From: Zoogloea dura
GTDB lineage: Bacteria; Pseudomonadota; Gammaproteobacteria; Burkholderiales; Rhodocyclaceae
Direction of reading: 5' to 3'
Length of the DNA stretch: 64,000 bases
Assembly (NCBI RefSeq): GCF_012927165.1
Contig: NZ_JABBGA010000004.1
Location: 124,001-188,000, forward strand
A program made the translations under genes and the position numbers. Positions 1 through 64,000 of the stretch are shown piece after piece. Numbering within the stretch: the stretch's first letter is position 1; each line of letters starts with the position of its first letter. Under the pieces are notes generated by a model. That model saw only the letters and a program-made list of their open reading frames with translations, was not told the origin of the DNA and made no database searches.

Positions 1-992
1 GCCTGGGACACGGAGGCCAGCGGATTGCGGATCTCGTGAGCGATGCTGGCGGTCAGGCGCCCCAGGGCAGCCAGCTTGACCTGCTGGATCTGGCGGTGGA
101 TGCGGTCAAAATCCTCGAGGTAGATCAGGGTGTCATCGGCCTCGCCAGCGGGCAGGAAACGGACCAGCAGCATCTTGCCGCTGCCTTCCGCACGCATGCT
201 GTGGGCCGACACACCCAGCGCATCCTTGCGGGCCAGCTCGCGGGCCAGAGCCGGCGCGCAGTCGTGCAGCCGCTCGCCCTCCCGCAGGGGCGTGCCGAGC
301 AGCGCGATGGCCTGCGGATTGAACTGATGCACCTCGGCGCCCTCGCCCACCACCAGCACACCGTCCTGCATGTCCTGGATGATCTGCCGGTTGAGCCGCA
401 GCTGGTTGGCCAGGTCGGCACCCCGCCTGCGCGCCAGGTCTTCATTGGCGAGCGCCCGCTGGGCCAGCAGGCGGGCCACCTGGGCGATCGCAAAAAAGCC
501 GATGCAGGTGATCCCGACGGTGACGAAGTCGGCCGCATCCCGCCCGGCCAGCCAGCGATAGGCGTTCTCCAGCAGCACCGCGACGGTGGCATAGGCCGCA
601 TAGAAGAGCACCATGCGCCCTTGTCCCACCAGCCCGGCGCCGGCCAGCGCCACCAGCAGCAGGATGGGGATTCCGCTGCGATAGCCGCCGCTGGCCCACA
701 TGATGATCGTCAGCAGGGTGATGTCCACCACCACCTGCAGGCTGACCAGGCGATCCAGGCCGAGCAGGCGCTCGGCATCGCGGAAACCGAGGATCAGGAT
801 GGCCGCCATGTAGGCGAAGGAGGCGGCGACGAAGACCACCGGGGAATCCGCCCCCAGCTGCAGCAGGCGGCCGGCCACCAGGAACACGCCGGCCAGGATC
901 AGCCGGAACAGGTTGAGGTAGCGCAGGGGTTCCGCACGTTGCTCACCGCCGGACAACTGCATGTCCAGGGCGGCGGCGAGCTCGGATCTCAT
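1..992 (-). CDS. pilS: PilS-type two-component sensor histidine kinase (partial, C-terminus outside window)
   Basis: Only the first 330 codons are present; the gene runs off the left edge. The N-terminus (about residues 25-190) is a set of hydrophobic helices fitting the multi-spanning membrane sensor of PilS. A PAS-like segment follows, and then the dimerisation/phosphoacceptor motif GRLTASIAHEIRNPLASVSQ, with its His close to the truncated end. PilS phosphorylates PilR to control type IV pilin transcription; pilR would be expected just beyond the edge. The ATG lies in an ATGA overlap with the upstream small gene, so the two are probably co-transcribed. The assignment as PilS rather than another NtrB-like kinase rests on the membrane topology plus this motif. 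Confidence 0.85.
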   Translation of the reverse strand, partial: MRSELAAALDMQLSGGEQRAEPLRYLNLFRLILAGVFLVAGRLLQLGADSPVVFVAASFAYMAAILILGFRDAERLLGLDRLVSLQVVVDITLLTIIMWASGGYRSGIPILLLVALAGAGLVGQGRMVLFYAAYATVAVLLENAYRWLAGRDAADFVTVGITCIGFFAIAQVARLLAQRALANEDLARRRGADLANQLRLNRQIIQDMQDGVLVVGEGAEVHQFNPQAIALLGTPLREGERLHDCAPALARELARKDALGVSAHSMRAEGSGKMLLVRFLPAGEADDTLIYLEDFDRIHRQIQQVKLAALGRLTASIAHEIRNPLASVSQ

Positions 993-1258
993 GTCCGGGG
1001 CCCCAACCGGCGGTGTTCGTCGGAACAGTAAAACTGGCCCCCGCTCTTCAAGCCCTCGCTCTCGGGCACATGCAGGCCACAGTGGGCACAGGCCACCATC
1101 TGTTCGATGGCAGGCCCGGCGCGCTCCGGCGTGTCGGCCGGGGCTCCGCCCGAGGCGGGGCGGCCGCCCTGCCCCTCTCCTCCAGCCCCTCGCTGCAGCG
1201 CACGCCGCACGTAGAAGACACCGATCAGGAAAAGGACGAAGAGGAGAAGATTGCGCAC
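989..1258 (-). CDS. small membrane-anchored zinc-ribbon protein (PP0621 family)
   Basis: An 89-residue protein starting at GTG. It opens with one hydrophobic helix (MRNLLLFVLFLIGVFYVRRA), followed by a Gly/Ala/Pro-rich linker and a C-terminal metal-binding module with CAHCGLHVPESEG and YCSDEHRR. The four Cys/His positions look like a TRASH/zinc-ribbon fold. This arrangement matches the PP0621 family, often found next to pilS; no biochemical function is established. Its TGA overlaps the pilS ATG (ATGA), which argues for translational coupling. Longer in-frame starts exist upstream but would run into the aminotransferase gene and lack the conserved start context. Confidence 0.75.
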   Translation of the reverse strand: MRNLLLFVLFLIGVFYVRRALQRGAGGEGQGGRPASGGAPADTPERAGPAIEQMVACAHCGLHVPESEGLKSGGQFYCSDEHRRLGPRT

Positions 1259-1287
1259 GGGAAAGGGCTCCGGAGGGACGGCCGAGT

Positions 1288-2448
1288 TTAGCAGAAGCGG
1301 TGGAGACGCTCGAAGGCCGCCTCCAGGGTCTCTTCCCGCTTGGCGAAGCAGAAGCGGATCACCCGCTCGTCCCGCCCCTCGCCAAAGAAGGCCGACAGGG
1401 GGATGGCCGCCACCCCGACCTCGCGGGTCAGCCAATCCACAAAGGCCGTGTCGGCCAGGTCGGCGATGGCCCCATAGCGGGCGGTCTGGAAGTAGGTGCC
1501 GGCGCAGGGCAGCAGTTCAAAGCGGGTCCCCGCCAGCCCGGCCCGGAAAAAGTCGCGCTTGGCCTGGTAGAAGGCGGCCAGCCCGAGATGACGGGAGGCA
1601 TCCTGCATGTAGTCGGCCAGGGCCAGCTGCACCGGGGTGTTCACGGTGAACACATTGAACTGGTGCACCTTGCGGAACTCGGCCATCAGCTCGCCTGGCG
1701 CCAGCACGTAGCCCACCTTCCAGCCCGTCACGTGGTAGGTCTTGCCGAAGCTGGAGACGATCACGCTGCGTGCCGCCAGCTCGGGGTGCAGGGCCACGCT
1801 CTCGTGGCGCACCCCGTCGAAGGCAATGTGTTCATACACCTCGTCCGACACCACGACGATGCCCGTGCCGCGGGTCAGCGCCGCCAGCTCGGCCATGTCG
1901 GCCGGCCCCCATACCGTGCCGGTGGGGTTGTGGGGCGTGTTGATCATGATCATGCGCGTGCGGGGGCTCACCAGGGCCCGCACCGCCGCCCAGTCGGGGC
2001 GATAGTCGGGCGCCCGCAGGGCCACCCGGCGCACCACGCCGCCCTGCAGCTGGATGGCCGGCACGTAGGAGTCATACACCGGCTCGAAGACGATCACCTC
2101 GTCACCCGCATGCACCAGCGCAGCGATCGCCGTGAACAAGGCCTGGGTGGCCCCCGCGGTCACGGTGATCTCCTGTTCGGGGTCGTAGGCGGCGCCGTAC
2201 AGTGCAGCCACCTTGGCCGCAATCGCTTCGCGCAGCGGCATCACCCCGGCCATCGGTGCATATTGGTTGAGGCCCGCCCGCATCCAGTGGGCTACCCGTT
2301 CAAACAGCGCATCCTCCGCGGTGAAATCCGGAAAGCCCTGGGACAGGTTGATGGCGCCACACTCCTGGGCCAGCCGTGACATGGTGGTGAAGATGGTGGT
2401 GCCGACATCGGGCAGGCGCGACACCAGGGGTGCGGGAAAACGGGGCAT
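1288..2448 (-). CDS. PLP-dependent aminotransferase, methionine aminotransferase (YbdL/KAT) type
   Basis: A 386-residue fold-type I aminotransferase, the same length as E. coli YbdL. Visible landmarks are an N-terminal INLSQGFPDF, the PLP-phosphate region TAGATQALF, NTPHNPTGTVW, SDEVYEH with the cofactor-contacting Asp/Tyr, the Schiff-base Lys in SSFGKTYHVTGWKVGY, and the substrate-binding Arg near VIRFCFAK. Family members transaminate methionine, kynurenine or glutamine with keto acids such as the methionine-salvage product KMTB. It is divergent from mtnA across about 125 bp, which fits a sulfur-salvage role. Two ATGs are possible; the second (2448) is preferred because AGGAG is 9 nt away, while the first (2454) has only 3 nt. 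The long upstream in-frame extension is antisense to mtnA and is rejected. Confidence 0.88.
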   Translation of the reverse strand: MPRFPAPLVSRLPDVGTTIFTTMSRLAQECGAINLSQGFPDFTAEDALFERVAHWMRAGLNQYAPMAGVMPLREAIAAKVAALYGAAYDPEQEITVTAGATQALFTAIAALVHAGDEVIVFEPVYDSYVPAIQLQGGVVRRVALRAPDYRPDWAAVRALVSPRTRMIMINTPHNPTGTVWGPADMAELAALTRGTGIVVVSDEVYEHIAFDGVRHESVALHPELAARSVIVSSFGKTYHVTGWKVGYVLAPGELMAEFRKVHQFNVFTVNTPVQLALADYMQDASRHLGLAAFYQAKRDFFRAGLAGTRFELLPCAGTYFQTARYGAIADLADTAFVDWLTREVGVAAIPLSAFFGEGRDERVIRFCFAKREETLEAAFERLHRFC

Positions 2449-2574
2449 GGGCATACTCTCCTGAACAGGCGCGGAATTCTGGCAGAACCATGAGGCCCGG
2501 GCCAGCCGGGCAATTACCTGCACCGGGCGAAGGCGGCCCGATACAATCGGCGCGAAATCCACCGAGGAAAACCC

Positions 2575-3630
2575 GTGTCCGAACCCTGTCCGACCTTGCG
2601 CCGGGATGGCGATGAAGTCGTCATTCTCGACCAGACCCGCCTCCCCCACGAAGAAAGCTACGTCCGCCTCCACGATCTGGCCAGCGCCGCCGCCGCCATC
2701 CGCGACATGCAGGTGCGCGGCGCGCCCCTGATCGGCGCCACCGCAGCCTATGGCGTGGCCCTCGCCCTGCGCCACACAGCGACCGACGAAGCGCTGCAGC
2801 AGGCCCTCGATGTGCTGCGCGCCACCCGCCCCACCGCCGTCAACCTGCACTGGGCCCTCGACCGCATGCGGGCGGCCCTCCAGCCCCTGCCCCCCTCGTC
2901 GCGCGGTGCCGCGGCGTGGGCCGAGGCCGAGGCCATCCGGCGTGACGATGCGGCAACCAATGCACGCATCGGCAGCCACGGCCTGGCCGCCTTCCGGACC
3001 CTGGCCACACCCAACGGGCGTCCGCTCCAATTCATGACCCACTGCAACGCCGGCTGGCTGGCCACCTGCGGGCATGGCACCGCCCTCGCCCCCATCTACG
3101 CCGCCCACGCCGCCGGCCTGAAGGTTCACGTCTGGGTCAGCGAGACCCGCCCGCGCAACCAGGGCCTGCTCACCGCCTGGGAACTGACCCGCGCCGGCGT
3201 CCCCCATACCCTCATCGCCGACAACGCCGCCGGCTGGCTGATGGCAGCGGGCCGGGTGGATGCGGTCATCGTCGGGGCCGACCGCATCGCCGCCAATGGC
3301 GACACCGCGAACAAGGTGGGCACCTACCTCAAGGCCCTCGCCGCGCGTGCCCACGGGCTGCCCTTCTACGTGGCCGCACCACGCTCCACCATCGACTTCG
3401 CCTGCCCCGACGGCGCCGGCATCCCCATCGAAGAACGCTCCGGCGACGAGTTCCGCCTCATCCACGGGGTCGGCGAAGACGGCCGCGCGCAGCGTACCCG
3501 CATCGCCGGCGAAGGTGCCGCAATATGCAATCCGGCCTTCGACGTCACGCCGGCGGAACTGGTCACTGGCATAATCTGTGAATTCGGCATCCTGCCCCCC
3601 GACGCCCTGGCGTCCCTCCAGAATCACTGA
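2575..3630 (+). CDS. mtnA: S-methyl-5-thioribose-1-phosphate isomerase
   Basis: A 351-residue member of the MtnA/eIF2B-like family. It converts 5-methylthioribose-1-phosphate to 5-methylthioribulose-1-phosphate in the cytosol. Family hallmarks are RGAPLIGATAAYG in the N-terminal part, the catalytic Cys in FMTHCNAGWLAT, and the catalytic Asp in VGADRIAANGDTANKVGTY. The start is GTG with GAGGAAAA just upstream. A TACAAT hexamer at 2542-2547 is a plausible -10, but no good -35 is evident. The next gene, 21 bp downstream, is a class II aldolase, which suggests the isomerised product is cleaved rather than dehydrated by MtnB. Confidence 0.95.
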   Translation: MSEPCPTLRRDGDEVVILDQTRLPHEESYVRLHDLASAAAAIRDMQVRGAPLIGATAAYGVALALRHTATDEALQQALDVLRATRPTAVNLHWALDRMRAALQPLPPSSRGAAAWAEAEAIRRDDAATNARIGSHGLAAFRTLATPNGRPLQFMTHCNAGWLATCGHGTALAPIYAAHAAGLKVHVWVSETRPRNQGLLTAWELTRAGVPHTLIADNAAGWLMAAGRVDAVIVGADRIAANGDTANKVGTYLKALAARAHGLPFYVAAPRSTIDFACPDGAGIPIEERSGDEFRLIHGVGEDGRAQRTRIAGEGAAICNPAFDVTPAELVTGIICEFGILPPDALASLQNH

Positions 3631-3651
3631 AATCCCGAACGGAGGCCTCCG

Positions 3652-4341
3652 ATGAACGAGAACGTGCTTCGTGCCGGCTTGCTGGCCACGGCTCAGGCCA
3701 TGGCCAGCAACGGTCTCAATGCCGGAACGGCCGGCAATGCCAGCGTCCGCAGCAACTCGGGCTTCCTGATCACACCGAGCGGCCGCAGCTACGAAGACTG
3801 TGGCCCCGAGGACATGAGCCTGATGGCCATGGACGGCAGCTGGCAGGGGCCCTTCGCCCCGTCCAGCGAATGGCGGATCCACCGGGACATCCTGGCCGCC
3901 CGCCCCGAAGCCGGCGCCGTGCTGCATGCCCACTCGCCCTTCGCCACGGCCCTGGCCTGCCTGCGCCGCAACATCCCGGCCTTCCATTACATGATCGCCC
4001 GCTTCGGCGGCAGGGACATCCGCTGTGCGCCGTATGCCACCTTCGGCACCCAGGCCCTGTCGGACGGCGCACTGGAAGCCCTCGAGGGGCGCAGTGCCTG
4101 CCTGCTGGCCAACCACGGCATGCTGGTGTTCGGCACCGATCTGCGCCGTACCCTGGCCCTCGCCATCGAGTTCGAGACCCTCTGCGAACAATACTGGCGT
4201 GCCTGCCAACTCGGCACGCCGACCATCCTGTCCACCTCCGAGATGGACGAGGTCATCGAGCGCTTCAAATCCTACGGACGCCCGCAGCCAGCGGCTGCCC
4301 CCGGGGCCTCCGACACCGCAGCACCGACCGGCCAGGACTGA
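3652..4341 (+). CDS. class II (fuculose-1-phosphate-type) aldolase, probable 5-methylthioribulose-1-phosphate aldolase
   Basis: A 229-residue zinc-dependent class II aldolase. It keeps the catalytic and zinc residues at the same numbers as E. coli FucA: Glu73 in SSEWRIH, His92 and His94 in VLHAHS, and His155 in LLANHGMLVFG. The N-terminal phosphate-binding element GLNAGTAGNASVR and LITPSG are also present. FucA, RhaD, AraD and MtnB share this fold, so sequence alone does not give the substrate. The AGTAGN.S...LITP.G pattern is FucA-like rather than typical MtnB. Lying directly behind mtnA, it is a good candidate for the Ald2 enzyme of the DHAP shunt, splitting methylthioribulose-1-phosphate into DHAP and 2-methylthioacetaldehyde. 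An AGGCCTCC-containing leader precedes ATG. Confidence 0.85.
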   Translation: MNENVLRAGLLATAQAMASNGLNAGTAGNASVRSNSGFLITPSGRSYEDCGPEDMSLMAMDGSWQGPFAPSSEWRIHRDILAARPEAGAVLHAHSPFATALACLRRNIPAFHYMIARFGGRDIRCAPYATFGTQALSDGALEALEGRSACLLANHGMLVFGTDLRRTLALAIEFETLCEQYWRACQLGTPTILSTSEMDEVIERFKSYGRPQPAAAPGASDTAAPTGQD

Positions 4342-4350
4342 CCCCGCCCC

Positions 4351-8991
<4,641 letters not shown>

Positions 8992-9045
8992 ACCCTCCCG
9001 GGCTGCGTACCGGGCCGGGCTCCCACGCCGTCCAGGAGATCCCGC

Positions 9046-10176
9046 ATGAACCTGCCGGGCACCCCGCAGCCTCCCCTGATCCTGGTCGTTGACGATGCCC
9101 CGGATTCCATCGAGCCGATCGTGCAGTGCCTGCAGCGCGCCGGCTTCCGAACCCGCATCGCCACCAACGGGGAGCGTGCCCTGGCCCTCGCCGCCAGCCC
9201 GCCCCTGCCCGACCTGATCCTGCTCGACATCACCATGCCGGACCGCAACGGTTATGAAGTGTGCCGGGAGCTGATGAACGACCCGCTCACCGCCAGCATC
9301 CCGGTGATCTTCCTGACCATCCGCAACGAGGAGGTCGACGAGCAGCTGGGCTTCGACGCCGGTGCGGTGGATTACATCACCAAGCCGATCAGCCCGCCCC
9401 TCGTGCTGACCCGCATCCGCAATCACCTGACCCTGAAAGCTGCCAGCGATTTCCTGCGCGACCGCAACGCCTACCTGGAGCAGGAGGTGCTTCGCCGCGT
9501 GCGCGAACTGGCCCTGATCCAGGACGCCACCATCGTGGCCATGGCCTCGCTGGCCGAGACCCGCGACAACGAAACCGGCAACCACATCCGGCGGACCCAG
9601 ATGTACGTCCGCAGCCTGGCCCGCCACCTGCAGTCGCATCCGCGCTTCGCGGGCCAGCTGAGCGACGCCGACATCGAGCTGATCTACAAGTCGGCCCCCC
9701 TCCACGACATCGGCAAGGTCGGCATTCCCGACCGTATCCTGCTCAAGCCCGGGCGCCTCACCCCCGAGGAGTTCGAGATCATGAAGACGCACACCACCCT
9801 CGGCCGGGACGCCATCAGCAAGGCCGAATCCCTGTTCGGCATGGGTGGCAGCTTCCTGCGCTTTGCCAAGGAAATCGCCTACTCCCACCAGGAAAAATGG
9901 AACGGCTCAGGCTACCCCCTGGGCCTGTCCGGTGACCGCATCCCCCTGTCGGCGCGCCTGATGGCGGTGGCGGATGTGTACGACGCCCTGATCAGCCCGC
10001 GGGTCTACAAGCCGGCTTTCTCCCACGAGCAGGCGGTCGACGAACTGCGGGCCGGGCGTGGCAGCCATTTCGATCCCGACATCCTCGATGCCTTCCTGGC
10101 CCTGCAGGACGAGTTCCGCAGCATCGCCCAGCGTTTCGCCGACAGCCCCGACGGGCTTGCCCCCTCCGCAGCCTGA
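9046..10176 (+). CDS. REC-HD-GYP response regulator (RpfG-like c-di-GMP phosphodiesterase)
   Basis: A 376-residue protein. The N-terminal receiver has VVDDAPD and the phosphoacceptor Asp61 in LILLDITMPDRNGYE, with Lys in YITKP. A helical linker leads to an HD-GYP domain: HDIGKVGIPDRIL (HD at 220-221) and HQEKWNGSGYP (GYP at 289-291), followed by DVYDAL. HD-GYP enzymes hydrolyse c-di-GMP to pGpG/GMP. In the second motif Asn replaces the more usual Asp (WNG instead of WDG). The 54-bp gap behind the hybrid kinase carries GGAGATCCC before ATG. It is probably the cognate regulator of that kinase, with the GGDEF-EAL gene following. Confidence 0.92.
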   Translation: MNLPGTPQPPLILVVDDAPDSIEPIVQCLQRAGFRTRIATNGERALALAASPPLPDLILLDITMPDRNGYEVCRELMNDPLTASIPVIFLTIRNEEVDEQLGFDAGAVDYITKPISPPLVLTRIRNHLTLKAASDFLRDRNAYLEQEVLRRVRELALIQDATIVAMASLAETRDNETGNHIRRTQMYVRSLARHLQSHPRFAGQLSDADIELIYKSAPLHDIGKVGIPDRILLKPGRLTPEEFEIMKTHTTLGRDAISKAESLFGMGGSFLRFAKEIAYSHQEKWNGSGYPLGLSGDRIPLSARLMAVADVYDALISPRVYKPAFSHEQAVDELRAGRGSHFDPDILDAFLALQDEFRSIAQRFADSPDGLAPSAA

Positions 10177-10294
10177 GGCTGCTGCAGTTCAATGTCCTGG
10201 GCCCGCCCCGGCCGCTCAAGAATCCTGCCTCCCGACCGTTAAAAGTCGGCCGAACGAGGTCCGCCACGGCGAACCTCTCCCAGCAGGAGACACG

Positions 10295-13105
10295 ATGCCC
10301 CACAGCCCGTCACCATCCCGGGTGATCGATTTATTCCGCCGCTTCGGGCTGGCGGCGCTGGTGTTCGTGCTCGCCAGCTTTCTCACGCTGGACAACTACC
10401 GCTCCTCGGTCGAAGAAGAGCGGGAGCTCACCCATAGCCGCTTCCAGTCTGCGGCCCGCCTGCATGTGGCACAGGTGCGCGAGCAGGTGCGCAATCTGCT
10501 GAGCCACGCCGAGACCGTGCAGCGCCATGTCTCCTCGTCGCCGTCCAGCACGGACAGCAGCTTCCCCCACGTGACCGCCCCCTTTCTCGCCCGTCACCCG
10601 GAGATCCTGCAGGCGGGGGTGGTCCGCCTGGAGAGCGGCGGCAGTGGCAGCGCGCCGGTGGTACTGGCCCGCAGCCGCCCCGCCGCGATCCCGTCCGGGC
10701 AGCCGGCGCAGGCCGGCGAGCCCTCCGACAGCGCCTGGCTGGGCCGCCTGCAGGCTCACGCCACACAGGCAGGGCCGGACCGCCTGCTGGCCACCCCGCC
10801 CTACGCCCTCGACGCCCCAGCCGGCAGCAAGCGCAACGCCGTGCTGCTGATCGGCGAAGTCGGACGGCAGGACAGGCACGGAGAGGCCCGGCGCGAGTTC
10901 ATCTTCCTGGAGATTTCGATCGATCGCATGCTGCGGGAAGCCCTGCAGCCGGTAGAGGAAGGCGACGCCGCCGGGCAGCGCCTTGAGCTCGAACTCCTGG
11001 ATGCCACCGATGAGCCCCAGATCCTGTACTTGGGAGCCGACTTCCGCCTCGGCGAGGTGTCCTACGCCGACTCGCTCGATGTGGCCAACCGGCGCTGGCT
11101 CATCATCGCCACCCCGGAGGCCTTCCGCTTTTCCCTGATGCCCAGCCAGGATGCGGGCGCCCGCCTGTTCTCCGGCCTCTCGATGGGCATCCTGGCGGCC
11201 TTCGTGCTGTATGTCCTGCAGACCCGGGCCGACTCGATCCGCCACCAGGTGAAGGAGAAGACCCTGGCCCTGGCCGACGCTAACGAAGCGCTCGGTCAGT
11301 ACGTCAAGGCCCTCGGCGAAACCAACCGGCTGCTTGAGACGGAGGTCGAGAAGCACGCCCGCGCCGAAGCCCTGCTGAGGGAGACCACCTCCTTGCAGCG
11401 CGCCATCCTCGACTGCGCCGAATACGCCATTGTGTATACCGACGCCGCCGGCATTATCCGGGTCCTCAACCCGGCGGCCGAGAGGCTCTTCGGCCACCGC
11501 GCCGGCGACCTGATCGGGGTCGAGACCCCGCTGGTCTTCCACACCGCCGAGGACATCGCCCGGTGGACCCTGGCCCACAAGTCGAACGGCTTCGCTGCGC
11601 TGGCGGAAGAATCCGCCAGCGGCCACCTCGAGCCCCGCGAGATCACCCTGCGCCGCCAGGATGGCAGCACCTTCCCGGCCAATATCGCGATTTCCGTGGT
11701 ACGCGACGGCCAGCGCCAGATCCGCGGCTACCTGGGCATCATCGCCGACGTGACCCAGCGCCACGCGGCGGAGAGCCAGATCCGCCACCTGGCCCACTAC
11801 GACAACCTCACCTCCCTGCCCAACCGCACCCTGCTCAACAAGCACCTCACCGAGAGCATCGCGGAGGCGCGCAGCCGCCACCGCGGCGTGGCGGTGCTAT
11901 TCACCGACCTCGACCGCTTCAAGTTCGTCAATGACACCCTCGGCCACCAGGCCGGCGACCAGCTGCTGCTGTCGGTCGCCCAGCGCCTGCGCGGCTGTGT
12001 GCGGGATGGCGATATGGTGGCGCGCACCGGCGGCGACGAATTCGTGGTGGTGCTGGGCAGCCTGGAGGAAGGCTATATGCCCGAGGACGTGGCGGAGCGC
12101 ATCCTCGGCAGCCTGGCCCGCCCCTTCGAGCTGTGCAGCCAGCAGATCACCGTCACCCCCAGCATCGGCATCGCCCTCTACCCCACCGACGGCAACGATG
12201 GCGAAGCCCTCATCAAGAATGCCGACGCGGCCATGTACCTGGCCAAGGAGCGCGGGCGCAACAACTTCCAGTTCTTCGACCACGGCCTGTCGGCCCGCTA
12301 CTCGGAACGCCTGGAGCTCGAGAACCGCCTGCGCCACGCCCTCGATGAGAAGCAGCTGGAGCTGTTCTACCAGCCCCAGGTGGACACCCTGTCCGGTGAG
12401 CTGATCGGCATGGAGGCGCTGATCCGCTGGCGCCAGCCGGATGGCAGCATGGTGCCGCCCGACAAGTTCATCCCGATCGCCGAGGAAAGCGGCCTGATCG
12501 TGCCCATCGGCGCGTGGGTCCTGCAGGAAGCCTGCCGGCAGGTCCAGTCCTGGCTGCGCGAGGGGATCTGCCGCGTCCCGGTCGGTGTCAATCTGTCCGC
12601 CCGCCAGTTCGACGACGCCGGCCTGCTGGACACCATCAAGTCGGCCCTCAGCAGCGTCAATCTGCCGCCCGCCTACCTGGACCTGGAGCTCACCGAGAGC
12701 CTGGTGATGCGCAACCCCGAGCACACCCGCAGCATCCTCGCCGAATGCAAGAAGATCGGCCTGCAGCTGTCGGTGGACGATTTCGGCACCGGCTATTCCA
12801 GCCTCGCCAACCTCAAGCGCTTCCCGATCGACCGGCTCAAGATCGACCGTTCCTTCATCAAGGACATCGTCACCGAGGCCGACGATGCGGCCATCGCCCA
12901 GACCATCGTTGCGATGGCCCACACCCTGCGCCTGGAAGTGATCGCCGAAGGGGTGGAGACCGAGGCCCAGCTGGCCCTGCTGCGCCGCTGGCGCTGCGAT
13001 GCCTACCAGGGTTACCTGTGCAGCCGCCCCCTCTGCGCCGCCGACATGACCCAGATGCTGCGCAGCCTGCGCGCCTCGCGCATGGTGTCGCTGGCGCCGA
13101 TCTAG
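10295..13105 (+). CDS. membrane-bound PAS-GGDEF-EAL diguanylate cyclase/phosphodiesterase
   Basis: A 936-residue c-di-GMP enzyme. An N-terminal transmembrane helix (about 9-30) and a second (about 288-310) enclose a periplasmic sensor of about 250 residues. A short coiled segment and a PAS domain (about 360-490) follow. The GGDEF domain has an intact catalytic motif at 579-583 (RTGGDEFVVVLG), and the EAL domain has EALIRW at 707-709 and DDFGTGYSSL, so both activities look possible. The ATG at 10295 is chosen because CAGGAGACACG precedes it and the hydrophobic helix begins there; the frame is open further upstream but overlaps the HD-GYP gene. It completes a signalling block with the kinase and regulator before it. 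Confidence 0.92.
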   Translation: MPHSPSPSRVIDLFRRFGLAALVFVLASFLTLDNYRSSVEEERELTHSRFQSAARLHVAQVREQVRNLLSHAETVQRHVSSSPSSTDSSFPHVTAPFLARHPEILQAGVVRLESGGSGSAPVVLARSRPAAIPSGQPAQAGEPSDSAWLGRLQAHATQAGPDRLLATPPYALDAPAGSKRNAVLLIGEVGRQDRHGEARREFIFLEISIDRMLREALQPVEEGDAAGQRLELELLDATDEPQILYLGADFRLGEVSYADSLDVANRRWLIIATPEAFRFSLMPSQDAGARLFSGLSMGILAAFVLYVLQTRADSIRHQVKEKTLALADANEALGQYVKALGETNRLLETEVEKHARAEALLRETTSLQRAILDCAEYAIVYTDAAGIIRVLNPAAERLFGHRAGDLIGVETPLVFHTAEDIARWTLAHKSNGFAALAEESASGHLEPREITLRRQDGSTFPANIAISVVRDGQRQIRGYLGIIADVTQRHAAESQIRHLAHYDNLTSLPNRTLLNKHLTESIAEARSRHRGVAVLFTDLDRFKFVNDTLGHQAGDQLLLSVAQRLRGCVRDGDMVARTGGDEFVVVLGSLEEGYMPEDVAERILGSLARPFELCSQQITVTPSIGIALYPTDGNDGEALIKNADAAMYLAKERGRNNFQFFDHGLSARYSERLELENRLRHALDEKQLELFYQPQVDTLSGELIGMEALIRWRQPDGSMVPPDKFIPIAEESGLIVPIGAWVLQEACRQVQSWLREGICRVPVGVNLSARQFDDAGLLDTIKSALSSVNLPPAYLDLELTESLVMRNPEHTRSILAECKKIGLQLSVDDFGTGYSSLANLKRFPIDRLKIDRSFIKDIVTEADDAAIAQTIVAMAHTLRLEVIAEGVETEAQLALLRRWRCDAYQGYLCSRPLCAADMTQMLRSLRASRMVSLAPI

Positions 13106-13106
13106 G

Positions 13107-13658
13107 CTAGAAGCGCTCCGACGGCGGCCGCGCTTCGCCGTCCTTGCCGGCGCCCCCCTTGCCCAGGCCCTCGCCAAGACGACCGAGGAGACGGGCCAGG
13201 TCCACCTGACCATGCCGGTCAAAGTCGAAACCACCGAGCTTGCCGGTCACCAGGCGGCCGCGGATGCGGTAATCGGCCTTGTCGCGCCCCTTGCCCACCT
13301 CGCCGAGCAGTCGCAGCCAGCCGTTCAGGCCGGTCGCCACCGTCACGTCCATGGTCGCCTCACCCAGGCGCGGGACCACCAGGGGCCGGTTGCTGACCCC
13401 CTTGGCAAAGGGCTTGCCGTTGAGGTCCAGGTCGAAATTCAGCCCCTCGAGCGGAATGTCCACATTGTTGGGGTTGGTGATGCGCAGAGTCAGCACGAAG
13501 CGCTGCTCGATCAGATTGCCATCCAGCAGGCGGATGCCGGCAATCGAGACATCCGGCTTCTCGAGCCCGAAAGGCAGGCCGGCGCAGCCCGCCAGAAGGA
13601 GCACCCCGCCACCGGCAACAAGACGGCGGATAAAGGAACGACGAACAGGCAGGGTCAT
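13107..13658 (-). CDS. LEA type 2 family lipoprotein
   Basis: A 183-residue protein with a lipoprotein signal peptide: RRSFIRRL followed by a hydrophobic stretch ending in the lipobox LLLAGC, so it is probably anchored in the envelope. The mature part resembles the LEA-2 (water-stress/hypersensitive response) beta-sandwich, with RFVLTLRITNPNNVDIPLEG as the characteristic segment. Its function in bacteria is unknown; many family members are periplasmic proteins tied to envelope or lipid homeostasis. A start at 13688 would overlap the upstream dehydrogenase gene; the ATG at 13658 has AGGTGATGTC ahead of it and begins the signal peptide cleanly. Its stop lies 1 bp from that of the convergent GGDEF-EAL gene. 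Confidence 0.8.
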   Translation of the reverse strand: MTLPVRRSFIRRLVAGGGVLLLAGCAGLPFGLEKPDVSIAGIRLLDGNLIEQRFVLTLRITNPNNVDIPLEGLNFDLDLNGKPFAKGVSNRPLVVPRLGEATMDVTVATGLNGWLRLLGEVGKGRDKADYRIRGRLVTGKLGGFDFDRHGQVDLARLLGRLGEGLGKGGAGKDGEARPPSERF

Positions 13659-13662
13659 GACA

Positions 13663-14538
13663 TCACCTGGGCGTTGAAACAGGCTCAAGCACCCGGAGCA
13701 GGCTGGCCGTATCGTCGCGGCCGCCCCCCAGGGCCATCAGGGCATTGAGTTGCTGCCAGGTCTGGGCCACCACCGGCAGGGGCGCGCCAAGCTGGCGGGC
13801 CTCTTCCATCAGGATGGCAAAGTCCTTGTGATGCAGACGCGCCTGGATGCCCGCCACGAAATCCCGCGCAGCCATGCGCCCTCCCATCACATCGAGCACA
13901 CGCGACGCCGCAGAGCCGCCCATCAGGGCCTCCCGCAGCTTGTGCAGGTCAACACCATGCGCACCGGCCAGACGCATCGCCTCGGCGCAGGCCTGGATGG
14001 CATTGACCATGATCATCTGGTTGCACGCCTTGGCCACCTGCCCCGCGCCCGCCGGGCCGATATGCACGATGGTCTTGCCGAGGCAGGCCAGCAGCGGGCG
14101 CACCCGCTCCAGCACCTCGGACGCCCCGCCGGCCATGATGGCCAGGGTGGCGTCACGGGCGCCGATCTCGCCGCCCGACACCGGCGCATCCAGCCAGCCG
14201 ATACCCTTTTCGGCATAGCGGGCTGCCACCCGGCGGGCGGTGCCCGGGGCGATGGTGCTCATGTCCACATGGATGGCGCCCGGCGCAAACCCAGCGAGCA
14301 GGCCGTCCGGCGCGAGGGCCAGTTGCTCCACATCGGCGCTGGCTGTCACCACCGAGATGACCACCTCACAGCAGGCTGCCAGCTCGGCCGGCGTGGCGCA
14401 GGCCCGGGCCCCGGCCTCGATCAGCGGCACCATGCTGTCCGCACGGCGCGCCCAGACCGCCAGCTCGTGGCCGGCCACCAGCAAGTGGCCCGCCATCGGG
14501 CGTCCCATGACGCCCAACCCCACGAAACCGACCTTCAC
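13663..14538 (-). CDS. NAD(P)-dependent beta-hydroxyacid dehydrogenase (GlxR/HIBADH family), copy 2
   Basis: A 291-residue member of the 3-hydroxyisobutyrate/tartronate-semialdehyde reductase family. The Rossmann motif GFVGLGVMGRPMA opens the protein, VDMSTIAPGTAR and the substrate-binding DAPVSGGEIGA lie in the middle, and the catalytic Lys is in GQVAKACNQMIMVN. These enzymes reduce or oxidise C3-C4 beta-hydroxy acids such as 2-hydroxy-3-oxopropionate in glyoxylate use, or glyoxylate/succinic semialdehyde. The exact substrate cannot be fixed from sequence. It directly follows a paralogue in the same orientation with a 1-bp gap, so the pair is co-transcribed and probably arose by tandem duplication. 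Confidence 0.88.
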   Translation of the reverse strand: MKVGFVGLGVMGRPMAGHLLVAGHELAVWARRADSMVPLIEAGARACATPAELAACCEVVISVVTASADVEQLALAPDGLLAGFAPGAIHVDMSTIAPGTARRVAARYAEKGIGWLDAPVSGGEIGARDATLAIMAGGASEVLERVRPLLACLGKTIVHIGPAGAGQVAKACNQMIMVNAIQACAEAMRLAGAHGVDLHKLREALMGGSAASRVLDVMGGRMAARDFVAGIQARLHHKDFAILMEEARQLGAPLPVVAQTWQQLNALMALGGGRDDTASLLRVLEPVSTPR

Positions 14539-14539
14539 T

Positions 14540-15412
14540 TCATTCTCCCGACAGGCTTTCCAGCAGCTTCAGCGCAGCCACCGAATCATCCTCACCCATC
14601 CCGCTGCCCACCATGGCGTTGAACAACTGGGCCGTGGCGGCGCTGCTAGGCAACATCAGGCCCAGGCGATGGGCTTCCTGCATGACGATGTTCATGTCCT
14701 TCTGGTGCATCCAGGCCTTGAAGCCGGGCTTGAAATTGCGGTCCAGCATGCGCTGGCCGTGGTTCTCGAGGATGCGGCTGTAGGCGAAGCCGCCCAGCAG
14801 CGCCTCGCGCACCTTGCCTGCGTCCACCCCGCTCTTGCGGGCAAAGTTGAAGGCTTCCGCCACCGCCAGCACCCCCACCCCGGTGAGGATCTGGTTGCAG
14901 GCCTTGGCCACCTGGCCGGCCCCGGAGGCACCGATCAGGGTCGCGGCCTTGCCCATGCAGGCAAACAGCGGACGCGCCGTTTCGAACGCCGCCCCGTCAC
15001 CGCCGACCATGATGGTCAGGCCACCGTTGATCGCCCCCACCTCGCCGCCGGATACCGGTGCATCGAGCATCACCACGCTCCACTCCGCCAGGCGCGCCGC
15101 GATGGACTGGGCCGCAGAAGGCGCAATGGTGCTCATGTCCACGTAGATGAGGCCCGGTCGCGCGCCCTCGGCCACGCCGCCGGCGCCCAGGGCGACCTGC
15201 TCCACGTCGGCTGCATCGGCCACCATGGAGAACACCACGTCACAGGCCGCAGCCACCTCGGCAGCGCTCGCCGCGCCCTTGGCGCCCGCCTCGAGCAGCG
15301 GCGCCATGGATTCGGCGCGGCGCGCCCACACGGTGAGATCGAAACCACCCTTGAGAAGATTGAGGGCCATGGGGCGCCCCATGATGCCGAGACCGATGAA
15401 ACCGACTTTCAT
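14540..15412 (-). CDS. NAD(P)-dependent beta-hydroxyacid dehydrogenase (GlxR/HIBADH family), copy 1
   Basis: A 290-residue paralogue of the adjacent dehydrogenase. It has the Rossmann motif GFIGLGIMGRPMALNLL, VDMSTIAPSAAQ, the substrate loop DAPVSGGEVGA and the catalytic Lys in GQVAKACNQILTG. The C-terminal helical domain includes FKAWMHQKDMNIVMQEA. GlxR (2-hydroxy-3-oxopropionate reductase) is a reasonable first guess, because no mmsB/mmsA valine-degradation partners or glyoxylate carboligase are nearby to decide. It is first of the two in transcription order and 1 bp from the second. Confidence 0.88.
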   Translation of the reverse strand: MKVGFIGLGIMGRPMALNLLKGGFDLTVWARRAESMAPLLEAGAKGAASAAEVAAACDVVFSMVADAADVEQVALGAGGVAEGARPGLIYVDMSTIAPSAAQSIAARLAEWSVVMLDAPVSGGEVGAINGGLTIMVGGDGAAFETARPLFACMGKAATLIGASGAGQVAKACNQILTGVGVLAVAEAFNFARKSGVDAGKVREALLGGFAYSRILENHGQRMLDRNFKPGFKAWMHQKDMNIVMQEAHRLGLMLPSSAATAQLFNAMVGSGMGEDDSVAALKLLESLSGE

Positions 15413-15500
15413 GTCCTGTCCTTGTTGCCGGGAAAAACCCCGAGCCTAGCCGCCGCCGGACGCCAGCGCAATCCGCGCAGCCCCCCGGCCCCTTCGACCC

Positions 15501-16655
15501 TCAGCCTCCATGGCTGACCCGGTAGATCACGCCGGCCAGATCGTCACTGATCAGCAGGGCTCCATCGGGCATCACCAGCACATCGGCGGGCCGGCCGAGG
15601 ACCCGTTCCCGTCCCAGCGCATCGACCTGCAGCCAGCCGTCCACAAAGACCGTCTGTTGCGCCTGCCTGCCGGCGGCGTCGACCTCGACCCGCACCACCC
15701 GGTAGCCGGACTTGCGGCTGCGGTTCCAGGAACCATGCTCGGCAATGAAGATGTTGTTGCGGTAGGCCGCCGGAAACATGCTGCCGGTGTAGAAACGCAT
15801 CCCCAGCGCCGCCACGTGGGCTCCCAGGCGGGCCACCGGCGGCACAAAGGCCTCACAGCGCTGCTTGCGTCCAAAGTCCGGATCCGGCAGGTCGCCCTGG
15901 TGGCAATAGGGATAGCCGAAATGCTCGCCCGGCCGGGCGACGCGGTTGAGCTCGTCGGAGGGCAGGTCGTCCCCCAGCATGTCGCGGCCGTTGTCGGTGA
16001 ACCACAGCCGGCCATCCGCCGGATGCCAGTCGAAGCCCACCGTATTGCGCACGCCACGCGCCACCACCTCGACCGCCGAGCCGTCCGGCCGCATGCGCTG
16101 GATGTTGGCGTAGCGCTCCGGGTCCGGCTCGCAGATGTTGCAGGGTGCGCCCACAGGAACATACAGCCAGCCATCCGGCCCGAAGGCGATGAACTTCCAG
16201 CCGTGGTGGCGCTCCGTGGGGAAGCTCCCGCTCACCACCCGCGGTGGCGGCGGATCGGCGAGGCGGCGGGCGACGTCGTCCAGCGCGACGATCCGCGACA
16301 CTGCCGACACGAACAGCGAGCCGTTGCGGTAGGCCACGCCGACGGGCTGCTCAAGGCCGCTTGCCAGCACATGCACACGCGGAGCCCGGACCCCGTCAAC
16401 CTCGACCCCATACACCTTCCCTTCACTCCGGCTACCCACATAGACCACGCCCTTGCCACCGGCGAAGTCGCCCAGGGCCAGCCCACGGGCGCCGGGCACC
16501 TGGTCGGTCAGGACCTCGATGCGAAAGCCCGGCGGCAGCTTGAGGCGCTCCATCGGCGGCGCTCCGGCCGCTGCCGTCCAGGCCGCCACCATCAGGCACA
16601 GCCCGGCCCACCAGCGGCCCCGTCCTGCTGTACGACCCCCGATCCGCTCTGCCAT
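15501..16655 (-). CDS. exported PQQ-dependent sugar (sorbosone/glucose) dehydrogenase-like protein
   Basis: A 384-residue beta-propeller protein of the soluble glucose/sorbosone dehydrogenase family (YliI-like). An N-terminal Arg-rich stretch and the hydrophobic core WWAGLCLMVAAWTAAAGA form a Sec-type signal peptide, so it acts in the periplasm. Propeller signatures include ARGLALGD, GPDGWLYVPVGAPCNIC, RGVRNTVGFDWHPADG, LWFTDNGRD and HFGYPYCHQGD, and the C-terminus has DALLISDDLAGVIYRV. Family members oxidise aldoses or sorbosone using PQQ or bind PQQ without a known substrate; no PQQ synthesis genes lie in the window. It is divergent from ybiB. Confidence 0.82.
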   Translation of the reverse strand: MAERIGGRTAGRGRWWAGLCLMVAAWTAAAGAPPMERLKLPPGFRIEVLTDQVPGARGLALGDFAGGKGVVYVGSRSEGKVYGVEVDGVRAPRVHVLASGLEQPVGVAYRNGSLFVSAVSRIVALDDVARRLADPPPPRVVSGSFPTERHHGWKFIAFGPDGWLYVPVGAPCNICEPDPERYANIQRMRPDGSAVEVVARGVRNTVGFDWHPADGRLWFTDNGRDMLGDDLPSDELNRVARPGEHFGYPYCHQGDLPDPDFGRKQRCEAFVPPVARLGAHVAALGMRFYTGSMFPAAYRNNIFIAEHGSWNRSRKSGYRVVRVEVDAAGRQAQQTVFVDGWLQVDALGRERVLGRPADVLVMPDGALLISDDLAGVIYRVSHGG

Positions 16656-16790
16656 TGGAACCTCCGTGCATCATCAACTTGAGGAATGGACACCGATACC
16701 CAAAGGCCGTTCGTCCCTGCCGCAATTTGCCTGATGCAGTGCCGCATCCGCTACACTCGAACGTCCGATTACCCGCCATAGCCGTCAACC

Positions 16791-17732
16791 ATGTCCAACG
16801 CCTCCCTCTCCTACGCGCCCCTCATCAAGGAGATCGGACGCGGGCCGAAAGGCTCCCGCCCGCTGACCACCGACCAGGCTGAATCCCTGTTTGCCGACAT
16901 GATGGACGGCGTGGTGCCCGACCTGGAGCTGGGCGCCATCATCCTGTCCATGCGCATCAAGGCCGAATCCCTCGACGAGCTGATCGGCTTCCAGCGCGCC
17001 CTCGACGCCCGCACGGCCCACGTCAAGGTCCCGCCCGGCCCCCGCGTGGTGGTGCTGCCCACCTACAATGGCGCCCGCCGCCAGGCCAACCTGATGCCGC
17101 TGCTGGCCATGCTGCTGGCCCGTGAAGGGATTCCGGTGCTGATCCAGGGGCGCCATGACTTCGATAGCCGGGTCAGCCCCTTCGAGCTGCTCGCCGCGCT
17201 GGACATCCAGCCGGCGGCCGACATCGCGGCGGCCGAAACAGCCCTGGCCGACTCCCGCCTGGCCTGCCTAAACCTCGACAGCCTCGCTCCGGGCCTCGTC
17301 CGCCTGCTGGCCCTGCGCCCGCGCCTGGGGGTTCGCAACAGCGCCCACACCCTGGCCAAGCTGCTCGACCCAGCCCCCGGCCACAGCGTGCGGGTGGTCT
17401 CGATGACCCATCCGGAGTACCTCGAGCGCATCCACGCCCACCTGGTCGCGCTGGGCGCCGTCGCCATGCTGCTGCGCGGCACCGAAGGCGAGGCCTTTGC
17501 CAACCCCCGCCGGCGTCCTCTGCTGGAAGTCTTCTCGGGCAGCCAGGCGCATATTGCCTTTCCTGCCGAGGAAGGCGGCGCACCGCCCATCGAAGGCCTG
17601 CCAGACGACCCGGCCATCGCTGCCAACGCAGACCTGATCCGCACCATGCTGGCCGGCGGGCGGCCCATCCCCCAGCCCATCCTCGATCAGGTCGCGGCGC
17701 TGCGCGAGCTGAGCCTGATCCCGCGAGACTGA
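16791..17732 (+). CDS. ybiB: YbiB-type DNA-binding protein (TrpD2 family)
   Basis: A 313-residue protein with the fold of anthranilate phosphoribosyltransferase (TrpD) and nucleoside phosphorylases. The N-terminal helical part reads RPLTTDQAESLFADMMDG and a long alpha/beta domain contains VVLPTYNGARRQANLMPLLA and RPRLGVRNSAHTLAKLLDP. Characterised TrpD2/YbiB homologues lack the transferase activity and bind DNA in a positive groove; E. coli ybiB is in the LexA regulon. No trp genes are nearby, which supports YbiB over TrpD. ATG at 16791 is the first start after the intergenic region. Confidence 0.85.
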   Translation: MSNASLSYAPLIKEIGRGPKGSRPLTTDQAESLFADMMDGVVPDLELGAIILSMRIKAESLDELIGFQRALDARTAHVKVPPGPRVVVLPTYNGARRQANLMPLLAMLLAREGIPVLIQGRHDFDSRVSPFELLAALDIQPAADIAAAETALADSRLACLNLDSLAPGLVRLLALRPRLGVRNSAHTLAKLLDPAPGHSVRVVSMTHPEYLERIHAHLVALGAVAMLLRGTEGEAFANPRRRPLLEVFSGSQAHIAFPAEEGGAPPIEGLPDDPAIAANADLIRTMLAGGRPIPQPILDQVAALRELSLIPRD

Positions 17733-17758
17733 TCCGCCCCCGCCGCGCCGCGCCCAAT

Positions 17759-17791
17759 CGTGGTGCGGCGCTTCAAGCACCACGCACCACG
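17759..17791. promoter_or_regulatory. dyad CGTGGTGC-N10-GCACCACG with an extra GCACCACG copy, upstream of nasA
   Basis: CGTGGTGC at 17759-17766 and GCACCACG at 17777-17784 form a perfect 8-bp inverted repeat around 10 bp; a second GCACCACG follows at 17784-17791 and a lone TGGTGCA lies at 17814-17820. The position about 90-125 bp ahead of the sigma-54 promoter is where enhancer-binding proteins usually sit, and GGTGC/GCACC half-sites resemble NtrC boxes, though the spacing is not the standard one. It could instead be a terminator-like hairpin behind ybiB, but no T-run follows. Confidence 0.45.
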
Positions 17792-17882
17792 AGGAAGCCG
17801 CCGGGCCCCGTACTGGTGCATCCCTCCGCTGACATCGCGCCCGATACGGGCGGAAAGTGCCGCCCAGCCTGCATTCAACGCT

Positions 17883-17898
17883 TGGCACAAACCCTGCT
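17883..17898 (+). promoter_or_regulatory. sigma-54 (-24/-12) promoter of nasA
   Basis: TGGCACAAACCCTGCT matches the sigma-54 consensus TGGCAC-N7-TGC, with the GG and GC elements at the required 10-bp separation. Transcription would begin near 17908, just ahead of the AGAGGAG ribosome binding site, leaving a leader of about 15 nt. Nitrogen-regulated genes commonly use such promoters with NtrC or a similar activator. Confidence 0.75.
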
Positions 17899-17922
17899 TA
17901 TCAGTCTCCAAGAGGAGTCGTG

Positions 17923-20655
17923 ATGGCAGAAACCAAATCCACCTGTTGTTACTGCGGCGTAGGCTGCGGTGTCGTAATCGAACATGAGGCCGGCCGCATT
18001 ACCGGCGTGCGTGGAGACCCGGACCACCCGGCCAACTTTGGCCGCTTGTGTACCAAGGGCTCCACCCTGCACCTGTCGGCCGCACCCGACACCCTGATTG
18101 CCCGGGCCCTGTACCCGGCGCTACGTACCGACCGCAATGCCGGCCGCGAACGGGTCAGCTGGGACACCGCGCTGGATACCGCCGCGGAGCGCTTTGCCGC
18201 GATCATCGCCGAGCACGGCCCGGACGCCGTGGCGGTGTATGGCGCAGGCCAACTCCTGACCGAGGACTACTACGTCTTCAATAAGCTGGTGAAGGGCCTG
18301 ATCGGCACCAACAACCTGGATACCAACTCGCGCCTGTGCATGTCCAGCGCAGTGGCCGGCTACAAGCTCAGCCTGGGCGCCGACGCCCCGCCCTGCAGCT
18401 ACGAGGACATTGCCCACAGCCACGCCCTTTTCATTACCGGCAGCAATACCGCCTTTGCCCACCCGATCGCCTTCCGGCGCATCGAGGATGCCCGCAAGGC
18501 CAGGCCCGGCATGAAGCTGGTGGTCGTCGACCCCCGCCGCACCGACACCGCCGAAGCGGCCGACCTGCATCTGCCCCTGCTGCCCGGCACCGACATCGCG
18601 CTGTACAACGCGATGCTCCACGTGATGCTGTGGGAAGGCTGGGTGAACCGGGACTACATCGAGGCCCACACGGAAGGCTTCGATGCCGTCAAGAAGGCCG
18701 TGCGGGAGTACACCCCGGCCATGGCAGCCACCCTCTGCGGGCTGGAGAAAAAAGCCATCGAGCAGGCCGCGGAGATCTTCGCCACTGCGCCGGCCACGAT
18801 GTCCATGTATTGCCAGGGGCTCAACCAGTATTCGTTCGGCACCCACAACAACTCGGCGCTGATCAACCTGCACCTGGCCACCGGCCAGATCGGCCGCCCC
18901 GGCGCCGGCCCCTTCTCGCTGACCGGCCAGCCCAATGCGATGGGTGGCCGTGAGGTCGGTGGCCTGGCCAACCTGCTGTCCGCCCACCGGGACATGGCCA
19001 ACCCTGAGCACCGGGCTGAAGTTGCCGCCCTGTGGGGCGTGGACGACGTACCCGCCCAGCCCGGCAAGAGCGCGGTGGAAATGTTCAACGGCCTGCGCAG
19101 CGGGGAGATCAAGGCGATCTGGATCGCCTGTACCAACCCGGCCCAGTCCATGCCCGACCAGGCGCTCATCCACGAAGCCCTGGCCAAGGCCGAATTCGTT
19201 GTCGTGCAGGAAGCCTTCGGCCATACCGAAACCTGCGCCTACGCCGACCTCCTCCTGCCCGCCACCACCTGGGGAGAAAAGGATGGCACTGTCACCAACT
19301 CGGAACGCGCCATCAGTCGCGTCCGGGCCGCCGTGTCCGCGCCGGGCGAAGCCCGCCACGATTGGGCGATCGTGGTGGATTTCGCCCGGCGTCTGGGCAT
19401 CCACATGGGCAAGGCAGACCTTGCCGCGCGGATGTTCCCCTACACCACGCCGGAGTCCATCTGGAACGAGCACCGGGAATCCACCCGCAGTCGTGACCTC
19501 GACATCACCGGCCTGAGCTACAGCCTTCTCGAGAACGCCGGACCCCAGCAATGGCCCTTCCCGGAAGGAGCCGACGCAGGCAAGGTGCGCCTCTACGAGG
19601 ACGGAGTCTTCCCGACCCCCAGCGGCAAGGCCCGCTTCGTCCTCACCGAGCACCGCATCACCGCCGAATCGCCCAGCGCCCGTTACCCGCTGCACCTCAA
19701 TACCGGACGCCTGCGCGACCAGTGGCACGGGATGAGCCGCACCGGCCTGGTGGCCCGCCTGTACAGCCACGAACCGGAACCGATGCTGCACATGCACAAG
19801 GACGACATGGAACGCCGCGGCCTGGCCAGCGGTGACCTGGTGCAGGTCAAGAGCAAGCGTGGCGACGTGGTCCTGAAGGTACTCGAGTCCGCCACCCTGC
19901 GGCCCGGCCAGACCTTCGTGCCAATGCACTGGGGTGGCAATACCATGGGCGGCCAGGGCGTCAACGTGCTGCTGCCATCAGCCTTCGATCCGTACTCCAA
20001 GCAGCCCGAACTCAAGCATGCCGCCGTGCAGGTGGAGAAGTACAAGGCCGGCAAAGCCCTCGTGGCCATGCGCCGCTCGGAGCCCGATGCCAACGGGGAG
20101 TTGCATCCCAACCCGCTGGAGCTGATGGACCGCCTGCGTCGCTGGCTGCCGCATTTCCCCTATGCCAGCCTGACCCTGGCCGGCCGCAACGCCCCGGTGG
20201 TGGTGCTGAAGGCCCAGGGCGACGAACTGGCACCCCAGTTGATGGAAGCCCTGGACCGGGATCTGGCCCTGGATGACCCGACCAAGGTGCTGTCCTACCA
20301 GGACACGCGCCGGGACGTGGCGAAGCGGGCCCTGGTGGAGGGCGACTCACTGGCCGCCGTACGCCTGGCCGGGGAAACCCGGGCGGCCGACTGGCTGGCC
20401 GACATGATGGTGCAGGGCCATTCCGCCGCGGCGGTACGCCCCTGGCTTCTCGCCCCGCTGACCCAGCCACCGGCAGGGCAATCCGCACGCGGCAAGGTCA
20501 TCTGCAACTGCTTTGACGTTGCGGAGGAGGATATCGCCACGGCCTTCCGCAACGGTGAGACGCTTGACGCACTTCAGGCGCGCACCCGCTGCGGGACCAA
20601 TTGCGGCTCCTGCGTGCCCGAGCTGAAACGGCTGGCCCAGGCCAGCAAGCACTGA
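17923..20655 (+). CDS. nasA: assimilatory-type nitrate reductase catalytic subunit (molybdopterin, C-terminal 2Fe-2S domain)
   Basis: A 910-residue cytoplasmic molybdoenzyme without signal peptide. Cys8/9, 11, 15 and 43 (STCCYCGVGCG and RLCTKG) bind an N-terminal 4Fe-4S cluster; Cys139 in NSRLCMSSAV is the expected Mo ligand, and the C-terminal part holds the molybdopterin-dinucleotide domain (RLRDQWHGMSRTG). A BFD-like 2Fe-2S tail follows, with Cys861, 863, 894 and 897 (ICNCFDV, CGTNCGSC). This architecture is that of NasA, reducing nitrate to nitrite for assimilation. The start is set by AGAGGAG at 17911; upstream in-frame codons overlap the sigma-54 promoter. No nirBD, nasB or nitrate transporter gene is adjacent. 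Confidence 0.92.
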   Translation: MAETKSTCCYCGVGCGVVIEHEAGRITGVRGDPDHPANFGRLCTKGSTLHLSAAPDTLIARALYPALRTDRNAGRERVSWDTALDTAAERFAAIIAEHGPDAVAVYGAGQLLTEDYYVFNKLVKGLIGTNNLDTNSRLCMSSAVAGYKLSLGADAPPCSYEDIAHSHALFITGSNTAFAHPIAFRRIEDARKARPGMKLVVVDPRRTDTAEAADLHLPLLPGTDIALYNAMLHVMLWEGWVNRDYIEAHTEGFDAVKKAVREYTPAMAATLCGLEKKAIEQAAEIFATAPATMSMYCQGLNQYSFGTHNNSALINLHLATGQIGRPGAGPFSLTGQPNAMGGREVGGLANLLSAHRDMANPEHRAEVAALWGVDDVPAQPGKSAVEMFNGLRSGEIKAIWIACTNPAQSMPDQALIHEALAKAEFVVVQEAFGHTETCAYADLLLPATTWGEKDGTVTNSERAISRVRAAVSAPGEARHDWAIVVDFARRLGIHMGKADLAARMFPYTTPESIWNEHRESTRSRDLDITGLSYSLLENAGPQQWPFPEGADAGKVRLYEDGVFPTPSGKARFVLTEHRITAESPSARYPLHLNTGRLRDQWHGMSRTGLVARLYSHEPEPMLHMHKDDMERRGLASGDLVQVKSKRGDVVLKVLESATLRPGQTFVPMHWGGNTMGGQGVNVLLPSAFDPYSKQPELKHAAVQVEKYKAGKALVAMRRSEPDANGELHPNPLELMDRLRRWLPHFPYASLTLAGRNAPVVVLKAQGDELAPQLMEALDRDLALDDPTKVLSYQDTRRDVAKRALVEGDSLAAVRLAGETRAADWLADMMVQGHSAAAVRPWLLAPLTQPPAGQSARGKVICNCFDVAEEDIATAFRNGETLDALQARTRCGTNCGSCVPELKRLAQASKH

Positions 20656-20700
20656 CAGACCCGGGGGCATACCAGCGAAGGGACGGACACCCACAAAGAC

Positions 20701-20740
20701 AAGGGCTCGGCCTGCGACGAAAGTCGCGAGCCGAGCCCTT
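20701..20740. terminator. long GC-rich hairpin with GAAA loop behind nasA
   Basis: AAGGGCTCGGC pairs with GCCGAGCCCTT, and GCGAC pairs with GTCGC around a GAAA tetraloop, giving 16 pairs with one small symmetric internal loop. It lies between the convergent nasA and ACP genes. No T-run follows on the plus strand; on the minus strand TTGTCTTTGTG follows. A transcription terminator or 3'-end stabilising stem is likely. A weaker stem (GCACCCG/CGGGTGC) sits at 20778-20803. Confidence 0.55.
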
Positions 20741-20830
20741 GGTCGTCCGGACATACCTGGACGCGACTATTCCCGTGGCACCCGAAAGGAAAATTCCGGG
20801 TGCACACGAAAACCTGACATTTCAAATAAG

Positions 20831-20849
20831 AACGGGCGGACCGCCCGTT
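20831..20849 (-). terminator. rho-independent terminator behind the acyl carrier protein gene
   Basis: AACGGGCGG and CCGCCCGTT form a perfect 9-bp inverted repeat with a 1-nt centre, so it folds as a 7-bp stem with a 5-nt loop. On the minus strand it is followed by CTTATTTG. It begins 5 bp beyond the stop of the acyl carrier protein gene. Confidence 0.6.
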
Positions 20850-20853
20850 GGGA

Positions 20854-21102
20854 TCAGGCCAGCTTGGCGTTGACGAATTCCACCAGTGAACCTACAGAAG
20901 CAAACGTCGATCCGTCGATTTCGTCATCACCGACGATGAAACCGAAATGCTCCTCGAGCATGTTGATCAGACCCACCACCGCCATCGAGTCCAGATCCGG
21001 CAGGGCTCCCAGCAAAGGGGTATCCAGATCAAACCGGGCGGCGGCGCCACCCAGGCTCAGAACTTCGTCGAGAAGCGACAGCACTTCCTTCTTCGTATCC
21101 AA
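20854..21102 (-). CDS. acyl carrier protein, exosortase-A-system type
   Basis: An 82-residue acidic carrier protein. The phosphopantetheine attachment Ser39 lies in LPDLDSMAVVGLINML, the usual DSM/DSL motif at the start of helix 2, and the flanking helices fit the four-helix ACP fold. It is not the fatty-acid AcpP, whose motif context is different. The gene is divergent from an AMP-ligase and a PLP decarboxylase of the types associated with exosortase A systems, so it probably carries the product of the ligase as a thioester. A hairpin terminator lies just behind it. Confidence 0.85.
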   Translation of the reverse strand: MDTKKEVLSLLDEVLSLGGAAARFDLDTPLLGALPDLDSMAVVGLINMLEEHFGFIVGDDEIDGSTFASVGSLVEFVNAKLA

Positions 21103-21472
21103 AAGTACACTCCAGCATAACTAGATCAGACGTCGGTCATGGACCGTGCCACTTCAGAAGAAAGGGGCAACGGTGATTATATGCGACATTGGGGAACCGG
21201 CTGGGCGACAAATTACCTTGCTTCGATAATACCCGGCAACAACTTTCCCGGCTCCACTCCGAACGCAACCTTTGTTTGCACTCGAGGTTTCAATCAAGGG
21301 TAACGCCCCCGGCATCACCCCACCAACAATGACACATACCCAGACTGCAAACTTGACTACAATTTCGGCTTCCGCTCGTTTCAGCCGGGGCACTGCATTC
21401 GGCTCATGAGCCCTGCCCCTGGTTCGCCGGCGATTACGCCCCATCCAACGATCAGCCTCGTCGAATAGCGCA
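21103..21472. other. 370-bp divergent intergenic region, lower GC
   Basis: This is the only stretch over 300 bp without a convincing gene. It separates the divergent ACP and AMP-ligase genes and is visibly richer in A and T than its surroundings. TACAAT at 21357-21362 and GATAAT at 21226-21231 are possible -10 hexamers, but neither has a convincing -35. No ribosome binding site stands out ahead of the ligase ATG. A short open frame on the minus strand here has no recognisable features. Confidence 0.5.
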
Positions 21473-23077
21473 ATGGACAACAGTTACGCTCTCCACCACC
21501 TCATCATCCATTCAGCTGAAAGGCGCCCCGACGCCATTGCCCTCGGTGACGGCAAGGCCGAACTCAGCTACGCCGTGCTCGCCGAACGCTGCCAGGCCTT
21601 TGCCAACGGCCTGCTGGCCCTGGGCGTGGAACGCGGCGACCGCATCGGGATCTATCTCGACAAGCGCTTCGAGACTGTCATCGGATCATTCGGAAGCGCC
21701 GCCGCCGGTGCGGCCTTCGTACCGATCAACCCGATTCTCAAGGCCCAGCAGGTCGCCTACATCCTGCAGGACTGCAATGTGCGTGTGCTGGTCACATCGC
21801 CGGAGCGCCTGCCCCAGATGAGCGAGGCACTGGCCCATTGCCCGGACCTCCGGCATGTGGTGCTGACCGGCAACCCCGCCGAGCTGCCTGCCATGGAAGG
21901 CCTTGGCGTACACCGCTGGGACGATTTCATGTCGGCGCCACCCAGGCAGGCTCATCGCATCACCGAGTCGGACATGCTGGCCATCCTCTACACCTCCGGC
22001 AGTACCGGCCGGCCCAAAGGCGTGGTGCTGTCACATCGCAACATGGTGACCGGCGCCAAGAGCGTCGCCAGCTATCTCGGCAACAATCCCGACGATACCT
22101 TGCTGGCGGCCCTGCCCCTGTCCTTCGATGCAGGCTTCTCCCAGCTGACCACTGCGTTCTTCAGCGGTGCCCGGGTCGTCCTGCTGAATTACCTTTTCCC
22201 TCAGGATGTCCTCAAGGCCGTCGTCCGCGAGCGGGTCACCGGCCTGACCGCGGTGCCCCCCCTCTACATCCAGCTGGCCCAGCTGAAATGGCCCGAAACA
22301 GTGACGGAGCATCTCCGCTACTTCGCCAACACAGGTGGCCGCATGCCCCTGGACACCCTCACCACCCTGCGTGCCCACCTGCCCCGCACCCAGCCTTTCC
22401 TGATGTACGGCCTGACCGAGGCTTTCCGCGCCACCTACCTGCCTCCCGGAGAAGTCGACCGGCGCCCCGACTCCATCGGCAAGGCCATTCCCAACGCCGA
22501 GGTGCTGGTGCTGCGGGAGGACGGCAGCGAATGCAGCCCTAACGAGCCTGGTGAACTCGTGCAGCGGGGGGCTCATGTCGCGATGGGCTACTGGAACGAC
22601 CCGCTCAAGACCGAGGAGCGCTTCAAGCCCCTGCCCAACGGTGCCCCTGCCCGCCACAGCGGCCTGGTGCTGCCGGAGATTGCGGTTTTCTCCGGAGACA
22701 CGGTTCGACGTGACGAGGACGGCTACCTGTACTTCATCGGGCGCCGGGACGAGATGATGAAGACCTCCGGATACCGGGTCAGCCCCACCGAGGTCGAGGA
22801 AGTCCTCTACGGCACACAACTGGTGGGAGAGTGCGCAGCCTTCGGGGTCCCCCATCCAACGCTGGGACAAGCCATCTGCGTGATTGCCAGCGGACGTGAC
22901 GGCGCTCCCCTGGACACCCAGGCCCTGCTTGTCGAGTGCAAGCAGCGCATGCCGGCCTACATGGTTCCGGCGGTCATCGAGGCAAGAGACGGCCCCCTTC
23001 CCCGCAATCCCAATGGCAAGATCGACCGCAAGGCGCTTTCCACTGAATTCGAAAATCGCAGCAAGGTACAAGCATGA
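21473..23077 (+). CDS. acyl-CoA/acyl-ACP ligase (AMP-forming), exosortase A system-associated
   Basis: A 534-residue adenylate-forming enzyme. Core motifs are all present: A3 LYTSGSTGRPKGVVLSH, A5 YGLTEAFRATYLPPGE, A7 SGDTVRRDEDGYLYFIGRRD, A8 KTSGYRVSPTEVEEV and the A10 Lys in NPNGKIDRKAL. It would activate a carboxylate with ATP and pass it to CoA or to the phosphopantetheine arm of the neighbouring ACP. The pairing with a PLP decarboxylase and an ACP is that of the exosortase-A-associated ligase family; the natural substrate is not known. Its TGA overlaps the decarboxylase ATG (ATGA), so the two are translationally coupled. Confidence 0.88.
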   Translation: MDNSYALHHLIIHSAERRPDAIALGDGKAELSYAVLAERCQAFANGLLALGVERGDRIGIYLDKRFETVIGSFGSAAAGAAFVPINPILKAQQVAYILQDCNVRVLVTSPERLPQMSEALAHCPDLRHVVLTGNPAELPAMEGLGVHRWDDFMSAPPRQAHRITESDMLAILYTSGSTGRPKGVVLSHRNMVTGAKSVASYLGNNPDDTLLAALPLSFDAGFSQLTTAFFSGARVVLLNYLFPQDVLKAVVRERVTGLTAVPPLYIQLAQLKWPETVTEHLRYFANTGGRMPLDTLTTLRAHLPRTQPFLMYGLTEAFRATYLPPGEVDRRPDSIGKAIPNAEVLVLREDGSECSPNEPGELVQRGAHVAMGYWNDPLKTEERFKPLPNGAPARHSGLVLPEIAVFSGDTVRRDEDGYLYFIGRRDEMMKTSGYRVSPTEVEEVLYGTQLVGECAAFGVPHPTLGQAICVIASGRDGAPLDTQALLVECKQRMPAYMVPAVIEARDGPLPRNPNGKIDRKALSTEFENRSKVQA

Positions 23078-24318
23078 CTGAAAGCAGCCGGGAAAAGCCG
23101 GTCCACGCCCCGATGGACCAATTCACGAGCGAGGCAGGCGAACTGCTGGTGGGCGGCATCCCCCTCGGACGTCTGCTTGCCCGGGTTGGCCAGACGCCTT
23201 TCTATGCCTACGACCGTGAGCTCCTGACCCGCCGCAGCAAGGAACTCCGCGACGCCCTCCCCAAGGGCATCAAGATTCACTACGCCATGAAGGCCAATCC
23301 CATGCCTGCCGTGGTCGGTCACATGGCACGCCTGGTGGACGGCATCGACGTCGCCTCCGCCCAGGAACTCCAGGTCGCCCTGGACTGCGGTGCCGATCCA
23401 CGCGAGATCAGCTTTGCAGGCCCCGGCAAGCGTCACGAAGAGCTTCGACAAGCGGTTGCGGCGGGCATCTTGATCAATATCGAGTCCTTCCGCGAAGTGA
23501 ATGAACTGGGCGCCATCCGCCAGGCCAGTGGATGGCCGGTTCGCGTCGCAGTCCGGGTCAATCCCGACTTCGAGCTGAAGAGTTCGGGTATGAAGATGGG
23601 CGGTGGCCCCAAGCAGTTTGGAGTGGATGCGGAGCAGGTCCCCGAACTGCTTGCCGCCATCGGCCAGGCCGGGCTGGCCTTCGAGGGTTTCCACCTGTTC
23701 GCCGGCTCGCAGAACCTGCGCCCGGAAGCCATCGTGGAAGCCCAGCGCAAGAGCTTTGAACTGGCCCTGCGCCTCGCCGAGCATGCCCCCTCCCCGGTTC
23801 GCTTCCTCAATCTCGGCGGTGGCTTTGGCATTCCCTATTTTCCGGGCGAACAACGCATTGATCTGTCGGCCATCGCGGACAATCTGGCAGCCATCCAGCG
23901 GGAGGCCGCCGAGAAGATGCCGGACGCCGAGATCGTCATCGAACTTGGGCGCTACCTGGTCGGCGAAGCAGGCATCTACGTGTCCCGGATCATCGACCGC
24001 AAGGTCTCCCGCGGGCACACCTACCTGGTGACGGATGGCGGTCTTCACCACCACCTGTCGGCTTCCGGCAACTTTGGCCAGGTCATCCGCAAGAACTATC
24101 CGGTCAGCATCGGCAACAGGATGAACGACGCAAACGCAGGCCCTGTCTCCGTCGTCGGCCCCTTGTGCACGCCCCTGGATATTCTGGCCGACCGAATGAA
24201 CCTGCCTGACGCACAGCCGGGCGATCTGGTGGTGGTTTACCAGTCGGGTGCCTACGGTGCGACAGCCAGCCCCCGGGGCTTTCTCAGCCACCCGGACCTG
24301 GTCGAAGTGCTGGTCTGA
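23074..24318 (+). CDS. PLP-dependent decarboxylase, exosortase A system-associated
   Basis: A 414-residue fold-type III decarboxylase related to LysA and ornithine decarboxylase. The Schiff-base Lys is in IHYAMKANPMPAVV, the Gly-rich phosphate loop is NLGGGFGIPYFPGE, a conserved Cys is in VVGPLCTPLDILAD and the cofactor-contacting Tyr is in YQSGAYGATASPRGF. Such enzymes decarboxylate a D- or L-amino acid such as diaminopimelate or ornithine. In exosortase A loci this family accompanies an AMP-ligase and an ACP, and its substrate is undetermined. It is not dapF/lysA-linked here. A strong bidirectional terminator follows. Confidence 0.88.
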   Translation: MTESSREKPVHAPMDQFTSEAGELLVGGIPLGRLLARVGQTPFYAYDRELLTRRSKELRDALPKGIKIHYAMKANPMPAVVGHMARLVDGIDVASAQELQVALDCGADPREISFAGPGKRHEELRQAVAAGILINIESFREVNELGAIRQASGWPVRVAVRVNPDFELKSSGMKMGGGPKQFGVDAEQVPELLAAIGQAGLAFEGFHLFAGSQNLRPEAIVEAQRKSFELALRLAEHAPSPVRFLNLGGGFGIPYFPGEQRIDLSAIADNLAAIQREAAEKMPDAEIVIELGRYLVGEAGIYVSRIIDRKVSRGHTYLVTDGGLHHHLSASGNFGQVIRKNYPVSIGNRMNDANAGPVSVVGPLCTPLDILADRMNLPDAQPGDLVVVYQSGAYGATASPRGFLSHPDLVEVLV

Positions 24319-24338
24319 CAATCAGCCGGTCATAATGC

Positions 24339-24373
24339 AAACGGCCCGACTTCTTCGTGAAGTCGGGCCGTTT
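24339..24373. terminator. bidirectional rho-independent terminator
   Basis: AAACGGCCCGACTTC (24339-24353) and GAAGTCGGGCCGTTT (24359-24373) are perfect 15-bp arms around a 5-nt loop. The A/T ends of the arms provide a short T-run on either strand. It sits between the convergent decarboxylase and DUF3579 genes and can serve both. Confidence 0.85.
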
Positions 24374-24421
24374 CAACATTCGCGTCAATGGCCGGAAGCG
24401 GATTCGAGACCGATAAGACTG

Positions 24422-24715
24422 TCAGAGGAAACAATCGTCGGGGAGAAGCTCAACCTGCAGATCATTGTCCTTGGCAAAATTCTTCAGGAAATTGTAGGCA
24501 AGCGGCTCTATATCGTGAATGCGCGCATCCACAAGCACAGTCTTGTCCCCGCGCAGATTGCAGGCTGGGCGGACATAGGGAGAATAGGTCATGCGGTGGT
24601 CAGCACCGAAGGCTGACATGATCCCGCACAAACGATCGGCCCAGTCGCTCGGACGGAAAGTCCTCCCGTCACTGGTGCGCCCCACAATCACGAAGTTATC
24701 GACCTTAGGAATCAT
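24422..24715 (-). CDS. DUF3579 family protein
   Basis: A 97-residue protein of a small family found mainly in betaproteobacteria. Recognisable stretches are VDNFVIVGRTSDGRTFRPSD, WADRLCGIMSAFGAD, RMTYSPYVRPAC and the C-terminal KDNDLQVELLP. There is no signal peptide or membrane helix, so it is probably cytoplasmic. No function is established. It is the last gene of the minus-strand run behind nuoN and DUF2818, with a 91-bp gap that may hold its own promoter. Confidence 0.8.
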   Translation of the reverse strand: MIPKVDNFVIVGRTSDGRTFRPSDWADRLCGIMSAFGADHRMTYSPYVRPACNLRGDKTVLVDARIHDIEPLAYNFLKNFAKDNDLQVELLPDDCFL

Positions 24716-24806
24716 GCCAAATCAACAAGATTAATCACTACGACAAAAGGCAACATCCGACTCAAGCCGACCCGACTTCGGGCCTCGTCAAGCCCGTATC
24801 AACCCC

Positions 24807-25115
24807 TCAAACAGCAACCGACTCCTTCCACAGGTAGCGCCTGACAAAACCCGGGAATCCCGCCACGGCGAAAAGGCAGGCCGCGACCACATAGAACTCC
24901 CAGCCCTGTCCATAGGCTGCACCGTAGGATCCCATCTCCAGGCCACGGAACACCAGCAGTGCCGAGGTAAAGAGGATCAGGACCTCAAGGGCAACCACCG
25001 CCCCGGACTTCCCGTTTCGCCGGGGGATAAGCCCCAGGAAACGTCGTTCAGTGAAAAACGGCAGATTGGCCAGAACGCACAGAAGCGCAATAACTCCCAG
25101 GGTTCCGGCCATCAT
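24807..25115 (-). CDS. DUF2818 family membrane protein
   Basis: A 102-residue protein with three hydrophobic segments (about 3-20, 40-57 and 74-90) separated by the basic loop ERRFLGLIPRRNGKSG. The pattern TERRFLG..P fits DUF2818, a family that usually lies directly downstream of nuoN in betaproteobacteria. That position, 17 bp behind nuoN, suggests a role connected with complex I assembly or stability, but this is inference from context only. Confidence 0.82.
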   Translation of the reverse strand: MMAGTLGVIALLCVLANLPFFTERRFLGLIPRRNGKSGAVVALEVLILFTSALLVFRGLEMGSYGAAYGQGWEFYVVAACLFAVAGFPGFVRRYLWKESVAV

Positions 25116-25132
25116 CGTCTCTCAGCCGGCTC

Positions 25133-26599
25133 TTACAGCGAACCGAGCAGGGAATACGCACACAGTGACATCAGGGTCTGCGGCATCAATCCGAGCGCAG
25201 CAATCGCCACACCGTTCATCGACAGCAGAACACGCATGTCAGCAGAGGCGGTCAGCGGCGTCGAATCAACCGGCTCGTCAAAGAACATCACCTTGACGAC
25301 ACGCAGATAGTAGAAGGCGCCGATCAGCGACATCACCACCGCCAGGACTGCGATCCAGATGTAGCCGGCAGCAACCACCGCCTGCAGCACCGAGAACTTG
25401 GCAAAGAAGCCGATGAAGAACGGGATGCCTGCCATCGAGAACATCACCATCGCCATCACACCAGCAAACCACGAGCTGCGCTTGTTGAGGCCCTTGAAAT
25501 CGTCGAGGGTCTCGGCTTCGAAGCCGGCACGCGACAACAGCAGGACCACGCCGAAGGACGCCATGCTCATCAGCACGTACGACACCACGTAGAACATCGA
25601 GGAGCTGTAGGCGTTGAGGGCAAAGTGACGATCCCCGCCCACCACGCCGGACATCAGGCCCAGCAACATGAAGCCCATGTGCGAGATACCGGAATAACCC
25701 AGCATGCGCTTGATGTTGCTTTGCGCGATGGCGGCGAGGTTGCCCAGGATGATGGAGAGCACCGCCAGGAACATCAGCATCGACTGCCACTGATCCGCCA
25801 GTTCGAACAGCCCGTTGACCAGCAGGCGCATGGCCATCGCAAACGCAGCCAGCTTGGGCGCCGATGCAATGAACAGGGTGATGGCCGCCGGGGCGCCGTG
25901 ATAGACGTCCGGAATCCACATGTGGAAGGGCACGACACCGAGCTTGAAAGCCAGACCCGCGACAACGAACACCAGACCGAACATCAGGATGGTGCGATTA
26001 CCGGCCTGGTGATAGATGGCCTGCGCCACGCCCGAGATCTCAAGGGTGCCGGTGGCACCGTAGATCATGGAAATGCCATAGAGCAGCAGACCGGAGGCCA
26101 GCGCGCCGAGAACGAAGTACTTCATTGCCGCTTCGGTCGCCCGGGCGCTGTCGCGCTGCAGCGCAACCATCGCATACAGGGACAGGGACAGCAGTTCCAG
26201 GCCGAGGTAGATGGTCAGGAAGTGGTTCGCCGAGATCATCACCATCATGCCGAGCGTGGCGTAGATGGCGAGCATGTAGTACTCGGTGGACTCGATCTTC
26301 CTGTCCTGCATGTAGCCGCGGGAATACACCAGCACGATGGCCACGGAGAAGTACAGCATCAGCTTCAGGAAGTCGCCCATCAGGTCGTCCACGTACATGT
26401 TGCTGAACGTGAAATTGACCTGCCCATCCATGGTCATGATGGTGACGGCCGCAGCCCCCACCAGCGTGAACTGGGTCAGGAAATAGACGATGTTCCGGGA
26501 GTCCCTGACGAAGGTGCCGATCAGGAGAATCGCGAAGGACATGGCGACGACGAATAGTTCAGCCGCCGCTGGATAAAAATCAGGGATAACAAAGTTCAT
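25133..26599 (-). CDS. nuoN: NADH-quinone oxidoreductase subunit N
   Basis: A 488-residue antiporter-like subunit of complex I, predicted to have 14 transmembrane helices. It carries the conserved Lys- and Glu-bearing segments of the proton channel, for example [36 protein letters not shown] and [20 protein letters not shown]. It pumps protons across the inner membrane together with NuoL and NuoM. Last of the fourteen nuo genes, 42 bp behind nuoM, and slightly longer than E. coli NuoN (485). Confidence 0.97.
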
Positions 26600-26641
26600 C
26601 TTCAGCCCACAATCCGAAGGGTTTTTCTCATTGACTCGGTG

Positions 26642-28123
26642 TCAGAGCTTGCTGGCAGCAACATGCTTGAGCAGGTCATTGACAGACGCATGCATGACTT
26701 CCGTGACCGGGAAGGGGTAGATACCCATCACCAGGACGCAGACGGCAAGGATCGCGAGGAACACAAACTCCCGGTTATTGATGTCTGTCAGCTCGGAAAC
26801 ATGGTGATTCGTGATGGCACCGAACACGACGCGCTTGTACATCCAGAGGGTGTAGGCGGCGCCGACGATCAGCGTCGTCGCAGCAGCAAAACCCACCCAG
26901 AAATTGAACTGGACAGCCCCCAGGGCAACCATGAACTCTCCGACGAAGCCGGAGGTGGCGGGCAGACCGGAGTTCGCCATGCAGAACAGCATGAAGAGCG
27001 CCGCGAACTTCGGCATCACATTGACCACACCACCGTAGTCGGCGATCTGGCGCGAGTGCATGCGGTCGTACAGCACGCCGATACACGCAAACATGGCACC
27101 CGACACGAAGCCGTGGGAGATCATCTGAACCAGCGCACCTTCCATACCCAGCGGGTTGAAGATGAAGAAGCCCAGGGTGACGAAGCCCATATGGGAGATC
27201 GATGAATAGGCCACCAGCTTCTTCATGTCAGTCTGGACCAGGGCCACGAAACCGATGTAGATGACGGCTATCAGGGACAGCGTGATGATCAGCGGCGCGA
27301 AGGCCTGGCTTGCATCCGGAGCGATCGGCAGGGAGAACCGCAGAAAGCCGTAAGCACCCAGCTTCAGACCGATGGCAGCCAGCACGATGGAACCACCAGT
27401 CGGCGCTTCCACGTGAGCATCAGGCAGCCAGGTGTGCACCGGAAACATCGGAATCTTGACCGCAAACGAAGCAAGGAAGGCCCAGAAGATCAAGGACTGA
27501 ACATCCATGCCCAGCTTCAGTTGGTGCCAATCGAGGATGTTGAAGCTGCCACCCGACTCCATGAACAGATAGAGCAGCGCGATCAGCATCAGCAGGGAGC
27601 CGGCCAGGGTGTAGAGGAAGAACTTGATCGCCGCATAGACCCGGTTCGGCCCGCCCCACACACCGATGATGATGAACAGCGGGATCAGCGAAGCCTCGAA
27701 GAAGACGTAGAACAACACGCCATCAAGGGCAGAGAAGATGCCGTTGATCAGGCCCGACATGATCAGGAAGCCTGCCATGTACTGCCCCACCTTGACCTGG
27801 ATGACTTCCCAGCCCGCAATCACCACGATGAGGGTGATGAAGCTGTTGAGGAGCACGAAGAGCACCGAAATGCCATCCACACCCAGCGAGTAGTAGATGT
27901 TGAAGCGCGGAATCCAGGCGTAGGACTCGACGAACTGCATCGCACTCGTGGTGACATCGAAGCCGGTGTAGAGCGGAATGCTGACAGCAAGACCCGCGAG
28001 CGCGAAGAACAGCGCCACGAATCTGGCGGCCGACGCATTGCGGTCCGAACCCGTGGCGAGTGCCAGCAGGCCACCAACGATCGGAACCCAAATCGCAAGG
28101 CTGAGGAATGGAATACCCGTCAT
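26642..28123 (-). CDS. nuoM: NADH-quinone oxidoreductase subunit M
   Basis: A 493-residue antiporter-like proton-pumping subunit. The characteristic stretches include the Glu in FYVFFEASLIPLFIIIGVWG, the discontinuous helix FAVKIPMFPVHTWLPDAHVE and the Lys in DMKKLVAYSSISHMGFVTLG. It resides in the inner membrane between NuoL and NuoN in the distal arm. Seventy-six bp separate it from nuoL; TACTTTCCG-type sequence in that gap shows no obvious terminator, so it belongs to the same transcript. Confidence 0.97.
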   Translation of the reverse strand: MTGIPFLSLAIWVPIVGGLLALATGSDRNASAARFVALFFALAGLAVSIPLYTGFDVTTSAMQFVESYAWIPRFNIYYSLGVDGISVLFVLLNSFITLIVVIAGWEVIQVKVGQYMAGFLIMSGLINGIFSALDGVLFYVFFEASLIPLFIIIGVWGGPNRVYAAIKFFLYTLAGSLLMLIALLYLFMESGGSFNILDWHQLKLGMDVQSLIFWAFLASFAVKIPMFPVHTWLPDAHVEAPTGGSIVLAAIGLKLGAYGFLRFSLPIAPDASQAFAPLIITLSLIAVIYIGFVALVQTDMKKLVAYSSISHMGFVTLGFFIFNPLGMEGALVQMISHGFVSGAMFACIGVLYDRMHSRQIADYGGVVNVMPKFAALFMLFCMANSGLPATSGFVGEFMVALGAVQFNFWVGFAAATTLIVGAAYTLWMYKRVVFGAITNHHVSELTDINNREFVFLAILAVCVLVMGIYPFPVTEVMHASVNDLLKHVAASKL

Positions 28124-28199
28124 CTCTACTTTCCGTTCTATGCACCGCGAGCGGCGCTCAAGTCCTAAATCTCTATAACCCTTGATCGATGGGTCGGGC

Positions 28200-30254
28200 T
28201 TATCCGCGGTTGAACCAGAAGGTCAGCAGGATGAAGACACCGATGATCATCGAAAACGCATACTGGTAGATATGCCCGCTCTGGAACAGCTTGGAGAGCT
28301 GGGCAACAAACCCGACGAACTTGGCGGAGCCGTTGACCACCATGCCGTCGATCAGCGCCTGGTCACCGAACTTCCACAACCCGCGGCCCAGCAGGCGGGC
28401 GCCACCGGCGAAAACCAGCTCGTTGAAACGGTCGAAGTAGTACTTGTTCTCCAGCAGGGTGTGGAGGGGCTTGAAGGTCCGCATGATGGCGGCCGGAATC
28501 GCCGGGGCAACCATGTAGAAGACGTAGGCCAGCACGACACCCGCCATCGCCAGGGCAAAGGGCAGCGAGGTCAGGCCGTGGATCGCCATGGCGGCAGCGC
28601 CGTGGAACTCCTCGCCCAGCTCATGCATCACCCCGTGGGCTTCGCTCATGTGGATGACCTTGTCGAAGAAGCCTCCGAACAGCATGGGCTCGACGGTGAG
28701 GTAACCGACGATCACGGACGGAATGGCAAGCAGCGCAAGCGGCACGGTCACGACCCACGGAGACTCATGCGGCTTCTGACCCGGAGCGAGACCATGGTGA
28801 TGCTCGTCCGCGTGGTCATCATGATGGTCGTCATGACCATCAGCATGAGCATCGGCATGGCCATCATCGTGAGCGTGATGGTCGTCATGAGCCTTGCCGA
28901 AGCGCTCCTCGCCGTGGAAGACCAGGAAGTACATCCGGAAGGAATAGAAGGCAGTGACGAAGACACCTGCGATCACGCAGAAGTACGCGTAGCCGGAACC
29001 CGGGAGGTGCGACAGCTTCACCGCTTCGATGATCATGTCCTTGGAATAGAAGCCGGACAGGAAGGGGAAACCGATCAGGGCCAGGGAACCCAGCAGCGAG
29101 GTGATCCAGGTGACCGGCATGTATTTCCACAGACCGCCCATGTTGCGCATGTCCTGATCGTGGTGCATGCCAATGATCACTGAACCCGCTCCGAGGAACA
29201 GCAGCGCCTTGAAGAACGCGTGGGTCATCAGGTGGAACACGGCCGCGGAATATGCAGACACACCCAGGGCCACAGTCATGTAACCAAGCTGCGACAAGGT
29301 CGAGTAAGCCACAACCCGCTTGATGTCGTTCTGGACGATGCCGAGGAAACCCATGAACAGCGCGGTCGTGGCGCCGATCACCAGCACGAAGGACAGTGCG
29401 GTCTCGGACAACTCGAACAGCGGCGACATGCGGGCAACCATGAAGATGCCTGCGGTCACCATCGTCGCGGCGTGGATCAGCGCGGAGATCGGGGTCGGGC
29501 CTTCCATGGAGTCGGGCAGCCAGACGTGCAGCGGAACCTGAGCGGATTTACCCATGGCGCCGATGAACAGGCCGATACAGATGGCGGTCATGAGCGGCCA
29601 GCCGGTAGCCGGCACGGTCATGGCGACGAGCGAGTCGGCCTTGGCGAACACTTCGGCGTAATTGAGGGTGCCGGCATAAGCTGCCACCAGACCGATCCCG
29701 AGCAGGAAACCGAAGTCGCCCACGCGGTTCACCAGGAAGGCCTTCATGTTCGCAAAGATGGCCGTCGGACGGGTATACCAGAAACCGATCAGCAGATAGG
29801 AGACAAGGCCTACCGCTTCCCAGCCGAAGAACAGCTGCAGGAAGTTGTTCGACATCACCAGCATCAGCATGGAGAAGGTGAACAGTGAGATGTAGCTGAA
29901 GAAACGCTGGTAACCAGGATCCTCGGACATGTAGCCGATGGTGTAGATGTGCACCATCAGGGACACGAAGGTCACGACCAGCATCATCATGACCGTCAGG
30001 GTGTCGATCAGGAAGCCGACCTCGAAGGTCAGCCCACCGCTGGTCGCCCAAGTGTAGAGAGTGCCATTGAAGGCGTTACCTGCCTGCACGTCCTGGAAGA
30101 CGAACAGGGAGGAGACGAAAGAAACGGCAACACCCAGAATGGTGACCGTATGGGCACCTGCACGTCCGACCACCTTACCGAACAGACCGGCAACGATAGC
30201 GCCGAACAAGGGTGCCAGGGGTACCAACAGATAGAGCTTCTGCATCCCAGTCAT
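28200..30254 (-). CDS. nuoL: NADH-quinone oxidoreductase subunit L, with His/Asp-rich loop
   Basis: A 684-residue proton-pumping subunit at the tip of the membrane arm, longer than E. coli NuoL (613). Conserved parts include FFGWEAVGLVSYLLIGFWY, KSAQVPLHVWLPDSMEGPTP, DIKRVVAYSTLSQLGYM and the C-terminal lateral helix region. The extra length includes a hydrophilic insert at residues 456-487 that contains 13 His and 11 Asp, between the helix ending YFLVFHGEERFGK and the next helix at ESPWVVTVPLALL. ATG at 30254 has AAGGAAG 6-8 nt upstream. The insert does not disturb the antiporter core. Confidence 0.97.
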   Translation of the reverse strand: MTGMQKLYLLVPLAPLFGAIVAGLFGKVVGRAGAHTVTILGVAVSFVSSLFVFQDVQAGNAFNGTLYTWATSGGLTFEVGFLIDTLTVMMMLVVTFVSLMVHIYTIGYMSEDPGYQRFFSYISLFTFSMLMLVMSNNFLQLFFGWEAVGLVSYLLIGFWYTRPTAIFANMKAFLVNRVGDFGFLLGIGLVAAYAGTLNYAEVFAKADSLVAMTVPATGWPLMTAICIGLFIGAMGKSAQVPLHVWLPDSMEGPTPISALIHAATMVTAGIFMVARMSPLFELSETALSFVLVIGATTALFMGFLGIVQNDIKRVVAYSTLSQLGYMTVALGVSAYSAAVFHLMTHAFFKALLFLGAGSVIIGMHHDQDMRNMGGLWKYMPVTWITSLLGSLALIGFPFLSGFYSKDMIIEAVKLSHLPGSGYAYFCVIAGVFVTAFYSFRMYFLVFHGEERFGKAHDDHHAHDDGHADAHADGHDDHHDDHADEHHHGLAPGQKPHESPWVVTVPLALLAIPSVIVGYLTVEPMLFGGFFDKVIHMSEAHGVMHELGEEFHGAAAMAIHGLTSLPFALAMAGVVLAYVFYMVAPAIPAAIMRTFKPLHTLLENKYYFDRFNELVFAGGARLLGRGLWKFGDQALIDGMVVNGSAKFVGFVAQLSKLFQSGHIYQYAFSMIIGVFILLTFWFNRG

Positions 30255-30265
30255 CGAACGCTTCC

Positions 30266-30571
30266 TTATCCCTTGAGGCTATCCAGGTCATCAACGTGAA
30301 TCGTCCGCAGATTGCGGAACAACGCAACGAGAATGGCCAGACCGATTGCGGCTTCGGCCGCAGCGACGGTCAAAATGAAGAAAACAAAGATCTGACCCGC
30401 AGCGTCCCCGAGATAATGGGAGAAGGCGATGAAGTTCATATTGACAGCGAGCAGGATCAGCTCGATGGCCATCAGCAGAACGATCAAATTCTTGCGATTA
30501 AGGAAGATCCCGACAATACCGATCGAAAACAGTATCGCCCCGAGAATCAGATAATGAGACAAAGAAAGCAT
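30266..30571 (-). CDS. nuoK: NADH-quinone oxidoreductase subunit K
   Basis: A 101-residue subunit with three transmembrane helices, homologous to MrpC. The two membrane Glu residues needed for proton transfer are seen in [16 protein letters not shown] and [16 protein letters not shown]. It links NuoJ to NuoN in the membrane arm. It is 11 bp upstream of nuoL and 33 bp behind nuoJ in a tight operon. Confidence 0.97.
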
Positions 30572-30604
30572 TAATACCCCCCCTGACGATCGTCAGCAGA
30601 ATTT

Positions 30605-31207
30605 TCAGTCTTTTTCTGCACGCATCGAAACGATGCGTACGCGATCGTCACGCTTGACTGCCACCTGGGCAGCAGGATCGACCACCTTCACGTTGGTGCG
30701 CTTGCGCAGCGTCAGAGCAACCGCCGCGATCATCGCAACCAGCAGGACGATAGATGCGAGTTCGAACGGATACACATACTCGGTATAGAGAAGACGCCCC
30801 AGCTCCTTGGTGTTGCTGTAGCCCTCACCCGGATCCGCCGGTGCCGGCATGCCCTCAAGACCGAAGTACTTGCCGCCGAGCACGATCGCCATCTCGATCA
30901 CCATCAGCAGGCCGATCACTGCCCCCACAGGCAGGTAGCTCCAGAACCCCTCACGGATACGATCAAGGTTGATGTCCAGCATCATCACGACGAACAGGAA
31001 CAACACCATGACCGCGCCCACGTAAACCATCACCAGGGCAATGGCCAGGAACTCAGCACGCAGCAGCATCCAGATGCCACCGGCAGTAAAGAACGTGAGG
31101 ACGAGGAACAGGGCGGCGTGCACCGGGTTGCGCGCGGTGATCACGCGCAGCGCCGATAGCACCAGGACCGTCGAAAAGAAGTAGAAGACTGCTGTCTGGA
31201 AATCCAT
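30605..31207 (-). CDS. nuoJ: NADH-quinone oxidoreductase subunit J
   Basis: A 200-residue membrane subunit with five predicted helices. Typical segments are NPVHAALFLVLTFFTAGGIW and LRAEFLAIALVMVYVGAVMVL, the latter forming the pi-bulged helix that couples quinone reduction to pumping. ATG at 31207 (MDFQTAVFYFFS) matches usual NuoJ N-termini; a TTG five codons upstream is possible but has no better ribosome site. The C-terminal tail is charged and cytoplasmic (AVKRDDRVRIVSMRAEKD). Confidence 0.95.
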   Translation of the reverse strand: MDFQTAVFYFFSTVLVLSALRVITARNPVHAALFLVLTFFTAGGIWMLLRAEFLAIALVMVYVGAVMVLFLFVVMMLDINLDRIREGFWSYLPVGAVIGLLMVIEMAIVLGGKYFGLEGMPAPADPGEGYSNTKELGRLLYTEYVYPFELASIVLLVAMIAAVALTLRKRTNVKVVDPAAQVAVKRDDRVRIVSMRAEKD

Positions 31208-31249
31208 ATACGTGACCCGCAAAGAAGATTTGGCTCGTGTGCTGTCGCC

Positions 31250-31738
31250 TTAGCGATACTTGGAATCGGCTTCCCGATCCTTGGCGATCTGCGACTCGTA
31301 GCGGTCTCCGACTGCCAGCAGCATCTGCTTGGTGTAGTAGAGATCGCCGCGCTTCTCTCCGTGATATTCGAACACCCGGGTTTCGACAATCGCATCCACC
31401 GGGCAGGCTTCCTCACAGAAACCACAGAAAATGCACTTGGTCAGATCGATGTCGTAACGGCTCGTCCGACGGGAACCGTCATCGCGCTGCTCGGACTCGA
31501 TGGTGATCGCCAGTGCAGGGCAAATTGCTTCGCAAAGCTTGCACGCAATGCACCGCTCCTCGCCGTTGGGATACCGGCGCAGGGCATGGAGCCCCCGGAA
31601 GCGGGAACTCTGCGGGGTCTTCTCCTCGGGGAACTGGACCGTGATCTTCCGTGCGAAGAAGTGACGCCCGGTCAGCGCCATGCCCTTCAACAGTTCCTTG
31701 AGGAAAAGACTGCCAACGTAATCTTTCATAGAACCCAT
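31250..31738 (-). CDS. nuoI: NADH-quinone oxidoreductase subunit I (two 4Fe-4S clusters)
   Basis: A 162-residue peripheral subunit carrying clusters N6a and N6b, shown by two ferredoxin motifs: [19 protein letters not shown] and [20 protein letters not shown]. It passes electrons from NuoG to NuoB and quinone. An amphipathic N-terminal helix ([20 protein letters not shown]) docks it to the membrane arm. It follows nuoH by 10 bp. Confidence 0.97.
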
Positions 31739-31748
31739 CTTCTTCTCC

Positions 31749-32798
31749 TCACTTCCAGATCGACAACGGCGACATCACCCAGATCGCCACCACCACGACC
31801 CAGAACAAGGTCAGGGGAATGAACACCTTCCAGCCCAGACGCATGATGTGGTCGTAGCGGAACCGGGGGAAGGTTGCCCGGAACCAGAGGAACAGGAACA
31901 GGATGAACGAGGTCTTGACTACCAGCCACAGGAAGCTGTCAGGCAGGAATCCCACCGGCGACAGCCAGCCACCCAGGAACAAAATGGACGTGAGTGCCGA
32001 GATCAGGATCATGTTGGCGTACTCACCCAGGAAGAACAGCGCAAACGCCATCCCGGAGTACTCCACCATGTGACCGGCCACGATTTCCGATTCGCCTTCC
32101 ACCACGTCGAAAGGCGCGCGGTTGGTTTCAGCGATGCCGGAGATCAGATAAACGATGAACATCGGGAACAACGGCAGCCAGTTCCAGCTCAGGAAACCGA
32201 AACCCCATTCCGCCCACTGGCCCCTGCCCTGCCCTGCAACGATCTCGGTCAGATTCAGGCTGGAGGAGATCATCAACACGCAGACCAGCGCAAAACCCAT
32301 CGCAATCTCGTAGGACACCATCTGGGCCGCAGCACGCATGCCGCCGAGGAAGGCGTATTTGGAGTTCGATGCCCAGGCCGCGATGATCACGCCATAGACT
32401 TCGATCGAGGTGACCGCCAGCAGGAACAGCAGACCAGCATCAACGTTGCCGACGACCCAGCCATCCGAGAACGGCACCACCGCCCAGGCAGCCAGGGCGG
32501 GCGCCAGCGCCAGCACCGGACCGATGATGAAGAGGCCCTTGTTGGCGCCGGATGGAACGATGATCTCCTTCAGCAGCAGCTTCACGCCGTCGGCGATCGG
32601 CTGCAACAAGCCACGCGGGCCCACGCGGTTGGGGCCGATGCGGACCTGCATGTAGCCGATGACCTTGCGCTCGGCCAGAGTCAGGTAGGCAACGCACAGG
32701 AACAGCGGCGCAATGATGCCGATGATCTTCAGCAGGGACCAGACGAGGGGCCAGACCGGCCCGAACAATGCCGCTACCGGCTCGATGATGGCTTCCAT
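31749..32798 (-). CDS. nuoH: NADH-quinone oxidoreductase subunit H
   Basis: A 349-residue membrane subunit with about eight helices that forms much of the quinone chamber. Hallmarks are [19 protein letters not shown] near the N-terminus, [18 protein letters not shown] and [19 protein letters not shown]. Its ATG shares one base with the nuoG stop (TAATG), so translation is probably coupled. Confidence 0.97.
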
Positions 32799-35149
32799 TA
32801 CACCCGCTCCACGCTGACTTCACCATTGAGCGCCCCGAGAGGCGCCGTAAGGACGTGGGCAGCCGCCAGCCTGACGCAACCGCCGGCAACGCCTTCGTCC
32901 TCGATCAGGGTGACCACGACCGATCCCTCGGAAGAAACAAGCTTCACGCGGGCGCCCGAGTCGATACCGATCTGTGCCAGCGTAGCCTTCGACACGCGGG
33001 CCTTCGGCTCTGCCGCGTCGGTGGTTTGCTGCAGTGCTGCGGAACGACGGGCAATGGGGTCGGCAAAGTAGATGGGCACATCTGCCACGCGCTCCAGCCT
33101 GACCGATGCCGGAGCGATCTTCAGCTCGACACCATGAACTGCATTGCCCAGCTTGGCCGGTTCGACGAAACCATCCGCCCCGAGAACACGCTTGCGCACA
33201 TCCTCGATGCTATCGACGGAGCAGCTTTCAAGACCCAGCATGTCGCCGATGACCTTGAGGACCTTCCAGCCCGGCCGCGCTTCGCCACGTGGCTTGACGA
33301 CGGGGTAGAAGGACTGGGCCCGGCCTTCGCAGTTGACGTAGGTGCCGGCAGTCTCGGTGAATGGGGCGACCGGCAGAATCACGTCGGCGTACTCGAGCGC
33401 GGCAGCAGACTTGAATGCCGAGAACACCGCCACCATCTCCGCCTTGCCAAGAGTGCGCAGCGCACTGCTGCCGGCTGCCGTATCGAGCTCAGGCTCGAGG
33501 TTCAGAAGCAGGTAGGCCTTGAGCGGGCTGGCCAGCATCTGAGCAGCGTTGAGGCCCTTGCCAGCCACAGGCACGGCGTTGGCGATGTAGCCACCGACGC
33601 TGTTGGCGGCCTCGCCGACGACGCCGAAGGTTGCCTTGGCGACGCGGGCGATCTCCTGTGCCAGGGCATGCAGCGTTGCCGCATCCTGATGTTGCACGGC
33701 CAGGTTGCCCAGCCAGACGGCACTGCGCCGACCGGAGGCAATACTCTCGGCAATGGCGCGAGCGGCTGGCTCGGAGGATGCACCGGCGAGCGCGGCTGCA
33801 TATTCGCCGTCGTAAGCCTCGCCGGAAATCTCGACCAAGCCCTTCAGCACGGCCAGCAGGCTCGATGCCATGGCGCTCGGCCGAACGTTCAAGGCATTGA
33901 CAACCGGCAGTTGCCAGTCGTCGAAGGCCGGATTCAGCGCGCTCACCTTCAAGCCACGCTTGGCAGCCTGACGGATGCGCTGGGCGATGAGCGGATGATC
34001 CTTGCGGAAGAAGCTGCCGATCACGAACAGGCGATCAAGACTGCCGATCTTGCTGACCGGCATGCCGAGCCACGGAGCACCCTCGCGCTTGCCATCTGCA
34101 GAGAAATCGGACTGGCGCAGGCGGAAATCAACGTTCCCGGAACCCAGGCCGCGAACCACCGCCTGGGTCAGGTACAGCTCCTCAAGCGTGCTGTGCGGTG
34201 ACGCGAGCGCACCGATAGACGCCGCACCGTGCTCGGCGGTGACAGACTTCAGGCCGTTTGCAACGTACTCGAGTGCGGTGGCCCAATCGGCCTCGGTCCA
34301 CTGACCACCCTGCTTTATCATCGGCCTGGTCAGACGCTCCTCCGAAGCCAGCGCTTCATAAGAGAAACGATCCTTGTCGGACAGCCAGCACTCGTTGAGT
34401 TCCTCGTTTTCGAGGGGCAGCACACGCTTGACCTGATCATTCTTGATCTGGACAACGAGATTGCTGCCAAGGGAGTCATGGGGGCTCACCGACTTGCGCC
34501 GGGACATTTCCCAGGCACGGGCACCAAAGCGGAAAGGCTTGGAAGTGAGGGCACCAACCGGGCACAGGTCGATGATGTTGCCCGACAGCTCGGTCTCGAT
34601 GGTTTTCTCAACGAAGGGCATGATCTCCGCATGCTCACCGCGGAAGGCCTGGCCAAGCTCCATCAGGCCGGCGATCTCGGTGGTGAAGCGCACGCAGCGG
34701 GTGCAATTGATGCACCGGGTCATGTCGGTCGAGACGAGGGGGCCGAGGTCCTTGTTGGAGACCACGCGCTTCTCTTCCTCGTAGCGGGACTGCACGCCGC
34801 CGTAACCCACGGACAGATCCTGCAGCTGGCATTCACCACCCTGGTCACAGATCGGGCAGTCCAGAGGGTGGTTGATCAGGAGAAACTCCATCACACCCTT
34901 CTGCGCCTTCACGGCTTGTTCGGAGTGGGTCCACACCTTCATGCCGTTGGTGACCGGGGTCGCACAAGCCGGCAAGGGCTTCGGGGCCTTCTCGACCTGG
35001 ACGAGACACATCCGGCAGTTGGCCGCAATGGACAGCTTCTTGTGATAGCAGAAATGCGGCACATAGGCGCCGACCTGGGTGGCCGCTTCCATGACGGTGC
35101 TACCGTCAGGAACCTGCAACTGCTTTCCGTCAATTTCGATTTCTAGCAT
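32798..35149 (-). CDS. nuoG: NADH-quinone oxidoreductase subunit G (Fe-S subunit)
   Basis: A 783-residue peripheral-arm subunit. The N-terminal part binds a 2Fe-2S cluster ([20 protein letters not shown], with a fourth Cys in PACATPV) and two 4Fe-4S clusters ([30 protein letters not shown] with [10 protein letters not shown]). The remainder is a molybdopterin-oxidoreductase-like domain that has lost its cofactor in this family. It relays electrons from NuoF/E to NuoI. Eight bp separate it from nuoF. Confidence 0.97.
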
Positions 35150-35156
35150 GTCGAGC

Positions 35157-36467
35157 CTACGCTACGTAAATCTTGCTGCCTTCGTGCTGAACATCCTTCG
35201 GCACGAGGCACTTCTTGTGTTCAATGTGGAACGCGAACTCGTCGCCGAAGTGCTTAACGAAGCTCTGCACCGGCATGGAGGCCGCGTCGCCCAGGGCACA
35301 GATGGTGCGGCCCATGATGTTGGCGGTCACGCTGTTGAGCAGGTCGAGGTCATCCGGACGGCCGAGGCCGTTCTCGATGCGATGCACGACCCGGTACAGC
35401 CAGCCGGTGCCTTCTCGGCACGGCGTGCATTGACCGCAGGACTCTTCAAAGTAGAAGTACGAGAGTCGCTCGAGCGCCTTGACCATGCAGGTCGTCTCGT
35501 CCATAACGATGACGGCGCCGGAACCCAGCATCGACCCGCCCTTGGAGATCGAGTCGTAGTCCATGGTGCAGTCCATCATCACCGAAGCAGGCAGGACCGG
35601 CGCCGAGGAACCGCCCGGGATCACTGCCTTCAGCTTGCGCCCGCCGCGCACACCACCGGCCATCTCAAGCAGGGTGGAAAACGGCGTGCCCAGCGGAATC
35701 TCGTAGTTGCCGGGCTTGTTGACATGGCCCGACACCGAGAAGAGCTTGGTGCCGCCATTATTGGGCTTGCCCAGCGCCAGGAAGGCATCCCCACCCTCAC
35801 GGATGATGTAGGGAATGGATGCGAAGGTCTCGGTGTTGTTGATGGTCGTCGGCTTGCCGTACAGACCGAAACTGGCCGGGAACGGCGGCTTGAAGCGGGG
35901 CTGCCCCTTCTTGCCCTCGATCGACTCCAGCAATGCGGTTTCCTCACCACAGATATACGCACCGTAGCCGTGGTGGGCAAACAGGTCGAAGCTGAAATCC
36001 GACCCCAGGATGTTGTTGCCGAGCAGGCCGGCTTCACGCGCCTCCTGCAACGCCTCTTCGAAACGCTCATAGGTTTCGAAGATCTCACCATGGATATAGT
36101 TGTAACCCCGCTCGCAACCCATCGCATAGCCGGCAATGACCATGCCCTCGATCACGGAGTGTGGGTTGTAACGGAGGATGTCCCGATCCTTGAAGGTGCC
36201 AGGCTCGCCCTCGTCCGAGTTGCAGGCGATGTACTTCGCGCCCGGGAAAGCACGGGGCATGAAGCTCCACTTCAGGCCGGTGGGAAAGCCTGCGCCACCG
36301 CGGCCGCGCAGCGCAGACTTCTTGACCTCGCTGATGATCTGATCCGCGGGGATCTTCTCCGCGATGATCTTCCTGAGCGCATCGTAGCCGCCGCGCTTCA
36401 CATAGTCAGCCAGCCGCCAGGTTCGGTCTCCATCGAGGCCGGAGAGGATAATGCCTTGTGAAGTCAT
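35157..36467 (-). CDS. nuoF: NADH-quinone oxidoreductase subunit F (FMN and NADH site)
   Basis: A 436-residue subunit that oxidises NADH through FMN. It shows the nucleotide-binding [13 protein letters not shown], the FMN loop [34 protein letters not shown] and the N3 4Fe-4S motif [14 protein letters not shown] with a distal Cys in [11 protein letters not shown]. The start ATG overlaps the nuoE stop by 4 bases (ATGA), giving coupled synthesis of the NuoE-NuoF pair. Confidence 0.97.
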
Positions 36468-36940
36468 TTTTTCAGATCAGCCAGGAGTTGGTCGATTTTC
36501 TCTTCGGTCATCCAGCTGCACATCCGGTGATTATTCACAAGAAGTACAGGTGCGTCGCCGCAGGCGCCCATGCATTCACCCTCCTTCAGGGTGAACTGGC
36601 CGTCCGCCGTGGTTTCGTTGAAGTCGATACCCAGCTTCTTCTTGATGTAATCGGCGGCATGCACACCACCCGACAGCGCGCAGGGAAGGTTGGTGCAGAC
36701 GGAGATCTTCTTCGCACCGACGGGCGCGAGGTCGTACATGTTGTAGAAACTCGCCACCTCATAGACGGCGATCGCCGGCATACCCAAGTACTCGGCCACG
36801 AACTCGATGGTTTCGCTCGCGAGCCAGCCCTTCTCCTCCTGCGCGATGCGCAAGGCGCCCATGGACGCCGACTGCTTTTGGTCGGGAGGGTATTTGGCGA
36901 TCTCGCGATCGATCTTCTTCAGGGATTCCGGACTAAGCAT
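36464..36940 (-). CDS. nuoE: NADH-quinone oxidoreductase subunit E (2Fe-2S)
   Basis: A 158-residue thioredoxin-fold subunit holding cluster N1a. The Cys ligands are in [13 protein letters not shown] and [17 protein letters not shown]. The N-terminal helices read [20 protein letters not shown]. It forms the electron-input module with NuoF. The 55-bp gap to nuoD is among the larger ones in this operon but holds no hairpin. Confidence 0.97.
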
Positions 36941-36995
36941 TTTCGTATCTACTGTCTGCAGAATGTCGTTAAGGTCGCAGGCCGACTCGACCGCA

Positions 36996-38249
36996 TCAAC
37001 GGTCGACGTCGCCGAACACGATGTCCATCGTGCCGATGATCGCCACCACGTCGGCGATCATGTGCCCCCGGGACATTTCATCCATGGCGGAGAGGTGCGC
37101 AAAGCCCGGCGAGCGGAGCTTCAGACGGTACGGCTTGTTGGCGCCGTCCGACACCGCATAGACGCCGAATTCGCCCTTCGGGTGCTCTACCGCTGCGTAG
37201 ACCTCACCCGGCGGAACGTGCATGCCTTCGGTGAACAGCTTGAAATGGTGGATCAGCTCTTCCATATTGCCCTTCATCCGCTCGCGGGACGGGGGTGCAA
37301 CCTTGTGGTTGGAAGAAATGACCGGACCGGGATTCTTGCGCAGCCAGTCGATGCACTGCTTCATGATGCGGTTGGACTGACGCATCTCCTCGATGCGGCA
37401 CAGATAGCGGTCGTAGCAATCGCCTTCAACGCCAACCGGCACATCGAAATCGACCTGGTCGTAAACTTCGTAGGGCTGCTTCTTGCGCAGATCCCACTCA
37501 ATGCCGGAGCCACGCAGCATCACTCCGGAGAAACCGAGAGCAAGCGCCTTCTCGGGCGTCACCACACCGATACCGACGGTACGCTGCTTCCAGATCCGGT
37601 TGTCGGTCAGCAGGGTCTCGTATTCGTCGACGTACTTGGGGAAGCGCTGGGTAAAGTCCTCAAGGAAGTCCAGCAGGGAACCCTGCCGATTCTCATTGAG
37701 TTCCTTGACGGTCTTGGCGGACTTCCACTTGGACACTTCGTACTGCGGCATCCGGTCGGGCAGATCGCGATACACGCCACCCGGGCGGTAATAGGCCGCG
37801 TGCATCCGGGCACCGGAAACCGCCTCATAGGCGTCCATCAGATCTTCCCGCTCGCGGAAGGTGTAAAGCACCATCGTCATTGCGCCAATATCAAGCGCGT
37901 GAGTGCCGACCGCCAGCAGGTGATTGAGGACGCGGGTGATCTCGTCGAACAGGACGCGGATGTACTGGGCACGCAACGGCACTTCCAGCCCGAGCAGACG
38001 CTCGATGGACATGCAATACGCGTGCTCGTTGCACATCATGGAGACGTAGTCGAGGCGATCCATGTAAGGAACCGACTGCACCCAGGTCCGGGTTTCAGCC
38101 AGCTTCTCGGTGCCGCGGTGCAATAGTCCGATATGCGGATCCGCACGTTCGACCACTTCGCCGTCAAGCTCAAGCACCAAGCGCAACACCCCGTGCGCAG
38201 ACGGGTGCTGGGGGCCAAAATTGATGGTGTAGTTGCGGATCTCAGCCAT
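36996..38249 (-). CDS. nuoD: NADH-quinone oxidoreductase subunit D
   Basis: A 417-residue subunit derived from the large subunit of NiFe hydrogenases, forming the quinone site with NuoB. Landmarks are [20 protein letters not shown] (His and Tyr region for quinone binding), [33 protein letters not shown] and the C-terminal FGDVDR. Separate nuoC and nuoD genes, unlike the fused nuoCD of E. coli. The start overlaps the nuoC end by 8 bp. Confidence 0.97.
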
Positions 38250-38844
38250 TGCCTACATTTCCATAATTTTCGTCGCGCACGATGCGCGGGGTATTCTCAC
38301 GCGGCTCAATGCTGACCGGCTGATAGACCACGCGGCCCAGCTCCTGGTCGTAGCGCATTTCCACATAGCCAGACACCGGAAAATCCTTGCGGAACGGATA
38401 GCCGACAAAGCCGTAATCCGTGAGAATCCGGCGAAGGTCCGGGTGATTCGGGAACACGATGCCAAACAGGTCAAAAGCCTCACGCTCGAACCAGTTTGCG
38501 CTCGGCCAGACATCGCAGACGGAATCCAGCATGGGAAAGGACTCGTCGTCCGCGAAGACCCGGAGACGCAGACGGACATTCTTGCTGACGGACAGCAGAT
38601 GCACCGCAACCGCAAAACGGCCCGGCTGCTCCTGTCCTGCATAGGAAGAATAATCCAGCCCGGTCAGGTCGACGAGTTGCTCAAACCTCAGATCGGGATC
38701 GTCGCGCAGCAGCAGCGCCACGGAGGAATAGTCCCGGGCAGACACAAGCAGGGTCAGTTCGCCGCTCGCCAGAACGAGACTTTTAGCCCGCTCGCCCAGC
38801 TTTTCTGCCAGGACTTGGCTCAGACGCTCAAGTTTTTCACTCAT
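38242..38844 (-). CDS. nuoC: NADH-quinone oxidoreductase subunit C
   Basis: A 200-residue peripheral subunit (30-kDa type) that packs against NuoD. The family signature is [25 protein letters not shown] spanning about residues 122-146, followed by [22 protein letters not shown] at 38844 (MSEKLERL) is preferred; three further codons upstream begin with TTG. It lies 19 bp behind nuoB. Confidence 0.96.
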
Positions 38845-38863
38845 GATGGTCAATGCTCAGCAA

Positions 38864-39340
38864 TCAGCGGGCGATGGTGCATTCGCGCTTGATCTTGTTC
38901 TGAAGTTGAACGATGCCGTAAAGCAGCGCTTCCGCGGTCGGGGGGCAACCAGGCACATAGACATCAACCGGCACGATCCGGTCACAGCCACGCACAACGG
39001 AATAGGAGTAGTGGTAGTAGCCACCCCCATTTGCGCAGGACCCCATCGAGATCACCCAGCGCGGCTCGGACATCTGGTCGTAGACCTTGCGAAGTGCGGG
39101 CGCCATCTTGTTGCACAGGGTACCGGCAACAATCATGAGGTCCGACTGCCGGGGACTGGGCCGGAACACCACGCCAAACCGGTCGAGGTCATAACGCGAG
39201 CAGCCCGCATGAATCATCTCGACGGCGCAACAGGCGAGCCCGAAAGTCATTGGCCACAGAGAACCCGTACGAGTCCAGTTGATTACCGTATCAAGCGAAG
39301 TGGTGACAAACCCTTCCTTGAAAACACCTTCGATGCTCAT
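38864..39340 (-). CDS. nuoB: NADH-quinone oxidoreductase subunit B (cluster N2)
   Basis: A 158-residue subunit carrying the terminal 4Fe-4S cluster N2. Its ligands are the tandem Cys in [12 protein letters not shown], the Cys in [18 protein letters not shown] and the Cys in [17 protein letters not shown]. It donates electrons to quinone at the NuoD/NuoH interface. Forty-six bp separate it from nuoA. Confidence 0.97.
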
Positions 39341-39386
39341 AGAAACCCTCTATGCAACAATTTGTCCGCCGATGCAGTTCGACGAA

Positions 39387-39761
39387 TCATTCCCAGTCCA
39401 GCGCACCCTTCTTCCAGACATAGACATAGCCGAGCAGGAGAATGCCGAGAAAGACGATCATCTCGAAGAAACCGAAAAGACGGATGGATTCATTCGCCGC
39501 TATTTCCCGCAGAATGGTTGCCCACGGAAAAAGGAATGCAATTTCGAGATCGAAAAGAATGAACAGAATGGCGAGAAGATAATAGCGAACATCGAACTTG
39601 ATGCGCGCATCTTCAAACGGCTCGAAGCCGCATTCGAACGGGGAGAGTTTTTCTGTGTCGGGCTTATTCGGTCCGAGGACCCAGCCAGCCAAAATTGGAA
39701 TGAAACCGAAAGCGGCCGCGAACAGGATAAAAACAAGAACTGGAAAATAGGTTTCCAACAT
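39387..39761 (-). CDS. nuoA: NADH-quinone oxidoreductase subunit A
   Basis: A 124-residue membrane subunit with three helices. The conserved loop [24 protein letters not shown] carries the Cys that reports on the active/deactive state in relatives, and the motif [13 protein letters not shown] is present. ATG at 39761 is chosen: GGGAG lies 8 nt upstream and [10 protein letters not shown] is the usual N-terminus; the frame is open for 17 more codons upstream but without a typical NuoA sequence. First gene of the operon, behind tRNA-Leu. Confidence 0.95.
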
Positions 39762-39813
39762 AGCTTGAGCTCCCGCAACCGACAGCACTATTTCGTAGCT
39801 GCCTTCAAGCAAA

Positions 39814-39832
39814 CGCCCGCGGAATGCGGGCG
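39814..39832 (-). terminator. hairpin between tRNA-Leu and nuoA (leaky terminator or processing stem)
   Basis: CGCCCGC and GCGGGCG form a perfect 7-bp stem around a 5-nt loop, followed on the minus strand by TTTGCTT. The short T-run suggests partial termination of the tRNA transcript, or a stem that protects the 5' end of nuo mRNA after tRNA processing. Confidence 0.5.
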
Positions 39833-39849
39833 AACTGCGTATTTTCTTA

Positions 39850-39934
39850 TGGTGCCGACGATGAGACTCGAACTCATACGGCTTTCGCCACTACCCCCTC
39901 AAGATAGCGTGTCTACCAATTTCACCACGTCGGC
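39850..39934 (-). tRNA. tRNA-Leu (anticodon GAG)
   Basis: An 85-nt tRNA including an encoded CCA end. Acceptor arms are GCCGACG (39928-39934) and CGTCGGC (39854-39860). The D-loop contains TTGGTAGACA, the anticodon stem is CTATC/GGTAG around loop TTGAGGG with anticodon GAG, and a T-arm with TTCGAGTC follows; the variable arm is long, as in class II tRNAs. It reads CUC/CUU codons. Located between secG and nuoA, as is common in betaproteobacteria. Confidence 0.95.
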
Positions 39935-39954
39935 TTTACGTTTTGACGCTGCGC

Positions 39955-39983
39955 ATTATAAGCCAATCACCCGGCAGCGCCAA
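39955..39983 (-). promoter_or_regulatory. sigma-70 promoter for tRNA-Leu and probably the nuo operon
   Basis: On the minus strand TTGGCG (39978-39983), a 17-bp spacer and a perfect TATAAT (39955-39960) form a strong promoter. The GC-rich GCGC discriminator after the -10 is typical of stringently controlled stable-RNA promoters. Transcription would begin near 39948, about 14 nt ahead of the tRNA. Confidence 0.75.
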
Positions 39984-39996
39984 GCATTACATATTT

Positions 39997-40362
39997 TTAT
40001 CGGGGAATATCCTTGGCCTTCGAGGCGTCACCAGCCGGCGCCACAGGAGCCGCCGAATTCGCAGCAGGAGCCGGCACCTGAACAGCCGCACCCTCCATCA
40101 CGCTGGTCGTCGCAGGGGACTTGGCGCCAGAGAGATAGCTCAGACTGAGGCTGGTCACAAAGAAGACGGCCGCCAGCACACCAGTAGTGCGGCTGAGAAA
40201 ATTGGCCGAGCCAGACGACCCGAAAAGGCTGCCCGAGGCACCGCTACCAAACGCTGCACCCATGTCCGCCCCCTTGCCATGCTGCATCAGCACCAGGCCG
40301 ATGACACCAAGACCTGCCAGAACGTGCACGGTCAGAACAATAGAAAAAAACAGACCACCCAT
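39997..40362 (-). CDS. secG: preprotein translocase subunit SecG
   Basis: A 121-residue inner-membrane subunit of the SecYEG translocon. It has two transmembrane helices (about 3-22 and 55-72) joined by the conserved loop VLMQHGKGADMGAAFGSGASGS, and an Ala/Pro-rich cytoplasmic tail. ATG at 40362 is chosen because GGAG is 6 nt upstream; an ATG two codons earlier directly abuts that site. It follows tpiA closely, the standard betaproteobacterial order. Confidence 0.94.
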   Translation of the reverse strand: MGGLFFSIVLTVHVLAGLGVIGLVLMQHGKGADMGAAFGSGASGSLFGSSGSANFLSRTTGVLAAVFFVTSLSLSYLSGAKSPATTSVMEGAAVQVPAPAANSAAPVAPAGDASKAKDIPR

Positions 40363-40373
40363 CACCATCTCCG

Positions 40374-41147
40374 TTAAATGCCGCTCGACACACGCGCAGC
40401 GGCCGCGCAAATAGCCAGAAAACTCCCGGCAACCAGGGAAGCCCCACCAACGAGCGCCCCATCGATATCCGGCTTGCCAAACAGGAGCGACGCGTTATCC
40501 GCCGTCACGCTCCCACCATAGAGCACTCGAACACCCTCACCAACCCAACCACCAGCTGACAGCCGCTGACGGATGAACACATGCATCTCCTGCGCCTGCT
40601 CCGGCGTCGCCGTACGGCCGGTCCCGATCGCCCAGACGGGCTCATAGGCCACCACCAGCGACACCGCCTCGGCCGCAGACAAGGCTTGGGTCAGCGCATC
40701 CAGCTGGGCACCCACGACCTGAGTCGCCAAACCGGATTCACGCTGCTCAAGGGTCTCTCCGACACAGACGATCGGGCGCAAGCCCGCCGCCAGCGCCATT
40801 CTCAACTTTTCGATCACAAGCGCATCGGATTCACCAAAATAGGCGCGACGCTCCGAGTGCCCGACGATGACCCACTCACACGCCAGATCCTGGAGCATGG
40901 ACGCAGACACCTCCCCGGTATAGGCACCACCCGCGAAGGCACTCAGATTCTGAGCACCCAGCATGACGCCACAACCCTCAAGTGCGGACGCAGCCTGCCC
41001 CAGGTAAATGAAAGGCGGGCATACCGCCACCTCCACCGCATCGACCGGAGGATTCTCGACAAGCCCTTGCAGCAACAGAGCATTGCTGGCGAGAGACCCG
41101 TTCATTTTCCAGTTCCCAACTACAAGCTTTTTCCGCACGTCCGACAC
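40374..41147 (-). CDS. tpiA: triosephosphate isomerase
   Basis: A 257-residue TIM-barrel enzyme that interconverts DHAP and glyceraldehyde-3-phosphate. Catalytic residues are the Lys in VVGNWKMNGS, the His in VIVGHSERRAYFGE and the Glu in VVAYEPVWAIGTGRTA; the phosphate loop is YGGSVTADNA. The start is uncertain: GTG codons at 41147 and 41138 and a TTG at 41150 are all possible, and no ATG is available. GTG at 41147 keeps AAGGA about 11 nt upstream. It would also receive DHAP if the aldolase near the left end works as proposed. Confidence 0.93.
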   Translation of the reverse strand: MSDVRKKLVVGNWKMNGSLASNALLLQGLVENPPVDAVEVAVCPPFIYLGQAASALEGCGVMLGAQNLSAFAGGAYTGEVSASMLQDLACEWVIVGHSERRAYFGESDALVIEKLRMALAAGLRPIVCVGETLEQRESGLATQVVGAQLDALTQALSAAEAVSLVVAYEPVWAIGTGRTATPEQAQEMHVFIRQRLSAGGWVGEGVRVLYGGSVTADNASLLFGKPDIDGALVGGASLVAGSFLAICAAAARVSSGI

Positions 41148-41232
41148 CAAAAGCCAAATCCTTTAATTCTAGCGCCGGCGGTCGCTCAGGTCAAAATCCT
41201 CGCATGCCTGCACAACCCGGCCGGCACAGGAT

Positions 41233-42588
41233 TCAGCGCTCAGCCTCACGCCTGACAACCTCTGCGATCCCATGGGCAATCCTGTCCACACGCACCGCAT
41301 CCTCCCCCTCGACCATCACGCGAAGCAAAGGCTCGGTCCCCGACGGGCGCAGCAACACGCGCCCACTTCCATCCAGCTCCGTTGTCGCCGCATCGACCGC
41401 CTCCTGAATCGGCCTGTTGCCTACCCAGGAAAACCCCGGCTTGATACGCACATTGACGAGCTTCTGGGGATAGAAGACCAGATCAGCACACATCTCCTTG
41501 AGGGTCGCCTTTTCCTGCAACAACGCAGCAAGAACCTGCAGCGCGGCAATGATGCCATCCCCCGTGGTGTGACGATCCAGGCAGATGATATGCCCCGAGT
41601 TCTCACCGCCGAGGGTCCAGCCCTTCTCGTGCATCATCTCAAGGACGTAACGATCTCCAACCTTGGCCCGGGCAAAGGGCAATCCGAGCCGGCTGATCGC
41701 ATGCTCAAAACCCAGGTTACTCATCAAGGTCCCCACAACCCCATTGGCTTTCCCTCGCCGGGCAGCAGCCTTGGCGATCACATACAGGAGCTTGTCTCCA
41801 TCGTAAATCTCGCCCTCGGCGTCCGCCATGATCAGCCGGTCGCCATCTCCATCCAGAGAGATACCAAGATCGGCACCACTTTCGAGCACGGCCTTACGCA
41901 CACTCTCAGGCGAGGTCGCACCAACACTCTCGTTGATGTTCAGACCATTGGGATCCACCCCCACCAGGTGCAACTCGGCCCCAAGTTCATGGAAAACCTT
42001 GGGCGCAACCATGTAGGCGGCACCGTGAGCACAATCCAAGGCAATCTTCATGCCGCGCAGATCAAGCTCATTAGGAAAGGTGCTCTTGCAGAACTCGACG
42101 TAACGACCGCGCGCATCATCAATCCGCTTAGCCTTACCCAGCCTCGACGAGGGCTCGCAACCCATGGGCTCGTCCAGGCGCTCCTCGATCTCCAGTTCGA
42201 CCGCATCAGGCAATTTGGTACCTGCCGCAGAGAAGAACTTGATCCCGTTATCCTCAAACGGATTATGCGAGGCCGAGATCACGACCCCAGCCTGCAGGCG
42301 CAAGGCACGAGTAAGGTAGGCGATGGCCGGGGTTGGCAAGGGCCCCGCCAGGTACACATCGACACCCGCAGCCGAAAAACCGGCCTCCAGTGTGGACTCG
42401 AGCATGTAACCCGAGATGCGCGTGTCTTTTCCTATGATCACGGCAGGATGCTCCGAGGGCCGGAGACGTTCATGGGCGACTAGGGTCTTGCCCGCCGCAT
42501 AGCCGAGACGCAGGCAAAAATCAGGAGTAATGGGCGCCTCACCCACACAGCCACGCACACCATCCGTTCCAAAATACCGTCGAGACAT
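41233..42588 (-). CDS. glmM: phosphoglucosamine mutase
   Basis: A 451-residue enzyme that converts glucosamine-6-phosphate to glucosamine-1-phosphate for peptidoglycan and lipopolysaccharide precursors. It shows [11 protein letters not shown] at the N-terminus, the phosphoserine loop [20 protein letters not shown], the metal loop [13 protein letters not shown] and the sugar loop [11 protein letters not shown] at 42588 follows GAGGAAGAG. It lies 57 bp behind folP, in the conserved ftsH-folP-glmM block. Confidence 0.96.
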
Positions 42589-42645
42589 CTCTTCCTCACT
42601 TACATGCATTGCAGATGCAAAACCGGATTATCCCGGACTCCTGCC

Positions 42646-43476
42646 TCAAGAGGCAGCCTCCAGCGCCCCCCAGACCCTAAGTGCATCACGAGTCTGCGCA
42701 ACATCATGGGTGCGAACGATCCGCGCTCCACGCCCGACAGCCGCAAATGCCGCCACGGCGCCCGCCACTGTCCGGCCGGTGACATCCCTGTCGGTAATCT
42801 GTCCCAGCATGGACTTCCTGGACATACCGACGAGCAAAGGGAAGCCCAGATCCACAAAACCCTCCAGCCCCCGCAGCAGCGTAAGGTTATGCTCCAGGGT
42901 CTTGCCAAATCCGAACCCCGGGTCAAGCACAATCCTTTGCCGGACGACCCCAGCGGCCTCAAGAGCAGACACCCGCTCAACCAGGAACCCGGACACCTCA
43001 CCGCAGACATCGGCATACTCGGGCGCCACCTGCATCGTACCGGGCCGCCCCTTCATGTGCATCACACAGAGCGCGACAGCGCTATCCGCAACCGCCTCGA
43101 GAGCTCCCTCCACGCGAAATCCCGCGATATCGTTGATCATGTCTGCGCCTGCAGAGATGACTGCCTTCATCACCCCCGGCTTGACGGTGTCAACCGACAG
43201 GGGAGCGCCCAATGAGACCAAGGCCTCGACAACCGGCAGCACACGATCCAACTCTTCCTGCTCGGACACCGACACCGCGCCCGGCCTGGAGGACTCACCG
43301 CCGATGTCCAGCATGTCCGCCCCTTCTTCCAAGGCCAGTTCGGCTGCCCTCAGCGCTGCATCCAGCGTCGTATATCCGGGAGCCGAAAACGAGTCGGGAG
43401 TTACGTTGATGATGGCCATGATGCGCGGCTCACTCAAGTCCAGCTTGAAGCGCCCACAATCGAGTACGGTAAGCAT
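42646..43476 (-). CDS. folP: dihydropteroate synthase
   Basis: A 276-residue TIM-barrel enzyme of folate synthesis, joining dihydropterin pyrophosphate to p-aminobenzoate; it is the sulfonamide target. Visible motifs are MAIINVTPDSFS, DMLDIGGESSRPGA, MHMKGRPGTMQ and IVLDPGFGFGKT. ATG at 43476 (MLTVLDCGRF) is chosen over an upstream extension that would overlap the hairpin behind ftsH. The ribosome binding site is weak, which suggests coupling to upstream translation or a leaderless-like start. Confidence 0.94.
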   Translation of the reverse strand: MLTVLDCGRFKLDLSEPRIMAIINVTPDSFSAPGYTTLDAALRAAELALEEGADMLDIGGESSRPGAVSVSEQEELDRVLPVVEALVSLGAPLSVDTVKPGVMKAVISAGADMINDIAGFRVEGALEAVADSAVALCVMHMKGRPGTMQVAPEYADVCGEVSGFLVERVSALEAAGVVRQRIVLDPGFGFGKTLEHNLTLLRGLEGFVDLGFPLLVGMSRKSMLGQITDRDVTGRTVAGAVAAFAAVGRGARIVRTHDVAQTRDALRVWGALEAAS

Positions 43477-43499
43477 GATTAGAATCCAGAAATGAATAA

Positions 43500-43518
43500 G
43501 GCCGGTCAAAGACCGGCC
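43500..43518 (-). terminator. hairpin between ftsH and folP
   Basis: GGCCGGTC and GACCGGCC form a perfect 8-bp stem around AAA (TTT on the minus strand). The minus strand continues TTATTCATTTC, so it can act as a moderate terminator or attenuator after ftsH. Confidence 0.6.
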
Positions 43519-43538
43519 CTTGAAATCAACCCAGACGC

Positions 43539-45431
43539 TCAGGCTACAGGCGCCGCAGCAGTCGGCTCTGCACCCGGCGTGTCATCCCCCGAGCGTCGCG
43601 GAGGCACGGACGACGGCTTGGGAGGACGCGGAGCACGACCCGCCATGATGTCGTTGATCTGATCAGCATCAATCGTCTCCAGCTCGAGCAGCGCGGCGGT
43701 CATTGCCTCCACCTTGTCGCGGCTCTCCTCAAGGATCCGGCGAGCAAGAGCATATTGCTGGTCAAGTATGCGACGGATCTCCGCATCAACCTTTTGCAGC
43801 GTAGCCTCGGACATGTTCTTGTGGGTGGTTACAGATCGGCCAAGGAAGACCTCGCCTTCCTCCTCCCCGTACACCATGGGACCGAGATTGTCTGACATCC
43901 CCCACTGCGTCACCATACGCCGGGCCAGGTCGGTGGCGCGCTGGAAGTCATTGGAAGCGCCCGTGGTCATCTGGTTCATGAACAGTTCTTCAGCAATCCG
44001 GCCACCGAACAGCACGGCAATGGTCTGCAGGAGTCGCTCACGATCCTGACTGTAGCGATCCTGCTCGGGCAACTGCATGGTCACCCCGAGGGCACGACCA
44101 CGCGGAATGATCGTCACCTTGTGAACCGGATCCGTCTTGGTCAGGCACTTCGCCACAACCGCGTGGCCAGATTCGTGATAAGCAGTATTACGCCGCTCTT
44201 CCTCAGGCATCACCATGGAACGACGCTCAGCGCCCATCATGATCTTGTCCTTGGCACGCTCGAAGTCATCCATATCGACAAGACGCTTGTTGCCACGGGC
44301 GGCAAACAGCGCGGCCTCATTGACCAGATTCGCCAGATCTGCACCCGCAAAGCCGGGGCAACCACGGGCCAGAATCATCGCGTCTACATCCGGCGCAATC
44401 GGCACCTTGCGCATGTGCACACGCAGAATCTGCTCACGCCCGCGAATATCCGGAAGCGGCACCACCACCTGACGGTCGAAGCGCCCCGGACGCAACAGCG
44501 CGGGATCAAGCACATCGGGACGGTTGGTGGCCGCGATCACGATCACGCCGGAAACACCTTCGAAGCCGTCCATCTCGACCAGAAGCTGGTTCAGGGTCTG
44601 TTCGCGTTCGTCGTTACCGCCCCCAAGGCCGGCGCCACGTTGACGGCCCACGGCGTCGATTTCATCGATGAAGATGATGCAGGGTGCCTGTTTCTTTGCT
44701 TGCTCGAACATGTCGCGAACGCGGGCAGCACCAACACCCACGAACATTTCGACAAAGTCAGAACCGGAGATCGAGAAGAAAGGCACCTTCGCCTCCCCTG
44801 CGATCGCCTTGGCGAGCAAGGTCTTGCCAGTACCCGGCGAGCCGACCATCAGCACCCCCTTGGGGATGTGACCGCCCAGCTTCTGGAACTTGGTGGGGTC
44901 GCGCAGGAACTCAACCAGTTCGCTGACCTCCTCCTTCGCTTCGTCGCAACCCGCGACATCCGCAAAGGTGACCGTATTGGCACTTTCATCAAGCATCTTC
45001 GCCTTCGACTTGCCGAAGGAGAACGCTCCCCCGCGCCCACCGCCCTGCATCTGGCGCATGAAGAAGACCCATACGCCGATCAGCAGGATCATCGGGAACC
45101 AGGAGACGAAGATGTTCATCAGGAAGGACTGCTCTTCCTCGGGCTTGGCTGCAGTGACCTTCACGCCGTACTTCATCAGGTCACCCACCATCCAGATATC
45201 CTGGACGCCGGGCGTATACACCGTGACCTGGCGGCCGTCCTGGGTCGTCGCACGCACGGTGCGGCCGTCAACGACAGCCTTGGCGATCTTGCCCTGCTTG
45301 GCGTCCTCCATGAACTGGGAGTACTCGACCGAGTTCTGGGCGGTCTGCCGGGTGTTGAACTGATTGAAGACGGTCATCAGCACCACGCCGATAACCAACC
45401 AGATCGCAAGATTCTTGAAGAGATTGTTCAA
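43539..45431 (-). CDS. ftsH: ATP-dependent zinc metalloprotease FtsH
   Basis: A 630-residue membrane-bound AAA protease that degrades unstable cytosolic regulators and damaged membrane proteins. Two transmembrane helices (about 8-24 and 105-125) bracket a periplasmic segment. The AAA part has Walker A GSPGTGKT at 197-204, Walker [13 protein letters not shown] and the SRH region [18 protein letters not shown]; the zinc site HESGH lies near 415. The C-terminal tail is Pro/Ala-rich. It follows rlmE by 134 bp, the usual order. Confidence 0.97.
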
Positions 45432-45565
45432 AACGATTCCTTGAATGCCCGTCAGGGGCCACAGCTTAATGGACCGATTCTATGTCCGATCGTTCGCTGG
45501 ATCAAATGATGATGACCATAAACAAGCCCTATTGGCCACAAATTCGATCATGCAGCGCAACATAC

Positions 45566-46183
45566 TCAACGACGCCCCGCCCCCAGCAGATACACCTCCG
45601 AACTTCGATCACGCGAAGCCTGGGGTTTCCGGACGATGACGGACTTGAACTCCGCCTCCATGGCCTTGCGAAATGCGTCAAAACCCTCCCCCTGGAACAC
45701 CTTGACCAGAAAGCGGCCAGCCGGGGCCAGATGCTGACATGCGAAGTCCAGCGCCAGTTCCGCCAGATAGACCGAGCGCGCCTGATCCACCGAGGGAATC
45801 CCCGAAATGTTGGGCGCAATGTCGGACATGACCAGGTCGACCCTCCGACCGTCCAGCAGGCTCTCGAAGCGGGTCACGAATTCCTCGTCATGGAAATCCC
45901 CCTGCATGAACTCCACACCATTAATAGGCTCCATCGGGAGCAGATCGAGCGCAAACACACGCCCGCCGCTTCCGACCCGCGAAACCGCCACCTGACTCCA
46001 GGAGCCAGGTGCAGCCCCCAGGTCGACAACCACCATTCCCGGGCGGATCAGCTTGTCCTTGTCGTCGATCTCCATCAGCTTATAGGCCGCCCTGGCCCTC
46101 AGGCCATCGGTTTTCGCACGCTGGACGAACGGATCATTGACATGCTCCGCCATCCACGATTTACTGGTCTTTGAACGCTTCAT
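45566..46183 (-). CDS. rlmE: 23S rRNA 2'-O-ribose U2552 methyltransferase
   Basis: A 205-residue RlmE/FtsJ methyltransferase that modifies the ribosomal A-loop using S-adenosylmethionine. The SAM motif [15 protein letters not shown], the catalytic Asp in [11 protein letters not shown] and Lys in [11 protein letters not shown] are present, and the N-terminus [18 protein letters not shown] is typical. ATG at 46183 gives the standard N-terminus; a longer frame begins nine codons upstream. Divergent from yhbY with 38 bp between starts. Confidence 0.95.
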
Positions 46184-46221
46184 CGCGGTACAATTACGCC
46201 CTTTTTTCAATGGGTTGTAAA

Positions 46222-46683
46222 ATGATCGAACTTACGCCAGCACAACTTACGCCAGCCCAGCGGCGGGCGTTCCGCGCGCAAGCCCACCATCTCCACCCCG
46301 TGGTGAGCGTGGCAAGCAATGGCCTGACCCCGGCCGTCCTCAAGGAAATCGACTTGGCTCTGCAAGCCCATGAACTGATCAAGGTTCGTGTGTATGGAGA
46401 AGACCGGGCCCAGCGCGACACCATCATGGCCACGATCTGCAGCGAATTGGGCGCTGCATCGGTGCAGCACATCGGCAAGACGCTGATCTTCTGGCGTGAG
46501 AAGCGTGAAGTGGAAGCCACTGCACGGACTCCTGCCGACAAGCCCAAGCGCTCCACCGCCACCGCGAAGTCGGCCAAGGCCCTCTCTGCGCGCCGCGGCC
46601 TGTCTTCACTGAACAGGGTGGCCCCAAAGAAAGACCGCTGGTTCCCCGCGCCATCCAAGACGCCCCGCCGCTCCGACGATTGA
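46222..46683 (+). CDS. yhbY: YhbY/CRS1-domain RNA-binding protein with basic C-terminal extension
   Basis: A 153-residue protein. Residues 1-100 form a YhbY (CRM) domain, a small RNA-binding fold found on pre-50S ribosomal particles: [40 protein letters not shown] and [12 protein letters not shown]. coli YhbY is only 97 residues; the remaining 50 here are rich in Lys, Arg, Ser, Ala and Pro and probably disordered. The start region holds a 13-bp direct repeat encoding LTPAQ twice. ATG at 46222 is chosen for the conserved N-terminus; an ATG four codons upstream is possible. Confidence 0.9.
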
Positions 46684-46748
46684 TCCTCCGGCCTTGCCGC
46701 CCCTCGGGAACGGCAGAGCCGCAGCTGCGCAGCCCGCAGACGACAAGC

Positions 46749-47213
46749 CTAGCGCAGACCGCGGGACTGAACAGCCACAAGCACCAGACCCAGCAGGCTT
46801 TGCACCAGGTAGATCACGCTGGAGACGCCATGCCATGCCGCAAAGCGGTCTCTCAAAGCACTTTCCATCACCTCCCGCGGCAAGGAGTCGACCTTCAGCT
46901 GGGCCATGATCGGCTGAACCCCGAAATAGCCTGCCACGGTCAGCAGCAGCATCAGGAGCACCAGCCAGAAAACCAGGCTCCTGAAGGCTCCTGCGTTCTT
47001 CCTCAGGGCAACGAAGACCAGCAGATAGGCCGCCGCCGCCATGCCGATCCAGGCGACGTAGCCGAACATCTCTCCCGCCACCCGGCCAGCCAGCGCCCGA
47101 TCACCCAGCACATGAAACAGCGTGGGTGCCGCGAGGTACCCAATGGCCCACAGGGCACCCACCCACAGGGTGATGGAGATGGCGTAGAGATGCTCTGCCA
47201 GCCTCTGCATCAT
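46749..47213 (-). CDS. DUF4149 family membrane protein
   Basis: A 154-residue protein with four hydrophobic helices, fitting DUF4149. Recognisable parts are TLWVGALWAIGYLAAPTLF near the N-terminus, a Tyr/Ala-rich helix, and RFAAWHGVSSVIYLVQSLLG at the end. The conserved His and Trp residues sit at membrane borders. No function is known. It is 16 bp behind greA and converges on yhbY. Confidence 0.8.
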   Translation of the reverse strand: MMQRLAEHLYAISITLWVGALWAIGYLAAPTLFHVLGDRALAGRVAGEMFGYVAWIGMAAAAYLLVFVALRKNAGAFRSLVFWLVLLMLLLTVAGYFGVQPIMAQLKVDSLPREVMESALRDRFAAWHGVSSVIYLVQSLLGLVLVAVQSRGLR

Positions 47214-47229
47214 CGGACCGCCTGTCGCA

Positions 47230-47702
47230 CTAGACGTAACGGACGTCGATCAGCTCAAGCTCCCGGACACCGCCCGGGGCCTGCAGCTCGGCAACATCGC
47301 CGGCAAACTTGCCGATCAGGGCCCGCGCGATCGGCGAACTGATGGCGATCTTGCCGTCCTTCACGTCTGCCTCGTCGTCACCCACGATCTGGTAGGTCAC
47401 GGTATCACCCGTATCCAGATCCTCGAGCTCAACGGTCGCGCCAAACACGCAACGACCATCGGCATCAAGCAACTTGGGATCGATGATCTGCGCATTGGAG
47501 AGCTTGGCTTCCACCTCGCGGATCCGCCCCTCGATGAAGCCCTGCCGCTCCTTGGCAGCGTCGTACTCGGCGTTTTCGGAGAGGTCTCCATGGGAGCGGG
47601 CTTCGGCAATTGCCGCAATCACGTTGGGTCGATCCACGGCTTTCAGGCGCTGGAGTTCCTGCCGCAGTTTTTCAGCGCCGGCAACAGTAACGGGAACCTT
47701 AT

Positions 47703-47706
<4 letters not shown>
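47230..47706 (-). CDS. greA: transcription elongation factor GreA
   Basis: A 158-residue factor that enters the RNA polymerase secondary channel and stimulates cleavage of backtracked RNA. The N-terminal coiled coil includes the acidic tip in [21 protein letters not shown]; the C-terminal FKBP-like domain ends with the [12 protein letters not shown] motif. Its ATG overlaps the carB stop by 4 bases, so it is translationally coupled to pyrimidine/arginine synthesis genes, a conserved order in betaproteobacteria. Confidence 0.97.
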
Positions 47707-50927
<3,221 letters not shown>

Positions 50928-50959
50928 GGTTCTTCAGGGGCAGTAAAGCGGATGAGCGG

Positions 50960-50982
50960 AAAAAGGCGCGCACTGGCGCGCC
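50960..50982 (-). terminator. terminator-like hairpin between carA and carB
   Basis: On the minus strand GGCGCGC-CAGT-GCGCGCC is followed directly by TTTTT (50960-50964). A 7-bp GC-only stem plus T-run is the form of an intrinsic terminator. It would reduce read-through from carA into carB unless it is relieved or carB has its own start. Confidence 0.7.
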
Positions 50983-50998
50983 CGAGCGACGATCTGCT

Positions 50999-52141
50999 TC
51001 AGCCCTTCGCCTCCATCAGCGCAATAAATCGATCGAACAGGTAAGCCACGTCATGCGGACCGGGGCTGGCTTCCGGGTGACCCTGGAAGCAGAAGGCCGG
51101 CACATCGGTGCGCGCCAGGCCTTGCAGGCTGCCATCGAACAGGGACACATGGGTGGCCCGCAGGTTGGACGGCAGATTCGCCGTATCCACCGCGAAACCG
51201 TGGTTCTGGCTGGTGATCAGCACCTGGCCGGAGTCCAGATCCTTCACCGGATGGTTGGCACCGTGGTGACCGAACTTCATCTTCAGCGTTTTCGCACCGG
51301 AGGCCAGGGCCAGCAACTGGTGCCCCAGGCAGATGCCAAAGGTCGGGATACGCTTGGCCAGGATTTCCTGGATGGCTGTGATGGCGTAGTCACAGGGCTC
51401 CGGATCACCAGGGCCGTTGGACAGGAACACACCATCCGGATTGAGTGCCAGCACCTCGGCGGCCGACGTCTGGGCCGGCACGACGGTCAGGCGGCAGCCG
51501 CGCTCGGCGAGCATGCGCAGGATGTTGCGCTTGACGCCGAAATCGTAGGCGACCACGTGGAAACGCGGCGCCGTCTGCTCGACATAGCCTTTGTCGAGCT
51601 GCCACTCGCCTTCGGTCCAGGGATAGGACCCGGCGGCCGAAACGACCTTGGCCAGATCCATGCCGGCAAGCCCGGGGAAAGCGCGAGCCTGGGCCAGCGC
51701 GGCCTCGACGTTCAGCTCGGCTGCCGTCGCTGCAGTGACGATACAGCCACTCTGGGCACCCTTTTCACGCAGGATGCGGGTCAACTTGCGGGTATCAATC
51801 CCCGCGATGGCGACGATGTTCTCGGACTTCAGGTAGGCATCCAGGCTTTGCTCACAACGCCAGTTGGATGCCAGCAGCGGCAGATCGCGAATCACCAGGC
51901 CGGCAGCATGGACCTTGCCGGCTTCGCCGTCCTCGGCGTTGATACCGGTATTGCCGATATGAGGATAGGTGAGCGTGACGATCTGGCGACAGTAGCTCGG
52001 GTCGGTGAGGATTTCCTGATAACCGGACATGGAGGTGTTGAACACCACCTCACCGGTCGTCGCTCCTACCGCCCCGATGCCTTTACCGTAAAACACCGTC
52101 CCGTCGGCAAGGGCAAGAATGGCGGGCGGGAAAGCTGACAC
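50999..52141 (-). CDS. carA: carbamoyl-phosphate synthase small subunit
   Basis: A 380-residue glutamine amidotransferase subunit. The N-terminal half has [20 protein letters not shown]; the C-terminal class I amidotransferase domain has the nucleophilic Cys in [12 protein letters not shown] and the His-Glu pair in [12 protein letters not shown]. It supplies ammonia to CarB. It is preceded by a terminator behind the hybrid kinase gene and by a leader of up to about 70 nt. Confidence 0.97.
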
Positions 52142-52208
52142 GGCGAACTCCTCGAATCTTGTGATTGGACATCAGACATGCGCATCGGACTGCACCGGAC
52201 TACACATG

Positions 52209-52239
52209 AAAAACGGGATCAGCCGCTATGGCTATCCCG
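52209..52239 (-). terminator. intrinsic terminator upstream of carA
   Basis: On the minus strand CGGGAT-AGCC-loop-GGCT-ATCCCG (52214-52239, one bulged base) is followed by TTTTT. It sits 85-115 bp past the kinase stop and about 70 bp ahead of carA. It could end kinase transcription or act as a leader attenuator if the carA promoter lies further upstream. Confidence 0.75.
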
Positions 52240-52323
52240 CTGAGAAACTTTCTAATTATAGCCCGAGACGCGCTTTCGGGCAAACCAGTCACCACTCCGC
52301 TGACAAGACGCTGACAACGACAC

Positions 52324-54957
52324 TCAGGAAGTCCTGGCCCTGCGCAGCACTCCAGCGAGCTTTCCGAGCTCATCCATCAGTACCGGAAACTCCCGGCGCA
52401 CGGCCGCCACATCCGACTCCTTCCCTGCGATCTCGAGGCGCTGTGCCGACGCCACGACAGCGACCGCATTGAAGACCCCTGCAGCCCCCTTGATCGAGTG
52501 CGCGACATTGCGCACACTGGGACAGTCCTCGGTCCGCACAGCCACCTCCAGGGTCTTCCGGTTGCGATCCAGGTCGCCGAAAAACAGGCCGATCAGCTGC
52601 TGCAAGGCAACCTCGTCACCATCCAGCAACTCCCGCGTCGCCTGCAGATCAGCAATGGAGGTATCCGCGCCGAAGTCGATCACCGACTCCCGGCCGGCCT
52701 CTTCCGGAGCCTCGTCATCCGATCCGCCAGCCACCCGATCTATCACGCCGTACAACTCCACGGGCTTGATCGGCTTGGCGATGTAGTCGTCCATGCCCGC
52801 CATCAGGCATCGATCACGATCACCCTGCATCGCATGCGCAGTCATGGCGACGATCGGCGTCGCCCGCCACTGCCCTCCGGCAGCCCAGCTCCTGCGGGCT
52901 TCCCGCGCCCGGATGGCCTGTGTGGCCTCGAGCCCGCCCATGACAGGCATCTGCACGTCCATCAGGATGAGGTTGAAGCGCTCCCTGTCGAAGAACTCGA
53001 TCGCCTCCTGCCCGTTGGCGGCCACCGTCACCGCATGCCCGGCCTTCTCCAGCATCTTCACCGCGACAGTCTGGTTGACCGGATTATCCTCGACGAGCAG
53101 GATCTTCAGCCTCTGCGCCGCCCTGGACAGGGACTGACGGGACGCTTGGGTCACCTCCGCCTCGAAGGCCAGGAAGCGCGCCTCATCCCCGGCCGTTCCG
53201 TGGAGGGACAAATTCAGGGCCTCGGCCAGGTCATTGCGGGAAAACGGCTTGATCAGCCGCGCCCCGACCTTGAGGCGCTCGCACTTGGTCGCATCACCCC
53301 GCTGGGTATTGGCATCAAGCAGCATGATCACCCGATCCAGCCTGGGCCACCCTTGAAAGAGCCTCTCGGCCAGCGCATAACCGCCCGGAGCAGGCATCGC
53401 CGTCTCCATGAGAATCCAGTCGAAGGGCGTGTTCGCCTTGCCCGCCGCAGCAAGCTTCTCTTCCAGCGCCACCCCTCCATCTGCCTCCTTTACCTCGAGC
53501 CCGATCTCACGCAACTGGCCAGCCAGCGAACGCCGGAGCGCCTGGTTGCGAACACCCAGCAAGGCCCGCCGCTTGCCCAGGATCGGCGAACGTGCAACCT
53601 GCCCCTTGCCGATACCCACGCGAACACTGAAGCGGAAGACACTCCCCTCCCCCGGCGCACTCTCAAGCGATATCACCCCCCCCATCAACTCGACGATTCG
53701 CCGGCTGATGGCCAGACCCAGCCCGGTACCACCATATTTTCGGGTCGTGGATTCATCCGCCTGGGAAAATGCATCGAAGACCGTGGCATGCTTGTCGGCG
53801 GGAATTCCGACACCGGAGTCGCGCACCGAAAACTGCACGGCCAGCTCCCCCCCCTCCTCGCGACCACGATCGACGCGAAGCTCGACCTCCCCGCTGTCGG
53901 TGAACTTGATGGCGTTCCCGACCAGGTTCGTCATTACCTGCCGCAGACGCGTGGGATCACCGATCAAGACAGGCGGCACGTCAGGGCCTACGGCATAGAA
54001 GCACTCCACCCCCTTCTGGTAGGCCCGCAGGGCCAGCGACTTCATCGTATCGCCCAGCAGGTCAGCCAGCGAAAACTCCACCTGCTCGAGACTGAGGTGC
54101 CCCGCCTCGATCTTCGAGAAATCCAGGACATCATTGATGATGCGCAGGAGAGAATCTGCCGAGCGCTTGACGGTCAGCAGGTACTCCTTCTGCTCACCAT
54201 CCAGCTGTGTATCGAGGGCCAGCTCGGTCATCCCGATGATGCCGTTCATCGGGGTACGGATCTCGTGGCTCATGTTCGCCAGGAAGTCACTCTTGGCACG
54301 GTTTGCAGCTTCGGCCTGCTCTTTGGCGTTGAGGAGCTCCAGCTCCGACTCCTTGGTATGGGTGACATCCCAGTAGGTGCCCACCATCCGCGCCCAGCGC
54401 CCGTCCGCTCCGCGGCTCGACGCCTTGCCCCGGATCAGCATCCAGCGCCAGCCGCCCGACCTGGGAGCGACCCGGAACTGCGACTCGAAATACTCCAACT
54501 CGCCGTGAAAATGACGGATCAGCTGCTTGCGCACCTGCGCCAGATCTTCTGGATGAACCAGCGGTAGCCACGAAGAGAATTCGCTCGAACACTCCTCTGG
54601 CGAATACCCCAGACTCCGCCGCCAATAGTCGTCAATGACGATACCGCCCCCCACCAGATCCCAGTCCCACAGACCACCCTCAGTGTTCTGCAGGGCCAGC
54701 TCCAGACGCTCGCGGGTCTCCCGCAAGGTACGCTCGGTCTTGTCCCTGTCGGCAAGCTGATCCTCGATGAAGGCGATCAGCGCTGCAGGCTCCCCGACCC
54801 CGCCCGAGAATGTTCCGGGGCAACGCCCGTGCTCCGCCAATCCGGCCACGAGGACCCGCAGAGCCCTGCCAAGCTCGGCATCGGCAGACGAAACAGGATC
54901 AGGGGAATTCACTCGGGGTGCCGGACTCAAAGGTAGGAATGAAACAAGGCGCGCCAA
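52324..54957 (-). CDS. cytoplasmic PAS hybrid histidine kinase with a degenerate and an intact receiver plus Hpt
   Basis: An 877-residue protein without transmembrane helices. A PAS domain (about 84-205) is followed by HisKA with SHEIRTPMN (His231), HATPase (GTGLGL near 411), receiver 1 (about 462-585), receiver 2 (about 617-740, Asp667 in ILMDVQMP) and Hpt (His820 in VAHSIKGAAG). Receiver 1 lacks the acidic pair near its start and has Glu518 in place of the phosphorylatable Asp (WILMETAMP), while its Lys570 remains (RLIKPF); it is probably a pseudo-receiver. The gene splits the usual dapB-carA neighbourhood. The start is the most upstream ATG of the frame and could be further in. Confidence 0.88.
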   Translation of the reverse strand: MARLVSFLPLSPAPRVNSPDPVSSADAELGRALRVLVAGLAEHGRCPGTFSGGVGEPAALIAFIEDQLADRDKTERTLRETRERLELALQNTEGGLWDWDLVGGGIVIDDYWRRSLGYSPEECSSEFSSWLPLVHPEDLAQVRKQLIRHFHGELEYFESQFRVAPRSGGWRWMLIRGKASSRGADGRWARMVGTYWDVTHTKESELELLNAKEQAEAANRAKSDFLANMSHEIRTPMNGIIGMTELALDTQLDGEQKEYLLTVKRSADSLLRIINDVLDFSKIEAGHLSLEQVEFSLADLLGDTMKSLALRAYQKGVECFYAVGPDVPPVLIGDPTRLRQVMTNLVGNAIKFTDSGEVELRVDRGREEGGELAVQFSVRDSGVGIPADKHATVFDAFSQADESTTRKYGGTGLGLAISRRIVELMGGVISLESAPGEGSVFRFSVRVGIGKGQVARSPILGKRRALLGVRNQALRRSLAGQLREIGLEVKEADGGVALEEKLAAAGKANTPFDWILMETAMPAPGGYALAERLFQGWPRLDRVIMLLDANTQRGDATKCERLKVGARLIKPFSRNDLAEALNLSLHGTAGDEARFLAFEAEVTQASRQSLSRAAQRLKILLVEDNPVNQTVAVKMLEKAGHAVTVAANGQEAIEFFDRERFNLILMDVQMPVMGGLEATQAIRAREARRSWAAGGQWRATPIVAMTAHAMQGDRDRCLMAGMDDYIAKPIKPVELYGVIDRVAGGSDDEAPEEAGRESVIDFGADTSIADLQATRELLDGDEVALQQLIGLFFGDLDRNRKTLEVAVRTEDCPSVRNVAHSIKGAAGVFNAVAVVASAQRLEIAGKESDVAAVRREFPVLMDELGKLAGVLRRARTS

Positions 54958-55039
54958 ACCCCGGCGCGCCTGCCTGGAGACACCCCTTCAACGGCATCCC
55001 CAAAATCATCTTGAGCGCCCACGAGCACTCAAACTCGGC

Positions 55040-56271
<1,232 letters not shown>

Positions 56272-56309
56272 GACGTCTCGGGAAGGAGGAACCAGCCACA
56301 AGGGCCGCA

Positions 56310-56338
56310 TTCTCAACGAAGGTCGGAAACTATATCAT
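56310..56338 (+). promoter_or_regulatory. probable sigma-70 promoter of fur
   Basis: TTCTCA (56310-56315) and TATCAT (56333-56338) are separated by 17 bp, matching 4/6 and 5/6 of the consensus. The start point would be near 56345, about 45 nt ahead of the fur ATG. No clear Fur box was seen in the intergenic region. Confidence 0.5.
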
Positions 56339-56388
56339 ACGGGGCTGGCCACACTTTTGGCCTGCTTCTCCAGTTCTTCGGGGCTTCC

Positions 56389-56832
56389 ATGTCCAGCAAC
56401 TCTCAAAACCTCAAAAGCATCGGCCTCAAGGCGACCTTTCCGCGACTCAAGATTCTCGACCTGTTCCAGAAAGCCGAGAACCGCCACCTCACTGCGGAAG
56501 ACGTGTATCGGCTGCTGATCGCCGAGGAAATGGACATCGGCCTGGCCACCGTGTACCGCGTCCTGACCCAGTTCGAACAGGCCGGGCTGCTCGAGCGCCA
56601 CTACTTCGAGTCTGGCAAGGCGGTTTTCGAACTCAATGAAGGCCATCACCACGACCACCTAGTGTGTCTGCAGTGCGGTAAGGTCGAAGAGTTCTTTGAT
56701 CCTGAAATTGAAGAACGCCAGAACCGCATTGCCACGGAACGGGGCTTCAGTGTGCGCGAACACGCCCTCTACCTCTACGTGGACTGCAAGAAGACCGACT
56801 GCCCGGGCAAGCCGGGCAACAGCTCCAGCTAG
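56389..56832 (+). CDS. fur: ferric uptake regulator Fur
   Basis: A 147-residue iron-responsive repressor. The winged helix is at the N-terminus ([41 protein letters not shown]), and the metal-binding half has HHHDH, the CLQCGK zinc motif and a second Cys pair in CKKTDCPG. In family members Fe2+ binding lets the dimer bind Fur boxes and repress iron uptake. Its stop overlaps that of the convergent recN by 3-4 bases. Confidence 0.96.
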
Positions 56833-58490
56833 GCTTCCAGCCCCAGCATCTCGGCCGCGTGCCGGCGGGTGGTGTCGGTTATCTGCACCCCCCCCAGCAT
56901 GCGGGCGATCTCCTCGATGCGCCCCCCGTCATCCAGGAGCGAAACCCTGGAGAGGGTTTCACCCTCGCGGGTCTCCTTGGCGATCGACCACTGCCAGTCG
57001 GCCTGCGCGGCAACCTGCGGCAAGTGGGTCACGCACAGCACCTGGCGGTCCTGGCCGAGCTGGCGCAGGAGGCGCCCGACGATCTCGGCAACCCGGCCGC
57101 CGATACCCACATCCACCTCATCAAAGATCAGCGTGGGGGTCGCCCCGTTGCGGCTGGTGATGACCTGAATGGCCAGCCCGATTCGCGACAGCTCGCCCCC
57201 CGAAGCCACCTTCGCCATCGGGCGCAGAGGCTGGCTCGCGTTGGCCGTCACCAGGAAATCAGCCAACTCCAGCCCCGAGCCACAACCGCCTTCCACGTCC
57301 TTCAGCGCAATCTCGAAGACCGCGCCGGCCATGGCGAGGGACTGCATCGCCTCGGTGACAGCGGCCGACAGTTCGGCGGCCACGTGACGACGGGCGCCGG
57401 ACAAACGCCGTGCCACCTCCATGAAAGCCTCCCTCGCCACTGACTCTTCCCGCGCCAGGGCCTCGGGGTCCGACTGACGCACCAATCGTTCAAGGCGGCC
57501 GCGGCTTTCCGCCAGCAGCTCAGGCAATTCATCGGGTGCCACCCGGTACTTGCGGGCGGCTGCCGTCACGCCATTGATGCGCTGATCGATCTCGGCCAGG
57601 CGCCCCGGATCCAGGTCCAGCCTGTCCCGGTATCGCCGCAGGGCATGTACGGCCTCATCCAGCTGGATACCCGCCCCGCTCAGCAGCTCCTGGATATCGG
57701 ACAGCTGCGCATCATGTCGCGCCATGTCGGCCGTCCGGCTGAGCAAGCGCTCAAGGCGAGGCAGAATGGCGTACTCGCCATCGGCAAGATCCTCCAGCAC
57801 CTCCGCCCCACCCTCGAGCAGGCTGGCCGCGTGAGCCAGCCGGGCCTGCTCCTGGTTCAGGGCCACCCAGTCATCGGCGTTGAAGGCCAGCTCTTCGAGC
57901 TCCTTGACCTGCCAGCCCAGCAGCTCCCGCTCCCTTTCGGTTGAAGATGCGCCTTCCTCGGCCGCTTCGCGGGCACGCCGCCGGGCAGACCATTCACGAT
58001 ACAGGCCGGACACCTCCCGCGCCATCGGCAACAAGCCGCCATGGGCATCCAGCAGGGCCAGTTGCGCTTCGGTGCGCAGCAAGGCATGGTGGGCATGCTG
58101 ACCATGGATGTCGGCCAGGAAATCACCTGCGGCCCGCAGCTGGGCAAGCACTACCGGCGTACCGTTGATCCAGGCCTTGGAGCGCCCCCCGCTTTCGACG
58201 ACACGGCGCAGCAATACGGTCTCATCCTCCACCGCCAGGGCTTGTTCGACCAGCCACTGACGCAGCGGGCCATCGGCAGGCAGATCGAACTCCGCCACGA
58301 TCTCGGCCCGAGCGCGGCCCGAACGCACGGCGCCAGCTTCGGCCTTGCTGCCCAGGGCGAGCCCCAATGCGTCAAGCAGGATGGACTTGCCCGCCCCGGT
58401 TTCTCCGGTAAGGGTGCCGAAGCCCGGCCTGAAATCCAGCGCGAGCTGGTCGACGATCACAAAATCGCGGATGGAGAGATGACGCAACAT
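56829..58490 (-). CDS. recN: DNA repair protein RecN
   Basis: A 553-residue SMC-like ATPase used in double-strand break repair. Walker A is [18 protein letters not shown] near the N-terminus, long coiled-coil arms occupy the middle, and the C-terminus has the ABC signature [13 protein letters not shown] and Walker [14 protein letters not shown]. It is likely part of a unit with the upstream nadK (30-bp gap). Confidence 0.96.
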
Positions 58491-58520
58491 GGCGGGAAAC
58501 GAGGTGAAAGACGCAACCGG

Positions 58521-59405
58521 TCAGGTATGCCGGGGCGTGGAACTCCAGTGCAGCTTTTCGCGGAGCATGGCGAAATAGCTATACCCCACCGGGTGGAGCA
58601 GGCGCACCCGGTAAGGCGAGCGGGTGATCTGGACAGTGTCGCCCGCGCGCGTGTCATAGCGGGTCTGGCCATCGAAATGGACCCGTGAATCGTGGGGCGG
58701 CAGCAAGACGATTTCGATGCGGCAGCGATCCGGCAGCGTGATCGGCCGGGCCGTGAGGGTGTGCGGACACATGGGAACAAGCGCGATGCCATCGACACTG
58801 GGGTGCAGGATCGGGCCGTTGGCAGACAGCGCGTAAGCGGTGGAGCCGGTTGGCGTCGACACAATCATGCCGTCCGAGCGCTGGGTGTACACGTACTCGC
58901 CGTCGATGCGCAGATCAAATTCGATCATGCGCCCCAGGTCGCCCTTGTTAACGACCACGTCGTTCAACGCCACGGTATGGAAGACCCTGCGCCCGTTACG
59001 CAGCACCTCTGCGTCGAGCAGCACGCGGGTTTCCTCGGTATAGCGGCCTTCGAGAATCTCCCCGACCTTCTCCAGCGCCACATCCCGCGAGATGTCAGTG
59101 AGAAAACCCAGCCGCCCCTGATTGACGCCCACCAGGGGCACATCGAATTCGGCCAGTCGGCAGGCGCTATTGAGAAGTGATCCGTCTCCCCCCAGCACGA
59201 TGGCCAGATCGGCTCGCACGCCGATCTCCTCATAGCTGGCCACTGTGAAGCCGGATGTCAGCCCCGTGGAACTGGCCGTCCCTTGTTCGATCAGAACAGA
59301 CAAGCCCGAGCCACGAAGATAGCTTGCCAGGCGCAGCACCGCTTCGGCCACCTCCTGGCTCTGGTATTTGCCGATCAGCGCAATGGTATTGAACTCGCAG
59401 GTCAT
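58521..59405 (-). CDS. nadK: NAD kinase
   Basis: A 294-residue enzyme that phosphorylates NAD to NADP. It shows the GGDGS motif (LAIVLGGDGSLLNSA), the NQGRLGFLTD stretch, the metal- and NAD-binding ALNDVVVNKGDLGRM and the Gly-rich STPTGSTAYALSANGPI. ATG at 59405 (MTCEFNTIALIGK) is the standard start. Divergent from hrcA. Confidence 0.96.
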   Translation of the reverse strand: MTCEFNTIALIGKYQSQEVAEAVLRLASYLRGSGLSVLIEQGTASSTGLTSGFTVASYEEIGVRADLAIVLGGDGSLLNSACRLAEFDVPLVGVNQGRLGFLTDISRDVALEKVGEILEGRYTEETRVLLDAEVLRNGRRVFHTVALNDVVVNKGDLGRMIEFDLRIDGEYVYTQRSDGMIVSTPTGSTAYALSANGPILHPSVDGIALVPMCPHTLTARPITLPDRCRIEIVLLPPHDSRVHFDGQTRYDTRAGDTVQITRSPYRVRLLHPVGYSYFAMLREKLHWSSTPRHT

Positions 59406-59481
59406 GTGAATGATTAAACCACATTCTTTATTAAGACCGTGCGCCGCACCGGCAAAAGCGCTCATTCAGGTACTCTGGCGC

Positions 59482-59510
59482 TTCTCAGCGCGGCCTGCCT
59501 TCCTTAGAAT
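59482..59510 (+). promoter_or_regulatory. possible sigma-70 promoter of hrcA
   Basis: TTCTCA (59482-59487) and TAGAAT (59505-59510) are 17 bp apart, matching 4/6 and 5/6 of the consensus. The start would fall near 59517, leaving a short leader. No CIRCE repeat was seen here, so autoregulation by HrcA is not supported. Confidence 0.4.
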
Positions 59511-59536
59511 CCGGTGGTAGCCCTGAATATAAAACC

Positions 59537-60568
59537 ATGACCAGCCTCGACCAACGCTCGCAAATCCTGCTCAAGACCCTGGTGGAGCACTACATCGCCG
59601 ACGGCCAGCCCGTGGGCTCGCGTGCCCTGTCCCGCCATTCGGGCCTCAAGCTCTCTCCGGCAACGGTACGCAACGTCATGTCGGACCTCGAAGAGCTCGG
59701 CTACATCACCAGCCCGCACACATCTGCTGGACGGATTCCGACCTCTCTGGGCTACCGTTTCTTCGTCGACAGCCTGCTGACCGTGCAACCGCTGGGTGTA
59801 GGCCAGATGCAGGAGATCAAGGGACACATCCAGCCAGGCGAACCCCAGCGGGTCATCAGCGCCGCGTCCCAGCTCCTTTCCGGGCTGACCCACTTTGCCG
59901 GCGTGGTCGTCTCTCCCAAGCAGGACGTCACCAAGATCCGCCAGATCGAATTCGTCAGCCTTTCCGAGAAGCGGGTGCTGCTGATCCTGGTCACCACCGC
60001 CGGTGATGTCCAGAACCGCATCCTGTTCACCAAGCGGGCCTACTCCGCCTCCGAACTCGTCAGCGCTGCCAACTACCTCAACCAGCATTTCGCCGGCCTG
60101 GCCTTCCCCGAGATACGCAACCGCATCCAGGACGAACTCAAGCAGTTGCGCACGGACATGACCGAACTGATGAGCGCGGCAGTCGAGGCCAGTTCGGAAG
60201 CCCTGGAGGAAACCCAGAGCACCTACGTCATCTCGGGTGAAACCAACCTTCTCGACGCAGAAGACCTCTCGTCCAACATGGCCCGCCTGCGCGAGCTGTT
60301 CAAGCTCTTCGAGCAGAAGACGGGACTGATGCAACTGCTCGACATCTCCAACCGCGCCCAGGGCGTCCAGATCTTCATCGGCGGAGAGAGCGGGCTGAGC
60401 CCGCTGGACGACTGCAGCGTCGTCACCGCCCCCTACGAAGTGGATGGCCACCTCGTGGGCTCGATCGGCGTCATCGGCCCCACCCGCATGGCCTACGAGC
60501 GTGTCATTCCCATCGTCGATGTCACGGCACGGCTCCTCACCAGCGCCCTGTCGGGCCAGAACACCTGA
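59537..60568 (+). CDS. hrcA: heat-inducible transcription repressor HrcA
   Basis: A 343-residue repressor of class I heat-shock genes such as groESL. It begins with a winged-helix domain ([38 protein letters not shown]), followed by the GAF-like dimerisation domain with an inserted segment. HrcA is normally matured by GroEL and binds CIRCE elements; no chaperone gene is in this window. Hairpin-free spacing of 16 bp to hemH suggests co-transcription. Confidence 0.96.
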
Positions 60569-60584
60569 CCCCGGAAGTTCATCC

Positions 60585-61682
60585 ATGACACGATTCTGGC
60601 AAGAGCCAGCGTATACCCATGGCACGCCGCCCCGCACGGGCGTGCTGCTGGTCAATCTCGGCACACCGGCCGCCCCCACGGCGGCCGCGGTACGCCCCTA
60701 TCTCAAGCAGTTCCTGTCCGACCCCCGGGTCGTCGAGATCCCCCGTCTGGTCTGGTGGCCCATCCTCAACGGCATCATCCTGCGCACCCGGCCGGCCAAG
60801 TCGGCAGCGAAGTACGCCAGTGTGTGGACCACCGAGGGCTCTCCACTCAAGGTTCACACCGAAAAGCAGACGAAGCTGCTGGCGGGCTTCCTGGCCCACG
60901 CCGGCCAAAGCACGCTGCTGATCGACTCCGCCATGCGCTACGGCGAACCGTCCATCCGCAGCCGCCTCGACGCCATGAGGGCTGCCGGATGCACCCGCAT
61001 TCTCATCGTTCCGCTGTACCCACAGTTCGCGGCGAGCACCACGGCCACCGTAATGGATGAAGTCGCGGACTGCCTGCGGCACTGGCGCAACCTGCCAGAA
61101 ATCCGCTACATCCGCAGTTTTGGCGACGACCCCGGCTACATCCAGGCGCTGGCCGCCTCGGTACGCGAGCATTGGCAGCGCAACGGCCAGGCCGACAAGC
61201 TGGTGCTGAGCTTCCACGGCATTCCCCGGCGCTCCCTCGACCTGGGCGACCCCTACCACTGTGAATGCCACAAGACAGCCCGCCTGCTGGGCGAAGCCCT
61301 GCAGCTACCCAAGGAACGCCTGATCGTCAGCTTCCAGTCCCGCTTCGGCAAAGCCGCTTGGCTGCAGCCTTATACGCAGCCCACCCTGGAGGCCCTGGGG
61401 CGCAAGGGCACGGCCTCGGTCGACGTGATGTGCCCCGGCTTCGTCTCCGATTGCCTGGAAACCCTCGAAGAAATCAACATGGAATGCCGCGAGGCCTTTC
61501 TTCACGCCGGGGGCAAGCGCTTCGAATACATCCCCTGCCTCAACGAACGGGAAGACTGGATCCACGCCCTGACCCGACTCAGCCTGAGCCACCTGGGCAA
61601 CTGGTTGTCGGATGCCCCTGCCAGCCCGGAGGAAAGCGAACTTCAGCGACTGCGAGCCGTCGAACTCGGCGCTGCCCGCTAG
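60585..61682 (+). CDS. hemH: ferrochelatase
   Basis: A 365-residue enzyme inserting Fe2+ into protoporphyrin IX. The signature [20 protein letters not shown] contains the catalytic His; the conserved YPQFAASTT and [15 protein letters not shown] are present. ATG at 60585 follows CGGAAG; an upstream in-frame stretch overlaps hrcA and is rejected. It ends haem synthesis and is often next to hrcA/grpE in betaproteobacteria. Confidence 0.95.
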
Positions 61683-61712
61683 ACACACCGGACACAAGGG
61701 AAGGAAAGAAAC

Positions 61713-62057
61713 GTGAGACTGATCCTGCGCTGGATCCTGAACGCCATCGCGCTGATGCTGATTCCCGGAATCCTCAGCGGCATCCAGGTCGAGAGCTACA
61801 CCGCGGCCCTGTTCGGCGCAGTGCTGCTGGGCTTTGTGAACGCCATCATCCGGCCGGTTCTGATCCTGATTACCCTGCCGATCACGCTGCTCACCCTGGG
61901 CCTGTTCACCCTGGTGATCAACGCCTTGATGTTCTGGAGCGTATCCGGGATCGTCCAGGGATTCGTGGTACAGGGCTTCTGGACGGCTTTCTGGGGAGCC
62001 CTGATCTACAGCATCCTGACCGGCCTGGTCAGCCTTGCCCTCGGCGAAAAAGACTGA
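61713..62057 (+). CDS. small four-helix membrane protein (phage-holin superfamily IV, PF04020-like)
   Basis: A 114-residue, very hydrophobic protein with four helices (about 6-22, 30-50, 55-80 and 84-108). The family stretches are ALFGAVLLGFVNAIIRPVLI, LPITLLTLGLFTLVINALMF and GFWTAFWGALIYSILTG. Despite the family name, chromosomal members are common and are not linked to phage here. Function unknown. It starts 30 bp after hemH with GGAAGGAAAG ahead of ATG-like codons; the initiator is GTG at 61713. Confidence 0.8.
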   Translation: MRLILRWILNAIALMLIPGILSGIQVESYTAALFGAVLLGFVNAIIRPVLILITLPITLLTLGLFTLVINALMFWSVSGIVQGFVVQGFWTAFWGALIYSILTGLVSLALGEKD

Positions 62058-62103
62058 GGGACCGAGGGACCGAACACGAGCCGGCCGGCATCTCCGGTCA
62101 GCC

Positions 62104-62622
62104 TCAACCGCCGACAGCCGCAACCGCAGCCCGACGGCGAGGTGTGCGGCGCCGCACCGCCCCCGGATCAAAGGCGCCGACCAGCTTGCCCAAGGCCGAC
62201 GAGCGTGCATCCATGGCCATGCGGAAGGCGCCGTCCTCACCGTACTTCTTCACCGAGAACTTGACCCGTTTGCGCCGGCCATCCGGCAGCGGCCACGAGG
62301 CCACCCAGAACCAGCGCTGCTTTTCTTCCGGCAAGTCGCGGGTTTCCGACGCGCAATAGCGGCACACACCAACCACGCCCGAACGGTTGTTCTTTTTGAC
62401 GATGTTGGAGTACTCCTGCATCGACAAGGGAGGATGCTCGGCGATGATCTGGTCCCGGTACTCCTTGGCCGCGGCGAACGAACGCTGCTTGCCGCCGAAG
62501 ATGCCATCACTGAAATGCTTGCGGTAGATCACGCCGCGCCGCTGGATGGTAACGAGCCACCCGTGAGTCCGACTGGTTTCGTTATCGACCCGGCTGATTC
62601 CATACGTACTGCCTCGGCTCAC
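62104..62622 (-). CDS. small basic protein with AP2/ERF-like domains
   Basis: A 172-residue protein starting at GTG with AGGAGGTG 4 nt upstream, a strong site that decides the start. Residues about 19-60 (HGWLVTIQRRGVIYRKHFSD and QRSFAAAKEYRDQIIAEHPP) and about 78-150 (RSGVVGVCRYC, FWVASWPLPDGRRKRVKF, YGEDGAFRMAMDARSSAL) each resemble the three-strand-plus-helix AP2 fold: a Gly-Val start, a Trp-containing strand, a basic strand and an Ala-rich helix. Plant AP2/ERF proteins and bacterial HNH homing endonucleases use it to bind DNA; no HNH motif is present. The C-terminus is Arg-rich. It is probably a DNA-binding protein, function unknown; the domain call is from pattern only. Confidence 0.7.
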   Translation of the reverse strand: MSRGSTYGISRVDNETSRTHGWLVTIQRRGVIYRKHFSDGIFGGKQRSFAAAKEYRDQIIAEHPPLSMQEYSNIVKKNNRSGVVGVCRYCASETRDLPEEKQRWFWVASWPLPDGRRKRVKFSVKKYGEDGAFRMAMDARSSALGKLVGAFDPGAVRRRTPRRRAAVAAVGG

Positions 62623-62804
62623 AGGCCACCTCCTGTCCGCTCCGCGAAGGCCTCGCGGCTTCAGGGGAGATTTCGGCCGTCCCGCGGGAAACTTTAGACA
62701 GATTCCGAGGGCGGCCAGGCTTCCGCAAGCTCGGATCACAAGGCCTTGAAAGCGGGTCAGGCGACCCCATGATGATCTCCACCCCCCTTTGCCACGGAAA
62801 CACC

Positions 62805-63251
62805 ATGAACCAGCCCCTGCTCGTGCCCTGTCCCCACTGCCATACCTTGAACAGGGTACCGGCGGAACGCCTCCAGGACGGAGGACACTGCGGACGCTGC
62901 AAGGCAGCTCTCGTTGTCGGCAAACCCTTGGCGCTGGACGACCAGCACTTCGACATCCACGCCCATCAGGGCGATCTGCCGCTGCTGGTCGACTTCTGGG
63001 CCCCCTGGTGCGGCCCCTGCAGGAGCATGGCACCGGCCTTCGAAGCCGCCGCCGCCGCCCTCGAACCCCGGGTCAGGCTGGCAAAGGTGAATACGGAAGA
63101 AGAGCAGCAGCTCGCTGCGCGGTTCGGGATCCGCAGCATTCCAACCCTCGTGCTGATCCACAAGGGCCGGGAGCTGGCCCGACAGAGCGGCGCCCTCGGA
63201 CAGGAGCAAATCGTGCGCTGGGCGGAGGCCCACCTTCCCCGGCAGAGCTGA
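62805..63251 (+). CDS. trxC: thioredoxin 2
   Basis: A 148-residue thioredoxin with the N-terminal zinc-binding module of TrxC (CPHCHTLNRVPAERL and CGRCKAAL) and a thioredoxin fold with the active site FWAPWCGPCRSM. The cis-Pro is in IRSIPTLVLI. It reduces cytosolic disulfides and is heat- and oxidation-tolerant in relatives. ATG at 62805 (MNQPLLVPC) is the usual start; an ATG 12 codons upstream is possible. Divergent from the AP2-like gene. Confidence 0.94.
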   Translation: MNQPLLVPCPHCHTLNRVPAERLQDGGHCGRCKAALVVGKPLALDDQHFDIHAHQGDLPLLVDFWAPWCGPCRSMAPAFEAAAAALEPRVRLAKVNTEEEQQLAARFGIRSIPTLVLIHKGRELARQSGALGQEQIVRWAEAHLPRQS

Positions 63252-63278
63252 AAGCGGCAGCTCCGGCCGGTGTCGCGC

Positions 63279-64000
63279 TCAATTGTCGACCAGCTGGAGC
63301 TCCATGCCAAAACCGCTCACGGTGATGCGCTCCGCCGGTGGGCCATCCTTGGAGAGCTCCCGGTAAGCCTGCCCCAGGCGGCGGGCCACGATCGTGACCA
63401 GGCGGCTCCGGAAAGCCTCCTGGCACTCGTCCGTCGCCAATGACAGAGCGGCGGGATTGATCTCGAGATATACCGTTCCGGTCGTTGCAACCGAGGTACT
63501 CACCTGGCGATGATCCTGCTGGTCGAGATAGGCCAGTTCGCCGAAGACATCGCCGTAGGCCAGCTCGCAGACCCGGTGTCCATCCACCGACACCTCGACC
63601 CGCCCGTCGACGATGATGCCGAAGCGCTGGTCTGCATCCCCCTCCCGCACCAGCAGGGTGTTCGCCTCAACCTTGCGCCAACGGGAAATCCGCAGGATCT
63701 CCCAGATCTCCACATCCTCGAACTCGACGAAGAAGGGCATCTTGCGCAGCACCGCGAAGCGCGCCGTATCCACCGGCACCAGCTTGTCATCGAGGATCTT
63801 GTAGCGGACCGCGGACAAGTCCTTGGCAAAGTCTGCGCCATTCTTGTAGCGGGAATACAGGTCCTTCTCGAGCGCCCGCCGGATGACCCCGTCGAGCTGC
63901 TCCGGCAGCTCCGAGTTGATCTGCGAAACCTGCGGTGGCTCTGTGTTGATGATCTTGTAGATCAGCTGGGCGGGGTTCTTGGCCCGGAAAGGCAGACGCC
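63279..64000 (-). CDS. Ser/Thr protein kinase fused to a C-terminal cyclic-nucleotide-binding domain (partial)
   Basis: The gene is cut by the right edge; 240 C-terminal codons are present. The first 65 read as the end of a Hanks-type kinase domain: LPFRAKNPAQLIYKIINTEP and the Arg-containing ALEKDLYSRYKNGADFAKDL of subdomain XI. A cNMP-binding beta-roll follows, with FVEFEDVEIWEILRISRW, LVREGDADQRFGIIVDGRVE, YGDVFGELAYLDQ and a C-terminal helix. The phosphate-binding segment lacks the usual R.A..A of a cAMP site (QDHRQVSTSVAT), so the ligand is uncertain. It converges on trxC. Confidence 0.82.
   Translation of the reverse strand, partial: RLPFRAKNPAQLIYKIINTEPPQVSQINSELPEQLDGVIRRALEKDLYSRYKNGADFAKDLSAVRYKILDDKLVPVDTARFAVLRKMPFFVEFEDVEIWEILRISRWRKVEANTLLVREGDADQRFGIIVDGRVEVSVDGHRVCELAYGDVFGELAYLDQQDHRQVSTSVATTGTVYLEINPAALSLATDECQEAFRSRLVTIVARRLGQAYRELSKDGPPAERITVSGFGMELQLVDN

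What the first reader, a model, noticed from the sequence alone, without database searches (positions are those of the whole stretch)
2575..4341. mtnA followed by a FucA-like aldolase: candidate DHAP shunt for methylthioadenosine
The isomerase gene is directly followed by a class II aldolase that keeps Glu73, His92, His94 and His155 at FucA positions. In known DHAP-shunt organisms MtnA plus such an aldolase (Ald2) yields DHAP and methylthioacetaldehyde, instead of the MtnB dehydration route. No mtnB, mtnC or mtnD is adjacent. The pair would recycle the 5'-deoxy-5'-methylthioadenosine carbon to tpiA-level glycolysis.
Basis: partly seen in the sequence, partly recalled or inferred. Interest (0 to 1): 0.72.

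Follow-up and report, generated by a model that had tools for sequence, protein, structure and literature searches.

The report
Deaminase-fed DHAP shunt, mtnA–aldolase operon
A Zoogloea-like bacterium appears to dispose of a by-product of S-adenosylmethionine use by cutting it into a glycolysis sugar and a small aldehyde, a known kind of pathway that here seems to be fed by a different first step (removal of the amino group) than in the organisms where it was worked out.

Summary
The gene pair is real: mtnA (2575-3630) and, 21 bases on, a FucA-type class II aldolase (3652-4341) with Glu73, His92, His94 and His155. mtnA lies in the fetched DNA around the aldolase in 74 of 80 public relatives. 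The genome (rated 100% complete) has no MtnB, acireductone dioxygenase, RuBisCO-like protein or mtnK by profile search, so aldol cleavage is the only known fate I found for 5-methylthioribulose-1-phosphate; MtnC was not searched. On a tree the aldolase sits in a supported all-mtnA-linked clade, apart from E. coli FucA and MtnB. The DHAP-shunt reading is supported. New is the entry: the genome's only phosphorylase of that family is the methylthioinosine type, and a methylthioadenosine-deaminase-type gene is present. Among 38 genomes of the class with this aldolase, the deaminase is in 32 of 33 with mtnA and 0 of 5 without; the exception, G121, has an mtnP-apt-mtnA-aldolase cluster with an MTA-type phosphorylase. 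One genome (G213) has both kinds. I propose a deamination-first DHAP shunt: MTA/5'-deoxyadenosine → (methylthio)inosine → pentose-1-phosphate → ketose → DHAP + aldehyde.

The parts
2575..3630 (+). mtnA, 5-methylthioribose-1-phosphate (and probably 5-deoxyribose-1-phosphate) isomerase; GTG start, GAGG at 2564-2567
   Evidence: TIGR00512 411.5 bits over cut-off 279; 255 bits to PDB 1t9k and 235 to 2yrf, with the Cys of CNAG and the Asp of GADRIA aligned (their catalytic role is recalled)
3641..3645 (+). GGAGG ribosome-binding site of the aldolase gene, inside the 21-base gap after mtnA
   Evidence: read directly
3652..4341 (+). [quoted passage not shown]
   Evidence: Pfam Aldolase_II 181.6 bits; 43% identity to E. 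coli FucA; Glu73, His92, His94, His155 kept; mtnA-linked clade
1288..2454 (-). methionine aminotransferase (MtnE/YbdL type), divergent from mtnA; conserved neighbour in part of the relatives, role in this pathway unknown
   Evidence: PRK09082 638.5 bits over cut-off 420; found in 18 of the 70 relative loci that have mtnA upstream of the aldolase, divergent from mtnA in 17

Best explanation
The pair is the lower half of a DHAP shunt, and in this genome the shunt is fed by deamination. Proposed route: MTA (and 5'-deoxyadenosine) is deaminated by the PRK09045-type deaminase (contig C56:162393-163706) to 5'-methylthioinosine (5'-deoxyinosine); the MTIP-type phosphorylase (C34:44943-45674, about 81 kb from mtnA) gives hypoxanthine and the pentose-1-phosphate; MtnA isomerises it to the ribulose-1-phosphate; the aldolase, through a metal-bound DHAP enediolate and Glu73, cleaves it to DHAP and 2-(methylthio)acetaldehyde (acetaldehyde). 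DHAP enters glycolysis. Shown: the genes, their families, active-site residues, linkage, and the absence by profile search of MtnB, MtnD, RLP and MtnK. Inferred: every substrate and the direction of flux. Unknown: the fate of the methylthio-aldehyde, and whether MTA or 5'-deoxyadenosine is the main load. My confidence is about 0.85 for the aldolase cleaving the MtnA product and about 0.7 for the whole route including deamination.
For: Anatomy and active site. mtnA in the fetched stretch in 74 of 80 named relatives; gap under 300 bases in 64. Over 274 genomes of the class, 33 of 38 with the aldolase have mtnA against 136 of 236 without (p 0.0005); among mtnA genomes the aldolase is less common with MtnB (5 of 51) than without (28 of 118), p 0.037. 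No MtnB, ARD, RLP or MtnK in the genome. Tree: the window aldolase is in a 13-row clade, all mtnA-linked (SH-aLRT 99), apart from FucA, sugar-gene-linked aldolases and MtnB. Phosphorylase: the only PNP_UDP_1 gene; PRK09136 MTIP model 394 bits over 223, MTAP model 264.9 below 274.85; nearest solved chain 3ozb. Motif N-x-[AG]-A-G in all 29 that could be read of 30 phosphorylases fetched (of 40 places listed); the 12 cluster-linked ones all have Asp there, D-[YF]-D-C-W in the 6 readable so far. Deaminase: PRK09045 664.8 bits over 540; nearest solved chain 4f0r, deposited as an MTA/SAH deaminase. It is in 32 of 33 aldolase+mtnA genomes and 0 of 5 aldolase genomes without mtnA (p 1.2e-5; 29 of 30 and 0 of 3 among genomes at least 90% complete, p 0.0007). 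It lies divergently beside mtnA in 14 of the 30 genomes whose coordinates I could compare. The one exception, G121, has phosphorylase-apt-mtnA-aldolase with the phosphorylase over the MTAP cut-off (311.9 against 274.85) and under the MTIP one (221.1 against 223), and apt over its cut-off.
Against: No enzyme activity was measured. A methionine aminotransferase, the last step of the classical pathway, lies next door and has no place in the scheme. MtnC was not searched. The aldolase passes none of the equivalog models listed (best PRK08087, 193.7 against 264). Class II aldolases are promiscuous, and relatives at 51-53% identity sit beside sugar genes. In the class sample mtnA and aldolase are adjacent in only 9 of 31 comparable genomes. 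Five of 38 aldolase genomes lack mtnA and six have MtnB; over all genomes aldolase and MtnB are not negatively associated (p 0.66). G213 has the deaminase, an MTIP-like gene and, about 0.8 kb upstream of mtnA, a second phosphorylase with Asp at the site, so the two entries are not strictly exclusive. The deaminase could have a broader role (SAH, other adenosines). Genomes are related, so the p values overstate independence. MTIP-type genes are common in the class anyway (193 of 274 at E 1e-50). Deaminase and mtnA are neighbours in 14 genomes, so one missing contig would remove both. The 80 relatives were picked by similarity to an alignment that held mtnA-linked members. The named Rhodocyclales relatives were not tested for MTIP or deaminase.
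Confidence: 0.7

Rival explanations
1. DHAP shunt as already described: the phosphorylase acts directly on MTA and 5'-deoxyadenosine (releasing adenine), and the deaminase serves another purpose.
For: TIGR01694 MTAP scores 264.9 bits, only 10 below its cut-off; aldolases of the same broad family are cluster-linked to phosphorylases with the MTAP-type Asp in G121 and 11 named relatives, Myxococcota and Alphaproteobacteria among them, and G213 has both kinds.
Against: MTIP model 394 bits; N-x-A-A-G base-site motif as in 3ozb; deaminase present in 32 of 33 aldolase+mtnA genomes, absent in the one whose only phosphorylase match is MTAP-type and linked.
Confidence: 0.15
2. The operon mainly disposes of 5'-deoxyadenosine from radical SAM enzymes; MTA is a side substrate.
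For: B. thuringiensis DrdK/DrdI/DrdA do this, and kinase and isomerase form clades apart from methionine salvage (PMC6079011, passages read); E. coli MtnK prefers 5-deoxyribose ten-fold (PMC10986504, passage read).
Against: I found no other MTA route in the genome, so MTA would have to be handled too. Not exclusive with the best explanation: the two share all the enzymes, and the confidences overlap.
Confidence: 0.35
3. The aldolase is a sugar-phosphate aldolase (fuculose-, rhamnulose- or ribulose-1-phosphate) that only happens to lie beside mtnA.
For: 43% identity to E. coli FucA; relatives at 51-54% identity are next to FGGY sugar kinases or rhamnose genes on plasmids; in the class sample 22 of 31 comparable genomes have it away from mtnA.
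Against: mtnA around it in 74 of 80 relatives, and no match to two FGGY kinases or rhaI in those 80 loci; separate clades; the loci of the class where it stands away from mtnA show no obvious sugar operon, except one sugar-kinase-like neighbour in L017 (read by eye).
Confidence: 0.1
4. A classical methionine salvage route with a non-standard MtnB: the class II protein dehydrates 5-methylthioribulose-1-phosphate, and the neighbouring aminotransferase finishes the route.
For: MtnB belongs to the same superfamily; methionine aminotransferase is divergent from mtnA in 17 of the 18 relative loci that hold it.
Against: No ARD in the genome, and MtnB and ARD go together in the class (52 of 55); the MtnB branch is long and separate; FucA-type Glu73 and metal site kept.
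Confidence: 0.04

Closest known systems
DHAP shunt of Rhodospirillum rubrum / Rhodopseudomonas palustris (MtnP-MtnA-Ald2)
   Same: Same lower half: MtnA then a class II aldolase giving DHAP and 2-(methylthio)acetaldehyde.
   Different: The described MtnP variant starts from MTA itself (PMC10986504, introduction read). Here the phosphorylase is of MTIP type, unlinked, with a deaminase. R. rubrum Ald2 could not be compared.
DHAP shunt of E. coli (Pfs-MtnK-MtnA-Ald2)
   Same: mtnA directly followed by the aldolase gene (EC958).
   Different: No mtnK here and no second PNP_UDP_1 gene that could be Pfs; the one present is of MTIP type. E. coli Ald2 is a close relative of FucA; the window's aldolase is not.
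5-deoxyribose salvage DrdK-DrdI-DrdA of Bacillus thuringiensis
   Same: Isomerase plus FucA-like aldolase, aldol cleavage to DHAP, catalytic Glu (PMC6079011, passages read).
   Different: Kinase-fed; solved DrdA 6btd scores 143.5 bits against 165.8 for FucA.
Pseudomonas aeruginosa methylthioinosine route (MTA deaminase + MTI phosphorylase)
   Same: The route is described in PMC6302742 (passage read). The phosphorylase's nearest solved chain is 3ozb, and 4gbd is third among the deaminase's matches (that these two are the P. aeruginosa enzymes is recalled). The deaminase gene lies between gyrA on one side and ubiG and a phosphoglycolate-phosphatase-like gene on the other; a like order in Pseudomonas is recalled.
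   Different: In P. aeruginosa the sugar goes on through the classical pathway with MtnB/MtnD (recalled); here these are missing.
Methanocaldococcus jannaschii promiscuous salvage (5'-deoxyadenosine deaminase, MTI phosphorylase, MtnA homologue)
   Same: Deaminase, inosine-type phosphorylase and MtnA homologue (PMC6302742, passages read).
   Different: Archaeal. In that review the aldolase step is the authors' proposal; PMC6079011 mentions a proposed route on to 6-deoxy-5-ketofructose-1-phosphate.

Membership tests
MtnA (5-methylthioribose-1-phosphate isomerase) | TIGR00512 over its curated cut-off | tested here: met
   411.5 bits against 279
MtnA (5-methylthioribose-1-phosphate isomerase) | catalytic Cys and Asp (role recalled) | tested here: met
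   aligned with 2yrf and 1t9k
FucA-type class II aldolase | Aldolase_II domain; Glu73, His92, His94, His155 | tested here: met
   181.6 bits; residues
L-fuculose-1-phosphate aldolase (FucA proper) | TIGR01086 / PRK08087 over cut-off | tested here: not met
   172.4 against 400.25; 193.7 against 264
DHAP shunt | MtnA with a class II aldolase | tested here: met
DHAP shunt | a source of the pentose-1-phosphate (MtnP, or nucleosidase plus MtnK) | tested here: inconclusive
   no MtnK, one PNP_UDP_1 gene only, of MTIP type and below the MTAP cut-off; a deaminase is present
DHAP shunt | aldolase groups with a characterised Ald2 | tested here: inconclusive
   E. coli Ald2 groups with FucA, not with the window; R. 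rubrum Ald2 and B. thuringiensis DrdA not in the tree
DHAP shunt | cleavage of 5-methylthioribulose-1-phosphate to DHAP | not testable with these tools
   needs an assay
Classical methionine salvage (MtnB-MtnC-MtnD-MtnE) | MtnB and ARD present | tested here: not met
   no ARD; no MtnB over cut-off
Classical methionine salvage (MtnB-MtnC-MtnD-MtnE) | MtnC present | not tested
   no search made
Classical methionine salvage (MtnB-MtnC-MtnD-MtnE) | methionine aminotransferase | tested here: met
   1288-2454, PRK09082 638.5 bits over 420
Methylthioinosine route | MTIP equivalog over cut-off with Asn in place of the adenine-site Asp (role recalled) | tested here: met
   394.2 against 223; N-Y-A-A-G
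Methylthioinosine route | MTA deaminase | tested here: inconclusive
   PRK09045 664 bits against 540 and nearest solved chain 4f0r, an MTA/SAH deaminase by title, but the NCBIfam name is only 'TRZ/ATZ family hydrolase' and no substrate was tested

The most novel reading that the evidence does not exclude
A deamination-first DHAP shunt (MTA deaminase, MTI phosphorylase, MtnA, class II aldolase) is a usual way in which Beta- and Gammaproteobacteria without mtnB/mtnD dispose of MTA and 5'-deoxyadenosine, releasing hypoxanthine instead of adenine. The last step has been filled at least three separate times: by the aldolase of this window, by a FucA offshoot in E. coli, and by a short class II aldolase, often beside thiamine genes and hemL, that does not occur together with the first in the mtnA genomes compared.
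Probability: 0.35. Interest if true: 0.62.

Novelty: new variant of a known kind. Interest (0 to 1): 0.45.

Why it matters
MTA and 5'-deoxyadenosine inhibit SAM-using enzymes, so cells need an outlet for them. Many mtnA-bearing genomes of this class have no MtnB over its cut-off: 118 of 169. A deaminase-fed shunt would explain mtnA in some of them (28 of the 118 have this aldolase), makes a testable prediction (hypoxanthine, not adenine, is released; MTI and 5'-deoxyinosine are intermediates), and would predict methylthioethanol or methanethiol release by activated-sludge bacteria such as Zoogloea, provided that the named relatives have the same entry enzymes, which was not tested.

Tried and rejected
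The other two class II aldolases of the genome (L002 beside a TRAP-type binding protein, L003 in an aromatic-degradation setting, both read by eye) were considered as MtnB and rejected: neither is among the MtnB-profile matches. A SAM riboswitch or other RNA near the operon: the only Rfam match over threshold in the window is a tRNA. Promoter scan of 1200-4700: none found; two terminator-like sites against a shuffled mean of 1.6. The solved DrdA sequence could not be displayed because FucA variants fill the top rows, so DrdA is not in the tree. R. rubrum was not among the 80 loci kept. Aldolase and MtnB over all 274 genomes are not associated (6 of 38 against 49 of 236, p 0.66); only within mtnA genomes is there a depletion (p 0.037). 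Three weak aldolase matches (G111, G228, G272; 77-83 bits) were left out of the 38. The short aldolase was first counted as 31 genomes; after fetching all 31, one (G248, 25% identity) was dropped and 30 kept, and a weak MtnB-profile hit in G011 proved unrelated. Paper searches for an MTI-fed DHAP shunt listed no paper that describes one in bacteria as far as I read; the library lacks most subscription papers, and the listed papers were not all opened.
Full report
What is there. The window is part of a 5.83 Mb genome rated 100% complete. The nearest aldolase relatives (78-83% identity) come from four Zoogloea records and one unplaced MAG, so the organism is Zoogloea-like. mtnA runs from 2575 to 3630 and the aldolase from 3652 to 4341, with 21 bases between them. 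mtnA passes its equivalog model (411.5 bits, cut-off 279); the aldolase is clearly FucA-like but passes none of the equivalog models listed. Downstream, nine bases after the aldolase stop, a large hybrid sensor kinase begins (4351-8991).

Is the pairing conserved? mtnA lies in the fetched stretch in 74 of 80. It is upstream on the same strand within 2.5 kb in 70, and the gap is under 300 bases in 64; three have mtnA downstream of the aldolase. By their titles many are Rhodocyclales, with Methylophilales, Alphaproteobacteria and Myxococcota. In an even sample of the class the link is looser: adjacent in 9 of the 31 aldolase genomes for which both coordinates were listed.

Is it FucA, MtnB or a sugar aldolase? 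In a tree of 83 class II aldolase rows (quick method, SH-aLRT only, 40 of 79 inner branches under 80) the window falls in a 13-row clade (99), every row of which is linked to mtnA. Three aldolases beside sugar kinases or rhamnose genes form their own clade (99), and MtnB is far off. E. coli FucA, one unnamed relative and the E. coli DHAP-shunt Ald2 form a 100% clade. So the E. coli Ald2 seems to have come from FucA, and 'grouping with FucA' is not a clean refutation of an Ald2 function. R. rubrum Ald2 and B. thuringiensis DrdA are not in the tree.

What other routes does the genome have? No acireductone dioxygenase, no RuBisCO or RuBisCO-like protein, no 5-methylthioribose kinase, and three class II aldolases, of which only the window's meets the MtnB profile at all, far below its cut-off. 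MtnC was not searched. The only PNP_UDP_1 gene is on the same contig about 81 kb upstream of mtnA.

How is the pathway fed? That gene scores 394.2 bits with the methylthioinosine phosphorylase model (cut-off 223) and 264.9 with the MTA phosphorylase model (cut-off 274.85). Its nearest solved chain is 3ozb (256 bits; next 159) (that 3ozb is the P. aeruginosa methylthioinosine phosphorylase is recalled, its title says MTA phosphorylase). In the base site, the two MTA phosphorylases aligned in the same output read T-D-Y-D, while 3ozb reads N-P-A-A-G and the window genome N-Y-A-A-G. That this site separates adenine from hypoxanthine binding is recalled. The genome also has a deaminase of the PRK09045 family (664.8 bits, cut-off 540) whose best solved match is 4f0r, deposited as an MTA/SAH deaminase (477 bits). 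It lies between gyrA and ubiG plus a phosphoglycolate-phosphatase-like gene.

Is that a rule? I took the 38 genomes with an aldolase match over 140 bits among 274 of the class (three weaker matches left out). A phosphorylase match was found in 37 of 38, at 40 places. Of the 30 fetched, 29 could be read at the motif and all have N-x-[AG]-A-G. Twelve phosphorylases linked to mtnA and/or the aldolase, from G121 and 11 named relatives, all have Asp there; 6 were readable to D-[YF]-D-C-W. The deaminase is in 32 of 38: in 32 of 33 with mtnA and in none of 5 without (p 1.2e-5; 29 of 30 and 0 of 3 among genomes at least 90% complete, p 0.0007). In 14 of the 30 genomes where coordinates could be compared, deaminase and mtnA are divergent neighbours. 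The single mtnA genome without the deaminase, G121, has a phosphorylase over the MTAP cut-off (311.9 against 274.85; MTIP 221.1 against 223), then apt (258.1 against 170), then mtnA and the aldolase. Adenine phosphoribosyltransferase fits a route that releases adenine; a deaminase fits one that releases hypoxanthine. One genome is mixed: G213 has the deaminase, an MTIP-like gene and, about 0.8 kb upstream of mtnA, a second phosphorylase with Asp at the site.

Against this. The genomes are related, so the p values are too small. MTIP-type genes are common in the class whether or not the aldolase is there: 193 of 274 at E 1e-50, 186 over the cut-off. mtnA was counted at E 1e-40 (169 genomes; 165 have a match over the cut-off). 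Six of 38 aldolase genomes have MtnB; the aldolase is depleted with MtnB only within mtnA genomes (5 of 51 against 28 of 118, p 0.037), not over all genomes (p 0.66). The methionine aminotransferase next door fits no step of the scheme; it is found in 18 of the 70 relative loci with mtnA upstream, divergent in 17 (some loci are cut short). I have no account of it.

What is known. The DHAP shunt is described with two entries, nucleosidase plus kinase or MtnP (PMC10986504, introduction read in full; passages). PMC12632272 (outline and passages) gives the E. coli operon at tRNA-leuX. PMC6079011 (passages) reports kinase-or-phosphorylase, isomerase and aldolase clusters in six phyla and shows 5-deoxyribose salvage in B. 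thuringiensis. A review, PMC6302742 (passages and one section), describes the P. aeruginosa MTI route and the R. rubrum shunt separately, and for M. jannaschii a deaminase, an MTI phosphorylase and an MtnA homologue with a proposed aldolase step. I found no description of a deaminase-fed shunt in bacteria with the searches.

A second lead outside the window. The MtnB profile also weakly hit a short class II aldolase of about 185 residues. I picked 31 genomes from the list by match coverage, then fetched all 31 loci: 30 are one family (47% identity or more to the L210 copy; 29 carry N-D-S-H-S-G), and G248 is not. In the five aligned, Asp stands in place of Glu73. Of the 30 genomes, 28 have mtnA (p 0.00009); none of those 28 has the window-type aldolase, against 33 of the other 141 mtnA genomes (p 0.0016). 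thiE and hemL lie nearby in 9 of the 12 longer loci, and thiD or thiE shows in 7 of the other 18, of which only about 3 kb was fetched. ThiC is a radical SAM enzyme that makes 5'-deoxyadenosine (recalled). This may be an alternative aldolase for the same product, but shared ancestry and a set picked from weak hits make it only a lead.

Verdict. It is a known kind of pathway with a new entry, predicted from gene content, not shown by assay.

Noticed in passing
Candidate alternative aldolase for the MtnA product.
   Followed up: partly
window 1288-2454: Methionine aminotransferase divergent from mtnA, kept in part of the relatives although this genome lacks MtnB and ARD; no role found.
   Followed up: partly
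window 4351-8991: Hybrid sensor histidine kinase starting nine bases after the aldolase stop; a match at 44-66% identity follows the aldolase in five Zoogloea-like relatives, so it may be co-transcribed.
   Followed up: partly
L235:1209-3611 (G213:C39): A genome with deaminase and MTIP-like gene that also has a second, MTAP-like phosphorylase about 0.8 kb upstream of mtnA.
   Followed up: partly
window 21473-24318: Exosortase A-associated acyl-CoA ligase (TIGR03098, 794 bits) and pyridoxal-dependent decarboxylase (TIGR03099, 632 bits), both over cut-off.
   Followed up: no
window 13663-15412: Two tandem 2-hydroxy-3-oxopropionate reductase-like genes, both below the model cut-offs.
   Followed up: no
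L077:12879-15935: E. coli EC958 ald2 scores 273 bits with E. coli FucA and forms a 100% clade with it, so the E. coli DHAP-shunt aldolase appears to be a FucA offshoot unlike the one in the window.
   Followed up: partly
L071-L074 (plasmids): Relatives of the window aldolase sit beside rhamnose or FGGY-kinase genes in Aminobacter, Skermanella and Chelatococcus, and beside mtnK-mtnA and sugar-transporter genes in Caballeronia.
   Followed up: no
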